A DNA stretch of 64,000 nt from Streptomyces sp. 549 (lineage in GTDB: Bacteria; Actinomycetota; Actinomycetes; Streptomycetales; Streptomycetaceae): contig NZ_JASKMT010000003.1 of assembly GCF_030124175.1 (NCBI RefSeq), positions 248,001-312,000 of the forward strand. Reading direction: 5' to 3'. The translations under genes and the position numbers were made by a program. Of the stretch, positions 1 to 64,000 are shown piece by piece. Within the stretch, counting starts at the first letter, position 1. Each line of letters opens with the position of its first letter. The notes beneath the pieces are model-generated. The model ran no database searches and was not told the origin of the DNA. It saw nothing but the letters and a program-made list of their open reading frames with translations.

Positions 1-47
1 TCCGGGAGCCGCCTTGGCCTCCCACATCAGGGCGGTGGTGGTCGTCG

Positions 48-1214
48 TCACGAGTCGTAGAGGTTCTTCCTGCTGAGTTCGTGCACGTGGTCGTGGTCGT
101 GTGCATGCCCGTGGGCGTGGTCGTGCGGGTGGTCGGGCGGGTGGTCGTGGTCCTGCTCGTGCGGCTGGCCGGCGCCGGGCACGTGGGGTTCGGTGACGGG
201 CAGGGAGGAGTCGGCGGGCAGGTCCCAGTCGGAGGCGGGACGGTTGCGCGCGACCATCTCCGCGCCGAGCGCGGCGACCATCGCCCCGTTGTCGGTGCAC
301 AGCTTGGGGCGCGGCACCCGCAGCGTGATGCCCGCCGCGGCGCAGCGCTCGGCGGCCATGGCGCGCAGCCGGGAGTTGGCGGCCACGCCGCCGCCGATCA
401 TCAGGTGCTCGACGCCCTCGTCCTTGCAGGCCCGGATCGCCTTGCGGGTGAGCACGTCGGTCACGGCCTCCTGGAAGGAGGCGGACACGTCGGCGACCGG
501 CACGTCCTCACCGGCCCTGCGGCGGGCCTCGACCCAGCGGGCGACGGCTGTCTTCAGGCCGGAGAAGGAGAAGTCGTAGGGGGCGTCGCGCGGGCCGGTC
601 AGACCACGTGGGAAGTGGATGGCGGTCGGGTCGCCCTCCCTGGCCATCCGGTCGATCAGCGGGCCGCCGGGGAACCCGAGGTGCAGCACCCGGGCGACCT
701 TGTCGAAGGCCTCGCCCGCCGCGTCGTCGATGGTGGCGCCCAGCGGGCGGACGTCGGAGGTGATGTCGGGTGCGAGCAGCAGCGAGGAGTGGCCGCCGCT
801 GACCAGCAGCGCCATCGTCGGTTCGGGCAGCGGGCCGTGCTCCAGCTGGTCGACGCAGATGTGCGAGGCCAGGTGGTTGACGCCGTAGAGGGGCTTGCCC
901 AGCGCGTAGGCGTAGGCCTTGGCGGCGGACACGCCGACCAGCAGCGCCCCGGCCAGTCCCGGGCCCGCGGTGACGGCGATGCCGTCCAGGTCGGAGGCGG
1001 CGACTCCGGCCTCCTTCAGGGCGCGCTGCACGGTGGGGACCATGGCCTCCAGGTGCGCGCGGCTGGCGATCTCCGGGACGACGCCGCCGTACCGGGCGTG
1101 GTCGTCCACGCTGGATGCGACGGCGTCGGCCAGCAGGGTGTGGCCGCGCACGACACCGACGCCGGTCTCGTCGCAGGAGGTCTCGATGCCGAGGACAAGC
1201 GGCTCGTCAGCCAT
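48..1214 (-). CDS. tsaD: tRNA N6-adenosine threonylcarbamoyltransferase TsaD with His-rich tail
   Basis: TsaD transfers the threonylcarbamoyl group from TC-AMP to A37 of ANN-decoding tRNAs (t6A), working with TsaB and TsaE. The 388-residue protein shows the N-terminal ETSCDET motif, the metal-ligand motif HLASH (His114 and His118) and a C-terminal DNGAM motif, all typical of the Kae1/Gcp ASKHA fold. The ATG overlaps the rimI stop (ATGGCTGA), so it is the distal gene of tsaE-tsaB-rimI-tsaD, all on the minus strand. Unusually, about 35 residues are added after the catalytic fold, including 12 histidines alternating with Asp, Ala and Pro, which could bind Ni, Zn or Co. That role is inference; the core assignment is secure. 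Confidence 0.97.
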
Positions 1215-1737
1215 GGGCGGTGGTTCCTTGGTCGGTGGGTGCGGCGGCGTCGGGCGCCTCGGTGTGCGGGCGGCGCATCACCAGGGCGTCGACGTTGCCG
1301 GGTTGGTAGTAGGCGCGCCGGAATCCGACGGGCTCGAAACCGAAGCGTGCGTACAGGCGCTGGGCGCGGTCGTTGTCGACCCGCACCTCCAGCAGCACCT
1401 CGGTGCAGGCGAAGGCGGACGCGGCGGCGAGCAGCGCGGTCAGCAGCCGCGACCCGAGTCCGGTGCCCTGGTGGTCGGGGGCGGTGGCGATGGTCTGCAC
1501 GTCGCCGGTGCCGTCGACGGCCGCCAGGCCGCCGTAGCCGACCAGGCGGCCGGTCGCGGTGACGGCGACGAGGTAGCGGCGGTTGGCGTGCGGGCCGCGG
1601 GCGTGGGCGAGTTCGGACCAGAACATGCCGGGCGACCAGGCGTCGTCGGGGAACAGCTCGTGCTCCAGGGCCAGCACCGGTTCGATGTCCCACCAGCGCA
1701 TCTCGCGGAGCGTCACCTCCGCCGGGTGCCGCGTCAC
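1207..1737 (-). CDS. rimI: Ribosomal-protein-alanine N-acetyltransferase RimI
   Basis: This GNAT acetyltransferase of 176 residues is probably the enzyme that acetylates the N-terminal alanine of S18. The acetyl-CoA pyrophosphate loop is [10 protein letters not shown] at residues 89-98, followed by the LEV strand and an N-x(6)-Y pattern near residues 122-129. I chose the GTG at 1737 because it overlaps the tsaB stop (GTGA), giving translational coupling; an open frame continues upstream inside tsaB but would be antisense-free shadow. It sits between tsaB and tsaD, the usual actinobacterial order. Real substrates may be broader than S18. Confidence 0.93.
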
Positions 1738-2405
1738 GTGGGCGTGACCACCTTGTAGTTGGCGGGCACCTGCGCGTCGGGGCGCCGCAGGTAGAGCGGT
1801 TGCGGCGGCAGGAAGCCCGGCCCGGTACCGGGGTTGTCCCGGAGGATGCCGACGGCCAGTTCGGCGAGGGCGGCGGCCGACTGGTGCTGCGGCAGGTCCG
1901 GGCGGACGCCGGTGAAGGTGTCGGCGTACAGCACGGCGCCCGCGCCGGCCGCGGTCAGACCGGCGACCTGCTCGGCGATCCCGGCGGGGCGGTCCACCGC
2001 CGGTTCGGTGGCCCGGGTCCGGTGGTCGGTGTAACGCGCCCAGTAGACCTCCTTGCGCCGGGCGTCGGTCGCGACGACGAAAGGCTCGGCGAGGCCGGTC
2101 GCGAAGGCGATGCCGTCGAGCGTGCACAGACCGTGCACGGGCACGTCGAGCGCGGCGCCGAAGGCGGCGGCCGTGGCCAGGCCGACGCGCAGACCGGTGT
2201 ACGGGCCGGGGCCGACGCCGACCACGACGCCGGTGAGCGCGGACGGTGTCAGGCCCGCGTCGGAGAGCACCCGGTCGACGGCCGGCAGCAGCAGTTCGCC
2301 GTGGCGCCGGGCGTCGACCTGGTCCCGGGAGGCGAGCACCCGGTGCCCGTCGTGGAGGGCGACGGTGACGGCGGGGGTCGCGGTGTCGAGAGCAAGCAGC
2401 AGCAC
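1734..2405 (-). CDS. tsaB: t6A biosynthesis protein TsaB
   Basis: TsaB is the non-catalytic partner that dimerises with TsaD and links it to the ATPase TsaE during t6A synthesis. The 223-residue protein starts with GTG and shows DTAT (7-10), the ASKHA segment GPGPYTGLRVG (65-75) and DARRKEVY (115-122), all characteristic of the YeaZ family. It lacks the HxxxH metal site of TsaD, as expected for TsaB. Its stop overlaps the rimI start. The 138-bp gap upstream separates it from a divergently read gene and holds the promoter area for both. Confidence 0.95.
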   Translation of the reverse strand: MLLLALDTATPAVTVALHDGHRVLASRDQVDARRHGELLLPAVDRVLSDAGLTPSALTGVVVGVGPGPYTGLRVGLATAAAFGAALDVPVHGLCTLDGIAFATGLAEPFVVATDARRKEVYWARYTDHRTRATEPAVDRPAGIAEQVAGLTAAGAGAVLYADTFTGVRPDLPQHQSAAALAELAVGILRDNPGTGPGFLPPQPLYLRRPDAQVPANYKVVTPT

Positions 2406-2498
2406 GGGCCAAGCCTACGGCTCGGGCGGCGCGGGGTGCGCGCCCGCCCGGTGGTCCGGCACGGCCCCGGCGGGCCGGGAACGGCGGTGCTCTGCTGC

Positions 2499-2504
2499 TA
2501 ACGT
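2499..2504 (+). promoter_or_regulatory. Candidate -10 box for the LDT-like gene
   Basis: TAACGT lies 39 bp upstream of the GTG at 2544 in the divergent tsaB/LDT-like spacer and fits an actinobacterial TANNNT -10. A clear -35 is not visible. The leader then holds a GAGAGGTGA ribosome-binding region. Confidence 0.35.
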
Positions 2505-2543
2505 CAGGTGTGGACCAGTCAGCTGTACGAGAGGTGACCCACC

Positions 2544-3107
2544 GTGGCGCGGAACAGCGCGGGGATGTTCGTGGCCGGGTTGACCGCGGCGGCCCTGGCG
2601 GTTGTCGGCGTGCTCGCCTACCAGGCGTCCGCCGCGCAGGACAAGGCCCCGCAGGCGCGGGAGTCCAAGCCCCCCGCGACCTCCTCCCCGGCGCCCGGCG
2701 CCTCTCCCGAGAAGGCCGCCGACCCGGCCGCCCTGCCCGCGGACTCCGGCACCGGCCGGCGTGTGGTGTACGCGCTGGAGGCGGGACGGGTGTGGCTGGT
2801 GGACGAGAGCGGCAAGGTCAACCGCACGTACGAGGTGACGCCGGGGTCGGTCAGCCCGCTTCCCGGCGAGTACACGGTGTCGTCCCGTTCGGCGCACATC
2901 ACCGGTTCGGACGGTGTGCCGGTGGAGAACGTGGTGCGGTTCGCGCAGGTCGGTGAGGCCGTGGTCGGCTTCAGCGCCGCTCTCGACGGCAAGGCGCCCG
3001 CGCCCGACCCGGAGAAGAAGACCGGCGGCATCCGCGAGAAGCGCAAGGACGGCGCCGCGATGTGGGTCTTCGCGACCATCGGCACGAAGGTCGTCGTCAT
3101 TCCCTGA
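2544..3107 (+). CDS. Secreted L,D-transpeptidase-like protein without catalytic Cys
   Basis: This 187-residue exported protein has an uncleaved anchor or signal helix at about 8-30, a Pro/Ser/Ala-rich spacer (34-70) and a small beta-rich domain (72-187). The end of that domain (DGAAMW-FA-GTKVVV) resembles the C-terminal part of L,D-transpeptidase (YkuD) domains. In active enzymes the hallmark SHGC(I/V)R supplies the nucleophilic Cys. Here the aligned segment is KTGGIR (159-164), so Gly162 replaces Cys, and there is no Cys anywhere in the protein. It is therefore probably non-catalytic, perhaps peptidoglycan-binding. The start is a GTG after GAGAGGTGA. The family link rests on pattern recognition only. 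Confidence 0.7.
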   Translation: MARNSAGMFVAGLTAAALAVVGVLAYQASAAQDKAPQARESKPPATSSPAPGASPEKAADPAALPADSGTGRRVVYALEAGRVWLVDESGKVNRTYEVTPGSVSPLPGEYTVSSRSAHITGSDGVPVENVVRFAQVGEAVVGFSAALDGKAPAPDPEKKTGGIREKRKDGAAMWVFATIGTKVVVIP

Positions 3108-3204
3108 CGCCCGTTCCCTGGCGCCCGGTGTCGCCCCCTTGACCCGCAGGACGCCTCACCGCGTCACGTGGCGCGGGCGTGTGCGTGTCAGGCGGTAGTG
3201 CGTG

Positions 3205-3411
3205 TCAGGCGGCGTCCGGTGTGGCCGCGTCGCCTGAGGAGGCCCGCGGCGAGTGGTCCCGTCCGCCGCGCGGAGTCCGCTCGGTGCCGGACGCCTGCCC
3301 GCGCTCCGGCGCTTCCGGCGGGGTGGAGACCGCTTCAGCGGCGGCGCAGGACGCGAGCAGTGCCGCGAACGGCGGGTCACCGGCCGACGACGACCGGGTG
3401 TGCTGCGGCAT
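3205..3411 (-). CDS. Small hypothetical protein (68 aa)
   Basis: A 68-residue ORF beginning MPQHTRSSS, rich in Ala, Ser, Pro and Arg, with no membrane segment or recognisable domain. I chose the ATG at 3411 because it follows a very strong purine-rich ribosome-binding site (GGAGGGAGGAGGGG) by a few bases, whereas the longer frame start at 3489 has none. Directly upstream lie two palindromes (3428-3447 and 3497-3511), so the gene looks specifically regulated. Its function is unknown. It sits alone between the LDT-like gene and tsaE. Confidence 0.6.
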   Translation of the reverse strand: MPQHTRSSSAGDPPFAALLASCAAAEAVSTPPEAPERGQASGTERTPRGGRDHSPRASSGDAATPDAA

Positions 3412-3427
3412 GACCCCTCCTCCCTCC

Positions 3428-3447
3428 GGGTTAGGTCTACCTAACCC
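3428..3447. promoter_or_regulatory. Palindromic operator, iron-box-like (DtxR/IdeR type)
   Basis: GGGTTAGGT-CT-ACCTAACCC is a perfect 9-bp inverted repeat with a 2-bp centre, just upstream of the ribosome-binding site of the 68-aa ORF. The 19-mer at 3431-3449 matches the classical DtxR/IdeR/DmdR iron-box consensus (TTAGGTTAGGCTAACCTAA) at 13 of 19 positions by my count, with intact TTAGGT and CTAACC parts. This suggests metal-dependent repression, but the half-site spacing of the perfect palindrome differs from a standard iron box. Confidence 0.5.
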
Positions 3448-3496
3448 GACCTGACTCCCATGGGAACACGCACCCCGCCGCCTACGCAAGATTTTA

Positions 3497-3511
3497 CCGA
3501 CAGTGTGTCGG
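3497..3511. promoter_or_regulatory. Second palindrome upstream of the 68-aa ORF
   Basis: CCGACA-GTG-TGTCGG is a perfect 6-bp inverted repeat next to a TTTTA run that stands out in this GC-rich DNA. It lies about 86 bp upstream of the ORF start, where a promoter or operator would be expected. Confidence 0.4.
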
Positions 3512-3640
3512 AACAGCGGCCCGCGAGAGCGGAGGCGCGGTTCGGGGGTGGCACGACTGATTCCGCCGCAGGGGCGCGACCGGATGCCCCCGACCGGTGA
3601 TCGCCGTGACAGGGGGCGTGACGAGGGGGAGCGGGCCGGG

Positions 3641-4150
3641 TCAGGCCGGTGCGGTCAGGGCGGCCAGGTCCGCGTCCCGCCAGCGTTCACCCACGCCGGT
3701 CAGCGTCACGGTCCGCTCGTCCGGGCCGCCGTCCTCCGCACCGGCCGCGTCCGCGCCGATCGCGCGCTCGATGACCACGTGCAGCCGGTCGTCGGACAGC
3801 TCCTCGACCTTGCCGTCACCCCACTCGACGACCACCACCGACTCCGGCAGCGAGACGTCGAGGTCGAGGTCCTCCATCTCGTCCAGTCCGCCACCGAGCC
3901 GGTAGGCGTCCACGTGCACGAGGTCCGGGCCGCCGTGCAGCGACGGGTGCACGCGGGCGATCACGAAGGTCGGCGAGGTGACCGCGCCCCGCACCCCCAG
4001 CCCCTCCCCCAGACCGCGGGTGAGCGTCGTCTTGCCCGCGCCCAGCTCACCGGTGAGCAGCACCAGGTCCCCGGGGCGCAGCACGGCGGCCAGCCGCCGG
4101 CCCAGTTCCTGCATACGTTCCGGCGTCGTGACGGTGATCGCAGTGCGCAT
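3641..4150 (-). CDS. tsaE: t6A biosynthesis ATPase TsaE
   Basis: TsaE is the P-loop ATPase that drives the TsaB-TsaD t6A cycle. The 169-residue protein shows the Walker A motif GELGAGKTT (34-42), the family motif SPTF (59-62), HVDAYRL (79-85) and the Walker B-like VVEWG (107-111). The ATG at 4150 gives the usual family length; the frame stays open far upstream but that extension reads through the promoter of the divergent ABC-F leader. The tsaB gene is about 1.2 kb downstream, separated by two small transcription units, so tsaE is not tightly coupled to it here. Confidence 0.95.
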   Translation of the reverse strand: MRTAITVTTPERMQELGRRLAAVLRPGDLVLLTGELGAGKTTLTRGLGEGLGVRGAVTSPTFVIARVHPSLHGGPDLVHVDAYRLGGGLDEMEDLDLDVSLPESVVVVEWGDGKVEELSDDRLHVVIERAIGADAAGAEDGGPDERTVTLTGVGERWRDADLAALTAPA

Positions 4151-4249
4151 ACCGACGATGCTAAGCGCTGCCCGGCCCTCCCCCGGTCCCTCCCCGGCGG
4201 ACGGCCGCCAGGGGCCGGAAAATCCGGGAAGCCGCGGCGCCGGCGCTGC

Positions 4250-4255
4250 TAGCCT
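4250..4255 (+). promoter_or_regulatory. -10 box of a leaderless promoter for the ABC-F leader peptide
   Basis: TAGCCT ends 7 bases before the ATG at 4263, so transcription should start at or next to the start codon (leaderless mRNA). An AAAAT tract at 4219-4223 sits just upstream of where the -35 would lie, a layout reminiscent of WhiB7/WblC-activated antibiotic-resistance promoters. That regulator assignment is a guess. Confidence 0.45.
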
Positions 4256-4262
4256 CGTTGCC

Positions 4263-4307
4263 ATGGCTCGAGGTATCTGGTCGCAGAGGACGCGCTCCGC
4301 CCGCTGA
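4263..4307 (+). CDS. Leader peptide (14 aa) upstream of the ABC-F gene
   Basis: ATG GCT CGA GGT begins a 14-codon ORF encoding MARGIWSQRTRSAR, stopping about 100 bases before the ABC-F start. It begins at the predicted transcription start, and its arginine-rich end plus the hairpin downstream are the ingredients of ribosome-mediated attenuation. In that known mechanism for ABC-F resistance genes, antibiotic-stalled ribosomes on a short ORF release the downstream gene. That it works this way here is inference; there is no coding-potential test on so few codons. Confidence 0.5.
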   Translation: MARGIWSQRTRSAR

Positions 4308-4357
4308 CGGCGGCGCCCCTCACTCTGCTGAATCCGCGCACGCCGTCCCGGTTCCCG

Positions 4358-4383
4358 CCGGGCGGCCACTTCCCGCTGCCCGG
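4358..4383 (+). terminator. Hairpin between leader peptide and ABC-F gene (possible attenuator)
   Basis: CCGGGC (4358-4363) pairs with GCCCGG (4378-4383) around a 14-base loop, about 50 bases after the leader-peptide stop and 26 bases before the ABC-F start. No U-tract follows, as is common in Streptomyces. An attenuator role is inferred from position. Confidence 0.35.
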
Positions 4384-4603
4384 CTCCCCTGCGAGCTGCG
4401 GAGCACGCGTTGAACCCCACCTCACGCCCTGATGCCACCCCTGCCACCACCCCCGCCACCACCGTTGCCACCGCCCCTGCCCTCAACGCCGAAGCCGGGT
4501 CACCGCCCGTCGGGGCCGGGGGCAGCGCGCACGTCCGCGCCGACGGCGTTGGCGTCGTGCGCGCGTCCCGACGGGTGCTGGACGGCGTCTCGGTCACCGT
4601 CTC

Positions 4604-4656
4604 CTGGCTTTGTCCACGAGAATGGACAGCAATTGTTCAGCACTTCGGACAGCACT
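4604..4656 (+). repeat. Left terminal inverted repeat of the cassette
   Basis: This 53-bp repeat begins CTGGCTTTGTCCACGAG and includes GGACAGCA twice, which could be transposase-binding sites. It matches the complement of 6593-6645 except at repeat positions 6, 18, 19, 25 and 42. Confidence 0.9.
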
Positions 4657-4878
4657 GGGGGGAGCTCTCGAATCGAACAGCAAGCAGTTGCAAGGAGCGG
4701 CGTTACGGCATCGAACCGATCGCCCAACTGCGCGATACTCCTCGGCTCTCACCGCGCCAAGGGCGGCGCGGTCCAGTTCTCTTCGCGCGCCGCCAGATGG
4801 GTGACAGACACCGGTAGGCCGGGGCGGGTGGGGCCCCTGCCGACCGGTGATCAGGACCGGTCGGCGGGAGCGCGGTGA

Positions 4879-6231
4879 TCAGCTGGCGTCTTCCTCCGCG
4901 GCGATCTGTGCCTGCACTTCGGCGCTGTCGGTGCCAGCTGCGCGGTTGCCGTAGCCGCGGTGGATGACCATGAGTTGGTCTTGCGTGCCGTTCTTGTCGC
5001 GGTAGACGACGACCGCTGGTCCGGCGCCGCTGGTGTGGCCGGGGAACTTCTGGTCGTCGGTCCAGGGGCCGCTGCCGGGCTTGTAGCTGGTCCACCACAG
5101 GTTCTGGTCCCCGTTGCCGTGGCCGCGGTGGACGCAGTAGAGCCTGTTGTCGAAGACTGCCAGGCCGGGCCCTTCCAGGCTGGAGTGGGCGCGGAACTTG
5201 TTGTCCGAGCCCCAGCCCCCGGCGCTCGTGTAGGTGGTGTGCCACAGGGAGGTGTCGGCGCCGCTGCCTCGGTGGACCATGTGGAGCGTGCTGCCATACA
5301 CCGCCAGTGCAGGGTTCGAGGCTGTGGAGTGGCCGGGGAGCGGGGTGTCTTGGGCCCAGCCTCCGGCGCTGGTGAAGGTGGTGTGCCACAACGTGCTGTC
5401 AGAGGTGGCGCCCTTGTGGACGCAGTGCAGCTTCCCGTCGTACACCGCCAGAGCCGGGCCGACAGAGCTGGAATGGGCGCCGAGCGGCCTGTCTGCGGAC
5501 CAGCCACGGCCGTCGAAGGTGGTGTGCCACAACTTGGTGTCGCTGCCGTGCCCGCGGTGGACGCAGTGCAGCTTCCCGTCGTACACCGCCAGAGCCGGGC
5601 CGGCGGCGCTGGAGTGCGCGCCGAACTCCGTGTCCACAGACCAGCCGTTGTCGGGGTCGAACGAGGTCCACCACAGCTGCTGGTCGTCGAAGCCGCGGTG
5701 GACGAGGATCAGACGGCCGTTGAACACCGCCGCCGCCGGGTTCGCGGCGCTGGCATGGGCCGGGAACATGGTGTCCTCGTTCCACTGAAAGTGACCGGTA
5801 TCCGCGCTCCGACCGAACACCGTCCACCACAAGTTGGGGTCCTCGGAGGGATTGATACCGATCGGGATGAGCATCGTCGGCGAGATCCACGGCGAGACCA
5901 GCTTGCAGCCATACCCCCTCGACACCGCCTGCACCCAGACCTTCTGCGCCATGGCCGCCAGAGTGACCAGCGTCGACAGGGGCTCCTTGAGAGCTTCGCC
6001 GAGGATGTCCGCGAGGAGGTCCTTGATCTCGAGGTACGCGTCCACCGCCGCCTGGTTCAGGTGAACCTCAAACCCCCACCACTTCGCCTCGAACCGAACG
6101 GTGGCGCCCAGCGTCTCAAGCTCCTTGCGTGCGTGCTCCGCCCTTTCCACCAGCTCCGGCGGTGGCGTGTCGTAGAGCCCGCTGTTCTGCGGCGCGCTGT
6201 CCTGGGACTCGGTGGACTGGTCAATGGCCAT
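4879..6231 (-). CDS. Cytoplasmic six-bladed beta-propeller / lectin-like protein (cassette cargo)
   Basis: This 450-residue protein has no signal peptide. Its N-terminal ~110 residues contain an amphipathic helix and a WWG-EVHL segment followed by hydrophobic helices, then come six repeats of about 47 residues. Each repeat has an LW(W/H)T(S/T)(F/Y) strand, a GW-D---HSS turn and a GPALAVYDGKLHCVHRG-type strand, which suggests a six-bladed propeller like those in bacterial lectins and sialidase-like proteins. Two blades share 46 identical bases (5416-5461 and 5557-5602), so blades have duplicated recently. I chose the ATG at 6231 because it follows GGAGAGG. The gene fills the cassette. Ligand and function are unknown; carbohydrate binding is only a suggestion from the fold. 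Confidence 0.7.
   Translation of the reverse strand: MAIDQSTESQDSAPQNSGLYDTPPPELVERAEHARKELETLGATVRFEAKWWGFEVHLNQAAVDAYLEIKDLLADILGEALKEPLSTLVTLAAMAQKVWVQAVSRGYGCKLVSPWISPTMLIPIGINPSEDPNLWWTVFGRSADTGHFQWNEDTMFPAHASAANPAAAVFNGRLILVHRGFDDQQLWWTSFDPDNGWSVDTEFGAHSSAAGPALAVYDGKLHCVHRGHGSDTKLWHTTFDGRGWSADRPLGAHSSSVGPALAVYDGKLHCVHKGATSDSTLWHTTFTSAGGWAQDTPLPGHSTASNPALAVYGSTLHMVHRGSGADTSLWHTTYTSAGGWGSDNKFRAHSSLEGPGLAVFDNRLYCVHRGHGNGDQNLWWTSYKPGSGPWTDDQKFPGHTSGAGPAVVVYRDKNGTQDQLMVIHRGYGNRAAGTDSAEVQAQIAAEEDAS
5416..5602 (-). repeat. Identical 46-bp blade repeats inside the propeller gene
   Basis: Positions 5416-5461 and 5557-5602 are identical and 141 bp (47 codons) apart, exactly one propeller blade. 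Other blades are diverged, so this pair reflects recent duplication or conversion. Confidence 0.8.
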
Positions 6232-6592
6232 GGTTTTTCCTCTCCACTGGTGAGTGTCGTACCGGCTTGCCCGGGCTCGTGACTCGAGGATTCCGGCGGA
6301 CATCAGGATGCACGCATAGCGCAGAGTGATGACTGCATAGAGTCACTGATTGGCCTCAGGGCTACTCAATCTGGCGGAAAACAGCCACGACCAGCCTTAC
6401 GGTGAAAACCGACCCGGCTGTCGCCAGGCGCGGACGGGAGCGACGGCGCACGCGCCCGCCCACGGCGGTGTCCTACCTGGCTTGAGCCCCGGCACCGCGT
6501 CGAGCCACGGCCCTTCCTGCCAGGCGGTCCGCTCCCACTGGCTGTTCCCGACTGCCCCGACCCTGCCCTCAAATCGAACGCCGGCAGGGCTG
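6232..6592. other. Non-coding cassette segment upstream of the propeller gene
   Basis: About 360 bp between the propeller start and the right inverted repeat. I see no supported ORF. The first 130 bases are more AT-rich than the surroundings, with a short AGTGA/TCACT inverted pair at 6325-6347, and should hold the cargo promoter. Confidence 0.5.
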
Positions 6593-6645
6593 AGTGCTGT
6601 CCGGAGTGCTGAACAATTGCCGTCCAAACTCGTGGACAAGGCCAG
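6593..6645 (-). repeat. Right terminal inverted repeat of the cassette
   Basis: Complement of the left repeat with five mismatches. It ends GCCAG, followed directly by TCTC and the resumed ABC-F coding sequence at 6650. Confidence 0.9.
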
Positions 6646-8209
6646 TCTCCGCGCGGTCGCGCGTCGCCGTCGTAAGCGAGAACGGCCGCGGCAAGACCAC
6701 GCTGCTGCACGTCCTCGCCGGAGTGGTCACCCCGGACGAGGGCACCGTGCGGCGCACCGGGACGATCGGCCTGGCCCGGCAGGAGCTGTCCGCACGGGAC
6801 GGCGAGACCGTCGGCAGCCTGACGGCGGAGGCGCTGGGCCCGCCGCTCGCGGCGCTCGCCGCGCTGGACGCGGCGACCCTCGCACTCGCCGAGGGTGAAC
6901 CCGCTGCCGACGACCGCTACGCCGCCGCGCTCGACGCCGCGACCCGGCTCGACGCGTGGGACGCCGGGCGCCGGGTCGACGTGGCCCTCGCGGCGCTCGG
7001 CGCCTGCCGCGACCGCGACCGGCCGCTGTCCACGCTGTCGGTCGGGCAGCGCTACCGGGTCCGGTTGGCGTGCCTGCTCGGCGTGCGGCACGACGTGCTG
7101 CTGCTCGACGAACCGACCAACCACCTGGACGCCGACGGCCTGGACTTCCTGACCCGCAGACTGCGCGCGCACGACGGCGGGCTCGCCGTCGTCAGCCACG
7201 ACCGGGCGCTGCTGCGTGACGTCGCGAACCGGTTCCTGGACCTCGACCCGACCCGCGACGGCAGGCCGCGCCTGTACGCGGGCGGCTACGACGCCTGGCA
7301 GGCGGCCCGGCGCCGGGAGCGCGAGCGCTGGGAGCAGGACCACGAGGAGCAGCAGGCCGAGCACCGGCGGCTTCAGGAGGCGGCGTCGCGGGCCCGTGAC
7401 CGGCTCTCCACCGGCTGGCGGCCGGACAAGGGGACCGGCAAGCACCAGCGCCAGTCCAGGGCCCCGGGTGTCGTCCAGGCGCTGAAGCGGCAGCAGGACG
7501 CCTTGGAGGCGCACCGGGTCGACGTGCCGGAGCCGCCGCCCGTGCTGCGGTGGCCCGACCTCGCGGTGCGGCCCGGGGCGCCGCAGGCGCGGGCGCACGG
7601 GGTGGCGGTGGACGGGCGGCTGCCCGGCCCGGTCGATCTCACCCTCGACGGCGGCGACCGGCTGCTCGTCACCGGGCCCAACGGCGCGGGCAAGTCCACG
7701 CTGCTCGCCGTGCTGGCGGGTGCGCTGGAGCCGACGGACGGGCACGTCCGGGCGGCCCGGGGGGCGCGGATCGTCCTGGTGACGCAGGAGACCGCCGAGC
7801 AGGACCCCGCGCTCACCGCCCGCGAGGTGTACCGGCGCCATGTGGAGCGCCTGGTGGCCGGCGGGACGGTGCGGGACGCCGACGCCGTGCCGCTCGGCAC
7901 GCTCGGCCTGCTGGGGTCGGACGCCCTGCGGACTCCGGTGGGCCGGATGTCGCAGGGGCAGCAGCGGCGGCTGGACCTGGCGCTGGCGCTGTCCGGGCGT
8001 CCCGGGCTGGTCCTGTTGGACGAGCCGACCAACCACCTGTCGTCAGCGCTGGTCGAGGAGCTGACCGGCGCGATCCGCGGCACGAGCGCTGCCGTCGTCG
8101 TCGCGACGCACGACCGGCAGTTGCTGCGGGACCTCGCGGACTGGCCCCGGCTGGACCTGCCCGGGGGTCCCGGGCCGGGCGCCCGATCCTGCACCGCCCG
8201 GACGTGACG

Positions 8210-8244
8210 CGGCCACCGGGCGGGACGACGGCCACCGGGCGGGA
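8210..8244 (+). repeat. Two direct copies of a 16-bp repeat
   Basis: CGGCCACCGGGCGGGA occurs at 8210-8225 and 8229-8244, immediately after the ABC-F stop in the convergent gap before the MpaB-like gene. No function is apparent. Confidence 0.6.
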
Positions 8245-8308
8245 AGCGACTGCCGGGCGTGAGGCTGCCACCGTGCCGCCGGGGCTGTGTGCCTGGCGGA
8301 ATCGGGGC

Positions 8309-9286
8309 CTACGTGCCGGACGGGTTCTCCGGGCCCTCCGCACCTTCCGGGCCCTCCGCACTTTCCGGCCCCTCCGCACCGGCTGGCCCCTCCGCGCACG
8401 CCGGCCCCTCCGCACCCGCCCGGGCGGCCGGGGCGGGCTCGCCGGCGCCGGTGGACCAGCGGCGGCGGGCGGCCCGCAGGTGCGGGCCCTCCTTGACCGT
8501 GCGCGGCAGCAGCGACAGGCCGGCGCGCAGGGCACGGGCCTGGACGTCGGTCACGGGGGAGACGAGACGCCAGCCGGGCAGCCCGTACATGCGGCGGGCC
8601 CAGCCCGGCAGCATGGCGAAGGCCAGCCCGGCGAGGCCGACCCAGACCGGGCGGGCCGGGGTGGCGAACTGGACCCAGGTGGGCAGCGGCGGCAGCAGCG
8701 CGAACCGGGCTGCCTCACGGGCCGCCGGGGTGAGCTTCAGCTCGCCGCGCATCGCGGTGAAGTAGTCGGCCAGTTCCGCCGTGCCGGAAGGGACCGGGTG
8801 GTCATCGGGTACGCCGACGAGGTGCGCCACCCGGGCCTGCTCGCGGAGGTAGGTGTCCGCCTCCGCGTCGGTCAGGCGCAGGCCGGAGCGGCGGGTGACG
8901 CCGAGGAAGGAGTCGACCTCGCTGCAGTGCACCCAGGTCAGCAGGTGGGGGTCGTCGGCGCGGTAGTCGAGGCCGGTGACCGGGTCGGTGCCGCGCACGT
9001 GCAGGTGCACCTGCCGCACCTTCGCCACGGCCGCCTCGACCTCCGGGCCGGTGCCGTAGGTGACCGCGCCGATGAAGGAGGCGGTCCGGTAGAGGCGGCC
9101 CCACGGGTCCTCGCGGAACGCGGAGTGCTCGGCCACCCCTGCCATCGCCAGCGGGTGCAGCGCCTGGAGCAGCAGCGCGCGCAGTCCGGCCAGTCCCATT
9201 GCCGGGTCGGCGTGCACGCGCCAGGAGACCGACCCGGCGCCGAAGAGGCCCTCGGCCGGGATGCGGGTGTGCGCGGCGGACGCCAT
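8309..9286 (-). CDS. MpaB-family (DUF2236) heme oxygenase-like protein
   Basis: A protein of about 325 residues resembling the oxygenase MpaB / latex-clearing-protein family (DUF2236). It has an N-terminal GS--WRVHADPAMGL segment, then LLQALHPLAMAGVAEHS, whose His residues are typical heme-ligand candidates, and a TWVH-SEVDSFL segment. The usual role is heme-dependent oxidation of a hydrophobic substrate; the substrate here is unknown. I chose the ATG at 9286; a GTG at 9307 would add 7 residues. The C-terminus ends in five six-residue AEGP-x-x repeats (18-bp DNA repeats at 8324-8413), a low-complexity tail not expected for the family. It is convergent with the broken ABC-F gene. Confidence 0.75.
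   Translation of the reverse strand: MASAAHTRIPAEGLFGAGSVSWRVHADPAMGLAGLRALLLQALHPLAMAGVAEHSAFREDPWGRLYRTASFIGAVTYGTGPEVEAAVAKVRQVHLHVRGTDPVTGLDYRADDPHLLTWVHCSEVDSFLGVTRRSGLRLTDAEADTYLREQARVAHLVGVPDDHPVPSGTAELADYFTAMRGELKLTPAAREAARFALLPPLPTWVQFATPARPVWVGLAGLAFAMLPGWARRMYGLPGWRLVSPVTDVQARALRAGLSLLPRTVKEGPHLRAARRRWSTGAGEPAPAARAGAEGPACAEGPAGAEGPESAEGPEGAEGPENPSGT
8324..8413 (-). repeat. Five 18-bp tandem repeats at the 3' end of the MpaB-like gene
   Basis: The repeats encode AEGPAC, AEGPAG, AEGPES, AEGPEG and AEGPEN. They are in frame and imperfect, suggesting slippage-driven growth of an unstructured tail. Confidence 0.75.
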
Positions 9287-9343
9287 GCCCCCATGGTGCC
9301 TGGCCACCCGCTCGTCCGTCGGGCCCGGACGGCGGCCGGGTGC

Positions 9344-10546
9344 TCAGCGCCGGGTGGTGCGGGCGCCGCGGGCCGCGCGGGGGATGCGGCGGCCGGGGGG
9401 CGGCGTGCAGGCCCGTTCCATCAGGTCCAGCAGCCGCCCGTTGAGCAGTTCGGGCCGTTCCAGCATGAGCAGGTGGCCGGTGTCGGGGACGATCTCCAGC
9501 AGGGCGTCCGGCAGCAGCGAGGCGATCGCCTCGCTGTGGGCGTGCGGGGTGAGCTGGTCCTTGTCGCCGGCCATCACCAGCGAGGCGCAGGCGGTGAACG
9601 CGGTCAGCGCCTCCGTCTTCTCGTGGCCGTGGAACGCGGGGTAGAACTCGGCGACGACGTCGATCGGGGTGGCCTCGATCATGCGCTCGGCGAAGCGGGC
9701 CACCGCCGGGTCGACCGTGCGCGGCTCACCGAAGGAGTAGTGCTTGACGAGGCCGGCGAGCAGGTCCGCGGTGGCGGCCCGGCCGCGTTCGACCAGCGTC
9801 GAGTAGGCGGCCAGCGTGTGCAGCACACCGGGTACCACGCGGCGCAGCGCCCGCATGCCGGAGGCGGGCAGTCCGTAGGTGACCTCGCCGAGGCCGCCCG
9901 CCGAGGTGGCGACGAACGCCGCGCCGACCACACGTTCGGCGACCCAGTCGGGGAACTGGGCGGCCAGCGCCATCATCGTCATGCCGCCCATGGAGTGCCC
10001 GACCAGCACCACCGGCCCGTCGGGGACGGCCGCGTCGAGCACCGCCCGCAGGTCCCGGCCCAGCCGTTCGATGCTCACCGGCACCGCGCCGCGGGCACCG
10101 GCGGCCTGCGCCCGGCCGCGTTCGGACCGGCCGTGGCTGCGCTGGTCCCAGTAGACGGCCCGGACGGTGCCCAGCTCGCGCAGCGCCTCCCGCTGGAAGT
10201 GCCAGGAGTCCTGGGTGAGGCAGTAGCCGTGGCTGAACACCAGGGTGGGTGCCGGGTCGGTGCGGCGGAAGCGGTGGCGGCGCGGGGGCTGCTCGGTGGG
10301 CTCGTCGACCTCGTAGTGCAACTCGGTGCCGTCGTCGGCGATCGCGGTGCCGGCGGTGCCGCGCAGCGTGCCGTAGGGGCCGGTGGCGTCCAGTGCCAGC
10401 TTGGCCTTGCGGCGCACGGACCGCTGCACGGTCAGCCGTTCGACCGCCACGCCGGCCGCCACCACGCCCAGCGCCGCCCCGGCGACGCCTGCCCGGCGCG
10501 CCCAGCCCTCTGCCGTCACGGTCTGCTCTCCGCTCGTGCTGCTCAC
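9344..10546 (-). CDS. Alpha/beta hydrolase
   Basis: A 400-residue serine hydrolase of the alpha/beta fold. It shows an N-terminal hydrophobic segment (about 18-36), the oxyanion strand FSHGYCLTQDSW, a second strand ending in YWDQRSHGRS, and the nucleophile elbow GHSMGG; the late DTGHLLMLERPE segment carries the catalytic His. Its ATG overlaps the alr stop (ATGA), so alr and the hydrolase are co-translated. In many Streptomyces this gene follows alr and precedes tsaE; here the ABC-F/MpaB island lies between them. The substrate is unknown. The N-terminal helix suggests membrane association. Confidence 0.88.
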   Translation of the reverse strand: MSSTSGEQTVTAEGWARRAGVAGAALGVVAAGVAVERLTVQRSVRRKAKLALDATGPYGTLRGTAGTAIADDGTELHYEVDEPTEQPPRRHRFRRTDPAPTLVFSHGYCLTQDSWHFQREALRELGTVRAVYWDQRSHGRSERGRAQAAGARGAVPVSIERLGRDLRAVLDAAVPDGPVVLVGHSMGGMTMMALAAQFPDWVAERVVGAAFVATSAGGLGEVTYGLPASGMRALRRVVPGVLHTLAAYSTLVERGRAATADLLAGLVKHYSFGEPRTVDPAVARFAERMIEATPIDVVAEFYPAFHGHEKTEALTAFTACASLVMAGDKDQLTPHAHSEAIASLLPDALLEIVPDTGHLLMLERPELLNGRLLDLMERACTPPPGRRIPRAARGARTTRR

Positions 10547-11688
10547 TCCCCCGCGTACAGCCGCGGTACCCGGGGGCCGATGCGAGTGATGATCTCGTAC
10601 CCGATGGTGCCCGCCGCACGCGCCCAGTCCTCTGCGGTGGGTTCGCCGCGGTCACCAGGGCCGAAGAGTACGGCCTCGTCGCCCACCGCGGCACGGTCGC
10701 CGCCGAGGTCGACGACGAACTGGTCCATGGCGATCCGCCCGGCGACCGTGCGCGGCTTGCCCGCGACGAGCACCGGCCCGGTGTTGGATGCGTGCCGCGG
10801 GATGCCGTCCGCGTAGCCGGCCGGGACGAGGGCCAGCGTGGTGGGGCCGGGCGTGGTGTAGGAGTGGCCGTAGGACACGCCGTGCCCGCCGGGCACCTCC
10901 TTGACCTGCGCGAGGGCGGCGACGAGCGTCATGGCGGGGCGCAGTCCGAAGTCCTCGGGCACGCCCACCTCCGGCGACGGCGACAGGCCGTAGACGGAGA
11001 CGCCGGGGCGTACCAGGTCGAAGTGGGACGCGGGCAGCGTCAGCGTGGCGGGCGAGTTGGCCATGTGCCGCACCTCGGGCCGCAGCCCGGCGCGTTCGGC
11101 GGCGCCCAGGGCCTCGCCGAACGCGGCGAGCTGGGCGGCGATCGAGGGGTGGCCCGGCTCGTCCGCGCAGGCGAAGTGCGACCACACGCCGGTGACCTGG
11201 ACCAGTCCGGACGCCTCGGCCTCGCGGGCCGCCGCCACCAGGTCCGCCCAGTCGGCGGGCTGGCAGCCGTTGCGGCCCAGGCCGGTGTCCGCCTTGAGGT
11301 GGACGCGGGCGGTACGGCCGGTGCGCAGCGCGGCGGCGGTGATCTCGTCCAGGGCCCAGCGTCCGCTCGCGGAGACGTCGATGTCCTCGGCGACGGCCTC
11401 CGCCCAGGGGCCGCCCGGCGTCCACAGCCAGCACAGCACGCGTCCGCGGTCGCCACCCGCGCGCAGCGCCAGGGCTTCCTCGGGCGTGGCCGTGCCGAGC
11501 CAGCTCGCGCCCGCCTGGCGGGCGGCACGGGCGCAGGGCAGGGCACCGTGCCCGTAGGCGTCGGCCTTCACCACGGCCATCAGCTCGGCGCCCGAGGCCC
11601 GGGCGCGCAGGGCGCGCACGTTGCCGCGCAGGGCGTCCAGGTCGATCTCGGCGCGCAGCCTCGGCGGCGTACGTGGTGCGGTGTTCAC
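10543..11688 (-). CDS. alr: Alanine racemase
   Basis: A PLP-dependent racemase that makes D-alanine for peptidoglycan. In the 381-residue protein the PLP lysine is Lys41 in VVKADAYGHG. The TIM-barrel is followed by the C-terminal beta domain containing VSYGHSYTT, which should carry the catalytic Tyr, and AGYADGIPR and MDQFVVDL, typical of the family. It is the first gene of a coupled pair with the hydrolase (4-bp overlap). Confidence 0.97.
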   Translation of the reverse strand: MNTAPRTPPRLRAEIDLDALRGNVRALRARASGAELMAVVKADAYGHGALPCARAARQAGASWLGTATPEEALALRAGGDRGRVLCWLWTPGGPWAEAVAEDIDVSASGRWALDEITAAALRTGRTARVHLKADTGLGRNGCQPADWADLVAAAREAEASGLVQVTGVWSHFACADEPGHPSIAAQLAAFGEALGAAERAGLRPEVRHMANSPATLTLPASHFDLVRPGVSVYGLSPSPEVGVPEDFGLRPAMTLVAALAQVKEVPGGHGVSYGHSYTTPGPTTLALVPAGYADGIPRHASNTGPVLVAGKPRTVAGRIAMDQFVVDLGGDRAAVGDEAVLFGPGDRGEPTAEDWARAAGTIGYEIITRIGPRVPRLYAGE

Positions 11689-11803
11689 CGCTCCAGTGTC
11701 TCAGGGCGCCGCAGCGCCCCGCCGCCGTACCCGCCGGACGCCCCGGGCGGGTCCCGGCGGCCCGGGCTTGAACGGGCGGGCCCGGTGGCGCAGGCGTGAA
11801 CGG

Positions 11804-12367
11804 TCAGTCGTCCTTGCCGCGGCCGGTGATCGCGTCCCGCAGGCGGTCGACGAAGCCGACGCCGGGGGCCAGCAGCTTGTTCGCGGGCGGCGTGTCGGGG
11901 GCCGACGGGTGCGGCCGGGTGGGGGCCGCGCTCTTGGCCCGCCGGACCTGGTCGCCGAGCTCGTCGAGCTTCTCCTCGCCCGCGGTGGCCCGCAGCCGGG
12001 GGAAGAGGTTCTGCTCCTCGTCGGCCACGTGGGAGCGGATCTCGGCCGTGAGTGCGCTGACCAGGCGTTCGAACTCGGGCTCACCCGGTTCGGTGCCTTC
12101 GAGGTCCTTCATCAGCTGCTCGGCGGTGGCGTGCTCCTTGATCTCCTTGTCGGCGATCGCGTCGCCGTCCGGCAGGTACTCGCGGACCGCCGGGTAGACG
12201 TACGCCTCCTCGGCGATGGAGTGCCTGACCAGTTCGATCGTGACCTGCTCCACGAGCGTCTTCCGCCGGGCGTCCGCCAGCGGCAGGCTGTCGATGCGTC
12301 CGAACAGCTCCTCGACCTCCCGGTGGTCGGTGGTGAGTTCGTCGATGACGTTGCCGCCGTGTCCCAT
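11804..12367 (-). CDS. Hemerythrin-domain protein
   Basis: A 187-residue protein with a DHHE-type hemerythrin fold. The His/Glu ligands are recognisable in TTDHREVEELF, RHSIAEEAYVYP, EHATAEQLM and SHVADEEQNLFP, consistent with a non-heme di-iron site for O2, NO or redox sensing. The C-terminal ~50 residues are Pro/Ala-rich and probably disordered. I chose the ATG at 12367, which has an AAGGAG site 11 bases upstream, over a longer frame. It is a single gene, divergent from the FUSC gene. Confidence 0.88.
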   Translation of the reverse strand: MGHGGNVIDELTTDHREVEELFGRIDSLPLADARRKTLVEQVTIELVRHSIAEEAYVYPAVREYLPDGDAIADKEIKEHATAEQLMKDLEGTEPGEPEFERLVSALTAEIRSHVADEEQNLFPRLRATAGEEKLDELGDQVRRAKSAAPTRPHPSAPDTPPANKLLAPGVGFVDRLRDAITGRGKDD

Positions 12368-12539
12368 GTCTGCCTGGTCTCCTTCGTGTCGTCTCACCCG
12401 CCGGGCGGGTCGGCGGGAGTACGGGTATCCGCGACCCCCGTCCCCTCAAACACCGGACCGGGACCCGCCCGCCTGCCGCCGCGTCGGCGGGCGGGCGGGG
12501 ACGGACGGGGGGATAGTCGGCGCCAAACGGGTACCGGGA

Positions 12540-12575
12540 GGGCTGCCGCCGGCACGAGCAGCCCGGCGGCAGCCC
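12540..12575. other. Stem-loop in the hemerythrin/FUSC divergent spacer
   Basis: GGGCTGCCGCCG (12540-12551) pairs with CGGCGGCAGCCC (12564-12575), a perfect 12-bp stem. It would lie in the FUSC mRNA leader, 50 bases before the start, so it may act as a leader hairpin rather than a terminator. Confidence 0.5.
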
Positions 12576-12626
12576 TCCGATCCCCGTCCGGGGCCCCGCG
12601 CCGGGGCCCCCGTGTCCGTCAGGTGA

Positions 12627-13835
12627 GTGATGTCCTTCCCAGCAGTGCGAGGTGCGGCCGGGCGTGCCGCCACGGCCGTCCGGAGTGAGGCGGCGTACGT
12701 CGCGGTGGCCTTGGCGAAGGCCGTGCGGCAGTCCGGTCGTGAACGGGTCCTGGTCGTCCAGTCGCTGAAGAGCGCGCTGGCGGCGCTGATCGCGTGGGCG
12801 CTGGCCACCTGGTGGCTGCCGGACCCGCTGTCGCTGATGGCGCCCTGGGTCGCGGTGGTCCTGGTGCAGGCCACGGTGTACCAGTCGGTGTCGCAGGGCG
12901 TCCGGCAGGCCCTCGCCATCGTGCTGGGCACGGCGCTGGCCACCGGGACGGCCCTGCTCGTGGGGCACACGATGACCGCGCTCGCGCTGGTGCTGCCGGT
13001 GACGCTGCTCATCGGCAACTGGCCCCGGTTCGGCGGACAGGGCATCTACGTCGCGACGTCCGCCATCTTCGCCGTGGCGGGCGGCGGGCTGACCCTGGAG
13101 GTCAGCGCGGAACGGGTGGCGGCGGCGCTGATCGGCGCGGCCGTGGGCATCACGGTCAACGCGCTGCTGTTCCCGCCCGCCTACCTGCGCAGCACCCGCG
13201 AGACGCTGCTCTTCGCGACCCGGGAGGCCGGGAAGATCCTGGACGCCATGGCCGACGGGGTCCGCGACGGCCTGACCGCGGAGGGCGCACGGCGCTGGTT
13301 CGACCGGGCGAGCCGGTTGCCGACGCTGGTGGAGGACGTGCGCTCGGCGACCCGCTGGAGCGAGGAGAGCGTGCGCATGAACATCCAGCACCGCCGCAGC
13401 CTGCAGGAACCCACCCCCGACTCGTCGTACCGTGACGCGTCGTACCACTCCGCGTCGTACCACTCCGCGTCGTACCACGACACCGTGAACACGCTGTGGC
13501 ACCTCAGCGACCACATACGGGAGATGAGCCGGACCCTGCTGGAGGTCGCCGACAGCCGGCCCGACGGCGTCCACCCGGTGGCCGCCCACTCCGACGCGTT
13601 CGAGAGGTTCCTGCGGGTCGTCTCGGCTGCCGTGACCGCGTACGGCGAGTCCGCGGCCCGCACAGGCCAGAACGCGCAGCAGGAGCTGGAGCACGCCCTG
13701 GAGCAGCTGGACGGGGCGTACGACCGGCTCCGGCAGCAGCTCGCCGAGCGGCCCGTGGCGGACTCCACCGAAGCGGAAGTACTCGGTCCGCTACTCGCGG
13801 AGGCCCGCCGCCTCTCCCGGCAGCTCGGAGCCTGA
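12627..13835 (+). CDS. FUSC-family membrane protein (aromatic acid exporter-like)
   Basis: A protein of about 402 residues with a block of hydrophobic helices (roughly residues 45-165) typical of the FUSC/aromatic-acid-exporter family, followed by a long cytoplasmic alpha-helical region with coiled-coil character (NAQQELEHALEQLDG). It may export small aromatic compounds; the substrate is unknown. Either the GTG at 12627 or the ATG at 12630 is the start. Four 15-bp tandem repeats (13422-13481) encode an S-Y-H-S-A stretch inside the cytoplasmic part. It is read divergently from the hemerythrin gene. Confidence 0.8.
   Translation: MMSFPAVRGAAGRAATAVRSEAAYVAVALAKAVRQSGRERVLVVQSLKSALAALIAWALATWWLPDPLSLMAPWVAVVLVQATVYQSVSQGVRQALAIVLGTALATGTALLVGHTMTALALVLPVTLLIGNWPRFGGQGIYVATSAIFAVAGGGLTLEVSAERVAAALIGAAVGITVNALLFPPAYLRSTRETLLFATREAGKILDAMADGVRDGLTAEGARRWFDRASRLPTLVEDVRSATRWSEESVRMNIQHRRSLQEPTPDSSYRDASYHSASYHSASYHDTVNTLWHLSDHIREMSRTLLEVADSRPDGVHPVAAHSDAFERFLRVVSAAVTAYGESAARTGQNAQQELEHALEQLDGAYDRLRQQLAERPVADSTEAEVLGPLLAEARRLSRQLGA
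13422..13481 (+). repeat. Tandem 15-bp repeats inside the FUSC gene
   Basis: GCGTCGTACCACTCC at 13437-13451 is repeated exactly at 13452-13466, with close variants on either side (13422-13436 and 13467-13481). All copies are in frame and encode a Ser-Tyr-His-Ser-Ala-type repeat, so copy number can vary without frameshift. Confidence 0.85.
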
Positions 13836-13992
13836 CGCCGCGGGGGCCACGCGTGCCACGAGTGTCCCGCGCACCGGGGGCCGGGGTGTCCGCGGACGCG
13901 GAGGGTCCGAAGTCCGGCGTGCCCGGGGACGCGGTGGGGCGTTTCGCCCGTGCGGAGGGTGTGAAACCTGGCATTCCAGGCACTCGTGGGGC

Positions 13993-14229
13993 ATGGACAA
14001 CAACACCGACCCGGACCCCCGCCGTACTCCCGGCCTGAAGCCGGGCGGCACGGTGCCGCCCGGTGAGACGCCACCGGGCGAGGACAGCACGTCGGGCGCC
14101 GGCCCCAGGGACACCCAGAACCCGACGAAGGGCTGGGCCAAGGGACCGCTGGCCGCCATCGCGGTCGTGACGGGCCTGATGGCGGCGTTCTTCCTCGTCT
14201 ACGCCGTCTTCCTGTGGACCAGGGCTTGA
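13993..14229 (+). CDS. Small membrane protein, DUF6480-like
   Basis: A 78-residue protein with a Pro/Gly-rich N-terminal half (PGLKPGGTVPPGETPPGE) and one C-terminal transmembrane helix (about 52-75). It matches, from memory, the actinobacterial DUF6480 family of unknown function, often found near stress genes. It lies between the FUSC gene and the Zn-dehydrogenase, all on the plus strand. Confidence 0.75.
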   Translation: MDNNTDPDPRRTPGLKPGGTVPPGETPPGEDSTSGAGPRDTQNPTKGWAKGPLAAIAVVTGLMAAFFLVYAVFLWTRA

Positions 14230-14296
14230 CCTACTTGAACGGCGGCCCGGCGGGTACCCGGCCGGCCCTGGGACCCCGGCAAGGAGGCGAGGCGAC

Positions 14297-15478
14297 ATGA
14301 AGGCGAACGTGTGGCACGGCAAGCGGGACGTCCGCGTCCAGAACGTGCCCGACCCGAAGATCCTGAAGCCGACCGACGCGGTGATCAAGGTGACGTCGAG
14401 CGGCCTGTGCGGTTCCGACCTGCACCTCTACGAGGTGCTCGGGCCGTTCATGACCCCCGGCGACATCCTCGGCCACGAGCCGATGGGCGTCGTCGAGGAG
14501 GTGGGCGCCGAGGTCACGGACCTGGCGCCCGGTGACCGGGTGGTGGTGCCGTTCCAGATCTCCTGCGGTTCGTGCTTCATGTGCCTCCAGGGGCTGCAGA
14601 CCCAGTGCGAGACCACCCAGGTGCGAGACCAGGGCTCGGGGGCCGCGCTGTTCGGCTACACCAAGCTCTACGGCTCGGTACCGGGCGCGCAGGCCGAGTA
14701 CCTGCGGGTGCCGCAGGCCCAGTACGGGCCGGTCAAGGTCCCGCACGGCCCGTCCGACGACCGGTACCTGTACCTGTCGGACGTGCTGCCGACGGCCTGG
14801 CAGGCCGTGGCCTACGCCGACGCGCCGAAGGACAGCACGCTTGTGGTGCTCGGCCTCGGCCCGATCGGCGACATGGCGTGCCGGATCGCGCTCCAGCAGG
14901 GCGTGCGGCAGGTGATCGGCGTGGACCTCGTGCCCGAGCGCCTGGAGCGCGCCCGCGCCCGCGGCGTGGACGTGCTGGACCTCAACGAGCTGGACGACCC
15001 TGCCGAAGCGGTCCGCGAACGCACCGAGGGCCGCGGCGCGGACGCCGTGATCGACGCGGTCGGCATGGAGGCGCACGGCAGCAAGGCCGGCAAGCTGCTC
15101 CAGGACGCCTCCGCGATGCTGCCGGGCCGCATCGCGGAGAAGGTGGCGTCCAAGGCGGGCGTGGACCGGCTGGCGGCACTGAACATGGCCATCGACATGG
15201 TCCGCCGCGGCGGCACCGTCTCGCTGAGCGGCGTGTACGGCGGCATGGCCGACCCGCTGCCGATGCTGGTCCTGTTCGACAAGCAGATCCAGCTGCGCAT
15301 GGGCCAGGCCAACGTCAGGCGGTGGATCCCCGACATCCTGCCGCTGCTGACCGACCAGGACCCGCTGGGCGTGGAGGACTTCGCCACCCACCACGTGCCG
15401 CTGACCGAGGCGCCGGACGCCTACAAGCTGTTCCAGGAGAAGAAGGACGGCATGGTCAAGGTCGTCTTCCAGCCCTGA
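14297..15478 (+). CDS. Zinc-dependent alcohol/formaldehyde dehydrogenase-like enzyme
   Basis: A 393-residue medium-chain dehydrogenase. Catalytic zinc ligands are Cys38 (GLCGSD) and His60-Glu61 (GHE), and the structural zinc site is the Cys cluster at 90, 93, 96 and 104. The Rossmann turn is GLGPIG. The length and the insert after the Cys cluster resemble the glutathione-independent formaldehyde dehydrogenase branch. The start ATG follows AAGGAGGCGAGGCGAC. It is convergent with the SDR gene, with a terminator between them. The substrate is not predictable. Confidence 0.88.
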   Translation: MKANVWHGKRDVRVQNVPDPKILKPTDAVIKVTSSGLCGSDLHLYEVLGPFMTPGDILGHEPMGVVEEVGAEVTDLAPGDRVVVPFQISCGSCFMCLQGLQTQCETTQVRDQGSGAALFGYTKLYGSVPGAQAEYLRVPQAQYGPVKVPHGPSDDRYLYLSDVLPTAWQAVAYADAPKDSTLVVLGLGPIGDMACRIALQQGVRQVIGVDLVPERLERARARGVDVLDLNELDDPAEAVRERTEGRGADAVIDAVGMEAHGSKAGKLLQDASAMLPGRIAEKVASKAGVDRLAALNMAIDMVRRGGTVSLSGVYGGMADPLPMLVLFDKQIQLRMGQANVRRWIPDILPLLTDQDPLGVEDFATHHVPLTEAPDAYKLFQEKKDGMVKVVFQP

Positions 15479-15511
15479 CGCCCCGCCTGCGCCGCGTATC
15501 CGCGCGGGATG

Positions 15512-15552
15512 TGACGGCCCGGAACCGAGTCGGACCCGGTGCCGGGCCGTCA
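15512..15552. terminator. Bidirectional terminator between dehydrogenase and SDR genes
   Basis: TGACGGCCCGG (15512-15522) pairs with CCGGGCCGTCA (15542-15552), with an inner ACCG/CGGT pairing, between two convergent genes. Confidence 0.75.
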
Positions 15553-15587
15553 GGTCCTGCGGGTGACGGGCACCCTCCAGGGCCCCT

Positions 15588-16475
15588 TCAGGGCAGCGGC
15601 GTGCCGCCGGTGGCGTTGACGATCTCCGCGGTGATGTAACTGGCCTCCTGCGAGGCCAGGAAGACGTACGCGGGTGCCATCTCGGCGGGCTGCGCGGCCC
15701 GGCCGAGCGGGCTCTGCTTGCCGAACTCGGAGGTGTCGGGCATCGTCGCCGGGATCAGCGGCGTCCACACCGGGCCGGGGGCCACGGCGTTGACCCGGAT
15801 GCCGCGCTCGGCGAGGTTGCCGGCCAGTCCCTGCGTGAACGAGATGATGGCGGCCTTCGTCATCGCGTAGTCGAGCAGGTGCGTGGACGGCTTGTAGCCC
15901 TGCACGGACGTGGTGTTGAGAACGCTGCCGCCCTCCGGGATGTGCGGCAGGGCCATCTTCGTCAGCCAGAACATGCCGTACAGGTTGGTGCGCATCACCC
16001 GGTCGAACTGCTCGGTGGTGATGTCCTCCAGCCCCTTGGGCTGGGCCATCTGGTAGGCCGCGTTGTTGACGAGCACGTCGATCCGGCCGAACTCGTGCAC
16101 GGCCCGGTCGACGAGGCGGCGGCACTCGTCCTCCCGCTGGATGTCGCACGGCAGCGGCACCGCGCGGCGGCCGGCGTCCTCGACCAGGGACACCGTCCGG
16201 CGGGCCTCTTCCTCCTCCTCCGGCAGGTACGCCAGCACCACGTCGGCGCCCTCCCGCGCGAAGGCGAGCGCGACCGCGCGGCCGATGCCCGAGTCGCCGC
16301 CGGTGATCAGGGCCTTTCGGTCCTCCAGTCGGCCGCTTCCCCGGTAGGTGTCCTCACCGTGGTCCGGTTGCGGATCCATGTTCTCGGTGTACCCGGGGTG
16401 CTCGTCCTCCTGCTGCGGGAACGGGGGCTGCGCATGCTGCTCGGCGGGGTTCTGCTGGTCCTCGGTCGTGGGCAC
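15588..16475 (-). CDS. SDR oxidoreductase, general-stress YhdF/GsiB-neighbour type
   Basis: A 295-residue classical short-chain dehydrogenase with an N-terminal Gln/Pro/Glu-rich extension of about 48 residues. The cofactor turn is TGGDSGIG (58-65), followed by NNAA and the catalytic Ser-(Tyr-x3-Lys) set ending in DYAMTKAA. The extension ending PGYTENMDPQPDHGEDTY is characteristic of the stress-induced SDR family found in Bacillus and actinomycetes. The substrate is unknown. The gene stands alone on the minus strand. Confidence 0.9.
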   Translation of the reverse strand: MPTTEDQQNPAEQHAQPPFPQQEDEHPGYTENMDPQPDHGEDTYRGSGRLEDRKALITGGDSGIGRAVALAFAREGADVVLAYLPEEEEEARRTVSLVEDAGRRAVPLPCDIQREDECRRLVDRAVHEFGRIDVLVNNAAYQMAQPKGLEDITTEQFDRVMRTNLYGMFWLTKMALPHIPEGGSVLNTTSVQGYKPSTHLLDYAMTKAAIISFTQGLAGNLAERGIRVNAVAPGPVWTPLIPATMPDTSEFGKQSPLGRAAQPAEMAPAYVFLASQEASYITAEIVNATGGTPLP

Positions 16476-16632
16476 TGTTCCTCCAGGCTTGTCCTGCTAT
16501 GCCGAGACGTCTGGGTACCCGTGCCGTGCCCCGCGAAACGAGCCCGCCCGCCGACGGCGAGCGGCGCGAAAGCCTCCGTGCGCCACGTCACTTGGCCCGG
16601 CGTCCGCCCACCCGTCCGGTGCGGCCTGGCGC

Positions 16633-18069
16633 TCAGTCGTTCGGGGCGACCTGGTGCCAGGCGGCGGGCAGGGCCTCGGCGACGTCCGCCGCGGTGGGCG
16701 GCGCGGCGGCCAGCCGGCCGGCCAGGCCGTGCAGGTAGGCGCCCGCCGACGCGGCGTCCACGGCGTCCAGGCCGGCCGCCAGCAGCGACCCGACGAGCCC
16801 GGACAGCACGTCGCCGCTGCCCGCGGTGGCCAGCCACGGGCTGCCCGTCGGGTTGACCCGGGCGGTGCCGCCGTCCGGGCCCACCACCACCGTGGTCGCG
16901 CCCTTCAGCAGCACGGCGGCGCCGAAACGTTCCGCGAGCCGCCGCGCGGAGTCCAGCCGTGCCGCCTCGACCGACTCCCGGGACGTGCCGAGCAGCGCCG
17001 CCGCCTCCCCGGCGTGCGGGGTGAGCACCGTCGGGCAGGGCCGCCGCCGGACCTCGTCCGGGTCGAGCAGCCGCAGGCCGTCCGCATCGACCAGGACCGG
17101 CACCCGGTCCTCCAGGACCTCGCGGACGGCGCGTTCCGCCTCGTCACCGGAGGCCAGCCCGGACCCCACCACCCACGCCTGCACCCGGCCGGCCGACCGG
17201 GGCGACCCCTTCGACACCAGCACCTCCGGGTGCCGGGCCAGCACCTCCTCGGACGCGTGCCCGGCGTACCGGACCGCGCCCGCGCCTCCGCGCAGCGCCC
17301 CCGACACGGCCAGCACGGCCGCACCGGGGTACGTCGCGGAGCCGGCGGCGACGCCGACCACACCGCGCCGGTACTTGTCGCTCTCACCGTCGGGCTTGGG
17401 CAGCAGGCGGGCCAGGTCGGCGTGCTGGAGCGCTGCGGCGTCCGGCACGGCGGGCAGCAGCGGTCCCAGGCCGATGTCCACCAGCCGCAGCGCACCGGCA
17501 CGCGACCGGCCCGGGTCGATCAGCAGGCCCGGCTTGTAGGCGCCGAAGGTGACGGTGGCCGCCGCCCGGACGGCCTCACCCGCCACCTCGCCGGTGTCCG
17601 CGTCCACGCCGCTGGGCAGGTCCACCGCCAGCACCGGGCCGCGCACCCGCTCCAGCAGTGCGACGGCGGCCTCCCGCAACCCGCCCCGGCCTCCGATGCC
17701 GGTGATGCCGTCCACGACGAGGTCGGCCCGGCCCAGTACCTCGTGTGCGTCCGGCCCGGTCGCCGTGCGGCCCCCGGCGGTGCGCAGCGCGGCCAGCCCG
17801 CCCTGGTGGACCCGCGCGGGGTCCACGGGGACGGCGACCACGCCGGCGCCGCGCCGGGCCAGCCGCGCCCCGGCGTACAGGGCGTCACCGCCGTTGTCGC
17901 CGCTGCCGACCAGCAGCGCGACCCGGCTGCCGTACACCCGTCCCAGCAGTCCCGCCGCCGCCACGGCCAGCCCCGCCGCGGCGCGCTGCATCAGCGCGCC
18001 CTCGGGCAGCGTCGCCATCAACTCCCGTTCGGCGGCCCGAACCGCCTCCACCCGGTATGCAGTCCTCAT
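16633..18069 (-). CDS. nnr: Bifunctional NAD(P)HX epimerase / ADP-dependent NAD(P)HX dehydratase
   Basis: A 478-residue two-domain repair enzyme. The N-terminal domain (about 1-215) is the YjeF epimerase with GSGDNGGDAL (56-64), which interconverts R- and S-NADHX. The C-terminal domain is the ribokinase-like dehydratase with LTPHAGEAA and the late GSGDVLSG motif, which restores NAD(P)H at the expense of ADP. The ATG at 18069 begins at the usual MRTAYRVEAVR; the open frame upstream is non-coding. It lies just downstream of acpS and glmS and may share their transcript. Confidence 0.95.
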   Translation of the reverse strand: MRTAYRVEAVRAAERELMATLPEGALMQRAAAGLAVAAAGLLGRVYGSRVALLVGSGDNGGDALYAGARLARRGAGVVAVPVDPARVHQGGLAALRTAGGRTATGPDAHEVLGRADLVVDGITGIGGRGGLREAAVALLERVRGPVLAVDLPSGVDADTGEVAGEAVRAAATVTFGAYKPGLLIDPGRSRAGALRLVDIGLGPLLPAVPDAAALQHADLARLLPKPDGESDKYRRGVVGVAAGSATYPGAAVLAVSGALRGGAGAVRYAGHASEEVLARHPEVLVSKGSPRSAGRVQAWVVGSGLASGDEAERAVREVLEDRVPVLVDADGLRLLDPDEVRRRPCPTVLTPHAGEAAALLGTSRESVEAARLDSARRLAERFGAAVLLKGATTVVVGPDGGTARVNPTGSPWLATAGSGDVLSGLVGSLLAAGLDAVDAASAGAYLHGLAGRLAAAPPTAADVAEALPAAWHQVAPND

Positions 18070-18164
18070 ACCGGCCAGTGTCGCAACCACCGGGCCGGGC
18101 CGCGGCCCGACGTGCGGGCTGCGGGTAGCGAGCTGCGGGCCGCCCGTCGGGCCGCCCGGCGCGG

Positions 18165-18533
18165 TCAGCCTTCGGCGATGACCACGGCGGACGCCACCCC
18201 GGCGTCGTGGGACAGCGAGACGTGCCACTCGCGCACGCCCAGTTCCTCGGCGCGGGCCGCGACCGTGCCGTGCACCACCAGCGACGGCCGGCCGGAGTCG
18301 GCCGTGCGCACCTCCGCGTCCGTCCAGTGCAGCCCGCCGGGCGCACCGAGCGCCTTCGCCAGTGCCTCCTTGGCGGCGAACCGGGCGGCGAGCGAGGCGA
18401 CGCCGCGGCGCTCCCCGCTGGGCAGGTACAGCTCGCCGTCGAGGAACAGCCGGGCGGCCAGCCCGGGGGTGCGCTCCATGGACTGCGCGAACCGGTCGAT
18501 CTCCGCCACGTCGATGCCCACGCCGATGATCAC
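18165..18533 (-). CDS. acpS: Holo-[acyl-carrier-protein] synthase
   Basis: AcpS transfers 4'-phosphopantetheine from CoA to acyl carrier proteins for fatty acid and polyketide synthesis. The 122-residue protein has the two family motifs [11 protein letters not shown] (Asp8, metal ligand) and [13 protein letters not shown] (51-63, Glu56). It sits 77 bp downstream of glmS in the same direction. CoaA, the first enzyme of CoA synthesis, is nearby on the other strand. Confidence 0.96.
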
Positions 18534-18609
18534 CGCCGCTCCCCCGCCCCGGTCCGGCCGGAGCGGACGCGGGCGGCCCGGTGGCCTCCAGCGGTGTGCC
18601 GGGTGCCGC

Positions 18610-20457
18610 TCACTCCACCGTCACCGACTTGGCCAGGTTGCGGGGCTGGTCCACCTCGTTGCCGCGGGCCGTGGCCAGCTCGCAGGCGAACACCTGGAGC
18701 GGCACCGTCGCCACCAGCGGCTGGAGCAGCGTCGGCGTCGCGGGCACGCGGACCAGGTGGTCGGCGTAGGGCACCACGCTCTCGTCGCCCTCCTCGGCGA
18801 TCACGATGGTCAACGCGCCGCGCGCCCGGATCTCCTGGATGTTGGAGACGATCTTGTCGTGCAGCACCGAGCGTCCGCGCGGGGAGGGCACCACGACGAC
18901 CACCGGCAGGCCCGGCTCGATGAGGGCGATCGGCCCGTGCTTCAGCTCCCCGGCGGCGAAGCCCTCGGCGTGCATGTAGGCCAGTTCCTTCAGCTTCAGC
19001 GCGCCTTCCAGGGCGACGGGGAAGCCGACGTGCCGGCCCAGGAAGAGCACGGTGTTGTTGTCCGCCAGCGACCTGGCCAGCTCCCTGACCGGCTCCATCG
19101 TGGCGAGCACGGCCTCCACGTCGTCCCCGATCCGGGCCAGCTCCCTGATCACGGAGTCGATCTCGTCGCCCCACTTGGTGCCGCGCACCTGACCCAGGTA
19201 GAGCGCCACCAGGTAGCAGGCCACCAGCTGCGTCAGGAACGCCTTCGTCGAGGCGACGGCGACCTCGGGCCCGGCCCTGGTGTAGAGCACGGCGTCGGAC
19301 TCACGCGGGATCGTCGACCCGTTGGTGTTGCACACGGCCAGCACCCGGGCGCCCTGCTCACGGGCGTGCCGGACCGCCATCAGGGTGTCCATGGTCTCGC
19401 CGGACTGGGAGATGGCGACGACCAGCGTGCGGGCGTCGAGGATCGGGTCGCGGTAGCGGAACTCGCTGGCCAGCTCGGTCTCGCAGGGGATGCGCGTCCA
19501 GTGCTCGATGGCGTACTTGGCGATCATCCCGGCGTGGTAGGCCGTGCCGCAGGCGACTATCACCACCTTGTCCACCTCGCGCAGCACCGAAGCGGGGAAG
19601 CGCAGCTCGTCCAGTCGCAGCACCCCCGCGTCGTCGATCCGGCCCAGCAGCGTGTCCGCGACCGCCTTGGGCTGCTCGGCGATCTCCTTGAGCATGAAGT
19701 AGTCGTAGCCGCCCTTCTCGGCGGCCGACACGTCCCAGTCGACGTGGTACTCGCGGACCTCGGCGGGCGCGCCGTCGAAGCCGGTGACGGTGACGCCGCC
19801 CCGGCTCAGCTCGACCACCTGGTCCTGGCCCAGCTCGACGGCCTCCCGGGTGTGCTCGATGAACGCCGCGACGTCGGAGGCGAGGAACCACTCGCCGTCG
19901 CCGACACCCACCACCAGCGGCGAGTTGCGCCGCGCGCCGACCACCGTGTCCGGCTCGTCGGCGTGCACCGCGACCAGGGTGAACGCGCCCTCCAGCCGCC
20001 GGCACACCTGCCGCATCGACTCGGCCAGGTCACCGCAGGAGGAGAAGGACTCGGCCAGCAGGTGCGCCACGACCTCCGTGTCGGTCTGCGACTCCAACCG
20101 GTGCCCGCGCTCCTCCAGTTCGGCACGCAGCGCGGCGAAGTTCTCGATGATGCCGTTGTGGACGACCGCGACCCGGCCCGCGTTGTCCAGGTGCGGGTGC
20201 GCGTTGGCGTCGGTCGGTCCGCCGTGCGTGGCCCAGCGGGTGTGCCCGATGCCGGTGCCGCCGCTCGGCAGCGGCTGCTCGACGAGCAGCTTGCTCAGGT
20301 TGGCGAGCTTGCCCGCCTTCCGCGCGGCGGCCAACCCGCCGTCGGCGAGCACCGCCACTCCCGCCGAGTCGTAGCCCCGGTACTCCAGCCGCCGCAGCCC
20401 GGCGATGACCACTTCGAGGGCGGACTGCCCTCCCACGTATCCGACGATGCCGCACAT
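18610..20457 (-). CDS. glmS: Glutamine-fructose-6-phosphate aminotransferase (isomerizing)
   Basis: GlmS makes glucosamine-6-phosphate, the committed step to UDP-GlcNAc, in the cytoplasm. In the 615-residue protein, Cys2 (MCGIVGYVG) is the N-terminal nucleophile of the glutaminase domain (about 1-225), followed by two SIS sugar-isomerase domains; the C-terminus ends LAKSVTVE as in the family. With glmM 4 kb away, this window carries two steps of amino-sugar synthesis. I looked for the glmS ribozyme seen in Firmicutes upstream and found nothing like it; the upstream gap is only 66 bp. Confidence 0.97.
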
Positions 20458-20523
20458 GCGGGCAGCCTACGACGCCCGGGGCGGCGGGTCGGCCGCCGCA
20501 GGGCGGTTCGGCGGTTCGCGCGG

Positions 20524-20868
20524 TCAGCGCGTGGCCGCCGCACGGCCGGGGGCGAGGGGACGGGTGCGGGGACGGGTGTGATGGCGGGTGTGGCCCAGCA
20601 CCCGGTCGGCGGCCAGGCGCCGCAGCAGCCGCAGGCCCGTGCGGGCGCTGGGGTGCGGCAGGTGTGAGCGGCGGCGTGCGCCGGCCCCGCGGGGAGACGG
20701 GACCGGCGGCACCACCCCGGCGGCGGCCTCGTGCAGCAGGGCCAGGTATTCGGCTTCCTCACAGCGGGGCTTGCTGCCCATCCGGTACAGGTCGAGCGTG
20801 TCGTCCGGATCGTCGGCGATGTCCTCGTCGGGCAGGTGCTCGATGAGATCGTCGAGGTGGGAAGGCAT
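20524..20868 (-). CDS. Hypothetical protein, acidic N-terminus and Arg-rich C-terminus
   Basis: A 114-residue protein with an acidic N-terminal third (LIEHLPDEDIADDPDDTLD) and a strongly basic Arg/His/Pro C-terminal half. It has no membrane segment and no motif I recognise. The ATG follows GAGGGGGCC. It lies between coaA (divergent) and glmS (same strand, 66 bp downstream), so it may be the promoter-proximal gene of a glmS transcript. Codon bias supports real coding, at least for the first 60 residues. Confidence 0.6.
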   Translation of the reverse strand: MPSHLDDLIEHLPDEDIADDPDDTLDLYRMGSKPRCEEAEYLALLHEAAAGVVPPVPSPRGAGARRRSHLPHPSARTGLRLLRRLAADRVLGHTRHHTRPRTRPLAPGRAAATR

Positions 20869-21123
20869 AAGGCCCCCTCATGCCGGCCCGGCAGGACGGC
20901 GTCGTCGGTGCAGGGAACGTAACGCCGACCGCCGGGTAGGTACAGGGTTTTGTCATATTCGGCCGGAGGCGTTCGGAGCCGCGCCGAGGGGGCACGGGAC
21001 CGTCCCCGCTCCCGTCGCGCGCGGCGCACGCCCGTCCGGTACGCCGGGCGTGCAGCGCACACCCGCCCGGCACGCCGTGCGCCGCTCGGGTGCCCCGGGC
21101 ACGCCCGGCCGGCCCGGCACGCG

Positions 21124-21129
21124 GACAAT
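21124..21129 (+). promoter_or_regulatory. -10 box for a leaderless coaA transcript
   Basis: GACAAT ends 6 bases before the GTG start of coaA at 21136, and no ribosome-binding site precedes the GTG, so the mRNA is probably leaderless. The -35 is not distinct. Confidence 0.45.
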
Positions 21130-21135
21130 GGGACC

Positions 21136-22143
21136 GTGCCCCGCATCCCCGCAGCGACCCCCTCCTCGCCGAAGCCGCCGACCGCAGCGCGGCGGCGCGG
21201 CGACGCCACGCCCACGCCGTACGTGGACCTCAGCCGCGCCGAGTGGAGCGCGCTGCGCGAGCGCACGCCGCTGCCGCTGACCGCGGACGAGGTGGAACGC
21301 CTGCGCGGACTGGGGGACGTCGTCGACCTGGACGAGGTGCGGGACATCTACCTGCCGCTGTCCAGGCTGCTGAACCTCTACGTCGGCGCGACCCACGGCC
21401 TGCGCGGCGCGGTCAACACCTTCCTCGGCACCGGCGCGCAGACCGGCACGCCGTTCGTCATAGGTGTCGCGGGCAGCGTCGCCGTGGGCAAGTCCACGAC
21501 GGCCCGGCTGTTGCAGGCGCTGCTGGCGCGCTGGCCGGAGCACCCGCGGGTGGAGCTCGTCACCACCGACGGGTTCCTCTTCCCCAACGCCGAGCTGCAC
21601 CGGCGCGGGCTGATGTCCCGCAAGGGCTTCCCCGAGTCCTACGACCGCCGGGCGCTGACCCGGTTCGTGGCGGACGTCAAGGCGGGCAAGGGCAACGTCA
21701 GCGCGCCCGTCTACTCGCACCTGATCTACGACATCGTGCCGGGCGAGCGGCTCACCGTGCGGCAGCCGGACATCCTCATCGTGGAGGGCCTGAACGTGCT
21801 CCAGCCGGCCCTGCCCGGCAAGGACGGGCGGACCCGGGTGGGCGTCGCCGACTACTTCGACTTCTCCGTCTACGTGGACGCCCGCACCGAGGACATCGAG
21901 CGCTGGTACCTGGACCGCTTCCGCAAGCTGCGGGAGACGGCCTTCCAGAACCCGTTCTCCTACTTCCGCAAGTACACCCAGGTCTCCGAGGAGGAGGCCA
22001 TGGAGTACGCCCGCACCACCTGGCGGAACATCAACCGGGCGAACCTGGAGCAGAACATCGCCCCGACCAGGAGCCGGGCCGGCCTCGTGCTGCGCAAGGG
22101 CCCCGACCACACCGTGCAGCGCCTGTCCCTCCGCAAGCTCTGA
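21136..22143 (+). CDS. coaA: Type I pantothenate kinase
   Basis: CoaA phosphorylates pantothenate in the first committed step of CoA synthesis. The 335-residue protein has the Walker A motif GSVAVGKST (113-121), then [21 protein letters not shown], and a C-terminal RNIN-NL segment, typical of the bacterial PanK-I family. The GTG at 21136 was chosen for the nearby -10 box; the frame remains open upstream but is low-complexity. It is divergent from the 114-aa protein and glmS. Confidence 0.95.
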
Positions 22144-22357
22144 ACGCCCGCACGGCCACCGGGCCGTGCGGCGCCCCCGCCCGGACGGGACGGCACGAAC
22201 GTCCGAGCCGTTCGGTAACGTGTTCGCCCGGGGAGGGCCCCAACGGTGCTGACGGACGGCGCCGCGGCCGTGAAGACGTCCCGCGACCACGGGCGTCGGC
22301 AGGGCCCTTGGCCCATCTCCCCGCAGCACGGACCACGCGACGGACGGGGGAACACCG

Positions 22358-23329
22358 ATGACGACCACTCATGCCCTCTCCGAGGCGGGCGGCAGCCCAC
22401 CTCCGGAGAGCGACACGGTCATCCACGTACGGGATCTGCGGATGCGCTACCGCAGCCATGATGTGCTGAAAGGTGTCGAGTTCACGGCACGGCGAGGCGA
22501 GGTCCTCGTGCTGCTCGGCCCGAACGGCGCGGGCAAGACGACCACGATCGAGATCCTGGAAGGCTTCCGGATGCGCTCGGCCGGTGACGTGACGGTGCTC
22601 GGCACCGACCCGGCCCGCGGCGGCGAGGAGTGGCGTGCGCGCCTGGGCATCGTGCTGCAGTCCTGGCGCGACCACGGCAAGTGGCGGGTGCGGGAGCTGC
22701 TGGCCCATCTGGGTTCGTACTACGCGCCGTACTCCACCGCCCTCGTCCGGCGGCCGTGGGACGTCGACGAGCTGCTCCACTCGGTGGGGCTGACCGAGCA
22801 GGCGGACAAGCGGGTCGGGAGCCTGTCCGGCGGGCAGCGCAGGCGTTTCGACGTCGCCGTCGGCATCGTGGGCAGGCCCGAGTTGCTGTTCCTGGACGAG
22901 CCGACGGCGGGCCTGGACCCGGAGGCCCGGAAGGAGTTCCACGGGCTGGTGCGCGGGCTCGCCGACGAGAACACCACCGTGCTGCTGACCACGCACGACC
23001 TCGCCGAGGCGGAGAAGCTCGCCGACCGAATCCTCATCCTGGCGGGCGGCCGGATCGTGGCCGACGGAACGGCCGGGGAGTTGTCCCGGCTGGCGTCATC
23101 CGAGGCCACCGTGCGCTGGACGCGGGACGGACGGCCCTTCGAGGAGGCGACCGCCGAACCCACCCGGTTCGTGCGGCGGCTGTTCGAGGAGCACGGCGAG
23201 GCGATCGACGATCTGGAGGTGCGCCGGGCGAGCCTGGAGGACACCTACCTGACGATGGTGCGGGCGCTGGAGGCGGAGAGCGACTCCGGCGAGCAGGCGG
23301 CACACACTTTCAAGGAGGTACCGCGATGA
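22358..23329 (+). CDS. ABC transporter ATP-binding protein (DrrA/ABC-2 type)
   Basis: A 323-residue ATPase with Walker A GPNGAGKTT (54-62), signature LSGGQ, Walker B LLFLDEPTAGLD, and a long C-terminal region typical of drug-export ABC-2 subunits. Its stop overlaps the ATG of the permease (ATGA), so the two form one transporter. It may export a lipid or antibiotic-like molecule; the substrate is unknown. Upstream, TAACGT near 22215 could be the -10 of a promoter with a ~135-base leader. Confidence 0.92.
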   Translation: MTTTHALSEAGGSPPPESDTVIHVRDLRMRYRSHDVLKGVEFTARRGEVLVLLGPNGAGKTTTIEILEGFRMRSAGDVTVLGTDPARGGEEWRARLGIVLQSWRDHGKWRVRELLAHLGSYYAPYSTALVRRPWDVDELLHSVGLTEQADKRVGSLSGGQRRRFDVAVGIVGRPELLFLDEPTAGLDPEARKEFHGLVRGLADENTTVLLTTHDLAEAEKLADRILILAGGRIVADGTAGELSRLASSEATVRWTRDGRPFEEATAEPTRFVRRLFEEHGEAIDDLEVRRASLEDTYLTMVRALEAESDSGEQAAHTFKEVPR

Positions 23330-24174
23330 GTCCGGTGTGGTATGCGGCGGGTGTGGGAGTTCGGCGCGGCTGGACGGAACTCCGGCAGACCTTCACCACC
23401 GGCCAGGACCTGTTCGGTTACGCGATCTGGACGGTCCTGCTCATCGTGCCGCTGTTCCTGCTCAGGGACGACGTGCTGGACAGCGGCGTGTCGGTCGGCG
23501 CGTTCATGCTGCCGAGCCTGGTGGGGATGACACTCGCGTTCACCGGGCTGATGACCACGGCGCAACTGCTCGCGACCGAGCGCGAGGACGGAACCCTGCT
23601 GCGGGCCAAGGCCGTGCCCCACGGCATGGTCGGCCATCTGGTCGGCAAGATCATCATGGTGTCGGGTACGGCCCTCGCCTCCATGGCGCTGCTCTTCGCC
23701 GTCGGCGTGCTCCTGGTGGACGGGGTCGCCCGCCAGGGCGGCAGTGCACTGCTGACGCTCGTGTGGGTGGTGCCGCTGGGGCTCCTGGCGACCCTGCCCA
23801 TGGGGGCCGTCATCGGCTCACTCGTCGACAGCCCGCGCACCGTCGGCCTGCTGATGCTTCCGGTGATGGGGCTCGTCGCGATCTCCGGGATCTACTTCCC
23901 CCTGTCGAACCTGCCCGAGTGGCTGCAGACCGTGGGGCAGGTCTTCCCCGTGTACTGGCTCGGCCTCGGGCTCCGGTCCGCGTTGCTGCCGGCCGAGGCG
24001 GTCACCGCCGAGATCGGCGAGTCCTGGCGGCTCCTGGAGACCGCGGGTGTGCTGGGCGCCTGGACGGTCGCCGGGCTGCTCCTGGCACCCTCCGTCCTGC
24101 GCCGGATGGCCCGCCGCGAGTCCGGGGCCGCGGTGGCGGAACGACGCCGCAAGGCGATGCAGCGGGTCGGTTAG
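23326..24174 (+). CDS. ABC-2 type transporter permease
   Basis: A 282-residue integral membrane protein with about six transmembrane helices, including TVLLIVPLFLL, the EREDGTLLRAKAVP coupling segment between helices 2 and 3 that is typical of ABC-2 permeases, and FPLSNLPEWLQ after helix 5. The ATG overlaps the ATPase stop and follows a strong AAGGAGG. It pairs with the ATPase upstream as a homodimeric-type exporter. Confidence 0.92.
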   Translation: MSPVWYAAGVGVRRGWTELRQTFTTGQDLFGYAIWTVLLIVPLFLLRDDVLDSGVSVGAFMLPSLVGMTLAFTGLMTTAQLLATEREDGTLLRAKAVPHGMVGHLVGKIIMVSGTALASMALLFAVGVLLVDGVARQGGSALLTLVWVVPLGLLATLPMGAVIGSLVDSPRTVGLLMLPVMGLVAISGIYFPLSNLPEWLQTVGQVFPVYWLGLGLRSALLPAEAVTAEIGESWRLLETAGVLGAWTVAGLLLAPSVLRRMARRESGAAVAERRRKAMQRVG

Positions 24175-24193
24175 CGGGCCAGCGGCGCCAACG

Positions 24194-24235
24194 TCAGGGG
24201 GTCGCCCGCCGGGTTTCCGGCAGGCGACCCCCTGA
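24194..24235. terminator. Bidirectional terminator between ABC permease and glmM
   Basis: TCAGGGGGTCGCC (24194-24206) pairs with GGCGACCCCCTGA (24223-24235), extended by GCCGG/CCGGC inside a TTT loop. It is a strong stem between convergent genes. Confidence 0.85.
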
Positions 24236-24296
24236 CACACGCTCAGCTCCCGGCGCGCCACGTCCGCGCCCACGAGGGGACGGGCTGCGGGCGGGC

Positions 24297-25655
24297 TCAG
24301 CCCAGGGTGGTCTTGACGACGTCGGCGAGGCGGCCGGCGACCGCGCGGGCCTGCTCGATGTCGGCGGCCTCGACCATGACCCGCACCAGCGGCTCGGTGC
24401 CGGACGGGCGCAGCAGCACCCGGCCGGTCTCGCCCAGCTCACGCTCGGCGTCGCCGACGGCGGCGGCCAGCTCGGCGGAGGTCTTCACCCGGGAGCGGTC
24501 CACGTCCGGCACGTTGATCAGCACCTGCGGCAGCCGCTCCATCACGGCGACCAGCTCGGCAAGCGGCTTGCGGGTCGCGGCGACCCTGGCCGCCAGCATC
24601 AGGCCGGTCAGCGTGCCGTCGCCGGTCGTGGCGTGGTCCAGGGCGATGACGTGCCCGGACTGCTCGCCGCCGAGCGAGTAGCCGCCGCGCTTCAGCTCCT
24701 CCAGCACGTAGCGGTCGCCGACGGCGGTCTGCAGCAGCTCGATGCCCTCGCGCTCCATGGCGAGTTTGAAGCCCAGGTTCGACATGACCGTGGCGACCAC
24801 GGTGTTCTTCCGCAGCGCCCCGGACTCCTTCATCGCGAGCGCCAGCACCGCGAGGATCTGGTCGCCGTCCACCTCGGCGCCGTCGCCGTCCACCGCGAGG
24901 CAGCGGTCGGCGTCGCCGTCGTGGGCGACGCCCAGGTCCGCGCCGTGCTCCAGCACCGCGGCACGCAGGCCGTCCAGGTGGGTGGAGCCGCACTGGTGGT
25001 TGATGTTGAGGCCGTTCGGCTCGGCACCGATGGTGACGATCTCCGCGCCGGCGCGGGCGAACGCCTCCGGCGACACGCGGGCGGCGGCGCCGTGCGCGCC
25101 GTCGATGACGACCTTCAGGCCGTCGAGCCGGTTCGGCAGCACCCCGGTCAGGTGGGCCACGTAGTTGTCGAAGCCCTCGGCGTAGTCGGTGACGCGGCCC
25201 ACGCCGGAACCGGTGGGACGGTCCCAGCCGTCACCGGAGCTGTGCCCCAGGTACAGGGCCTCGATGCGGTCCTCCAGCGCGTCGGCCAGCTTGTGGCCGC
25301 CGCGGGCGAAGAACTTGATGCCGTTGTCGGGCATCGGGTTGTGGCTGGCGGACAGCATCACGCCCACGTCCGCACCGAGCGACCCGGTGAGGTAGGCGAC
25401 CGCCGGGGTCGGCAGCACACCCACCCGCAGCACGTCGACGCCCGCGCTGGCCAGCCCGGCGACCACGGCGGCCTCCAGGAACTCCCCCGACGCACGCGGA
25501 TCGCGGCCCACCACCGCCACCGGGCGGTGGCCCTCGAAGGTGCCCGCCTCGGCGAGCACATGCGCCGCCGCGACCGAGAGCCCGAGCGCCAGCTCGGCGG
25601 TGAGGTCGGCGTTGGCGACGCCCCGCACCCCGTCCGTTCCGAAGAGTCGTCCCAC
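24297..25655 (-). CDS. glmM: Phosphoglucosamine mutase
   Basis: GlmM converts GlcN-6-P to GlcN-1-P on the way to UDP-GlcNAc. The 452-residue alpha-D-phosphohexomutase has the start [12 protein letters not shown], the phosphoserine loop SASHNP (the Ser before His, about residue 104), the metal loop DGDADR, and the sugar-binding GEQSGH. It lies upstream of nothing on its strand but downstream of rplM-rpsI, separated from rpsI by a strong terminator. Confidence 0.97.
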
Positions 25656-25844
25656 GTGATTCCTCCGAGATGTGCAAACCGTGACCGCCGGGGCTGATCC
25701 GGACGGCTCTTCCAGGTATACGCCCCGCGTGCGGCGGTGTGCAGTCGCGGGGCCGTCGGCACGCCGGTGCGGCGGCTGGCCCCGCCGACGGGGCCGAGGG
25801 CCGGGTCCGTCGTGCGCGGTCCGTCGTGCGCGGTGGCGGAACGG

Positions 25845-25883
25845 GAACGCCCCGGCGGCACGGGAAGTGCCGCCGGGGCGTTC
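25845..25883 (-). terminator. Terminator downstream of rpsI
   Basis: A perfect 17-bp stem (25845-25861 with 25867-25883) around a 5-base loop lies 29 bases past the rpsI stop. Confidence 0.9.
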
Positions 25884-25911
25884 GCGCTGCGACAGGGCAG
25901 CGAAGCGCGAA

Positions 25912-26415
25912 TCAGCGCTTGCTGTACTGGGTGCCCTTACGGGCCTTCTTCAGACCGGCCTTCTTCCGCTCCACGGCACGCGCGTCACGGGTCAGGAATC
26001 CGGCCTTCTTCAGCGGGGCGCGGTTGTTGTCCACGTCCGCCTCGTTCAGCGCACGGGCCACGCCCAGGCGCAGCGCACCGGCCTGGCCGGAGATGCCGCC
26101 GCCGCTGATGCGGGCGATGACGTCGTAGCGGCCGTCGATCTCGAGCACCTTGAAGGGCTCGTTGACTTCCTGCTGGTGCACCTTGTTGGGGAAGTAGCCC
26201 TCAAGGGTGCGACCGTTGATCCGCCACTGGCCGCTGCCCGGCACGATGCGAACGCGCGCGATGGCGTTCTTGCGTCGGCCGGTGCCGCCTGCGGGCTGCG
26301 GGTCGCCGAACCGGGAGGAAAGCGACTCGGTGGTGAACTCGTCGGTCTCGGGGGTCTCGGTGGTGTACTCCTCGACCTCGTCGACGACGGGGGTCTCGGC
26401 AGTGGTCTCGGCCAC
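25912..26415 (-). CDS. rpsI: 30S ribosomal protein S9
   Basis: The 167-residue uS9 has the conserved core from [13 protein letters not shown] onward and the universal C-terminus KGTQYSKR, whose last residues reach the P-site tRNA. An acidic N-terminal extension of about 40 residues (rich in Glu, Thr and Asp) precedes the core, as in other actinobacteria. The start is a GTG. It follows rplM by 41 bp and is co-transcribed with it, the nearly universal bacterial order. Confidence 0.98.
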
Positions 26416-26456
26416 GGTAATCCTCTGCTTCTCTTCAGTCTGTACGGTGGCCGGAC

Positions 26457-26900
26457 TTACTGCGCGACCTGGGTGATCTCGAACGGGACCGGCTGCTGGG
26501 CACCGTGCGGGTGCTCGGAACCTGCGTAGATCTTCAGCTTCGAGAGCATCTGACGGCCCAGGGTGTTCTTGGGGATCATGCCCTTGATGGCCTTCTCGAC
26601 GGCCTTCTCGGGGTTCTTCGCCAGCAGCTCGTCGTAGCGCACCGAGCGCAGACCGCCCGGGTAGCCCGAGTGGCGGTAGGCGAGCTTCTGGGTCGCCTTG
26701 TTGCCGGAGAGGTGCACCTTGTCGGCGTTGACGATGATGACGAAGTCACCCATGTCGACGTGCGGGGCGTATACGGGCTTGTGCTTGCCCCGCAGGAGGG
26801 TGGCGGCCTGAGAGGCCAGCCGGCCCAGGACGACATCCTGGGCGTCGATGACGTGCCACTGGCGCTGGACGTCGCCGGGCTTGGGGCTGTACGTACGCAC
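26457..26900 (-). CDS. rplM: 50S ribosomal protein L13
   Basis: The 147-residue uL13 starts with GTG ([10 protein letters not shown]) and keeps the family motifs [22 protein letters not shown] and HPHGAQQP. It is an early-assembly 50S protein and the first gene of the rplM-rpsI unit; the promoter candidate at 27044-27072 serves it. Confidence 0.98.
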
Positions 26901-27043
26901 GGTCGTAGCCTTCGCTTCTTCAGTGAGTGGGTCCTGACAAGGCCACCAGGCAGATCACAACAGCCGTGACCGCACATCGGGACGCAACCGAGTGCAGATC
27001 GCTGGTCATCGACCGGTAGGCCGGTGTAAGGGCCCCTCACGTG

Positions 27044-27072
27044 AGAATGAGCAAGCCAATACACATAACGAA
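27044..27072 (-). promoter_or_regulatory. Candidate promoter for rplM-rpsI
   Basis: On the minus strand TTCGTT (27067-27072) and CATTCT (27044-27049) are spaced by 17 bp, about 144 bases upstream of rplM. It is the most AT-rich spot in the rplM/YdcF divergent spacer. Moderate match to a HrdB-type promoter. Confidence 0.4.
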
Positions 27073-27188
27073 CCGGCAGAATACCGCTCCCCACCCGTAC
27101 GGGTCAAAACCGCCGCCCGATCCCCGTTCGGCCCAGCCCGCACGACACGACCACCCGGCCCGCACTCCCTCAGGAGACCCGTCCCACG

Positions 27189-28214
27189 ATGACCGACATG
27201 ATCGAGATGGCAGCCTTCGCAGTGTCCGCACTGTTCATGGTGTTCTTCCTGGTCAGCGTACGCGCGGACCGCCGGCGGTTCCGCAACGCCGTCCTGCTGG
27301 GCCTCAGCCTCACCTGTCTGCTGCTGGGCCTGCTGCTGCAGATCCCGCAGCTCCCGCCGGTGACGGCCGACATCGTGATCATGCTGGTCGTCCTGGTCCC
27401 GGCGCTGGGCCTGCTGGCCCTGGGCGTGTTCCTCGTCGCCAACGGCCTGACCATGGTCAGGAAGGAGGGGCGCAGCCTCGGCAACCTACTGTCCCTGCTC
27501 ACCGGCCTGGCCGTCTTCGCCGTGATCGCCCTGCTGCTGGCCGCGCGCAGCGGCGGCTCCGCCGCACTCGACGGCCTGATGACGACAACCGTGCTGCTGA
27601 GCGCCTACGTGTCGTTCCTCTTCGCCTGCTTCCTCGGTTACGCCTACCTCTACGGGCGCCTCGCGGTACGCGGCGACGTGGACTACGTCGTCGTGCTCGG
27701 CGCCGGCCTGCTCGGCGGCGACCGCGTGCCGCCGCTGCTGGCCGGCCGGCTGCACCGCGCCCGGCAGATCTACCTGGCGCAGACCGGACGCGGCAGCCGC
27801 CCGCCGCTGCTGCTCACCTCCGGCGGACAGGGCCCCGACGAGAAGGTGCCCGAGGCGCGGGCCATGGCGGACTGGTTGCTGGCGCGCGGCGTGCCCGAGG
27901 AGCACCTGCGGCTGGAGCGGCGGTCGCGGACCACGCAGGAGAACATGCAGTTCAGCCGGGCCCTGATGGTGGAGGAGAAGCCGGACTACCGGTGTGTGGT
28001 CGTCACCAACAACTTCCACGCCTTCCGGGCGGCCATGACGGCCCGCCGGGCCGGAGTCAACGGCCAGGTCCTCGGCTCCCCCACGGCCCGCTACTTCTGG
28101 CCGAGCGCCACCATCCGCGAGTTCGTCGCCGTCTTCTGGGAGCACCGGGCCGTCAACCTGGTGGTGTGCGCGGTTCTGCTGGGCCCGGGCCTGCTGGTGA
28201 CACTGGACGGCTGA
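27189..28214 (+). CDS. YdcF/SanA-like (DUF218) membrane protein
   Basis: A 341-residue protein with five or so N-terminal transmembrane helices (about residues 8-160) and a cytosolic or external DUF218 domain beginning DYVVVLGAGLLGGDRVPPLL, with SGGQGPDEKVPEA, SRTTQENMQFS and TNNFHAFRA, the hallmark segments of the YdcF/ElyC/SanA family. Members act in envelope polysaccharide or vancomycin-related processes in E. coli; the actual reaction is unknown. It is divergent from rplM and ends in TM helix LVVCAVLLGPGLLV. Confidence 0.88.
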   Translation: MTDMIEMAAFAVSALFMVFFLVSVRADRRRFRNAVLLGLSLTCLLLGLLLQIPQLPPVTADIVIMLVVLVPALGLLALGVFLVANGLTMVRKEGRSLGNLLSLLTGLAVFAVIALLLAARSGGSAALDGLMTTTVLLSAYVSFLFACFLGYAYLYGRLAVRGDVDYVVVLGAGLLGGDRVPPLLAGRLHRARQIYLAQTGRGSRPPLLLTSGGQGPDEKVPEARAMADWLLARGVPEEHLRLERRSRTTQENMQFSRALMVEEKPDYRCVVVTNNFHAFRAAMTARRAGVNGQVLGSPTARYFWPSATIREFVAVFWEHRAVNLVVCAVLLGPGLLVTLDG

Positions 28215-28241
28215 GCGGGCGGTGCATGCGCGCGGGGTCAG

Positions 28242-28280
28242 CGGGCGGCCGGCCGAGTGGGCCCGCCGAGTGGCCGCCCG
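28242..28280. terminator. Stem-loop between convergent YdcF-like and Uma2 genes
   Basis: CGGGCGGCC (28242-28250) pairs with GGCCGCCCG (28272-28280) between two convergent stops. Confidence 0.6.
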
Positions 28281-28291
28281 GCCCGGCGGGC

Positions 28292-28834
28292 TCACTTCCG
28301 GGGGAAGCCGGAGGTGTCGAGCGTGACCGTCCGGCCGTCGGCGAGCGGCATCTCCACCGGTTCACCGAACGGCACTTCCTCCCGCCTGCCGTAACCGGAC
28401 GGGCGCGGCTCGTCGAGCAGGGTGCACAGCGCGCGGAACGGGTCGACGATCACGTAGGAGGCGACACCGAACCGGCCGTACTTGGCGACCTTGGTGATGT
28501 AGTCGTTGGGGTCGTCCGGTATCGAGACGAACTCGACCACCGCCAGCACGTCCGTACAGACGTAGCGGTTGCCGTGCCGCACCGCGTCCGGAACCAGTAC
28601 GGCAACGTCCGGAGCGAGCGAGGTCTCACCGGGGAAGTCCACGAACACGTCGGAGGCCGTGCGCAACGACCTTCCGTGCTTGTCCCGGATCTGGGTGCGG
28701 ATCTCGAAGACGGTCTCGTCCTGGTCCGGCCCCTGGAGGGTCATGATCACCCTTCCGTCCACCACCTCGACGACGTACCCCTCGGTGCTCAGCGGGCCGG
28801 AGGGGTTCCGCCGCAGGTCGTCGAGCAGTGTCAT
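28292..28834 (-). CDS. Uma2 family (DUF820) endonuclease-like protein
   Basis: A 180-residue protein with the PD-(D/E)xK-type pattern of the Uma2 family: SLAPDVAVLVPD supplies the Asp, then VVEFVS with Glu, and ITKVAKYGRFGVASYVIVDP with the Lys/Tyr segment. Uma2 proteins are abundant in Streptomyces and cyanobacteria, and their role is not established. It is a lone gene, convergent with the YdcF-like gene. Confidence 0.85.
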   Translation of the reverse strand: MTLLDDLRRNPSGPLSTEGYVVEVVDGRVIMTLQGPDQDETVFEIRTQIRDKHGRSLRTASDVFVDFPGETSLAPDVAVLVPDAVRHGNRYVCTDVLAVVEFVSIPDDPNDYITKVAKYGRFGVASYVIVDPFRALCTLLDEPRPSGYGRREEVPFGEPVEMPLADGRTVTLDTSGFPRK

Positions 28835-28960
28835 CCGCCTGTTCCTCCCACACCGGTCGCCGTCGCCTTACCGTCCACCGCAGCCCATGGTCTCACGTGA
28901 CCCGACTCACACACCGGCCCAGCCGTAGCCGCAGCCGGGGCCCGCCCGCCCGCCGACCGG

Positions 28961-30580
28961 TCAGCGGGCGCGGACGACGCGGCCCTCGTCCCAGACCGGC
29001 TCGGGCGTCTCGCGGACGCGGCCGTCGGCGCCGAACAGCAGGTAGCGGTCGAAGCCGCGGGCGAACCAGCGGTCGTGCGTGACGGCGAGCACCGTGCCCT
29101 CGTAGGCCTCCAGGCCCGTCTGGAGTGCTTCGGCGCTCTCCAGGTCCAGGTTGTCGGTCGGCTCGTCCAGCAGCAGCGCCGTCGTCCCGGCCAGCTCCAG
29201 CAGCAGGATCTGCAGGCGGGCCTGCTGGCCGCCGGACAGCCGGTCGAAGGGCTGCTCGGCCTGGCGGTCCAGCTCGTAGCGGCGCAGCGCCGCCATCGCC
29301 TGGCCGCGGTCCTTGGCGTGCTCGGTCCACAGGATGTCCAGCAGGGTCCGCCCCGCCAGCTCCGGGTGGGCGTGGGTCTGCGCGAAGTGGCCGGGCACCA
29401 CCCGCGCGCCCAGCTTCCACGTCCCCGTGTGGCCGACGTCCTCCCCGGCGAGCAGCCGCAGGAAGTGCGACTTGCCAGAGCCGTTGGAGCCCAGCACCGC
29501 GACCCGCTGGCCGTAGAAGACCTCCAGCGAGAACGGCTTCATCAGGCCCGTCAGCTCCAGGTCCGCACACGTCACCGCGCGCACGCCGGTCCGGCCGCCG
29601 CGCAGCCGCATGCTGATCTCCTGCTCGCGCGGCGGCTCCTGCGGAGGCCCGGCCTCCTCGAACTTGCGCAGCCGGGTCTGCGCCGCCTGGTAGCGGGACG
29701 CCAGCCCGTCGTTGAACGCCGCCTTGTTCTTGAGGGTGTTCACCAGCTGCTTCAGCTGGGCGTGCTTCTCGTCCCAGCGGCGGCGCAGCTCCTCGAAGCG
29801 GGCGAACCGCTCCCGCCGCGCGTCGTGGTACGTCGCGAAGCCGCCGCCGTGCACCCACACGTCGGACCCTGCCGGGCCGGGCTCGACGCTGATGATCTTC
29901 TCGGCCGAGCGGGCCAGCAGCTCCCGGTCGTGCGAGATGAACAGCACGGTCTTCTTCGTCTCGCGCAGCCGCTCCTCAAGCCAGCGCTTCCCGGGCACGT
30001 CGAGGTAGTTGTCCGGCTCGTCGAGCAGCAGCACCTCGTCCGAGCCGCGCAGCAGCGACTCCAGGACCAGCCGCTTCTGCTCGCCGCCGGAGAGCGTGCG
30101 CACCAACCGCCACTGGGCCTTCTCGTACGGGACGCCGAGCGCGGCCATGGTGCACATGTCCCAGCGCGTCTCGGCCTCGTAGCCCTGCGCCTCCGCCCAG
30201 TCGGACAACGCCTGCGCGTACCCCATCTGCGCGGCCTCGTCGTCGCGCTCCATCAGCGCCAGCTCGGCCGCGTCCACGGCGTGGGCGGCGGCCCGGATGC
30301 GCTGCGGCGCGACGGAGACCAGCAGGTCGCGCACGCTGCGCTCGTCCCGCACCGACCCGACGAACTGCGGCATCACGCCCAGCCCGCCGCTGACGGTGAC
30401 CGAGCCGCCGTCGGCGGTCAGCTCACCGGCGATCAGCCGCAGCAGCGTCGTCTTGCCGGCGCCGTTCGCACCGACCAGCGCCACCGAGGCGCCCTCGCCG
30501 ACCCGGAACGACACGTCGTCCAGCAGCACCCGCCCGTCCGGCAGTACGAACTCCAGATGCGCGGCTTCGACGTGTCCCAT
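28961..30580 (-). CDS. ABC-F ATPase (intact)
   Basis: A 539-residue soluble protein with two ABC domains and no membrane segment. Domain 1 has Walker A GANGAGKTT (37-45), LSGGEQKR and LLLDEPDNYLD; domain 2 has GSNGSGKS, LSGGQQAR and LLLDEPTDNLD; a charged linker with WDEKHAQLKQLVNTLKNK lies between, as in ribosome-associated ABC-F proteins. It is unlike the broken ABC-F gene in the linker and in the DEP-N-LD end of Walker B. It may be a housekeeping translation factor rather than a resistance determinant; this cannot be decided from sequence alone. Confidence 0.92.
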   Translation of the reverse strand: MGHVEAAHLEFVLPDGRVLLDDVSFRVGEGASVALVGANGAGKTTLLRLIAGELTADGGSVTVSGGLGVMPQFVGSVRDERSVRDLLVSVAPQRIRAAAHAVDAAELALMERDDEAAQMGYAQALSDWAEAQGYEAETRWDMCTMAALGVPYEKAQWRLVRTLSGGEQKRLVLESLLRGSDEVLLLDEPDNYLDVPGKRWLEERLRETKKTVLFISHDRELLARSAEKIISVEPGPAGSDVWVHGGGFATYHDARRERFARFEELRRRWDEKHAQLKQLVNTLKNKAAFNDGLASRYQAAQTRLRKFEEAGPPQEPPREQEISMRLRGGRTGVRAVTCADLELTGLMKPFSLEVFYGQRVAVLGSNGSGKSHFLRLLAGEDVGHTGTWKLGARVVPGHFAQTHAHPELAGRTLLDILWTEHAKDRGQAMAALRRYELDRQAEQPFDRLSGGQQARLQILLLELAGTTALLLDEPTDNLDLESAEALQTGLEAYEGTVLAVTHDRWFARGFDRYLLFGADGRVRETPEPVWDEGRVVRAR

Positions 30581-30641
30581 GGGACCCGATTGTGACGGTG
30601 GCGGAGCCCGGTTACCAACCGGGTTTCCGCGGGGGCGGCGC

Positions 30642-30896
30642 CTACTGGCTCTCGCCGTCGTCGGCCTGGGCTTCGGCGTTGATCACGAATGTCCCCTTGT
30701 GCGGCAGGGTCGCGACCAGCCCACGGCGGCGCAGCTCCCGCAGAGCGCGCCGGGCGGTACCGATGCTCACACCGTGGATCTGCGTCATCGCACGTTCCCC
30801 GGGCAGTGCGGCACCGATCGGAAGCTTGCCCGACGCGATGTCCGCAGCGATGAGGTCCGCGAGCTTCTCGTATTCGTAGCGCGGCAACTCGGTCAT
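30642..30896 (-). CDS. Short GntR-family transcriptional regulator
   Basis: An 84-residue protein consisting only of the GntR winged helix: YEKLADLIAADIASGKLPIGAALPGERAM, then GVSIGTARRALRELRRRGLV and the wing THKGTFV-like segment LPHKGTFVI. There is no effector domain. I chose the ATG at 30896, which begins MTELPRYEYEKL. A palindrome 25 bases upstream (30921-30942) is its probable operator. Divergently read small genes start at 31091. Confidence 0.88.
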   Translation of the reverse strand: MTELPRYEYEKLADLIAADIASGKLPIGAALPGERAMTQIHGVSIGTARRALRELRRRGLVATLPHKGTFVINAEAQADDGESQ

Positions 30897-30920
30897 ACGT
30901 CCAGCCTGCCGCGCCCTGGG

Positions 30921-30942
30921 GCGTCCTACATCACTAGGACGC
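30921..30942. promoter_or_regulatory. Palindromic operator for the short GntR regulator
   Basis: GCGTCCTA (30921-30928) and TAGGACGC (30935-30942) form a perfect inverted repeat around CATCAC, between the regulator start and the divergent small genes. Position suggests autoregulation and control of both directions. Confidence 0.65.
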
Positions 30943-31029
30943 GGCCGGACGCGTCGAGCAGCGATGGAACTCAGTGGGGTGCACAGGGACGCAGTAGTCG
31001 CTAGAGTGATCGCTGCAACAACCAGAAGA

Positions 31030-31058
31030 CCCCCGCGACAGCGCCAACTGTCCGGGGG
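31030..31058 (+). other. Leader stem-loop before the divergent small gene
   Basis: CCCCCG pairs with CGGGGG, and inside it ACAG with CTGT around CGCCAA, 33 bases before the GTG at 31091. Similar hairpins precede genes in actinomycete integrative elements, as I recall. It may be an attenuator or translation-control stem. Confidence 0.6.
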
Positions 31059-31090
31059 CGTGGCCAACAGCTGACTCAGGAGCTGCTGAC

Positions 31091-31474
31091 GTGATTCACC
31101 CTAGCCTTCGGGCTCTTGCTGCCCTGCTACGACAGGCGTTCCCGCCCCCGGGACGCCACCGCAGGGTCGCCGCCGCACCGGACCTGCCCGGTGACGCCAC
31201 CCCCGTCCCCGTCTCCCGCCCCACCCGGGCGTCGTTGAGGCCGCTGCCCCGCCCCCGGTCGCCCTACGCCCGCGACACCGGGCCGCTCGTCACGGGTCTG
31301 CCGCCGGGCCGCCCGTTCGCCCCCGCCCAGTGGTGGCACGACGAGGACGGCTCAGGGCACACCGACGAGGGCCACGCGCAGCGACGGCGGCGCCGGGAGC
31401 TGTGGCTGGCGACGATCGGCATCGACGCCGGACCGTCCCGGATCCACGGCGTGCTCGTCGGTGGCGCCCAGTGA
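31091..31474 (+). CDS. Hypothetical protein (127 aa)
   Basis: A basic, Pro/Arg-rich protein with no membrane segment. The conserved-looking parts are FAPAQWWHDEDGSGHTDEGHAQRRRRRELW and the end ATIGIDAGPSRIHGVLVGG. It starts with GTG after CAGGAG. Its TGA overlaps the next GTG start, so the two are translated together. Downstream of the GntR operator, it is probably regulated by that protein. No family recognised. Confidence 0.65.
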   Translation: MIHPSLRALAALLRQAFPPPGRHRRVAAAPDLPGDATPVPVSRPTRASLRPLPRPRSPYARDTGPLVTGLPPGRPFAPAQWWHDEDGSGHTDEGHAQRRRRRELWLATIGIDAGPSRIHGVLVGGAQ

Positions 31475-31878
31475 GCGAGGCACGGTGCGGCTCGCGCCCG
31501 CCGCTGCCGGACTGGTGCTGCGTCCGGCCGTCCGGTCACGTCGGCAACTGCCGCGACGGCCGTGGCCGCCGATGGGTGTGCCGCGACCGCGCCCTCGCCG
31601 ACGCCTGGGCCGGCACCGCGAACGCCCGAGGCCTCACCGCCCCGGACCTCACCGCCTTGGCGCCGCAACGTCCTGTGCCGGGGCACCTCCACCCGCCGCC
31701 CGGCTACGCCTCGTACGCCTGCCGCATCGGCACCCACCACGGTTGCGCGGAGGACCTGCCCAGGGAGGCGGCCACTCCGGGCGTCGTCTACGAGAGCTGC
31801 GGCTGCGGCTGTCACTCCCGCCGGGCGGGCCTCGGGCCGGACACCAGCCGGGACCCGACTGCCGCTGAGCACAGCTGA
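31471..31878 (+). CDS. Cys-rich hypothetical protein, possible zinc binder
   Basis: A 135-residue protein with Cys clusters at the N-terminus (RCGSRPPLPDWCC, then NC and VC) and C-terminus (YACRIGTHHGC, then SCGCGCH). The spacing suggests one or two zinc-binding knuckles, but no standard family is recognised. The GTG at 31471 overlaps the previous stop, giving coupled translation. Together with the GntR regulator it forms a three-gene cassette. Confidence 0.65.
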   Translation: MSEARCGSRPPLPDWCCVRPSGHVGNCRDGRGRRWVCRDRALADAWAGTANARGLTAPDLTALAPQRPVPGHLHPPPGYASYACRIGTHHGCAEDLPREAATPGVVYESCGCGCHSRRAGLGPDTSRDPTAAEHS

Positions 31879-31991
31879 TGAGGTGACCCGTCCGCCGACG
31901 GTGGCACGCACCCCCGCGCGTGCCACCGAGGCGGGTGAGACGGGTGCCGCAGGGGCGGGAGACGCCCCGAAGCCTGGGTACCCGCCGGCCC

Positions 31992-32516
31992 ATGCTCTTC
32001 AACTCCGCAGGTGACCTGGTCCGCGTACTCGCCATGGCGGCGCTGGCCTACCTCATCCTCATCGCCGTGGTCCGGGTGTCCGGCAAGCGGACGCTGGCGA
32101 AGATGAACGCCTTCGACATGGTGGTCACGGTCGCGCTGGGATCGACCCTGGCCACCATCCTGCTCAACCGGCAGGTCGCTCTCCTCGAAGGGGTGCTCGC
32201 GCTCGGGGCGCTGGTCGCCCTGCAGTTCGTCACCGCCACGGCGTCGGTGCGCCTCCGCAGCGTGCGGCGCCTGGTGAAGGCCGAGCCGACGCTGCTCCTG
32301 AGCGACGGCCGCATGCTGGACGAGGCGCTGCGGAGCCAGCGGGTCACGCCGGACGAGGTGCGCCAGGCGATCCGCGCCCAGGGAACGGGCGCGGTGGAGG
32401 ACGTGCGGGCCGTGGTGCTGGAGACCGACGGCAGCTTCAGCGTGGTCCCTCGTTCGCAGTACGGGTCGGGCTCCGCCCTGGACAACGTCGCGAAGGAGCA
32501 GAGCCCGGGACGCTGA
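31992..32516 (+). CDS. DUF421 (YetF-like) membrane protein
   Basis: A 174-residue protein with N-terminal membrane helices (about 8-27 and 44-77), the core motif RVSGKRTLAKMNAFDMVVTVALGS typical of DUF421, and a cytosolic domain with LLSDGRMLDEALR and RAVVLETDGSFSVVP. YetF-type proteins associate with spore or cell-envelope functions in Bacillus; the role in Streptomyces is unknown. It begins 113 bp after the Cys-rich gene, with its own ATG. Confidence 0.88.
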   Translation: MLFNSAGDLVRVLAMAALAYLILIAVVRVSGKRTLAKMNAFDMVVTVALGSTLATILLNRQVALLEGVLALGALVALQFVTATASVRLRSVRRLVKAEPTLLLSDGRMLDEALRSQRVTPDEVRQAIRAQGTGAVEDVRAVVLETDGSFSVVPRSQYGSGSALDNVAKEQSPGR

Positions 32517-32607
32517 CCCGAGCCGAGAGAGCGTCAACGCGCGTGCCGCCCGGCCCTGTACGTCCGTATCCCGCGTCCGCCGCAGGGACGCACCCGAGCC
32601 GGGCCAC

Positions 32608-32613
32608 TAAGAT
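32608..32613 (+). promoter_or_regulatory. -10 box for a leaderless transcript
   Basis: TAAGAT ends 7 bases before the ATG at 32621 and no Shine-Dalgarno site intervenes, which suggests leaderless translation. The -35 is not clear. Confidence 0.5.
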
Positions 32614-32620
32614 GCGCGCC

Positions 32621-33469
32621 ATGAGCTTTGGCCAAGGGGGGCCCGCCTGGGGCCAGGGCCCCTCCGGGGGACCGCAGACGCCGGACTGGAACGCGCTCGC
32701 CGAGCAGGCCGAGGCGGCCAAGGCCCGGAAGCGGCGACTGCTGCTGATCGGCGGCGGCGCGCTGGCGACGGTGGCAGTGGCCGCCGTGGTCGCGGTGACG
32801 GTGGTCAGCAAGAACGGCACGCCGTCGGACCGGCCGTCCGCCGCCCTGCCCTCACCGGAGCAACTGCCGCCCAGTCCGGCGCAGCCGAAGCCGTCGTTCA
32901 ACACCGAGGCCCCGCCGCCGCCCAACCCGATGGAGTTCATCTCCGACCCGGAGAAGGACACCGCGCCGATCAGCGTCGCCACCCTCTTCCCCGGCAAGTC
33001 GATGGAGAGCGGGGAGAGCGCCTACACGAAGACGGCGAGCAGGTCCGCCAAGGACTGCGCGAGTGTGGCCACCGCCGCGCTCGGTCCCGTCCTGACCGCG
33101 AACGGCTGCCAGGAGGTGCACCGGGCGACCTACGTACGGGACGGCATCGCGGTCACCGTCGGCATCGCCGTCTTCGAGTCCGAGGCGGCGGCGAAGAAGG
33201 CCAAGGACAACGCGCAACCCAACATCGCGCCGCTGCCCGGCGGCGGCACCCCTGAGTTCTGCCGCTTCGCCGCCTGCCGCACCAGCGCCAACTCCGTCGG
33301 CAGGTACGGCTACTTCACCGTCTCCGGCTACCTGGACGGCACCAACGTGACGACCGAGGAGACGAAGGCGCGCGCCGCCGGACTCGACGTCGCCCGCTAC
33401 GCGTTCGGCCAGATCCGGCAGCGCGGCGAGGAGCAGGCGACCGCCGCGGCGACCAGCGCCCCCGACTGA
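32621..33469 (+). CDS. Membrane-anchored secreted protein of unknown function
   Basis: A 282-residue protein with a Gly/Pro-rich cytosolic start, one transmembrane helix (about 39-63), a Pro-rich spacer and an external domain with four cysteines (KDCASVATAAL, NGCQEVHRATY, FCRFAACRT) that could form two disulfides. VTVGIAVFESEAAAKKAKD and VARYAFGQIRQR are recognisable stretches, but I know no family name. First of four envelope-type genes on the same strand. Confidence 0.75.
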   Translation: MSFGQGGPAWGQGPSGGPQTPDWNALAEQAEAAKARKRRLLLIGGGALATVAVAAVVAVTVVSKNGTPSDRPSAALPSPEQLPPSPAQPKPSFNTEAPPPPNPMEFISDPEKDTAPISVATLFPGKSMESGESAYTKTASRSAKDCASVATAALGPVLTANGCQEVHRATYVRDGIAVTVGIAVFESEAAAKKAKDNAQPNIAPLPGGGTPEFCRFAACRTSANSVGRYGYFTVSGYLDGTNVTTEETKARAAGLDVARYAFGQIRQRGEEQATAAATSAPD

Positions 33470-33638
33470 ACGCCGGGGCCGGGCCCGCCCGTCGGGACCC
33501 CTACCGGCGAGCACCGCTCGAACACCGCCCGCTACCATCAGCGACGCAGCTCGGCCGTCGGGACCGGGCACGGCACCGAAGGCCCGGCGATCCGCCCGGC
33601 CCGGTCGCGACGCGGAACCACACAGGGGCAGGGGGGCC

Positions 33639-34688
33639 ATGTCCGAGCAACCAGGCATGGACGGAAGCAGCGGCGGACACCGCTCCACGTGGTTCAAGCC
33701 CGGGGTCGTTCCGCTTCATCCGCTGTTCGCGGGTGACATCCTCGGCGGCAGCCTCCAGACGCTGAAGCAGTACCGCGGCCCGCTCTACGGCCTGGTCTAC
33801 GGCGTCGCGGGAGTCGCCGCGCTGATCGTCGGTGTCGCGGTGGTGGTCGCCCACTCGACTACGGGCGGCCTGCTCTGGGACCTGCTCAACGGCTGGGAGT
33901 ACGCCACCGCCGGCATCACCGCCACCGAACGCGGCATGCTCGTCGGTGCCCTGGTCATGCTGGTGGCCGTGCTCACGGTGGTGACCGTCGTCGCGGCCAC
34001 CCTGATCCAGGGCGCGTCGGTGGTCGTCACCTCCTACGCCGTCCTGGGACGTGCCGTAACCGCGCCCGAGGTGTGGCGGAAGACGCGCGCCCGGTTCTGG
34101 GCGCTGCTGGGCACCGGCCTGATCACCGGCACGGCCGTCTCCGTCCCCGTGGTCCTCGGGTTCCAGGTCCTCACCAGCCCGATCTTCCTCGGCGACCCGG
34201 ACGGCCGCAGCGCCCTCACCCAACTCCTGGCCGTGCTGGTGCTGTTCGCCTGCCTCGGCGTCGGGGCCTACCTCTACGTCCGCCTGCACCTGGCCGCTCC
34301 GGCCTGCGTCCTGGAGGACCAGTCGCCCACCGTGGCGCTGCGGCGCTCGTGGCGGCTGCTGCACCGGTCCTGGTGGCAGGCGTTCGGCATCACCGCGCTG
34401 GTACGGATGCTCGTCATGATCGCCGACCAGATCGCGCAGTTCGTGGTGATGATGGTCGCCATGGTCGTCATCGTCCCGGCCCTGACGAACTTCGAGTCGG
34501 ACCTGGGTCTGCTGGTGGCCGGCATGATCGCCGTCGGGCTGCCCCTGCTGGCCGCCTCCCTGGTCACCACGCCCTACGCCTACGCGGCGGCGACCCTGCT
34601 CTACACCGACCGCCGCATCCGCACCGAGCGCTTCGACCTGCAGCTGATCGCCCTGACCCGGCCTCAGCCGCCGACGCCCCAGTCCTAG
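33639..34688 (+). CDS. Polytopic membrane protein (GPDPase_memb / DUF7847-like), copy 1
   Basis: A 349-residue protein with a short cytosolic start containing GVVPLHPLFAGDILGG and then about six transmembrane helices. The RRSWRLLHRSWWQAFGIT segment and the end ATLLYTDRRIRTER match the family of actinobacterial membrane proteins related to the glycerophosphodiester phosphodiesterase membrane domain. It is a paralogue of the next gene, sharing GVIPL-P-L-GD--GG, RRS-RL, and LLYTDRRIRTE. The biochemical role is unknown. Confidence 0.8.
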   Translation: MSEQPGMDGSSGGHRSTWFKPGVVPLHPLFAGDILGGSLQTLKQYRGPLYGLVYGVAGVAALIVGVAVVVAHSTTGGLLWDLLNGWEYATAGITATERGMLVGALVMLVAVLTVVTVVAATLIQGASVVVTSYAVLGRAVTAPEVWRKTRARFWALLGTGLITGTAVSVPVVLGFQVLTSPIFLGDPDGRSALTQLLAVLVLFACLGVGAYLYVRLHLAAPACVLEDQSPTVALRRSWRLLHRSWWQAFGITALVRMLVMIADQIAQFVVMMVAMVVIVPALTNFESDLGLLVAGMIAVGLPLLAASLVTTPYAYAAATLLYTDRRIRTERFDLQLIALTRPQPPTPQS

Positions 34689-34771
34689 GCGCCACCCGCA
34701 CCAGCCGTACTACCGGCACCATCCGCACCATCCGCACCACCGACCAAGCACGTACCCACGGGGGAACACAC

Positions 34772-35863
34772 ATGTCAGGCTTCCCGCCTCCAGGCCCGCA
34801 GCAACCGCACAGCCCGCACCACGGACCTCACCAGGGCCCGTACCAGGGCTGGCACGTACCGCCGAACAAGCCGGGCGTGATCCCGCTTGCCCCACTGCTC
34901 GTCGGTGACCTCCTCGGCGGCGCCTTCAACACCATCCGCAGACTCAGCGGGCCGCTCTACGGCTACGTCGGCAAGGTCGCCGGGCTGGCCGCACTGGTGA
35001 TCAGCTCGGCCGTCCTCCTCGCGCACACGGTCGCCGGCGTCAGCCTCTGGGACGCCGGCAGAACCGGTTCGGGGGGCGCCGGCGGCACGTTCGCCCTCGG
35101 GGTGCTCATCCTGCTCGTCACGGTGTGCGTGGCCGTGGTGCTGGTCGCGGGCTCCGCAGTCGAGGCCGCGACGCTTGTCGCCGTCTCCCACGCGGTCGTC
35201 GGCACCCGGCCCGCGCCCGGTGAGCTGCACACCCGGGTGCGGGCGAAGCTGCCGTCCCTCGTGCTCTGCCGGCTCCTGCTGGCCCTCACCGCAGGGTGCC
35301 TCGGCGCCGCGGGTTACGGCATGCTCGTCAGCACCTTCGTGTTCGGCGCCGCCCAGACATCCCTGGCCGGTGTGCTGCCGCTGCTGCTCGGCGGGCTCGC
35401 CGCTCTCACCGCCGCCGCCTACCTCTACGTGCGGTTCGCCTTCAGCTCGGCCGTCTGCGTTCTGGAGGGCAAGCCGCCGATGGCGGCGCTGCGCCGCTCG
35501 GGGCGGCTGGTGAAGGGCGCCTGGTGGCGGACGTTCGGTGTCACCGCGCTGGCGAGCGTGTTGTCCGGCGCGCTCGCCCAGGTCGCGCAGAGCGCGCTGC
35601 TCGTCGTCGCCGTACCGCTGACGTTCCTCGCCCTCGCGACCGGTGACGCCGGCTCGACGGGCACGGTGGTGGCCCTGCTGATCGTCGCGCTGGTGATGGT
35701 CGCGCCGACCGTCACGATGCTGCCGTTCACGTACGCCATCGCCGCACTGCTCTACACCGACCGGCGCATCCGCACCGAGGACCACGCCGCCACCCTGGCA
35801 GCGGCCGCCGGCCCCGGCCCGTGGTCGCCCCAGCCGCCAACCCGGCCCGGCTCCCCTGCCTGA
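34772..35863 (+). CDS. Polytopic membrane protein (GPDPase_memb / DUF7847-like), copy 2
   Basis: A 363-residue paralogue of the preceding gene with a His/Pro/Gln-rich N-terminus (PPGPQQPHSPHHGPHQ) before GVIPLAPLLVGDLLGG and about six transmembrane helices. It ends with LLYTDRRIRTED and a Pro-rich tail. The ATG follows GGGGGAACACAC. Together the two look like a tandem duplication, probably forming a hetero-oligomer or acting on related substrates; both are inferences. Confidence 0.8.
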   Translation: MSGFPPPGPQQPHSPHHGPHQGPYQGWHVPPNKPGVIPLAPLLVGDLLGGAFNTIRRLSGPLYGYVGKVAGLAALVISSAVLLAHTVAGVSLWDAGRTGSGGAGGTFALGVLILLVTVCVAVVLVAGSAVEAATLVAVSHAVVGTRPAPGELHTRVRAKLPSLVLCRLLLALTAGCLGAAGYGMLVSTFVFGAAQTSLAGVLPLLLGGLAALTAAAYLYVRFAFSSAVCVLEGKPPMAALRRSGRLVKGAWWRTFGVTALASVLSGALAQVAQSALLVVAVPLTFLALATGDAGSTGTVVALLIVALVMVAPTVTMLPFTYAIAALLYTDRRIRTEDHAATLAAAAGPGPWSPQPPTRPGSPA

Positions 35864-35942
35864 CCCGCGCCCGCCACTGACCGCCCTGCCCCCACCCACC
35901 CGGCCTGCCCTGGCCGCCGTCCTCTGCCGAAGGTTCCATCCC

Positions 35943-37895
35943 GTGCGTTCCCCGTTCGCCGTGTCCCGGATGCTCAAGCACGCGCCCGCCGTCAGAGCCG
36001 GGCTGCCGCCTGCCGCGGCGCTGGAACTGGACCCCGACGACCCCGCGCTGCACGCCGCCCGGCTCGCAGCGTCCGCCGGTGACCACCGCCCCGCCGCCCG
36101 CCTGCTGGCGGCCAGTCGTCAGCAGCAGGACTGGGCGCTGCGCAGCACCCACGTGTGGCAGCTCGCCAAGCACACCGAGCACCATCCGGGCTGGCTGGAC
36201 ACGTGGCTGAACGATTCACCCCAGGACCCGGACGCGCTGCTGGTGAAGTCCGCCTGGTACATCCACCACGCCTGGACGATCCGCACCGGCCACCGGGCGA
36301 AAGACGTCGCCGAGGACCGCTTCCGCGCGTTCTTCTCCGTCCTGCACGACGCCGTCCCGACGCTCAGCGAGGCCGCGCGGCTCAACCCGGGCGACCCCGT
36401 GCCGCTGCAACTCGCCCTGACCCACTGCCGGGGCATCCAGGCACCCCGCGAGGTCTTCGAGAGCTACTGGGCCGAAGCGCTGAGGCGCGACCCGGACGAC
36501 TTCGACTGCCACCAGTCGGCCCTCCAGTACCTGTGCGACAAGTGGTACGGCTCGCACGAGGAGATGTTCGCCTTCGCCGAGCGCGCCGCCGAGACCGCGC
36601 CCGAGGACTCCAAGCTGCGACTGCTGCCGCTGATCGCCGCCATCGAGTACGTGGTCGTCTCCGAGGACGACCACACGGACGGCCCGGTCACCGAGGAACG
36701 CGTCGAGGCCGCCATCGCCTGCGCCCAGGCCCTCGCCGCCCGCTGCGTGCCCGGCGACCCCCGCACCGCCGACGTGCACAACCACCTGGCGCTGGTGCTC
36801 AGCCTGTGGGGCCGTCCGCACGAGGCCCTGGAGCGGTTCCGGGCCGCCGGCACGCACGTCACCGAGTTCCCCTGGGCGTACCTGAGTGACGAAGCACGAA
36901 CGGTCTTCCTTGAGCACCGCGAGGAGGTCTGCCTGCAGATAGCCGCCGACGTCCCCCTCTTCGGCACTCCCCCGGCTCCACCCGCACCCCCGCTCGGCAA
37001 CCCGGCGGCGGACCGCGACGCCGCGCCCGCCACAGGTGCACCCGCCGCCTCCGCGTCCGGCACGACCGCCGACCCGGCGGCGGCTTCAGCCCCCGGGTCG
37101 CAGCGGGTCTGGTCCCTGGCCGTCGCCGCCGCCCGCCCCGACACCGTCGCCGAGGGGGCGTCGATGTCCGGCGTGCCCCTGCGCGTCGCCCCGGCCGGTT
37201 CCGCCCACAGCCACGTCGAGCGCGCCCCCGACACCGCGCCCGCCAAGCGCTCCGGGTTCGGCGCCCAGACCGTAACCGACGCCGCCGGCATCCTCACCAC
37301 CGGCGAGACCTGGCCGACGCTCGTCCTGCACCGCAGCGGCGAACGCCACGGCTTCAGCCTCGTGCACAAGGGCAAGCTGACCGCGTCCCACTGGTGGGAC
37401 CCGCGCGCCGGCATCACCGACCACGCCGAAGCCACCGCGACCGCTGAAGCCCTCGCGCTCGCCTACGACCTGCCCGATGCGCGCCCCCTCACCCGACTGC
37501 TGCGCGGGTCAGGCGACCCCCGCCACCAGCTCGACGCGCTGCTCACCGCCCTCGCCCTGCCTGCACTGCCCGAAGGCCTGGACGACCGACCGGAGGTCCT
37601 CGCCACCACCCCCGGCACCCGCCTCGTCGCCCGCCGCGGCCTGCGCGAGGGCTTCCACGAAGCCCTCTCCGGCGCCGACGCCCGCTCCGCCACCCCGACA
37701 TCGGCCACCACCTACCGCACCACCGGCTGGTGGCTGCTGCGCTCGGTCGGCCTGGTGGTCCTCACCGGCTTCGCCGTCTACGCCTGGTGGTCCCCCGACA
37801 TCGGCTGGTTCCGCGCCGTCCTCGCCACCCTCGGCGCCTTCTACCTCGCCAAGCAACTCATCAACGCCGTCCTCCACCCGGGCCGGGGCGCCTGA
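35943..37895 (+). CDS. Large TPR-like protein with two C-terminal membrane helices
   Basis: A 650-residue protein whose N-terminal ~350 residues are alpha-helical, TPR-like (ALELDPDDPALHAARLAA, AARLNPGDPVPLQLALTHC, CHQSALQYLCDKWYGSHEEMFAFAERAAE). A Pro/Ala-rich linker follows (about 340-440), then a mixed alpha/beta domain with ETWPTLVLHRSGERHGFSLVHKG, and finally two transmembrane helices (SVGLVVLTGFAVYAWW and AVLATLGAFYLAKQL). I do not know a function. It lies on the same strand as the two membrane paralogues, 79 bp downstream. Confidence 0.75.
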   Translation: MRSPFAVSRMLKHAPAVRAGLPPAAALELDPDDPALHAARLAASAGDHRPAARLLAASRQQQDWALRSTHVWQLAKHTEHHPGWLDTWLNDSPQDPDALLVKSAWYIHHAWTIRTGHRAKDVAEDRFRAFFSVLHDAVPTLSEAARLNPGDPVPLQLALTHCRGIQAPREVFESYWAEALRRDPDDFDCHQSALQYLCDKWYGSHEEMFAFAERAAETAPEDSKLRLLPLIAAIEYVVVSEDDHTDGPVTEERVEAAIACAQALAARCVPGDPRTADVHNHLALVLSLWGRPHEALERFRAAGTHVTEFPWAYLSDEARTVFLEHREEVCLQIAADVPLFGTPPAPPAPPLGNPAADRDAAPATGAPAASASGTTADPAAASAPGSQRVWSLAVAAARPDTVAEGASMSGVPLRVAPAGSAHSHVERAPDTAPAKRSGFGAQTVTDAAGILTTGETWPTLVLHRSGERHGFSLVHKGKLTASHWWDPRAGITDHAEATATAEALALAYDLPDARPLTRLLRGSGDPRHQLDALLTALALPALPEGLDDRPEVLATTPGTRLVARRGLREGFHEALSGADARSATPTSATTYRTTGWWLLRSVGLVVLTGFAVYAWWSPDIGWFRAVLATLGAFYLAKQLINAVLHPGRGA

Positions 37896-37950
37896 GCCTC
37901 GCGGCTCTCGACGCGCCCGGCCGAGCTGTGGCCGCGAACCGGAGGCGTCG

Positions 37951-38265
37951 TCAGAGACGGACGAGATGCACCCGGTCACCGCACAGCTTGGCGATGTCGT
38001 CGACATCGGACGTCAGCAGGGCCACCGGGCCCTGCTGACGAAGGGCTGCTTCAGCGATCATGGAATCGATCGCGTACTTGTGACCGTGCAGGCCAGCGCT
38101 CTTGAGCAGCGCGGCCGACGCCTCGGCCGCCTGCTGGGTGACGTGCTCCACCTTCAACCGTGACAGTGCCCAGTTGAGACGCGGCAGGTTCACACGCGCA
38201 CGGCCGACCTCGACGACGGCGTTGGCACCGGTCGCCCCGGTACTGGCCGTAACCGCATTCTCGCC
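37951..38265 (-). pseudogene. PIN-domain toxin remnant (5' end missing)
   Basis: The frame encodes a PIN-domain C-terminal half: VVEVGRARV, LNWALSRLKVEHVTQQA, HKYAIDSMIAEAALRQQGP and the final strand VALLTSDVDDIAKLCGDRVHLVRL. The N-terminal strand with the first catalytic Asp is absent. Reading upstream in the same frame runs through GENAVTASTGATGANAV and directly into the stop codon of the next gene at 38266. The GTG at 38193 gives only 80 aa. So this is most likely a decayed VapC-like toxin; its antitoxin is not evident. Confidence 0.7.
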
Positions 38266-38667
38266 TCAGCGGCGACGAATGATCTCATCACCCAACACCT
38301 TGATGACTTCCGCCATCTTGTCGTCCACACTCAGCGGGGCTGCCAGCGTTTCGATCCATTCACGCAGGTCGATGGCGTTCAACTCTCCCCACTCTGCATG
38401 CAGGACAGCCCTCCGTGCGATCACATCCCAACGATGCCGATGCCCCGAAAGCTGATACCAGTCGACCAGGACCTGGGCCCTTCCCGGCGTGTCACTCGAC
38501 CGGATTCCCGAGATCAACCCTTCACGCAGGTGATTCAGCGCCGACGCATAGATCGGACTGCCGTTCAGGACGTCCGCATCACTGGATAGCTCGAACTTCA
38601 GCTCCATGCCAGCACGTAGAAGTGCTTGCACCTGAGTAAAGTCGTCGAACTCAATCAACTCTGACAC
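38266..38667 (-). CDS. Hypothetical protein (133 aa)
   Basis: A 133-residue soluble, acidic protein starting SELIEFDDFTQVQALLRAGMELKF, with predicted helices ALNHLREGLISGIR and LREWIETLAAPL. No family recognised. The GTG at 38667 follows AAGGAGAAC at good distance; the frame extends 51 codons upstream without a good site. It abuts the PIN remnant in the same reading frame and lies below a pair of palindromes (38756-38779). It could be an antitoxin or immunity-like protein, but this is speculation from context. Confidence 0.65.
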   Translation of the reverse strand: MSELIEFDDFTQVQALLRAGMELKFELSSDADVLNGSPIYASALNHLREGLISGIRSSDTPGRAQVLVDWYQLSGHRHRWDVIARRAVLHAEWGELNAIDLREWIETLAAPLSVDDKMAEVIKVLGDEIIRRR

Positions 38668-38755
38668 GAGAGAGTTCTCCTTCTCTGACCCGGAACGCCG
38701 TCCCGTGCCGCCCGCGACTTCTCCCCCTGCGGCGTCACCAGATCTCCACTCCGCT

Positions 38756-38779
38756 GAATCGAACGATTCTTGTACAAGA
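38756..38779. promoter_or_regulatory. Two overlapping palindromes upstream of the 133-aa gene
   Basis: GAATCG-AA-CGATTC (38756-38769) overlaps TCTTGTACAAGA (38768-38779); both are perfect palindromes in an AT-rich patch about 90 bases upstream of the GTG. A repressor operator is the simplest reading. Confidence 0.55.
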
Positions 38780-38816
38780 TCCTCGACCGCTGCGGTCCGT
38801 CCGGGTAGGGGCAGGT

Positions 38817-39038
38817 TCAAGATGCCGCTCTGTCCAGATCCTCAGGGGACTTTCGACCGCTACGACGCCGCAGGAAGTGCTGCACCAGCAATACCACCCA
38901 AACCACCAGGAACACCGCCGCGGCAACTCTCGCCCAGGTCGCGGTACCGCTGCTGGCTGCTGTCCACGCACAGAACAGGATGCTGAAGTAGATCCACCCC
39001 GGGCCGTCCCTGAACTCATCCCTCGGACTTCGCGACAT
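38817..39038 (-). CDS. Small membrane protein (73 aa)
   Basis: A 73-residue protein with two hydrophobic helices (about 13-28 and 37-55) and a basic/acidic tail FLRRRSGRKSPEDLDR. The ATG at 39038 follows GGAGCGGAG. Lies between truA and the 133-aa gene on the same strand. No family recognised. Confidence 0.6.
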   Translation of the reverse strand: MSRSPRDEFRDGPGWIYFSILFCAWTAASSGTATWARVAAAVFLVVWVVLLVQHFLRRRSGRKSPEDLDRAAS

Positions 39039-39101
39039 CTCCGCTCCCCCCTGTAGTCGCATGTGCCGCATGGCTGAGCATTGCCTGCCCACCCCGGCCC
39101 C

Positions 39102-40010
39102 TCAACAGCACCCCGCGTCGAGCGCCGACCCCGTACCCGCCACCCCCGTACCCGCCGCCCCCGTGTCCCCCGCTCCCGGCAGGGTGCGGCGGTTGCGGGC
39201 TTCGCGGTTGCGGGCGCCGAGGTGGGCGTCGGCCGGGTAGCCGACCTGCTCCAGGGTGAGGCCGTGCGGGCGCACCACGTGGACGGCGGAGTCGCGGACG
39301 CCTGCGGCGAGTACCTCGCCGGGCCAGGTCGGCGGGCGGTGGCCGTCGCCGACGAAGAGCATGGCGCCCACCAGGGAGCGGACCATGTTGTGGCAGAAGG
39401 CGTCCGCCTTGACGGTGGCCTCCAGCACGCCGTCCGGGCGGCGGACCCAGTGCAGCTCCTGGAGAGTGCGGATGGTCGTGGCACCCTCGCGCTTCTTGCA
39501 GTACGCCGCGAAGTCGTGCTCGCCCAGAAGGCGTTGGGCGGCGGCGTTCATCGCGTCCTCGTCCAGCGGCCAGTTGTGCCACAGCACGTGGCCGCGCTGG
39601 AGCGGGTCGACGCCGCCGGGGTGGTCGCTGACGCGGTAGGCGTAGCGGCGCCAGATCGCGGAGAAGCGGGCGTTGAAGTCGGTGGGGGCCTCGCTGACGC
39701 GGTGCACGCGGACGTCCCAGGGCAGGCGTCCGGCGAGGCGGCGAAGCAGCCGCTCCCGGTGGTCGGCCCACAGCTCGGCGGGCAGGTCGCAGTGCGCGAC
39801 CTGCCCGCGGGCGTGCACGCCCGCGTCCGTGCGCCCGGCGACGGTCAGCTCGACCGGCGCGCCCAGGCGCAGGACGACGCGCAGCGCCTCGGCCAGCTCG
39901 CCCTGCACGGTGCGGCGGCCGTGCTGGACGGCCCAGCCGGAGAAGTCCTTGCCGTCGTAGGACAGGTCGAGCCGTACCCGGACGAAGCCGGGCTCCGGTG
40001 CGTCGCTCAC
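39102..40010 (-). CDS. truA: tRNA pseudouridine(38-40) synthase
   Basis: TruA converts uridines 38-40 of tRNA anticodon arms to pseudouridine. In the 302-residue protein the catalytic Asp is in the motif GRTDAGVHA, preceded by [15 protein letters not shown], and followed by RRYAYRV and [12 protein letters not shown]. An extra Gly/Ala/Thr-rich tail of about 30 residues follows the conserved part. It is downstream of rplQ, separated by a strong hairpin, the usual actinobacterial order. Confidence 0.96.
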
Positions 40011-40034
40011 GAAGGTGATCCTCTCGGGGAACGG

Positions 40035-40070
40035 CGTACGGGCCCGCCCCCGGAGGGACGGGCCCGTACG
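40035..40070 (-). terminator. Hairpin between rplQ and truA
   Basis: CGTACGGGCCCG (40035-40046) pairs with CGGGCCCGTACG (40059-40070), lying 23 bases past the rplQ stop. It probably ends or attenuates the rpoA-rplQ transcript before truA. Confidence 0.8.
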
Positions 40071-40092
40071 TTCACTGCGGGGAAGGGGACGC

Positions 40093-40704
40093 TCAGGCGT
40101 CCTTCTTCTCCTCGGCGGCCTTGTCGGCGTCGCCCTTGTCGGCGTCAGCCTCGGCAGCGTCTGCCTTGTCGGCGTCAGCAGCCTTGTCGGAGTCGGTGGC
40201 CTCGGCGTCGGCCTGGGCCGCGTCCTTCGGCTCGTCGTCCTTCGCCGCGTCCTTCTTCAGGTCCGCGACGGCCTGCTCGCCGGCGGCGTCCTTGGCGGAG
40301 CGCTTCGTGGCGGCCTCGGCCTCACCGACAGCGGTCTGCTGCACGGTCAGGGCCTCCACCAGCTCGATGACCGCCATCGGCGCGTTGTCGCCGCGACGGT
40401 TGCCGATCTTGGTGATCCGGGTGTAGCCACCCGGGCGGTTCTCGTAGCGGGGGCCGATCTCGGTGAAGAGCGCGTGGACGACGCTCTTGTCCAGGATCGT
40501 GCGCATGACCTGGCGGCGGTTGTGAAGGTCGCCCTTCTTCGCCTTGGTGATCAGACGCTCCGCGACCGGGCGCAGGCGGCGGGCCTTCGCCTCGGTGGTG
40601 GTGATGCGGCCGTGCTCGAAAAGGCTGGTGGCGAGGTTGCCAAGCATGGCCTTCTGGTGCGCCGCGCTGCCGCCCAGACGGGCGCCCTTGGTGGGCTTCG
40701 GCAT
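40093..40704 (-). CDS. rplQ: 50S ribosomal protein L17
   Basis: The 203-residue bL17 has the conserved first ~120 residues ([46 protein letters not shown]). An unusual C-terminal tail of about 80 residues follows, almost entirely Ala, Asp, Lys and Glu. E. coli L17 is about 127 aa, so the tail is the actinobacterial extension, here long. The ATG at 40704 is the true start. It follows rpoA by 182 bp. Confidence 0.97.
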
Positions 40705-40886
40705 GGTGATTCTCCTTGTTCTCTGCACCGGCCGTGTCAGGTACCGGTGTCAGGCCGGACCGGCGGACGCCGGACCGGGGTGTGCCGTCCCGGTCACCCG
40801 CGAGGGGCACGCGGAACGGCACGAAGCCCCGGGACGGGAGGCGTGAGCTGCCCGTCCCGGAGTGGATCATGCTGATCCGTACTGGA

Positions 40887-41909
40887 TCAGTACTGCTCGG
40901 TCTCGACGAAGCCCTGGTCGGCGTCGTCGTCCGCGCCGAAGGCGTCGGCGGCGGCCGTCGGGTCGAATCCGGGCGGGCTGTCCTTCAGGGCCAGGCCCAT
41001 GCCGGCCAGCTTCGCCTTGACCTCGTCGATCGACTTCGCACCGAAGTTGCGGATGTCGAGCAGGTCCGCCTCGGAACGCGCCACGAGCTCACCCACGGAG
41101 TGGATGCCCTCGCGCTTGAGGCAGTTGTAGGAGCGGACGGTGAGTTCCAGCTCCTCGATCGGCAGCGCCAGGTCGGCGGCGAGCGCGGCGTCGGTGGGCG
41201 AGGGGCCCATGTCGATGCCCTCGGCGTCCACGTTCAGCTCGCGGGCCAGGCCGAACAGCTCGACCAGCGTCTTGCCCGCGGAGGCCATGGCGTCACGGGG
41301 ACGCATGGACTCCTTGGTCTCGACGTCGACGATGAGCTTGTCGAAGTCGGTGCGCTGCTCGACTCGGGTCGCCTCGACCTTGTAGGTGACCTTCAGCACG
41401 GGGCTGTAGATGGAGTCGACCGGGATGCGGCCGATCTCCTGGCCGAGCTGCTTGTTCTGCACGGCGGAGACGTAGCCGCGACCGCGCTCGACGGTCAGCT
41501 CCATCTCCAGCTTGCCCTTGGCGTTGAGCGTGGCCAGGACCAGGTCGGGGTTGTGCACCTCGACACCGGCCGGCGGCGCGATGTCCGCGGCGGTGACCAG
41601 GCCGGGGCCCTGCTTGCGCAGGTACATCACGACCGGCTCGTCGTGCTCCGAGGAGACGACGAGCTGCTTGATGTTGAGGATCAGGTCGGTCACGTCGTCC
41701 TTGACGCCGGGCACGGTGGTGAACTCGTGCAGGACGCCGTCGACCCGGATGCTGGTGACAGCCGCACCGGGGATCGAGGACAGGAGCGTGCGACGCAGGG
41801 AGTTACCGAGGGTGTAGCCGAACCCCGGCTCCAGCGGCTCGATGACGAACCGGGAGCGGAACTCGTCGACGACCTCTTCGGTCAGTGAGGGGCGCTGAGC
41901 GATCAGCAT
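40887..41909 (-). CDS. rpoA: RNA polymerase alpha subunit
   Basis: The 340-residue alpha subunit. The N-terminal domain (about 1-230) contains [20 protein letters not shown] and dimerises to nucleate polymerase assembly. The C-terminal domain (about 250-315) contains [23 protein letters not shown] and [16 protein letters not shown], for UP-element DNA and activator contact. An acidic tail follows. It lies between rpsK and rplQ. The upstream spacer carries a hairpin and GTACT repeats, so it may have its own promoter in addition to the rpsM-rpsK one. Confidence 0.98.
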
Positions 41910-41955
41910 GGGTGATGCCTCCAGATCTTCGGCAACCGCTATTTGATGCCGAGCT

Positions 41956-41973
41956 CCCGGACGGACGTCCGGG
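41956..41973 (-). other. Short hairpin in the rpoA leader
   Basis: CCCGGACG (41956-41963) pairs with CGTCCGGG (41966-41973), 47 bases upstream of the rpoA start. Confidence 0.5.
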
Positions 41974-42046
41974 ACCTGATACTGCAAGGGTACGGGCGAC
42001 CTGCCGCCGCAGCGACAGACCGCCCGCACTCAAACCGGTTCTGCTC

Positions 42047-42108
42047 GTACTACTGGGTACTACCGACTACTCGGTACTACCGACGAGCGACCGGTACTGC
42101 TGGGTACT
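42047..42108. repeat. Five GTACT-containing repeats upstream of rpoA
   Basis: GTACT recurs at 42047, 42057, 42074, 42094 and 42104, each copy followed by ACTG, ACCG or GCTG. The spacing is near whole or half turns of the helix (10, 17, 20, 10). It lies between the rpsK terminator-like stem and rpoA. Confidence 0.6.
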
Positions 42109-42137
42109 GCTGAGCGTGCCCGATCGGACGCCCGAGG

Positions 42138-42170
42138 AGCGGGCGGGCACCTGGGTGCCGCCCGCCCGCT
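42138..42170 (-). terminator. Strong stem-loop after rpsK
   Basis: AGCGGGCGGGC (42138-42148) pairs with GCCCGCCCGCT (42160-42170), only 5 bases past the rpsK stop. It should terminate or attenuate transcription before rpoA. Confidence 0.75.
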
Positions 42171-42174
42171 TCGG

Positions 42175-42579
42175 TCAGACGCGGCGGCGCTTGGGGGGAC
42201 GGCAGCCGTTGTGCGGGGTGGGCGTGACGTCCTGGATCGAGCCGACCTCAAGGCCGGTGGCCTGGAGGGAGCGGATCGCGGTCTCACGGCCGGAGCCGGG
42301 ACCCTTGACGAACACGTCGACCTTGCGCATGCCGTGCTCCTGCGCACGGCGGGCGGCGGACTCGGCAGCCATCTGCGCCGCGAACGGCGTGGACTTGCGC
42401 GAGCCCTTGAAGCCCACGTGACCGGCCGAGGCCCAGGAGATCACGTTGCCGGTGGGGTCGGTGATCGAAACGATGGTGTTGTTGAACGTGCTCTTGATGT
42501 GAGCGTGCCCGTGGGCGACGTTCTTCTTCTCCTTGCGGCGCACCTTCTTGGCGCCGGCCGTACGGCCCTTCGGAGGCAT
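42175..42579 (-). CDS. rpsK: 30S ribosomal protein S11
   Basis: The 134-residue uS11 shows [26 protein letters not shown] and the C-terminal [16 protein letters not shown], which are universal in the family. It lies on the 30S platform near the mRNA exit. It starts at an ATG after a strong GGGAGAAG site and follows rpsM by 66 bp. Confidence 0.98.
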
Positions 42580-42645
42580 ATAGTTCTTCTCCCGTGGAGG
42601 TGGTCGGTCCTACAGCTCGGACCGCTGGGTAGCGTCCGGTGAGGA

Positions 42646-43026
42646 CTACTTCTTGCCCGGCTTCTTCTTGCCGGCGATCGCGCGACGCGGGCCCTTGCGG
42701 GTGCGGGCGTTGGTCTTGGTGCGCTGGCCACGGACGGGGAGACCGCGGCGGTGACGCAGACCCTCGTAGTTGCCGATCTCGACCTTGCGACGGATGTCGG
42801 CCTGGATCTCCCGACGGAGGTCGCCCTCGGTCTGGAAGTTGGCGTCCACGTAGTCGCGGAGCTTGATGAGGTCTTCCTCGGCGAGGTCGCGAACCCGGGT
42901 GTCCGGGTTGACGCCGGTGTTCTCCAGGGCTTCCTGGGACCGGGTGCGGCCGATGCCGAAGACGTAGGTGAGGGCGACCTCCACGCGCTTCTCGCGCGGA
43001 AGGTCAACGCCTGCAAGGCGTGCCAT
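42646..43026 (-). CDS. rpsM: 30S ribosomal protein S13
   Basis: The 126-residue uS13 begins [26 protein letters not shown] and ends in the basic tail [16 protein letters not shown] that touches tRNA. It heads the rpsM-rpsK pair on the head of the 30S. A 191-bp spacer with rpmJ upstream precedes it. Confidence 0.98.
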
Positions 43027-43217
43027 TGACGTGGCTCCTGATGGCTATTCGGAGGTCTGGCGCAGCACCGTTCCCGTAAGGCTCCTGAGCGTTACGAGCC
43101 GGGTCCCCGGCCTCCGACCGGGGGTGTCGTCCCCACACTTCACGTGGGGGGTCGGGTGACTGCGTCTCTATCTGTCTGCTTGCGTCGCGCGAAGAACTGC
43201 GAGGTGCGGGTCGTGCG

Positions 43218-43331
43218 TCAGCCCTGGCGCTGCTTGTGGCGCAGGTTGTCGCAGATGACCATGACCCGGCCGTGACGGCGGATCACCTTGCACTTGTCGC
43301 AGATCTTCTTGACGCTCGGCTTGACCTTCAT
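43218..43331 (-). CDS. rpmJ: 50S ribosomal protein L36 (zinc-binding form)
   Basis: The 37-residue bL36 keeps all four zinc ligands: Cys11, Cys14, Cys27 and His32. Such C+ forms are the zinc-replete version; streptomycetes often carry a zinc-free paralogue elsewhere under Zur control. It lies 59 bp after infA. Confidence 0.98.
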
Positions 43332-43390
43332 GGGATGTGAGGTTCTCCGGGTCAGGCCACCACCTCGCCGAGACGAGGCGCCGGCAAGAT

Positions 43391-43612
43391 CTACTTGTAG
43401 CGGTAGACGATCCGTCCACGAGTCAGGTCGTAGGGAGACAACTCCACCACGACCCGGTCGTCGGGAAGGATACGGATGTAGTGCATCCGCATCTTGCCGC
43501 TGATGTGCGCGAGGACCTGGTGCCCGTTTTGGAGCTCCACCTTGAACATCGCGTTCGGGAGAGACTCGACGACGGTGCCCTCGATCTCGATGGCCCCTTG
43601 TTTTTTGGCCAT
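43391..43612 (-). CDS. infA: Translation initiation factor IF-1
   Basis: The 73-residue OB-fold protein ([25 protein letters not shown], ending RIVYRYK) occupies the ribosomal A site with IF2 and IF3 during initiation. The ATG at 43612 matches the family start; a longer in-frame start at 43627 is less likely. Between it and map is a 269-bp gap that should hold the infA-rpmJ-rpsM promoter. Confidence 0.98.
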
Positions 43613-43881
43613 GCTTGAGCGCTTCACCTTCCGTGGATCGGCTACCTGTGATCGGTCCGGGCATACGGATACACCAGGACCGACGAGCCAGTCTACGTCA
43701 GGGACCCCGGAAAGACGAATCCGGGGATTCTCCCCCGATTACAAGATCCCTAAGCGGGTAGAGGCGGCGGATCGCACCGAACCGGGGCGATCACGACAGC
43801 CGCCCGGCACCCGCCTCACCCGGACGGGGGACGGGCGACGCCGAGCGGGTCGACGCCCGCCGCCCCCGGCGGCGCCTGGCT

Positions 43882-44718
43882 TCAGCCCAGCGGGTCGGGT
43901 GCCGCCTCGATGCCGTACTCGGCGAGCTTCGCCCGGCCGCCGTCCGGCGCGGTCAGCACCAGCGGGCCCTGCTCGGTCAGCGCCACCGAGTGCTCCCAGT
44001 GGCTGGACCAGCTGCCGTCGTTGGTCTTGACCGTCCACTCGTCGTCGAGCACGTGCGTCTTCGCCGTGCCCAGGCTCACCATCGGCTCGATGGCCAGGCA
44101 CATGCCCGGCACCAGCTTCGGCCCCTTGCCACGGCGGCGGTCGACGTAGTTCAGCAGGTGCGGGTCCATGTGCATCTGGCTGCCGATGCCGTGGCCGCCG
44201 TAGTCCTCGACGATGCCGTACTTGCCGGACGCCGGACGCGGCTGCCGCCGGACGTAGCCCTCGATCGCCTTCGAGATGTCCACCAACCGGTTGCCCTTGC
44301 GCATGGCGGCGATGCCGGCCCACATGGACTCCTCGGTGACCCGGCTCAGCTCGACCACCTCGGCGGAGTGCCCCTCACCCACGAACACGGTCAGTGCGGC
44401 GTCACCGTGCCAGCCGTCGATGATCGCGCCCGCGTCGATGGAGATCAGGTCGCCCGACTTCAGCACCGTGTCCCGGCTCGGGATGCCGTGCACCACCACC
44501 TCGTTGACCGAGGTGCAGATGTTGCCGGTGAAGCCGCCGTACCCCAGGAAGTTGGGCTTGGCGCCGTGGTCGGCGAGCACCTTCGCCGCGACCTCGTCGA
44601 GGTCCTTCGTGGTGGCCCCCGGCACGGCGGCCTCCTTGCAGGCGCGGTGCATCGCGGCGACCACCAGCCCTGCCGCACGCATCTTCGCGATCTGCTCGGG
44701 GGTCTTGAGCTCCACCAT
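43882..44718 (-). CDS. map: Methionine aminopeptidase
   Basis: Map removes the N-terminal Met from nascent proteins. The 278-residue pita-bread enzyme shows metal ligands in SIDAGAIIDGWHGDAALT (two Asp), GGHGIG (His), AIEPM (Glu) and HWEHS (Glu). It lies 134 bp downstream of adk, with a hairpin between them, in the secY-adk-map unit usual for actinobacteria. Confidence 0.97.
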   Translation of the reverse strand: MVELKTPEQIAKMRAAGLVVAAMHRACKEAAVPGATTKDLDEVAAKVLADHGAKPNFLGYGGFTGNICTSVNEVVVHGIPSRDTVLKSGDLISIDAGAIIDGWHGDAALTVFVGEGHSAEVVELSRVTEESMWAGIAAMRKGNRLVDISKAIEGYVRRQPRPASGKYGIVEDYGGHGIGSQMHMDPHLLNYVDRRRGKGPKLVPGMCLAIEPMVSLGTAKTHVLDDEWTVKTNDGSWSSHWEHSVALTEQGPLVLTAPDGGRAKLAEYGIEAAPDPLG

Positions 44719-44797
44719 GGGGACTGCGCCTTCCTCAACCGTTGTGAACCGCTGTGCTGTGTGGACCGTCGTGCCGCGCACGCCTGCCGTGCATACA

Positions 44798-44839
44798 CGA
44801 TACGGCGGCGGCGCCCACCAGGGCACCGCCGCCGTATCG
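44798..44839 (-). terminator. Stem-loop between adk and map
   Basis: CGATACGGCGGCGG pairs with CCGCCGCCGTATCG across 44798-44839, with an inner GCCC/GGGC pairing and single-base bulges. It lies 14 bases past the adk stop. Could be a partial terminator or a processing site. Confidence 0.65.
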
Positions 44840-44852
44840 CTGAAGAGGTCCG

Positions 44853-45503
44853 TCAGTCGCGGCCCAGCGCCGCCATCGCGCGGCGCGTCACCTCGGAGAC
44901 CTCGGCCAGGGCCGGGATCGTCGTCACCAGCTCCTGCGACTTGTAGTAGTCGATGATCGGCTCGGTCTCCGTGTGGTAGACCTCCAGGCGCTTGCGCACC
45001 GTGTCCTCGCGGTCGTCCTCACGCTGGTACAGCTCGCCACCGCACACGTCGCACACCCCGTCCGCCTTCGACGGGCTGTAGACGACGTGGAAGATGTGGC
45101 TGCTGTCCTTGCGGCACATCCGGCGGCCGGCGATCCGCTTGACCACCTCGTCCTCGGGGACCTCCAGGTCCAGCACCGCGTCCAGCGTCAGGCCGCCCTC
45201 CTTGAGGATGACGTCCAGCGCCTCGGCCTGGGCCACGTTCCGCGGGAAGCCGTCCAGCAGGAAGCCGCCCTCGGCGTCCGGCTGCTCCATGCGGTCCTTG
45301 GCCATGCCGATGGTGACCTCGTCCGGTACCAGCCGGCCCTCGTCCATGAACGCCTTGGCCTGCTGCCCGAGCGGGGTGCCCTGGCTGATGTTGGCCCGGA
45401 ACAGGTCGCCGGTGGAGATGTGCGGGATGCCGAGACTTCGGGCGAGCAACGCGGCCTGCGTGCCCTTTCCCGCACCAGGCGGCCCAACGAGGAGGATACG
45501 CAT
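44853..45503 (-). CDS. adk: Adenylate kinase
   Basis: Adk interconverts ADP with ATP and AMP. The 216-residue protein has the P-loop GPPGAGKGTQ (7-16), the AMP-binding DGFPRN motif, and a long LID with three Cys (CRKD and CDVCGGEL), suggesting a zinc-bearing LID. The ATG overlaps the secY stop (TGATG), so the two are coupled. Confidence 0.97.
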   Translation of the reverse strand: MRILLVGPPGAGKGTQAALLARSLGIPHISTGDLFRANISQGTPLGQQAKAFMDEGRLVPDEVTIGMAKDRMEQPDAEGGFLLDGFPRNVAQAEALDVILKEGGLTLDAVLDLEVPEDEVVKRIAGRRMCRKDSSHIFHVVYSPSKADGVCDVCGGELYQREDDREDTVRKRLEVYHTETEPIIDYYKSQELVTTIPALAEVSEVTRRAMAALGRD

Positions 45504-46819
45504 CAGCGGAGGAACCCTTCGTAGTTGCGCTGCTGGAGTTGGCTCTCAATCTGCTTCACGGTCTCCAGACCGACGCCCACGATGATGAGGATGCTTGTTC
45601 CTCCGAACGGGAACTCGCCCTGGGCGTTGAACGCGATCAGCGCAACGGTAGGCACGAGTGCGATCAGACCAAGGTAGATCGATCCGGGCCACGTGATGCG
45701 GTTCAGCACGTAGCTCAGGTACTCCGCCGTGGGACGGCCGGCCCGGATGCCCGGGATGAAGCCACCATACTTCTTCATGTTGTCTGCAACTTCTTCGGGG
45801 TTGAAGGTGATGGAGACGTAGAAGAACGCGAAGAAGACGATCAACAGGAAGTACGTGATGATGTAGATCGGCGCGTCCTGGCTCTGGAAGTTCTGCTGGA
45901 TCCAGTCGGCCCAGCCGGACTGGGATCCGCTGAACTGGACGATCAGAGCCGGGATGTAGAGCAGCGACGAGGCGAAGATGACCGGGATCACACCGGCCTG
46001 GTTCACCTTGAGCGGGATGTAGGTCGAGGTGCCGCCGTAGGAACGCCGGCCGATCATGCGCTTGGCGTACTGCACGGGGATGCGGCGCTGCGCCTGCTCG
46101 ACGAAGACGACGAGGCCCACCATCCCCAGACCGCAGACGATCACGGTGCCGAACTCGATCCAGCCGTCGGCCAGCGTGCCGGAGCCCTTGATGGCCCACA
46201 GCGCGGCGGGGAAGCCCGAAGCGATGGAGACGAACATCAGGATCGACATGCCGTTGCCGATGCCCTTGTCGGTCACCAGCTCACCGAGCCACATGATGAG
46301 CGCGGTGCCCGCGGTCATCGTGATGACCATCGAGATGATGGTGAACATCGACGGGTCGGGCACGATCTGGCTGCCGACCGTGCAGTTCTGGAAGAGGCTG
46401 CCGCTGCGCGCGGTCGCCACCAGGCCGGTGGCCTGGAGCACGGCGAGCGCCATGGTCAGGTAGCGGGTGTACTGGGTGATCTTCGCCTGGCCGGACTGGC
46501 CCTCCTTCTTGAGGGCCTCCAGCCGGGGGATGACCACGACCAGCAGCTGGAGGATGATGCTCGCCGTGATGTACGGCATGATCCCGAGCGCGAAGATCGT
46601 GATCTGCATCAGCGCGCCGCCGCTGAACATGTTGACCAGGTCGAAGAGGCCCTTGTCCCCGCTCCCGGCCTCAGTCACGCACTGCTGGACGTTCTCGTAG
46701 CTCACGCCCGGCACGGGGATGTGGGCACCCAGCCGGAAGAGCACGATGATGCCCAGCGTGAACAGCAGCTTCTTGCGCAGGTCGGGCGTCTTGAACGCCC
46801 GGGCGAACGCGCTGAGCAC
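45503..46819 (-). CDS. secY: Preprotein translocase subunit SecY
   Basis: SecY forms the channel of the Sec translocon in the cell membrane. The 438-residue protein has ten transmembrane helices. The first region reads LLFTLGIIVLFRLGAHIPVPG, and later helices include TPYIT-like GIMPYITASI and the cytosolic loop PVQYAKRMIGRRSYGG, which binds ribosomes and SecA. The GTG at 46819 follows AGGAGG by 5 bases and is preferred over upstream in-frame starts. A strong terminator separates it from rplO. Confidence 0.97.
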   Translation of the reverse strand: MLSAFARAFKTPDLRKKLLFTLGIIVLFRLGAHIPVPGVSYENVQQCVTEAGSGDKGLFDLVNMFSGGALMQITIFALGIMPYITASIILQLLVVVIPRLEALKKEGQSGQAKITQYTRYLTMALAVLQATGLVATARSGSLFQNCTVGSQIVPDPSMFTIISMVITMTAGTALIMWLGELVTDKGIGNGMSILMFVSIASGFPAALWAIKGSGTLADGWIEFGTVIVCGLGMVGLVVFVEQAQRRIPVQYAKRMIGRRSYGGTSTYIPLKVNQAGVIPVIFASSLLYIPALIVQFSGSQSGWADWIQQNFQSQDAPIYIITYFLLIVFFAFFYVSITFNPEEVADNMKKYGGFIPGIRAGRPTAEYLSYVLNRITWPGSIYLGLIALVPTVALIAFNAQGEFPFGGTSILIIVGVGLETVKQIESQLQQRNYEGFLR

Positions 46820-46966
46820 GGTACCTCCTGCGCCCCCCGCGTGTGGCGCGAGAGGTGACGGTCTTGTGTAACGACGGATAAGAGAACTGGTAAGCGTCCG
46901 CGCCGGTCGCGACGCGGAAGCAGGCAGTGCCCGCCACCATACCGGCGACAGGCCCTCCCTAGGAAC

Positions 46967-47008
46967 GACCAACCGGGGATGCCCGTTCCTGGGCATCCCC
47001 GGTTGGTC
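46967..47008 (-). terminator. Terminator between rplO and secY
   Basis: A perfect 18-bp stem (46967-46984 with 46991-47008) around a 6-base loop lies 15 bases past the rplO stop. It should end the S10-spc transcript before secY, so secY-adk-map has its own promoter within the remaining spacer. Confidence 0.9.
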
Positions 47009-47022
47009 TCACGCCATCATGC

Positions 47023-47478
47023 TCAGACGAGCTCGGTGACGGTACCGCCGGCAGCGGTGATCTTCTCCTTGGCGGAGCCGGAGACGGCGTCCACCGTCAC
47101 CTGCAGCGCCACGGAGACGTCGCCCGAACCCAGCACCTTCACGAGGCTGTTCTTGCGAACCGCGCCCTTCTCGACCAGGTCGGCAACCGTGACCTCGCCG
47201 CCCTCGGGGTAGAGGGACGCGAGCTTGTCCAGGTTCACCACCTGGTACTCGGTGCGGAACGGGTTCTTGAAGCCCTTGAGCTTGGGCAGCCGCATGTGCA
47301 GCGGCATCTGCCCACCCTCGAAGCGCTCCGGAACCTGGTAGCGGGCCTTGGTGCCCTTGGTACCACGACCGGCCGTCTTACCCTTTGACGCCTCACCACG
47401 ACCGACACGGGTCTTGGCGGTCTTGGCGCCCGGGGCCGGACGGAGGTTGTGGACCTTCAGCGGCTTCTGCTCCGCCAT
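47023..47478 (-). CDS. rplO: 50S ribosomal protein L15
   Basis: The 151-residue uL15 starts [19 protein letters not shown], keeps the [19 protein letters not shown] and [16 protein letters not shown] segments, and ends in a VTEL C-terminus. It is the last gene of the spc cluster and follows rpmD closely; a terminator follows it. Confidence 0.98.
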
Positions 47479-47479
47479 C

Positions 47480-47662
47480 TCAGTCGACCTCCTCAACCGT
47501 CACGAGGTGCCGCACGGTGTGAACCATGCCGCGGAACTCGGGGCGGTCTTCCTTGACGACCACATCGTTGACACGCTTCAGACCGAGGGTCCGCAGCGTC
47601 TCACGGTGGTTCTTCTTCGTCCCGATCACGGACTTCGTCTGGGTGACCTTGAGCTGAGCCAT
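47480..47662 (-). CDS. rpmD: 50S ribosomal protein L30
   Basis: The 60-residue uL30 ([30 protein letters not shown]) has the expected length and the conserved [10 protein letters not shown] end. Its ATG overlaps the rpsE TAA (TAATG), showing coupled translation. Confidence 0.98.
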
Positions 47663-48267
47663 TACGCGCTCACCCCAGCCCGCGCCCGCAGCAGAGCTGC
47701 GGGAGCGACGTCCTCCAGAGGCAGGCCACGGCGGGCAGCGATCTCCTCGGGGCGCTGAAGGCCCTTCAGAGCGGCCACCGTGGCGTGCACGATGTTGATC
47801 GGGTTGGACGAGCCGAGCGACTTGCTGAGCACGTCGTGGATACCGGCGCACTCCAGCACGGCACGCACCGGGCCACCGGCGATGACGCCGGTACCGGGGG
47901 AAGCCGGCTTGAGCAGCACGACACCGGCCGCCTTCTCACCCTGGAAGGGGTGCGGGATGGTGCCCTGGATCCGGGGGACCTTGAAGAAGTTCTTCTTGGC
48001 CTCCTCCACACCCTTGGCGATGGCAGCCGGCACCTCCTTCGCCTTGCCGTATCCGACACCGACGGTGCCGTCACCGTCGCCCACCACGACAAGCGCGGTG
48101 AAGCTGAAGCGACGACCGCCCTTGACGACCTTGGCGACGCGGTTGATCGCGACGACACGCTCGACGTATGCGGTCTTGTCAGCAGCCTGACCGCCGCCGC
48201 GCCCGTCCTTACGGTCCCGCCGCTCGCCGCCACCGGCGCCGCCTCCGCGGCGCTGGGGTCCAGCCAT
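47662..48267 (-). CDS. rpsE: 30S ribosomal protein S5
   Basis: The 201-residue uS5 has a Gly/Arg-rich N-terminus of about 30 residues, the spectinomycin-contact loop VKGGRRFSF (48-56), and the [11 protein letters not shown] and HATVAAL segments. The loop shows no substitution I would associate with spectinomycin resistance. It lies in the spc cluster between rplR and rpmD. Confidence 0.98.
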
Positions 48268-48308
48268 TGGAATTACCTCTCTCTATGTCCGCTAGCTACG
48301 GAACCGGC

Positions 48309-48692
48309 TCAGAACTTGAGCCCGGCTTCGCGGGCGGCGTCGGCCAGGGCGGCAATGCGCCCGGCGTACTTGTTGCCACCGCGGTCGAAGACGACAGCCT
48401 CGACGCCGGCGGCCTTGGCACGCTCAGCGAGCAGTGCACCGACCTGCTTGGCCTGCGCGCTCTTGTCACCCTCGCCACCGCGGACGGAGACGTCCAGCGA
48501 CGAAGCGGAGGCCAGCGTGTGGCCTGCGATGTCGTCGATGACCTGGGCGACCATGTGCCTGTTGGAGCGGGTCACGACCAGCCGCGGGCGCTCGGGAGTA
48601 CCCGAGATCCTCTTGCGGATCCGGATGTGACGGCGCTTGGCGGCAGCCCGCTTGTACGCGTCGCCCTTGGCGATCTTCACGCCGTATGCCAT
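48309..48692 (-). CDS. rplR: 50S ribosomal protein L18
   Basis: The 127-residue uL18 shows [29 protein letters not shown] and the final [26 protein letters not shown] segment. It binds 5S rRNA together with L5. It follows rplF by 3 bp. Confidence 0.98.
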
Positions 48693-48695
48693 GGC

Positions 48696-49235
48696 TTACT
48701 TACCCGCCTTTCCGACCTTGCGGCGGATGACTTCGCCCTCGTACTTGACGCCCTTGGCCTTGTACGGGTCGGGCTTCCGCAGCTTGCGGATGTTCGCGGC
48801 GACCTCGCCGACCTTCTGCTTGTCGATGCCCTCGACGCTCAGCTTGGTCGGGGACTCGACCTTGAAGCTGATGCCCTCGGGGGCCTCGATCAGGATCGGG
48901 TGGCTGTATCCGAGCGCGAACTCCAGGTTGGAGCCCTTCGCCTGGACGCGGTAGCCGACACCGCTGATCTCGAGACGCTTGCTGTATCCCTGGGTCACGC
49001 CAGTGATCATGTTCGCCACCAGCGTGCGGGACAGGCCGTGCAGGGCCTTGTTCCGGCTCTCGTCGTTCGGGCGGGAGACGACGATGACGCCGTCCTCACC
49101 CTTGGCGACCTCGATGGGCGAGACGACGGTGTGCGCGAGAGAGCCCTTGGGGCCCTTCACCGCGACCGTGCGGCCATCGATGGTGACGTCCACACCGGCG
49201 GGAACCTGGATGGGGAGCTTGCCGATTCGCGACAT
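48696..49235 (-). CDS. rplF: 50S ribosomal protein L6
   Basis: The 179-residue uL6 begins [17 protein letters not shown] and contains the conserved end [26 protein letters not shown], which lies near the factor-binding centre. The usual spc order rpsH-rplF-rplR is kept. Confidence 0.98.
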
Positions 49236-49258
49236 GGCTTTTCCTCCGTTCCCTTCCG

Positions 49259-49657
49259 CTACCAGACGTAGGCGAGGACTTCCCCACCCACGCCCTTCTT
49301 GCTGGCCTGCTTGTCGGTGAGGAGCCCGTGGGACGTGGAGATGATCGCCACGCCCAGGCCGCCGAGCACCTTCGGCAGGTTGGTGGACTTTGCGTAGACC
49401 CGGAGGCCAGGCTTCGAGATGCGCTTGATGCCGGCGATCGAGCGCTCGCGGTTCGGGCCGAACTTCAGCTCCAGGACGAGGGACTTGCCGACGGTGGCGT
49501 CCTCGACCTTCCAGCCGGTGATGTAGCCCTCCTGCTGGAGGATCTCCGCGATGTGCGACTTGATCTTGCTGTGCGGCATCACGACGTCGTCGTGGTAAGC
49601 CGAGTTCGCGTTCCGCAGACGGGTCAGCATGTCTGCGATCGGATCGGTCATGGTCAT
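49259..49657 (-). CDS. rpsH: 30S ribosomal protein S8
   Basis: The 132-residue uS8 starts [17 protein letters not shown] and ends [11 protein letters not shown]. It binds helix 21 of 16S rRNA and in E. coli is the spc operon translational repressor. A second ATG two codons in is an alternative start. A 237-bp spacer separates it from rpsN upstream, the longest inside the spc block. Confidence 0.98.
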
Positions 49658-49894
49658 GTGATGGCCTTCGGCCTCTCTCGCCGGGGTTTCCTGTATGCGC
49701 CATCCCTCTCCCCGCTCATCGGCGGGACGGGTGCGGCGCGGGGACCTACGGCGTAGTAAGCGACGTTGAGCGGGCAGTGCCCGCGGGCGGTCACGGGCGG
49801 CGGGCGCCCAACCCCACAAGCCTACGGCATGTGAGGCGGGCTCCCGCCGGCCAGGATGCTTACCGAGAGTTCCAGGAGTCCCGCGTTGCGGGGA

Positions 49895-50080
49895 CTACCA
49901 GGAGCTCTTGGTCACGCCCGGCAGCTCGCCGCGGTGAGCCATCTCACGAAGGCACACGCGGCACAGGCCGAACTTGCGGTAGACGGAGTGGGGCCGGCCG
50001 CAACGCTGGCAGCGCGTGTACGCACGCACCGCGAACTTCGGCTTGCGGGCGGCCTTAGCGATCAGAGCCTTCTTCGCCAC
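49895..50080 (-). CDS. rpsN: 30S ribosomal protein S14, zinc-binding type Z
   Basis: The 61-residue uS14 is the short zinc form: Cys24, Cys27, Cys40 and Cys43 form the zinc knuckle. It starts with GTG ([16 protein letters not shown]). Streptomycetes often have a second, Cys-free S14 elsewhere under Zur control; that would be the low-zinc copy. Confidence 0.98.
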
Positions 50081-50082
50081 GG

Positions 50083-50640
50083 TCAGTTCTCCTTGAACGG
50101 GAAGCCGAGGTGACGAAGAAGGGCGCGGCCCTCGTCGTCGTTGGTCGCCGTGGTGACCACGGTGATGTCCATGCCCCGGACCCGGTCGATCTTGTCCTGG
50201 TCGATCTCGTGGAACATGACCTGCTCCGTGAGACCGAAGGTGTAGTTGCCCCGGCCGTCGAACTGCTTCGGCGACAGCCCGCGGAAGTCGCGGATGCGCG
50301 GCAGCGCGAGCGACAGCAGGCGGTCCAGGAACTCCCACATCCGGTCGCCGCGCAGCGTCACGTGGCAGCCGATCGGCTGACCCTCGCGCAGCTTGAACTG
50401 CGCGATGGACTTCCGGGCCTTGGTGACGGCCGGCTTCTGACCGGTGATCGTGGTGAGGTCGCGGATGGCGCCCTCGATCAGCTTGGAGTCGCGGGCGGCG
50501 TCGCCCACACCCATGTTGACCACGATCTTGGTGAGACCGGGGGTCTGCATGACGTTCTCGTACTTGAACTCGTCGTGCAGCTTGCTCTGGATCTCTTCGC
50601 GGTAGCGCAGCTTCAGGCGCGGCGCAGTGGTGGCAGTCAT
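50083..50640 (-). CDS. rplE: 50S ribosomal protein L5
   Basis: The 185-residue uL5 ([50 protein letters not shown]-type end) binds 5S rRNA with L18. It is followed 2 bp later by rpsN and overlaps the rplX stop at 50640, so the three are coupled. Confidence 0.98.
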
Positions 50641-50963
50641 CAGATGTCCTCACCGGTCCGCTTGGCAACGCGGATCTTGTTGCCGTCCTCGTCGAAGCGG
50701 TACCCGACGCGGGTGACGACCTTGTTGCCGTCCTTCTCCACCACGAGCTGGACGTTGCTCACGTGGATCGGGGCCTCGGTCGTGACGATGCCGCCGGTCT
50801 TCGAACCACGGGCGGTCTGGCCGGCCTTCGTGTGCTTCTTGACCCGGTTGACACCCTCGACCAGGACGCGGTCCTCGCGGGGGAAGGCCACGATGACCTT
50901 GCCCTGCTTGCCCTTGTCCTTACCGGTGATGACCTGAACCAGGTCGCCCTTCTTGATCTTCAT
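50640..50963 (-). CDS. rplX: 50S ribosomal protein L24
   Basis: The 107-residue uL24 has the KOW motif [20 protein letters not shown] near its start. It initiates 50S assembly. The ATG at 50963 is chosen over a GTG two codons upstream. It follows rplN by 2 bp. Confidence 0.98.
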
Positions 50964-50965
50964 GC

Positions 50966-51334
50966 TCACAGCACCTCCGGCGCGAGCGAGATGATCTTCA
51001 TGAACTTCTTGTCGCGCAGCTCTCGGCCCACGGGGCCGAAGATACGGGTGCCGCGGGGGTCGCCGTCGTTCTTCAGAATGACGGCGGCGTTCTCGTCGAA
51101 GCGGATGTAGGAACCGTCGGGACGGCGGCGCTCCTTCACGGTGCGCACGATGACCGCCTTGATGACGTCACCCTTCTTCACGTTGCCACCGGGGATCGCA
51201 TCCTTCACGGTGGCAACGATCACGTCGCCGATGCCCGCGTAGCGGCGACCGGAACCGCCGAGAACACGGATGCAAAGGATCTCCTTCGCACCAGTGTTGT
51301 CGGCGACACGCAGTCGCGACTCCTGCTGGATCAC
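50966..51334 (-). CDS. rplN: 50S ribosomal protein L14
   Basis: The 122-residue uL14 ([44 protein letters not shown]) starts with GTG. It is the first gene of the classical spc operon, here running directly on from rpsQ with 110 bp between. Confidence 0.98.
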
Positions 51335-51444
51335 GTCTATCTCCTGATCGTCTGCCGGTTCCCGGCAGGGGCTCCCGGTCACCGGGTGGCCCCTGCCGAG
51401 CCTGGCGGAACTGAAATCCCGAGCGGACTCGGAACCTTATGGGG

Positions 51445-51726
51445 TTACTTCGCCTTCTCGAGGATCTCGACGACGCGCCAACGCTTGGTCGCGGACAGCG
51501 GCCGGGTCTCCATGAGGAGGACGCGGTCGCCGGTGCCCGCGGCGTTCTGCTCGTCGTGCGCCTTGAGCTTGCTCGTACGGCGGATGACCTTGCCGTAGAG
51601 GGCGTGCTTGACGCGGTCCTCGACAGCGACAACGACGGTCTTGTCCATCTTGTCGCTGACGACCAGACCCTCACGGGTCTTGCGGTCGCCGCGCTGGCTG
51701 TTTGCAGTCACATTCGTCTCGCTCAT
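51445..51726 (-). CDS. rpsQ: 30S ribosomal protein S17
   Basis: The 93-residue uS17 shows [19 protein letters not shown] and [19 protein letters not shown]. The ATG overlaps the rpmC stop (ATGA). It is the last gene of the classical S10 operon. Confidence 0.98.
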
Positions 51727-51950
51727 GAAGCGCTCTCCACCGTCTCGATGCCGAGCTCGCGCTCACGCATCAGGGTGTAGATCCGGGCGATGTCCTTACG
51801 AACGACCTTGAGCCGGCCGTTGTTCTCGAGCTGTCCGGTCGCCGCCTGGAAGCGGAGCTTGAACAGCTCCTCCTTGGCTTCGCGGAGCTTGAGGAGGATC
51901 TCCTCGTCGCTCAGCTCGCGGAGCTCGTTGGCCTTGGTTCCGGCCGCCAT
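51723..51950 (-). CDS. rpmC: 50S ribosomal protein L29
   Basis: The 75-residue uL29 ([42 protein letters not shown]) lies at the exit of the polypeptide tunnel. Its ATG overlaps the rplP stop (TGATG). Confidence 0.98.
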
Positions 51951-52369
51951 CACGACTCACCTGCCTCGCGCCGAACGATCCGGCACTTCATCGGAAGCTT
52001 GTGAGCAGCGCGGATGAGCGCCTCACGAGCAATCTTCTCGTTCGGGTAGGACAGTTCGAACATCACCCGACCGGGCTTGACGTTCGCGACCCACCACTCC
52101 GGCGAACCCTTACCGGAACCCATGCGGGTCTCGGCAGGCTTCTTCGTCAGCGGACGGTCCGGGTAGATGTTGATCCAGACCTTTCCACCACGCTTGATGT
52201 GACGAGTCATGGAGATACGAGCTGCCTCGATCTGCCGGTTCGTCACGTAGGCGGGGGTGACGGCCTGGATGCCGTACTCGCCGAAGGCAAGCTCGGTTCC
52301 GCCCTTGGCCATACCACTGCGCTTCGGGTGGTGCTGCTTGCGGTGCTTGACCCTGCGCGGGATCAGCAT
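51950..52369 (-). CDS. rplP: 50S ribosomal protein L16
   Basis: The 139-residue uL16 ([23 protein letters not shown]-like [23 protein letters not shown]) sits at the A-site and E-site edge of the 50S and helps organise the peptidyl-transferase region. It follows rpsC by 5 bp. Confidence 0.98.
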
Positions 52370-52374
52370 GACGG

Positions 52375-53229
52375 TCAGGCCTCCGTTCCGCCGGTAGAAG
52401 TGGACGCAGCCTCCGCCGCCGGAGCAGCGGTGGCGTCACCCTTGGGTGCCGCCGCGGCCTCGGCCGGCGCCTGCTGCGGCTTGCGACCGCCGCGGCCGCC
52501 GCGCTCGCCACCGCGACGCGGACGGTCACTGCCGCCGCCACCGCCACCGCGGGACGGGCGGTTGCCCGCACGCGCCGCGGCGTTCTCGGCGCGGACCTCG
52601 GCGATGTTCTTGACGTCGCCCTTGTAGATCCACACCTTCACACCGATGCGGCCGAAGGTCGTCTTGGCCTCGAAGAAGCCGTAGTCGACGTTCGCACGCA
52701 GGGTGTGCAGGGGCACACGGCCCTCGCGGTAGAACTCCGAGCGGGACATCTCGGCGCCGCCGAGGCGACCGCCGCACTGGATCTTGATGCCCTTGGCGCC
52801 GGCCTTCATCGTCGACTGCATGCTCTTGCGCATGGCCCGACGGAAGGAGACCCGCGACGAGAGCTGCTCGGCGACGGCCTGGGCCACCAGCTGAGCGTCC
52901 GTCTCGGGGTTCTTGACCTCGAGGATGTTGAACTGGATCTGCTTGCCCGTGAGCTTCTCGAGCTTGCCGCGGATCCGCTCGGCCTCGGCACCACGACGGC
53001 CGATCACGATGCCCGGACGGGCGGTGTGAACGTCGACGCGCACCCGGTCACGGGTCCGCTCGATCTCGACCTTGGAGATGCCGGCCCGCTCCATGCCCTG
53101 CGTGAGCAGGCGGCGGATCTCGACGTCTTCCTTGACGTAGTCCTTGTACAGCTTGTCGGCGTACCACCGGGACTTGAAGTCCGTGGTGATGCCGAGCCGG
53201 AACCCGTGCGGGTTAACCTTCTGGCCCAT
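52375..53229 (-). CDS. rpsC: 30S ribosomal protein S3
   Basis: The 284-residue uS3 has the KH domain with [13 protein letters not shown] and the C-terminal domain with [13 protein letters not shown]. It carries a long extra tail (about 215-284) rich in Gly, Arg, Ala and Pro that is not in the E. coli protein (233 aa). It lies at the mRNA entry channel. The start overlaps the rplV stop. Confidence 0.98.
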
Positions 53230-53576
53230 TACCGGGTTCCTTCCTTGCTGCTGACGACCACCGTGATGTGGCTGGTCCGCTTACGGATCCGGTAGGCGCG
53301 GCCCTGGGCACGCGGCCGGAACCGCTTGAGGGTCGGGCCCTCGTCGACATACGCCTCGGAGATGACGAGGCTGTCGGCGTCGGTGTGGTCGTAGTTGTGC
53401 GCGGCGTTGGCAATGGCGCTGTCAAGCACCTTGCCGACCGGCACACTCGCGGCCTGCGGAGTGAAACGCAGGACCGCCTGAGCCTCCGTGGCGTCCATGC
53501 CACGGATGAGGTCCACCACCCGGCGGGCCTTCATGGGCGTGACGCGCACGTAGCGCGCCTGGGCCCTGGCTTCCAT
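53229..53576 (-). CDS. rplV: 50S ribosomal protein L22
   Basis: The 115-residue uL22 has [14 protein letters not shown] and the tunnel-loop segment [20 protein letters not shown], which contacts macrolides in the exit tunnel. No unusual insertion is visible. It overlaps rpsC at 53229. Confidence 0.98.
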
Positions 53577-53620
53577 GGTTGTCCCTTCGGTGTAAGTCAT
53601 GGTCTTCGCACTCCGCCCGA

Positions 53621-53902
53621 TCAGCGACGACGGGACTTGCGGTCGTCCTTCACGTGGCCGCGGAAGGTGCGGGTCGGCGCGAACTCGCCAAGCTTGTGGC
53701 CGACCATCGACTCGGTGACGAACACCGGGACGTGCTTGCGGCCGTCGTGCACCGCGATCGTGTGGCCGAGCATGGCCGGGACGATCATGGAGCGGCGGGA
53801 CCAGGTCTTGATGACGTTCTTGGAGCCGGCCTCGTTCTGTACGTCCACCTTCTTGCTCAGGTGGTCGTCGACGAAGGGCCCCTTCTTGAGACTGCGCGGC
53901 AT
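53621..53902 (-). CDS. rpsS: 30S ribosomal protein S19
   Basis: The 93-residue uS19 ([37 protein letters not shown] end) is on the 30S head near the A site. It is 44 bp before rplV. Confidence 0.98.
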
Positions 53903-53914
53903 CTAAACCCGCTC

Positions 53915-54751
53915 CTAGCGCTTCTTGTTCGTCTTGCGGCGGCGGACGATGTACTTGTTGCTGGCCTTCTTCGGCGAGCGAGTACGTCCTTCCTTCTTGC
54001 CCCACGGCGAGACCGGGTGCCGGCCACCGGAGGTACGACCCTCACCACCACCGTGCGGGTGGTCGATCGGGTTCATGACCACACCGCGGACGGTCGGGCG
54101 AACGCCCTTCCAGCGCATACGGCCGGCCTTGCCCCAGTTGATGTTCGACTGCTCGGCGTTGCCGACCTCGCCAACGGTGGCGCGGCAGCGGACGTCGACC
54201 AGGCGGATCTCACCGGACGGCATGCGCAGGTGGGCCATCGAGCCCTCCCGCGCCAGCAGCTGCACGGAGGCACCCGCGGAGCGGGCGAACTTCGCACCGC
54301 CGCCGGGCCGCAGCTCGATGGCGTGCAGCACGGTACCGACAGGGATGTTGCGCAGCGGCAGGTTGTTGCCCGGCTTGATGTCTGCGCCCGGACCGTTCTC
54401 GACGCGGTCGCCCTGCTTCATGCCGGCCGGCGCGAGGATGTAGCGCTTCTCGCCGTCGGCGTAGTGCAGCAGCGCGATGCGCGCGGTGCGGTTGGGGTCG
54501 TACTCGATGTGCGCGACCTTGGCCGGCACGCCGTCCTTGTCGTGACGACGGAAGTCGATCACCCGGTAGGCGCGCTTGTGGCCACCGCCCTGGTGGCGAA
54601 CGGTCACACGACCGGCGTTGTTACGGCCGCCCTTGCTGTGCAGCGGGCGGACCAGCGACTTCTCCGGCGTGGACCGCGTGATCTCGACGAAGTCGGCGAC
54701 GCTGGAGCCACGACGGCCCGGGGTCGTCGGCTTGTACTTGCGGATACCCAT
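53915..54751 (-). CDS. rplB: 50S ribosomal protein L2
   Basis: The 278-residue uL2 contains [15 protein letters not shown], the [14 protein letters not shown] segment and the highly conserved [14 protein letters not shown] loop with the peptidyl-transferase-proximal His. It is 12 bp upstream of rpsS. Confidence 0.98.
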
Positions 54752-54790
54752 TTCTCAGTCCTCGTCCGATATCGGACGACTCGACCTCCG

Positions 54791-55138
54791 CTAGGAGACC
54801 GGGCCGCCGAAGATGTCGATACGGTCGCCCTCGGCGAGGGTCACGATGGCGCGCTTGGTGTCCTTGCGCTTGCCGTAACCGGTGCGGGTGCGCTTGCGCT
54901 TGCCCTGGCGGTTGATCGTGTTGACCCCAGTGACCTTGACCTGGAAGACCGTCTCGACGGCCTGCCGGATCTGGGTCTTGTTCGCACGCGGGTCGACGAT
55001 GAACGTGTACTTGTTCTCGTCCAGCAGCGCGTAGCTCTTCTCGGAGACCACCGGCTTGACCAGGATGTCACGGGGGTCCGTGAAGGTCTTGCTGGTGACC
55101 TCGGCTGCCTCTGCCTTGACGGCAGTGGTCTCGCTCAT
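54791..55138 (-). CDS. rplW: 50S ribosomal protein L23
   Basis: The 115-residue uL23 is a chaperone-docking protein at the tunnel exit. A 20-residue N-terminal extension ([20 protein letters not shown]) precedes the core starting [20 protein letters not shown]. The ATG overlaps the rplD stop (TGATG). Confidence 0.98.
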
Positions 55139-55821
55139 CAGGCGTCGCTCCCTTCGAGCTCGGCCTCGGAAGCGGTGGCCTTGCCGGCCGCAGCCGGTCC
55201 GGCCACGAAGGACTCGAAGGCGGCCTTCGTGAAGACCACGTCGTCGGAGACGAGCACGTCGTACGTGTTCAGCTGGCCCGGCTCCAGGATGTGCACCTGG
55301 GGCAGGTTGCGGGCGGACAGCCACGCGGCCTCGTCGGCCCGCTCGGCGACCAGGAGCAGGTGCTTGCGCTCGCTGATCCTGCCGAACAGGGTCCGGGCGG
55401 CCTTCGTGGACGCGTCACCCTCGACCACGCCGGAGACGACGTGGATGCGGTTGTTGCGGGCCCGGTCGGAGAGGGCGCCACGCAGGGCGGCGGCCTTCAT
55501 CTTCTTGGGGGTCCGCTGCGAGTAGTCACGCGGCTGCGGGCCGTGGACGACGCCACCGCCGGCGAACTGCGGCGCACGGGTCGAACCCTGGCGGGCGCGG
55601 CCGGTGCCCTTCTGGCGGTAGGGCTTGCGCCCACCACCGCGGACCTCGCCACGGGTCTTGGTCTTGTGCGTGCCCTGGCGGGCAGCGGCCAGCTGGGCGA
55701 CGACGACCTGGTGGATCAGCGGAACGCTGACCTGGGTGTCGAAGATCTCCGCGGGGAGATCGACGGACCCGGCCTTGTCGCCTGCCGGCGAGAGGATGTC
55801 AATGCTGGTCGGGGTACTCAT
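55138..55821 (-). CDS. rplD: 50S ribosomal protein L4
   Basis: The 227-residue uL4 has the tunnel loop [20 protein letters not shown], which contacts macrolides, without visible insertion. In E. coli L4 represses the S10 operon; whether that holds here is unknown. It starts 5 bp after rplC. Confidence 0.98.
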
Positions 55822-55826
55822 CTTCC

Positions 55827-56471
55827 TCAGACCCCCTTGGCCGCGGTACGGACCAGGACGAGGCCGCCGTTCGGACCGGGGACCGCGCCCTTGATGAGGA
55901 GCAGGCCCTTCTCCGCGTCAACGGCGTGGACGGTCAGGTTCTGGGTGGTGACCCGCTCGTTGCCCATACGGCCGGCCATGCGCATGCCCTTGAAGACGCG
56001 GCCCGGGGTGGCGCAGCCACCGATCGAACCCGGCTTGCGGTGCACGCGGTGCGCGCCGTGGGAGGCCTTGCCGCCGTGGAAGCCGTGACGCTTCATGACA
56101 CCGGCGGTGCCCTTGCCCTTGGACTTGCCGGTCACGTCGACCCGGACACCGGACTCGAACACCTCAGCGGTGATCTCCTGGCCCAGGGTGTACTCGCTGG
56201 CGTCCGCGGTGCGGAGCTCCACGAGGTGACGGCGCGGGGTGACCTCGGCCTTGGTGAAGTGGCCCTTGAGGGGCTTGTTCACCTTGCGCGGGTCGATCTC
56301 GCCGAAGGCGATCTGGACGGCTTCGTAGCCGTCCTTGTCTGCACTGCGCACCTGGGTGACGACACAGGGACCGGCCTTGACCACAGTGACCGGGACGACA
56401 CGGTTGTTCTCGTCCCAGACCTGGGTCATGCCGAGCTTCTCGCCCAGGACGCCCTTGATCTGCTTAGCCAT
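55827..56471 (-). CDS. rplC: 50S ribosomal protein L3
   Basis: The 214-residue uL3 ([54 protein letters not shown]) keeps the loop that approaches the peptidyl-transferase centre. It is 13 bp after rpsJ. Confidence 0.98.
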
Positions 56472-56484
56472 TTTTCCCGACCCC

Positions 56485-56793
56485 TCAGAGCTTGATCTCG
56501 ATGTCGACGCCGGCCGGAAGGTCCAGGCGCATCAGCGAGTCAACGGTCTTGGGCGTCGGGTCGAGGATGTCGATCAGGCGCTTGTGGGTGCGCATCTCGA
56601 AGTGCTCGCGCGAGTCCTTGTACTTGTGCGGCGACTTGATGACGCAGTACACGTTCTTCTCAGTGGGCAGCGGCACCGGGCCCGCGACCGACGCACCAGT
56701 ACGCGTCACCGTTTCGACGATCTTCTTCGCCGAGTTGTCGATGACCTCGTGGTCGTAGGCCTTGAGCCGGATGCGGATCTTCTGTCCCGCCAT
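56485..56793 (-). CDS. rpsJ: 30S ribosomal protein S10
   Basis: The 102-residue uS10 ([29 protein letters not shown], ending [12 protein letters not shown]) is the first gene of the S10 cluster and a possible NusG/NusE partner in transcription antitermination. The 560-bp gap upstream holds its leader and promoter. Confidence 0.98.
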
Positions 56794-57354
56794 GGCTACT
56801 TCGTAGTCCTGTCTCTCGTAACGCTCTGGAACCCGGTGCTTCCCACTCCACCTCCGACCCACGCGGTCGGGCGTGTCGCTTCCCCTCCCGTACGTCGCCG
56901 CACGGGAATCCTTGCTGCAAGGAAGCTGGGGGAAAGAAACCCACCGGATGCCTGGCTGGAAGCCCCTCCTGCGCTTCCCGGAAGATTCCCGTACGTCCGC
57001 CCCTGATAAGGGACGACGAGTACGTTGGGACTCGCTTCCGGTCCTCCCGGCGGGAGGCGCACAGCATCGGCACTCAACCGAGCAACCTGGACAGTGTGCC
57101 ATATGGGGCAGACCCCATGCCAATCGGCCTCAGCACGCCTCGACGCGCCCCTCGGGGGGCGCGGAGAACGGTGGCCGAGCCGCCTCCCGGTCCCCTACCA
57201 CGTTCCGGGGCCGCCCGGCGAGTGGGGTGCCACGTGACCCCGCCCTCACCGGCTACGCCCAGCAGCCTACCCCTCGCGCCCCGGTCCCAATCCGACCACC
57301 ACGCGGGAGCGGTTCTGCGTTTCTACCCGCAGCCGTTCTCCTGCGCAGCCGTCC
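56794..57354 (-). promoter_or_regulatory. rpsJ: Long leader and promoter region of the S10 operon
   Basis: No gene is supported here. Near rpsJ, the stems TCCTTGC/GCAAGGA (56909-56923) and CCCGT/ACGGG (56887-56906) suggest a structured 5' leader, as in S10 operons under ribosomal-protein control. The AT-richer segment around 57080-57115, with TTGCTC and CATATG on the minus strand, is the most promoter-like part. The exact start is not clear. Confidence 0.5.
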
Positions 57355-57897
57355 CTACTCGCAGCCGTTCTCCTGCCTGGCGCCGGAGACGTAGGCCACG
57401 GTGAACGCCTCCAGGGCCTCACGCCGCTCCCCGGTCTCCGCCGGGTGGAGGCTGTCCGATGCGACCTGCACGGCGAAATAGGCCGGCCCTGCTCCTCCGC
57501 AACGGGCGGTGACCACACTCCCCTGGTCGCCGAGAACCCCCGAACCGGGGAACGGAAGCCTCTCGAGCGGCTTCAGACCGGAGTACCGCAGCGTGCGCGC
57601 CTCGACTGCCGGGTCGTTGTAGGCGTCCAGCGGGACGAAGGTCACCGTCAGAACGTCCGCCCTGTCAACCACCAACCAGCAGTCGCCGTACCGCTCCGGG
57701 AAGACCTCGCCCCGCTCCTTCAGCGACTCCCCCGCGGGCAACAGCGGCTCAACGACCTCCGGAGCAAGTTCGACGCCGCAGACACGTTCCGGAAGGGCGT
57801 ACTCACCGCCGCCGCCCCCGGTGCACGCCGTGAGGGAGGCGGCCAGAGCCGCGAGGCAGAGAAGCCCGCCGACCACCCGAGGCTTGAGCACCTTCAT
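57355..57897 (-). CDS. Secreted lipoprotein of unknown function
   Basis: A 180-residue lipoprotein: signal peptide with hydrophobic core GLLCLAALAASL and lipobox LTAC at 22-25 (Cys25 lipidated). The outer domain has cysteines near 40, 73, 133 and the C-terminus, and PFPGSGVLGDQGSVVTARC. Stop follows the start of nothing downstream; upstream its start lies at the end of the 732-aa gene (4-bp overlap), so the two are one unit. No family recognised. Confidence 0.85.
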   Translation of the reverse strand: MKVLKPRVVGGLLCLAALAASLTACTGGGGGEYALPERVCGVELAPEVVEPLLPAGESLKERGEVFPERYGDCWLVVDRADVLTVTFVPLDAYNDPAVEARTLRYSGLKPLERLPFPGSGVLGDQGSVVTARCGGAGPAYFAVQVASDSLHPAETGERREALEAFTVAYVSGARQENGCE

Positions 57898-60092
57898 TCG
57901 AGACCTCCCGCGTTCTTGCCGACGTCCTGGTTCGCGTTATTGGCAGCGTCCCTGATCACGTTGTAGATGCCGCTATTAGCAGAGAAGCCTACCTTGCCAT
58001 CCGTCCAATCCTTGTTTTCCAGGTACCAATCCTCGGCAAGAGAGGCCAACTGCGCGTTCCTCGATTTGAAAGTGGTGCGATTTTCTTCCGAAAGCTCCTG
58101 CTGCAGTCGTTTCTGTTCGTCTTCTGCCAGACTGGTTGCCCCTAGATCCAGACCGCGCTGGAGGCCATCACCGCCGCCTGGAATTAGGCTGAGAAGTGCA
58201 CCAACCCCGTGGTATCTCCAGTTCTTCTTCCATCCGATTTCACTCAGCCCGTCACCATACCGGTCACCGACCGTTTCGTATCGGACCTGCTCCATGAATC
58301 CCACCGTAAGCCCCGCAGCGACAAGGCTGTCCTCCGGGTTTTCCGCACCGGCTCGAAAGTCCTTGCGCATGGCGACCTCCAAGCCCACGTTGAGATCCGC
58401 ATGAGCGTCCTGATCACGGGACACTTGTTTGGCGACCTCAGCAAGATCTTCCCAGTTAAGCGGAGGCCGGTTGCTCAGATCACTCGTCGTAGCGTGTACG
58501 ACGCTGCCATGGCTGACCAGTACCTTCGCCATGTCGTCACGTAGCTCTGCGGGAAAGTCATCACCCCGAGCGGCGAGATGCTTGAGAGAGCCTTCGAGTA
58601 CCTTCCTATGCTGTCCGGTGTGCTCCACTGGCCGGGAGTCTTCCCCGTCCGGACGCACGCCAGTGGCACCGGCGAGGAGCGCCTCTCCTGTTGCCTCATA
58701 CGCGGCACTGGGGCCCTTATAATCGTCAGCATTCTTGCCGTGCCCAAGGGCGTTCGAGGGAATGTCGTTGAAGGACGGCCTGTCCTTCAACGCCCATTCC
58801 GCATTGTCCTGCGGCTCGGTCGAGCTGAAGAAGTCCGTAGCCGCTTCCGGGTTGCGGGAGAGCGCCTTCATGAAGCCCGTCATGGGATCACGACCGGCGT
58901 CCTGGTCATCGCCATAATGGAGCTGATCGATCCGGGCGTAGGAGGGGCTCTTGTCCCAAGGCAGCACGTTCTCGCGAGTTTTACCGCCAGGCCCCGGGTC
59001 GCGGACGTCGCCGGTGTTCTCCTTCTCGTACTTCACCAGCGCGTCGCCGTAGTCGCCCAGGAACTCGCGCTCGTAGACCCCATGCCGCATCAGGCCGCTC
59101 ATCGCCTGGAAGCCGTAGACGCGCGACCGAGTGGATGGTCTGCTGAGGCCGCTGACGTCCTGGCCACCCAGGGCAATGACTCGTTCCTTGAACGCAGCCA
59201 TGGCATCGCTACCCGAACGGGTCGCGGTGGCGACCGTGGTGCCGAGCTGCTTCTCCATGACGGCCAGCAGTTCTGTCCGCTCTTCCCTGCCCTTCAGCCC
59301 GTTGGCTTCGTTGTTCTGCCAACGGTCGAGGTCGGCCGCACCGGCGTAGAACCTCAGCGTCCGGTCCGGGCCGAGGCCCGTCGCCACGCGCTCGGCGAAG
59401 ACGGGATCGTCCGCGTTCCGCTGGAGCAGCCTGTTGAAGCGGTCGAGATCCTTGTTGCTCAGCTCGGTGGGATCCTTGCGGCCGAGACCGACCGCCTCGT
59501 TCGAGTCCTTGATGCTCCGCTCGGCGGCGTCAAAGCTCTTGAAGCCCTCGGACCGGAAGTCGTACTTCTCGGTGGCATGGAACCTGAGCGCCGTCGCCGT
59601 CGTCCGGTCGGTCTCGGCTGCGGCGTCGAGGATGTCACCGATCTCCTTGGCCACCGCGTCCAGTTGCGCCTGCGTCGGCTCCTCGATCTTCGCGTCCCCC
59701 GCCACGTGGGGCGGAGGGACGGAGGCGCGTACACCGCCCTTGGCGTTCACGTAGATGTTCTTCTTCGCCGCCCGGTCGACTGCTTCCGCAAGGTCCTGCT
59801 TGTGCTTGGTGAAGCGCGTGTGGGCACCGCTGAGAACGGTGTGGATGCTGCGCGCGGCGGTCACGGCGTCCTGGAACTCGGACGCCGTGGTGGTGACGAA
59901 GCTCTTGGTCACCACGGCGTTGTGCCCTTTCCAGTCAGCCGCCTTGGCCTTCTTCTCCAGGCTTGCCGCACTGGTGCCGCCGTCGCCGCCGTCGGCGAGT
60001 TTCACCAGTTTTCCGACCATCTGCTCCCAGTCGGTCACCGCTGTTTTCAGCTTGCCCAGCCGCAGGTCGCTCAGTTCCTGGAACGTGACCAC
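57894..60092 (-). CDS. Large WXG100/DUF6571-like protein
   Basis: A 732-residue protein with GTG start. The N-terminal ~100 residues are WXG100-like helical hairpins: ELSDLRLGKLKTAVTDWEQMVGKL, then KAADWKGHNAVVTKSFVTTTASEFQDAV. A long region with polymorphic-toxin-like organisation follows. The C-terminus (ADLDRWQNNEANG, LSLIPGGGDGLQRGLDLGA, DAANNANQDVGKN) is glycine- and Asn-rich. It resembles, from memory, the actinobacterial DUF6571 family. Context with a 150-aa helical partner upstream and a lipoprotein downstream suggests a type VII-secretion-linked product, but no secretion gene is in the window. Confidence 0.7.
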   Translation of the reverse strand: MVTFQELSDLRLGKLKTAVTDWEQMVGKLVKLADGGDGGTSAASLEKKAKAADWKGHNAVVTKSFVTTTASEFQDAVTAARSIHTVLSGAHTRFTKHKQDLAEAVDRAAKKNIYVNAKGGVRASVPPPHVAGDAKIEEPTQAQLDAVAKEIGDILDAAAETDRTTATALRFHATEKYDFRSEGFKSFDAAERSIKDSNEAVGLGRKDPTELSNKDLDRFNRLLQRNADDPVFAERVATGLGPDRTLRFYAGAADLDRWQNNEANGLKGREERTELLAVMEKQLGTTVATATRSGSDAMAAFKERVIALGGQDVSGLSRPSTRSRVYGFQAMSGLMRHGVYEREFLGDYGDALVKYEKENTGDVRDPGPGGKTRENVLPWDKSPSYARIDQLHYGDDQDAGRDPMTGFMKALSRNPEAATDFFSSTEPQDNAEWALKDRPSFNDIPSNALGHGKNADDYKGPSAAYEATGEALLAGATGVRPDGEDSRPVEHTGQHRKVLEGSLKHLAARGDDFPAELRDDMAKVLVSHGSVVHATTSDLSNRPPLNWEDLAEVAKQVSRDQDAHADLNVGLEVAMRKDFRAGAENPEDSLVAAGLTVGFMEQVRYETVGDRYGDGLSEIGWKKNWRYHGVGALLSLIPGGGDGLQRGLDLGATSLAEDEQKRLQQELSEENRTTFKSRNAQLASLAEDWYLENKDWTDGKVGFSANSGIYNVIRDAANNANQDVGKNAGGLE

Positions 60093-60105
60093 GAGACGAC
60101 CGCCC

Positions 60106-60558
60106 TCACTTTATGTAGTCGTGGATACGGGAGACGGTCATCTCCTTGCCCTCAGCGTTGCGCATGCTGGTGGTGATTTTCTCCTCGTCCTTCGCATGCG
60201 CTCCCCTCGTGTAGTCGAGGTGGTTGGAGATGTGGGCGCACGCCTCCTTCAACGTGCCCACCTTGGTGATCCAGGCATCGTGCAGCTCCGTGAGCGCCTT
60301 CCCGCAGGACATCCCGTCGGCCGTGAGTCCGGTGGCGGCTTCGGATGTGGACTCGCGGGCGTGGTCGCCGTCGTCCGTGAGGCGCAGACGCAACTCGTAG
60401 GCCATGCCGCCGAGTGCACCTAGTTCGTCGTCCCTGACTGCCAGGTCTCTGCCCCCGGCGTCGCCGGGCCTGCCGTAGCCGCCGGAACCGTCGTCGAGGC
60501 CATTCAGCCGGGTGGCAGTCACCCGCTCCCGGGCCTGCTCCCACTCGCTCCAGGTCAT
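60106..60558 (-). CDS. WXG100-like small protein
   Basis: A 150-residue helical protein (MTWSEWEQARERV at the start, ALTELHDAWITKVGTLKEACAHISNHLDYTRGAHAKDEEKIT at the end) with the size and pattern of a WXG100/EsxA-type chaperone-like partner. The ATG at 60558 is chosen over longer frames. 13 bp separate it from the 732-aa gene, and the two are likely partners. Codon use and the single helical-hairpin fold fit an Esx-type secretion substrate or its escort. Confidence 0.65.
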   Translation of the reverse strand: MTWSEWEQARERVTATRLNGLDDGSGGYGRPGDAGGRDLAVRDDELGALGGMAYELRLRLTDDGDHARESTSEAATGLTADGMSCGKALTELHDAWITKVGTLKEACAHISNHLDYTRGAHAKDEEKITTSMRNAEGKEMTVSRIHDYIK

Positions 60559-60867
60559 ACAACCCCCATGGCTCCCTCGCCCGTTGCGCTGCCGATCTGC
60601 GAACGACAGTACCTGTGCACGTGACGTTCGCGGCGGGTGGCCCATACGAACCAGGGCGCGCACCGGATGCCGCTGCCGGGGGCTGCGTCCCGGGCGCCGG
60701 GACCGGGGCACTTGGGGCCCGATACGAGCGAAGTGGCTGGTCGGGGCGGGTATAGCACGGCGTTATAGCCAGATGTGAGTACCCAAGTTGAATGTTCATC
60801 AGCAAGTCTGTGCGCGGTAACCCCCCACCGCACACGCCCCCCAGCGTGTCTTCCCTAGCGAGGAACC
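60559..60867. promoter_or_regulatory. Divergent promoter region between WXG100-like genes and the protease
   Basis: About 309 bp, without a supported ORF. An AT-rich patch at 60748-60800 holds two TATAGC copies (60751 and 60764) and TTGAAT, so promoters for both directions are likely here. On the minus strand TTCAAC and TATAAC are spaced by about 19 bp. Assignments are weak. Confidence 0.4.
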
Positions 60868-61590
60868 TTGCGAATATCCAGGCTTGTTCCTGCCCTCGTG
60901 GCCGCAGTGGTCTCCGTTCTGGCCCTTCTCGTCCCCACCGCCACAGCCGCCGACGCCACTCCCCCGCCGAGCACCAAGGCCCCGCAGCCCATCATCGGCG
61001 GAGGCCAGGCCCAGAGCGGTCCCTGGGCCGCCCGCCTGTTCTCCAACGGACGGGAGACCTGCTCCGCGACGATCATCGCCCCGACGTGGATCCTGACCGC
61101 CAGGCACTGCGTGACCGGCGGCGGACTGTCGTTCCGCATCGGCAGCCTCGACCAGCACAACGGCGGAACCGTCGCGAACGGCGTGCAGACCGTCAACCAC
61201 AGCTCGGACCTCTCGCTGGTCCGCCTCGACCGGTCGGTCAGCGCGACCTACGCCCGCCTCGGCCAACCGGGCTCTGTGCAGGTCGGCCAGAACGTCCAGG
61301 TCTACGGCTGGGGCGCCACCTCGCGGTGCGGCTCCGAGGCCAACTGCCAGTCCCAGTTCCTCAAGGTCGCGAACGTCACCGTGACCGGTGCCTGCCGTGA
61401 CGCCTACGGCGGCTCGGCGATCTGCGCCCGCCGTGGCGACGGCATCACCGCCGGCGGCGACTCGGGCGGCCCGATGATGGCGAACGGCATCCAGGTCGGT
61501 GTCGCGTCCACCAGCGACCGCCAGACCACGACCGCCTACACCAACGTGACCGCCTACCGCGCCTGGATCCAGTCGGTGGCGGGCGTCTGA
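60868..61590 (+). CDS. Secreted chymotrypsin-fold serine protease
   Basis: A 240-residue exported protease: signal peptide (about 1-28), short propeptide, mature start IIGGG (42-46). The catalytic triad is His80 (TARHC), Asp114 (SSDLSL) and Ser199 (GGDSGGP). Disulfide candidates are Cys65-81, 154-160 and 176-186. The residue six before the catalytic Ser, the base of the S1 pocket in trypsin (Asp189), is Ile193 here, so trypsin-like specificity is unlikely. The start is TTG after GAGGAACC. Typical of secreted Streptomyces peptidases. Confidence 0.9.
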   Translation: MRISRLVPALVAAVVSVLALLVPTATAADATPPPSTKAPQPIIGGGQAQSGPWAARLFSNGRETCSATIIAPTWILTARHCVTGGGLSFRIGSLDQHNGGTVANGVQTVNHSSDLSLVRLDRSVSATYARLGQPGSVQVGQNVQVYGWGATSRCGSEANCQSQFLKVANVTVTGACRDAYGGSAICARRGDGITAGGDSGGPMMANGIQVGVASTSDRQTTTAYTNVTAYRAWIQSVAGV

Positions 61591-61615
61591 CCCATCCCCG
61601 TCTCCCCGCACGACC

Positions 61616-61652
61616 GAGCCGGTGCCTCCGACCTACACGGAGGCACCGGCTC
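61616..61652. terminator. Bidirectional terminator between protease and regulator
   Basis: GAGCCGGTGCCTCCG (61616-61630) pairs with CGGAGGCACCGGCTC (61638-61652), a 15-bp perfect stem between convergent genes. Confidence 0.9.
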
Positions 61653-61735
61653 TGCGCGTGAAGCTCCTCCGGCCCGGCACCTCACCACCGTCGACCGTCG
61701 ACCGTCGACCGTGGCGGGAACGCACCACCCCCGCG

Positions 61736-62596
61736 TCAGACCGCCGACAGGCCGGTGGCCGCCCAGCTCCCCAGGAGCCTCAGGGCGGTCTCGGCGGTGC
61801 TGTCGGGGGCGGTGAAGACCACCAGCGCCTGGCTGTCCTCGGCCGGCAGGCTGAGCGTCTCGTAGGTGAGCGTGAACCTGCCGACCACCGGGTGGGTGAA
61901 GGTCTTGGTGCCGTGGGTCTTCTCCCGGACCTCCTGCGCCGCCCACAGCTCCCTGAACTCGTTGCTGCACCTGCTGAGTTCGGCGACGAGGTGACACAGC
62001 CGGGCGTCGTCCGCGTGGCGGGCGGCGGCGAAGCGCAGGAAGCCGACGGTCTGCCGGGCCACCTCCGGCCACTGCGGATACAGGTCGCGTGCCGAGGTGC
62101 ACAGAAAGATGTGGCGGGCGATGTTCGGCGGTCCGAACGACGCGTCGGCGAGACCGGGGACGAGGGCGTGGGCCAGGTCGTTGGCGGCCAGCACGTCCAT
62201 GCTCGGCGCGAGCACGTAGGCGGGTGTGGCGCCGACGGCGTCGAGCAGGCGGCGCAGCCCCGGGCGCACCCGGGGCGGCTGCGGCTCGGACGGTGCGACG
62301 TGCGCGAGACGGGTGCGGGGCCGTCGTGCCAGGTCTCGGAGGTGGGTCCGCTCGGTCGGTCCGAGCCGCAGGACGCGGGCGAGCGCCTCCAGAACGGCGT
62401 CCGAGGGGTTGGCGGCGCGGCCCTGCTCCAGCCGGACGTAGTAGACGAGGCTGACTCCCGCGAGTTCGGCCACCTCCTCGCGGCGCAGGCCGGGCACCCG
62501 GCGTCGGCCCAGCGTCGGCGGGAGCCCGGTGGCCTGCGGGGTCAGCTGGGCGCGTCGTGATCTGAGGAACGCGCCGAGTTCCTGCGCCGGGTCCAT
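61736..62596 (-). CDS. Helix-turn-helix regulator with MmyB-like ligand domain
   Basis: A 286-residue regulator: N-terminal HTH (residues ~6-75, VPGLRREEVAELAGVSLVYYVRLEQGRA) and a C-terminal domain of the MmyB/MLTR ligand-binding type (RRLLDAVGATPAYVLAPSMDVLAANDLAHAL, PNIARHIFL, LVAELSRCSNEFRELW). Such regulators are commonly divergent from the oxidoreductase they control, here the quinone-oxidoreductase-like gene at 62920. Fatty-acid-like ligands have been proposed for this domain. Confidence 0.9.
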   Translation of the reverse strand: MDPAQELGAFLRSRRAQLTPQATGLPPTLGRRRVPGLRREEVAELAGVSLVYYVRLEQGRAANPSDAVLEALARVLRLGPTERTHLRDLARRPRTRLAHVAPSEPQPPRVRPGLRRLLDAVGATPAYVLAPSMDVLAANDLAHALVPGLADASFGPPNIARHIFLCTSARDLYPQWPEVARQTVGFLRFAAARHADDARLCHLVAELSRCSNEFRELWAAQEVREKTHGTKTFTHPVVGRFTLTYETLSLPAEDSQALVVFTAPDSTAETALRLLGSWAATGLSAV

Positions 62597-62919
62597 GCAC
62601 TGCCCCTGATCGTCGTCCGTCTCCGTGCGGTCATGGCAGGCGGTCGCCGACCGCCCTCCGCGCCGACCGCTCTCCGCCGCCGCCAGTATGCGCGCCGGGC
62701 AGCGGGCCGTCCTGTCCTTGCCAGTACCACCCTCGGACGCCGACGGGTGCCGCCCCGCCCCGAACCCCGCCGCCGTCGAGCCTGGTACTCGCGGGGTACT
62801 GGCTCGGCGGTCGGGCCGGGTCGACGGTGGTCACGGGTGCGACCGCACCGGCCCGGCCGCCACCGGCTGAGGCATCCGCAGAGGCAGCAGAAGCAACAGA
62901 AACAGCAGGAGCAGCGAAG
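62597..62919. promoter_or_regulatory. Divergent spacer with GGTACT/AGTACC sites
   Basis: No ORF is supported in the 323-bp gap. CCAGTACC (62721-62728), GGTACT (62784-62789) and GGTACTGG (62795-62802) give inverted half-sites that could bind the MmyB-type regulator. The 62920 gene is preceded by AGGAGCAGCGAAG. The operator call is inference. Confidence 0.4.
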
Positions 62920-63843
62920 ATGCGTGCAGTGACGTTCTCCCGGCACGGCGACGGCAGCGTGCTGGAACTCACCGACCGGCCCGTTCCGCAGCCCGGCGAC
63001 GGTGAGGTGCTGGTCGAGGTACGGGCGGCGGGGGTGAACCCGATCGACTGGAAGTTCAGGGAGGGTGCGGTGAGCTTCGGTCAGCCGTTCCCGCAGGGCA
63101 TGGGCTGGGACGTGGCGGGGGTCGTCGCAGGCGGCGCTCCCTCGGGCGGAGCGGGCGGAGCGGGCGGGTTCACGGCCGGGGACGAGGTGTACGGCATGCT
63201 GCCGCTGACCTCCCCGGGGGCGTACCAGCGGTTCGCCGTGGTCCCGGCCTCGGCGCTGGCGCCCAGGCCGGCCGGGCTGCCGCTCGGGCAGGCCGCCGCG
63301 GTGCCGATGGCGGCCCTGACGGCGTGGCAGTCCCTGGACGCCGCCGGAGACCTCGCGGGGCGACGCGTGCTGGTGCATGCCGGCGCGGGCGGGGTCGGGC
63401 ACTTCGCCGTGCAGTTCGCGAAGGTCCGCGGTGCGCACGTCCTGGCGACGGCGTCGCCGCGCAACCGGGACTTCCTGGTCGGACTGGGCGTCGACGAGGT
63501 CGTGGACCGGACGTCGGGCGGGCTGCCCGTCGAGCCGGTCGACGTCGTCGTCGACGCGGTGGGTGGGGACGTGCAGCGGAACTCGTGGAAGGTCCTCAAC
63601 CCCGGCGGCACGCTTGTCACCCTGCCGGAGCCGATCGACGAGTCGCACCGCGTGCCCGGCGTGACGGGCCTGCGTGTGGTGGTCACCCCCGACGGCGACA
63701 CACTGCGGCGCATCGGCGCGCTGGTCGACGCCGGTCGCGTCCGCGTCGAGGTCCAGCAGGCGTTCTCCCTGGAACAGGCCGCGGAGGCCCAGCGGGTCAG
63801 CCGGTCCGGTCAGGTGCGCGGCAAGCTGGTGCTGCACCTCTGA
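62920..63843 (+). CDS. NADP-dependent quinone oxidoreductase-like enzyme
   Basis: A 307-residue zinc-free medium-chain reductase (MRAVTFSRHGDGSVLELTDRP, AAGVNPIDWKFREG, the cofactor turn HAGAGGVGHFAVQFAK, VVVDAVGGDV). No zinc-ligand Cys/His cluster is seen, so it belongs to the quinone oxidoreductase branch. Electrons probably come from NADPH. It lies divergent from the MmyB-type regulator, its likely controller. Confidence 0.9.
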   Translation: MRAVTFSRHGDGSVLELTDRPVPQPGDGEVLVEVRAAGVNPIDWKFREGAVSFGQPFPQGMGWDVAGVVAGGAPSGGAGGAGGFTAGDEVYGMLPLTSPGAYQRFAVVPASALAPRPAGLPLGQAAAVPMAALTAWQSLDAAGDLAGRRVLVHAGAGGVGHFAVQFAKVRGAHVLATASPRNRDFLVGLGVDEVVDRTSGGLPVEPVDVVVDAVGGDVQRNSWKVLNPGGTLVTLPEPIDESHRVPGVTGLRVVVTPDGDTLRRIGALVDAGRVRVEVQQAFSLEQAAEAQRVSRSGQVRGKLVLHL

Positions 63844-63863
63844 GGCCGCGCCTACGGTGTTCG

Positions 63864-63903
63864 TCACTCCGGGATGCCGGTGATCACCGGCATCCCGGAG
63901 TGA
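63864..63903. terminator. Perfect 40-bp palindrome after the oxidoreductase gene
   Basis: The segment 63864-63903 is a perfect palindrome with no loop (centre TGA-TCA), left half TCACTCCGGGATGCCGGTGA. It lies 21 bases past the stop, so it most likely acts as a terminator. A cruciform or protein-binding site is possible. Confidence 0.7.
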
Positions 63904-64000
63904 GCACAAGTGGGCAGCAGTTGAGCTGGTAAGTGAGCGGCTTCCAGCCCAATGATCCGAAGGCCGCGGCACATCGGCCGGGCAAGGATCAGGGGAGAGT
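63904..64000. other. Window end with no recognisable gene
   Basis: The final ~100 bases show no supported start or domain. The minus-strand frame crossing here is an antisense shadow of the oxidoreductase. Confidence 0.5.

Follow-up and report, generated by a model that had tools for sequence, protein, structure and literature searches.

What might explain why an ABC-F gene of Streptomyces sp. 549 is split by a 2040-bp segment that has long inverted ends, one gene of its own and no transposase? The segment lies in a 64,000-nucleotide stretch of the genome, here called the window, and a preliminary description had proposed that it is a non-autonomous transposable cassette. That proposal is borne out by its long inverted ends, the target duplication, the single cargo gene, an empty site in a relative and the recurrence of such elements elsewhere.

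The cassette and its insertion site

The positions of the cassette features are collected in Table 1. The exact edges were fixed by comparing many copies, through flush duplications in 19 cassettes (6-8 bp) and 29 IS21 elements (6-7 bp), and the window element thereby has the terminal 5'-TG...CA-3' of IS21-type ends. As first described, the inverted repeats match at 48 of 53 positions; they are 91% complementary over 53 nt, and all other inverted repeats of the region are far weaker. The insertion is flanked by the 6-bp direct repeat GTCTCC. A duplication of 4-6 bp had been claimed, with TCTC as the short form; TCTC is indeed found on both sides, but merely as part of GTCTCC, and the 6-bp reading is the one that stands. 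Excision in silico of the element together with one GTCTCC restores the ABC-F reading frame with no base lost, just as had been stated. The preliminary description had also staked its case on the existence of an empty allele in related strains, and there is one: in a Streptomyces relative (L279) the ABC-F gene is uninterrupted at the same codon, and the DNA is 80% identical across the junction. Immediately upstream of the interrupted gene, at window positions 3641-4597, is an ATPase-like ORF that appears TsaE-like by eye.

Table 1. Positions of the cassette, its ends, cargo and target site within the window
Feature	Position	Strand	Basis
ABC-F gene, 5' part	4410..4604	+	in-frame junction; uninterrupted homologue at L279
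Target duplication GTCTCC, left copy, 6 bp	4599..4604		flush direct repeat; empty site in relative
Left inverted end (53 bp in the preliminary description)	4604..4656	+	27.3 bits against IS21-end model; base 4604 is part of the duplication
Whole cassette, TGGC...GCCA, 2040 bp	4605..6644		flush duplications across cassettes and IS21 elements
Left-end motif copy 1 (TGTCCACGAGAATGGACAGCA), IS21 L1/R1 equivalent	4611..4631	+	23-bp motif spacing in 69/101 ends
Left-end motif copy 2, IS21 L2/R2 equivalent	4634..4654	+	23-bp motif spacing in 69/101 ends
Cargo gene, 450 aa	4879..6231	-	single long high-GC3 CDS between ends
Right inverted end (53 bp in the preliminary description)	6593..6645	-	21.6 bits against IS21-end model; base 6645 is part of the duplication
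Right-end motif copy 2	6595..6615	-	placed by symmetry
Right-end motif copy 1	6618..6638	-	placed by symmetry
Target duplication GTCTCC, right copy, 6 bp	6645..6650		flush direct repeat; empty site in relative
ABC-F gene, 3' part	6651..8207	+	in-frame junction; uninterrupted homologue at L279

Between the ends there is exactly one gene and no transposase, in agreement with the preliminary description. The cargo protein is built of repeated 47-48-aa WW/W motifs and is propeller- or lectin-like, and it has no match in Pfam, NCBIfam or PDB. The view of the element as a carrier of a single propeller cargo is right for the window, but across the family this is just one among about 33-35 cargo families.

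IS21-type ends

The ends had been thought to match no recognised insertion sequence family. This was wrong: judged by their sequence, the window ends are IS21-type, with TG...CA termini and a 23-bp motif period, and they are homologous to the ends of Streptomyces istA-istB elements. IS21 ends contain at least two repeats each (PMC11208146), the repeats are spaced 23 bp apart and IstA requires two complete repeats (PMC10122671), and ISLxc1, an actinobacterial IS21 element, has 54-bp ends beginning with TG and a 6-bp repeat (PMC2516522). The repeated motif already noticed within each end of the window cassette is present in two copies, 23 bp apart. Across the family, the ends contain a motif like TGTTCACGAGAACGGACAGCA, with a second copy 23 bp inward in 69 of 101 ends and a third, weaker copy detectable in 46 of the 101, mostly 64-72 bp inward of the first; this agrees with the two or more direct motif repeats per end, at the 23-bp spacing given in PMC10122671, of IS21 ends.

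The connection with IS21 emerged with one element, L078, which proved to have cassette-like ends enclosing a decayed istA and an istB. Many intact elements, gathered by a search with the L078 IstB and then by one with an IstA alignment, were recovered from Streptomyces, Kitasatospora, Actinacidiphila, Crossiella, Nocardia and others. One end is located about 145 bp before istA, the other 0.1-3.6 kb after istB, and in nearly all copies a passenger gene lies between istB and the far end. By eye, the post-istB passengers of this clade of Streptomyces and other actinomycetes (L198-L277) are acetyltransferase-, methyltransferase- and HAD-like, among others. Every one of the 101 cassette-type ends scores when compared with a model of the IS21 ends; the median of 27.8 bits is not materially changed by the inclusion of two L078 ends used to build the model, and 2020 shuffled ends score at most 4.6. 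Intermediate ends (L086, L087, L090 and L098) reach 40-51 bits. The window element does not have the istA and istB genes of an autonomous IS21.

Recurrence, cargo and target duplications

A search of the window genome with the end sequence found the two ends of the cassette as its sole copies. Absence of the ends from any other location would have counted against a mobile element; they recur at many locations in other Streptomyces genomes. The left-end query matched 36 of 296 genomes, and a model of 32 ends matched 68 of 150 sampled genomes, an upper estimate for cassettes since the weakest model matches include true IS21 ends. When 247 genomes from across the class were sampled, the end model matched in Streptomyces only, with no match in the non-Streptomyces actinomycetes of that sample. 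The ends are also present in 57 plasmid records (56 from Streptomyces, one from Kitasatospora), and the phage records searched gave no match. Pairing of ends produced 57 pairs, from which 53 elements of 0.3-2.7 kb were catalogued.

The 53 elements carry about 33-35 unrelated cargo families, a range given because the 37 groups obtained by clustering include two of inserted or parental transposase genes (ISL3 in L077, IS21 in L078) and two of MITE-like elements. Cargos include SMI1/KNR4 proteins, a metallophosphoesterase, GNAT acetyltransferases, a methyltransferase, a glyoxalase-like protein, a flavodoxin-like oxidoreductase, a LysR regulator, a short-chain dehydrogenase, a cation efflux protein and a PLP enzyme, among others; many are of unknown function and often annotated merely as 'hypothetical protein'. 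The SMI1/KNR4-family (immunity-type) cargos at L059:6099-6758 and L062:6150-6692 are on linear plasmids, near the end of the record. Two MITE-like short members, of 309 and about 291 bp, are found at L091:3196-3506 and L092:3291-3583.

Flush target duplications survive in 19 of the 44 cassettes that have both native ends (6 bp in ten, 7 bp in eight, 8 bp in one, 4 or 5 bp in none), and no flush duplication survives in the other 25. When the left flank of one element was paired with the right flank of another, one of 1892 combinations matched over at least 5 bp. Intact IS21 copies have duplications of equal length, flush and of 6 or 7 bp, in 29 of 41 testable cases, with a null of 1/1640. The duplication lengths of the cassettes fit a 6-bp stagger with chance extension, and equally a mixture of 6 and 7 bp.

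Proposed mobilisation in trans

We consider the window element to be an IS21-type mobile insertion cassette (MIC) that the IstA and IstB proteins of a passenger-carrying IS21 clade move in trans, with a probability of roughly 0.85. It shows three features of a MIC, namely homology of its ends with the ends of a known insertion sequence, a parent-like duplication and a passenger gene replacing the transposase. We infer a trans action of IstA and IstB on the cassette, and an origin of the cassettes from passenger-carrying IS21 elements through loss of istAB. The autonomous parents are probably the passenger-carrying IS21 elements (istA, istB and one cargo) found in actinomycetes including Streptomyces, or else a closely related sister clade. 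In such a mechanism, a passenger gene would replace istA-istB between IS21-type ends; an autonomous IS21 element would provide IstA in trans, which, assisted by the helper ATPase IstB, would bind both of the 23-bp-spaced motifs of each end and cleave at the terminal CA, and the cassette would then be joined to the target at positions staggered by 6 bp, in this case at GTCTCC in the ABC-F gene.

Where might the helper reside? The expectation that the ends would be found around a transposase elsewhere is realised in part: homologous ends flank istA-istB elements, but the search turned up no helper whose ends are nearly identical, the best IS21 copy scoring 31.5 bits against the cassette-end model, compared with roughly 40-67 for most cassettes. 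Because no IS21 element matches that model equally well, the helper may belong to an unsampled sister clade, or IstA may tolerate the difference. A search for IS21 transposases in 28 cassette genomes yielded nothing beyond the passenger-carrying clade already described and unrelated IS21 elements that lack these ends, and co-occurrence of strong cassette ends with the IstB clade among 150 genomes was not significant (17/43 versus 30/107, p = 0.18). In the window genome, a 72-contig draft, neither an IS21 transposase nor an IstB of the relevant clade scored above the cut-off, and the window copy is therefore probably stranded at present.

The lack of a helper in that genome would also suit a different history, in which each cassette is a relic of a local istA-istB deletion from a passenger-carrying IS21 and is now immobile, as would the many copies that have no duplication or one decayed end. 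We regard this as unlikely. The commonest cargo, a protein of about 399 aa with the motif FVCAGCGAELTVPLSQV and no match in Pfam or NCBIfam, is found in nine istAB-less cassettes (L026, L027, L033, L036, L040, L055, L057, L064 and L066) that occupy different contexts, two of them with distinct clean duplications, CCCAAG and GCAGGCG. Likewise, in a different species a 96% identical homologue of the window cargo adjoins a cassette end at a different site (L030), the opposite end there being lost. Both cases support mobility without istAB. Furthermore, the cassette cargos differ from the passengers that the recovered IS21 copies carry, with matches of only 25-47%.

A second alternative to mobilisation by IS21 is that the cassettes belong to another transposon of the Mu/Tn7/Tn552 type, with a DDE transposase that has a Mu C-terminal domain, an ATPase and multi-site TG...CA ends. 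Such elements have multi-site ends and 5-7-bp duplications, and are in these respects like the cassettes; Mu_transpos_C proteins are encoded in 10 of 24 cassette-bearing genomes. However, 12 loci around PF09299 proteins have no cassette-type end, except for one neighbouring cassette, and it is IS21 elements that bear homologous ends at the expected positions, making this alternative improbable.

Mobilisation by ISL3-family elements was suggested by transposases (PF01610) lying directly beside variant cassette ends in L039, L041, L077 and L084, and was rejected. The ends of these ISL3 elements are distinct (GGTTCTGGC...), and their duplications of about 8 bp lie within the cassette end, from which it follows that the 'variant ends' are ISL3 insertions into cassette ends, with 8-9-bp repeats; the cassette duplications are 6-7 bp, and 6 bp in the window, as opposed to the 8 bp of ISL3. 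The inserted elements are at L041:5457-7789, L084:4709-6699, L039:5676-8168 and L077:3050-5381. Three of the four hit the same end-motif spot (CGTTCTCG-like), as happens in an IS21 end in L178/L274, and these ISL3 elements look like insertion sequences for which the ends of a different mobile element serve as target. Finally, inverted repeats that are a chance or static feature would agree with the single copy in the window genome, and are rejected: the ends recur with varied cargos across 68 of 150 genomes, flush duplications accompany them, and a relative has the empty site.

Relation to known mobile elements

MICs, transporter insertion sequences and IS21 are known kinds of element (PMC3129680, PMC3281130). 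The closest precedent for an IS21-type MIC is IS231-MIC231 of Bacillus cereus, in which a MIC is moved in trans by its cognate element (De Palmenaer et al. 2004, as cited in PMC3281130). Both have insertion-sequence-type ends and a target duplication around unrelated genes, with no transposase, but the window-type cassettes have IS21-type rather than IS4/IS231-type ends, carry about 33-35 cargo families genus-wide, and would presumably be mobilised in trans. With IS21, IS5376 and ISLxc1 they share TG...CA ends, at least two motifs 23 bp apart, homologous end sequence and a direct repeat in the same size range (5 bp in IS5376, 6 bp in ISLxc1); unlike members of the IS21 family, they lack istA-istB. 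The apparent IS21 parents resemble transporter insertion sequences (tIS) in bearing a passenger gene beside istA-istB, whereas the window element has no transposition genes. The two short members are reminiscent of MITEs, although most members of the family carry a full-length gene. Integron gene cassettes are likewise mobile single-gene units with diverse cargo, but here there are target duplications, long inverted ends and a transposon-type end structure.

A literature search returned no report of IS21 MICs or of passenger-carrying actinomycete IS21 elements, which is weak evidence because most subscription papers and ISfinder were outside its coverage; we did not find the IS21-ended cassette family or its genus-wide cargo range described.

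MICs are usually regarded as uncommon oddities confined to a few insertion sequence families. IS21-ended cassettes are present in up to nearly half of the sampled Streptomyces genomes and on dozens of plasmids, usually with one ordinary gene each. It is possible, if still tentative, that passenger IS21 elements and the larger pool of istAB-less cassettes, which share ends, form a genus-wide system of IS21-based gene shuttling, in which one helper could move many single genes among chromosomes and plasmids. If true, this would amount to an equivalent of integron cassettes built on a transposon. With the structure of the IS21 transpososome now solved, the ends can be tested directly as substrates of IstA, and mobilisation of this kind would be an unrecognised route for the spread of single genes in the main antibiotic-producing genus.
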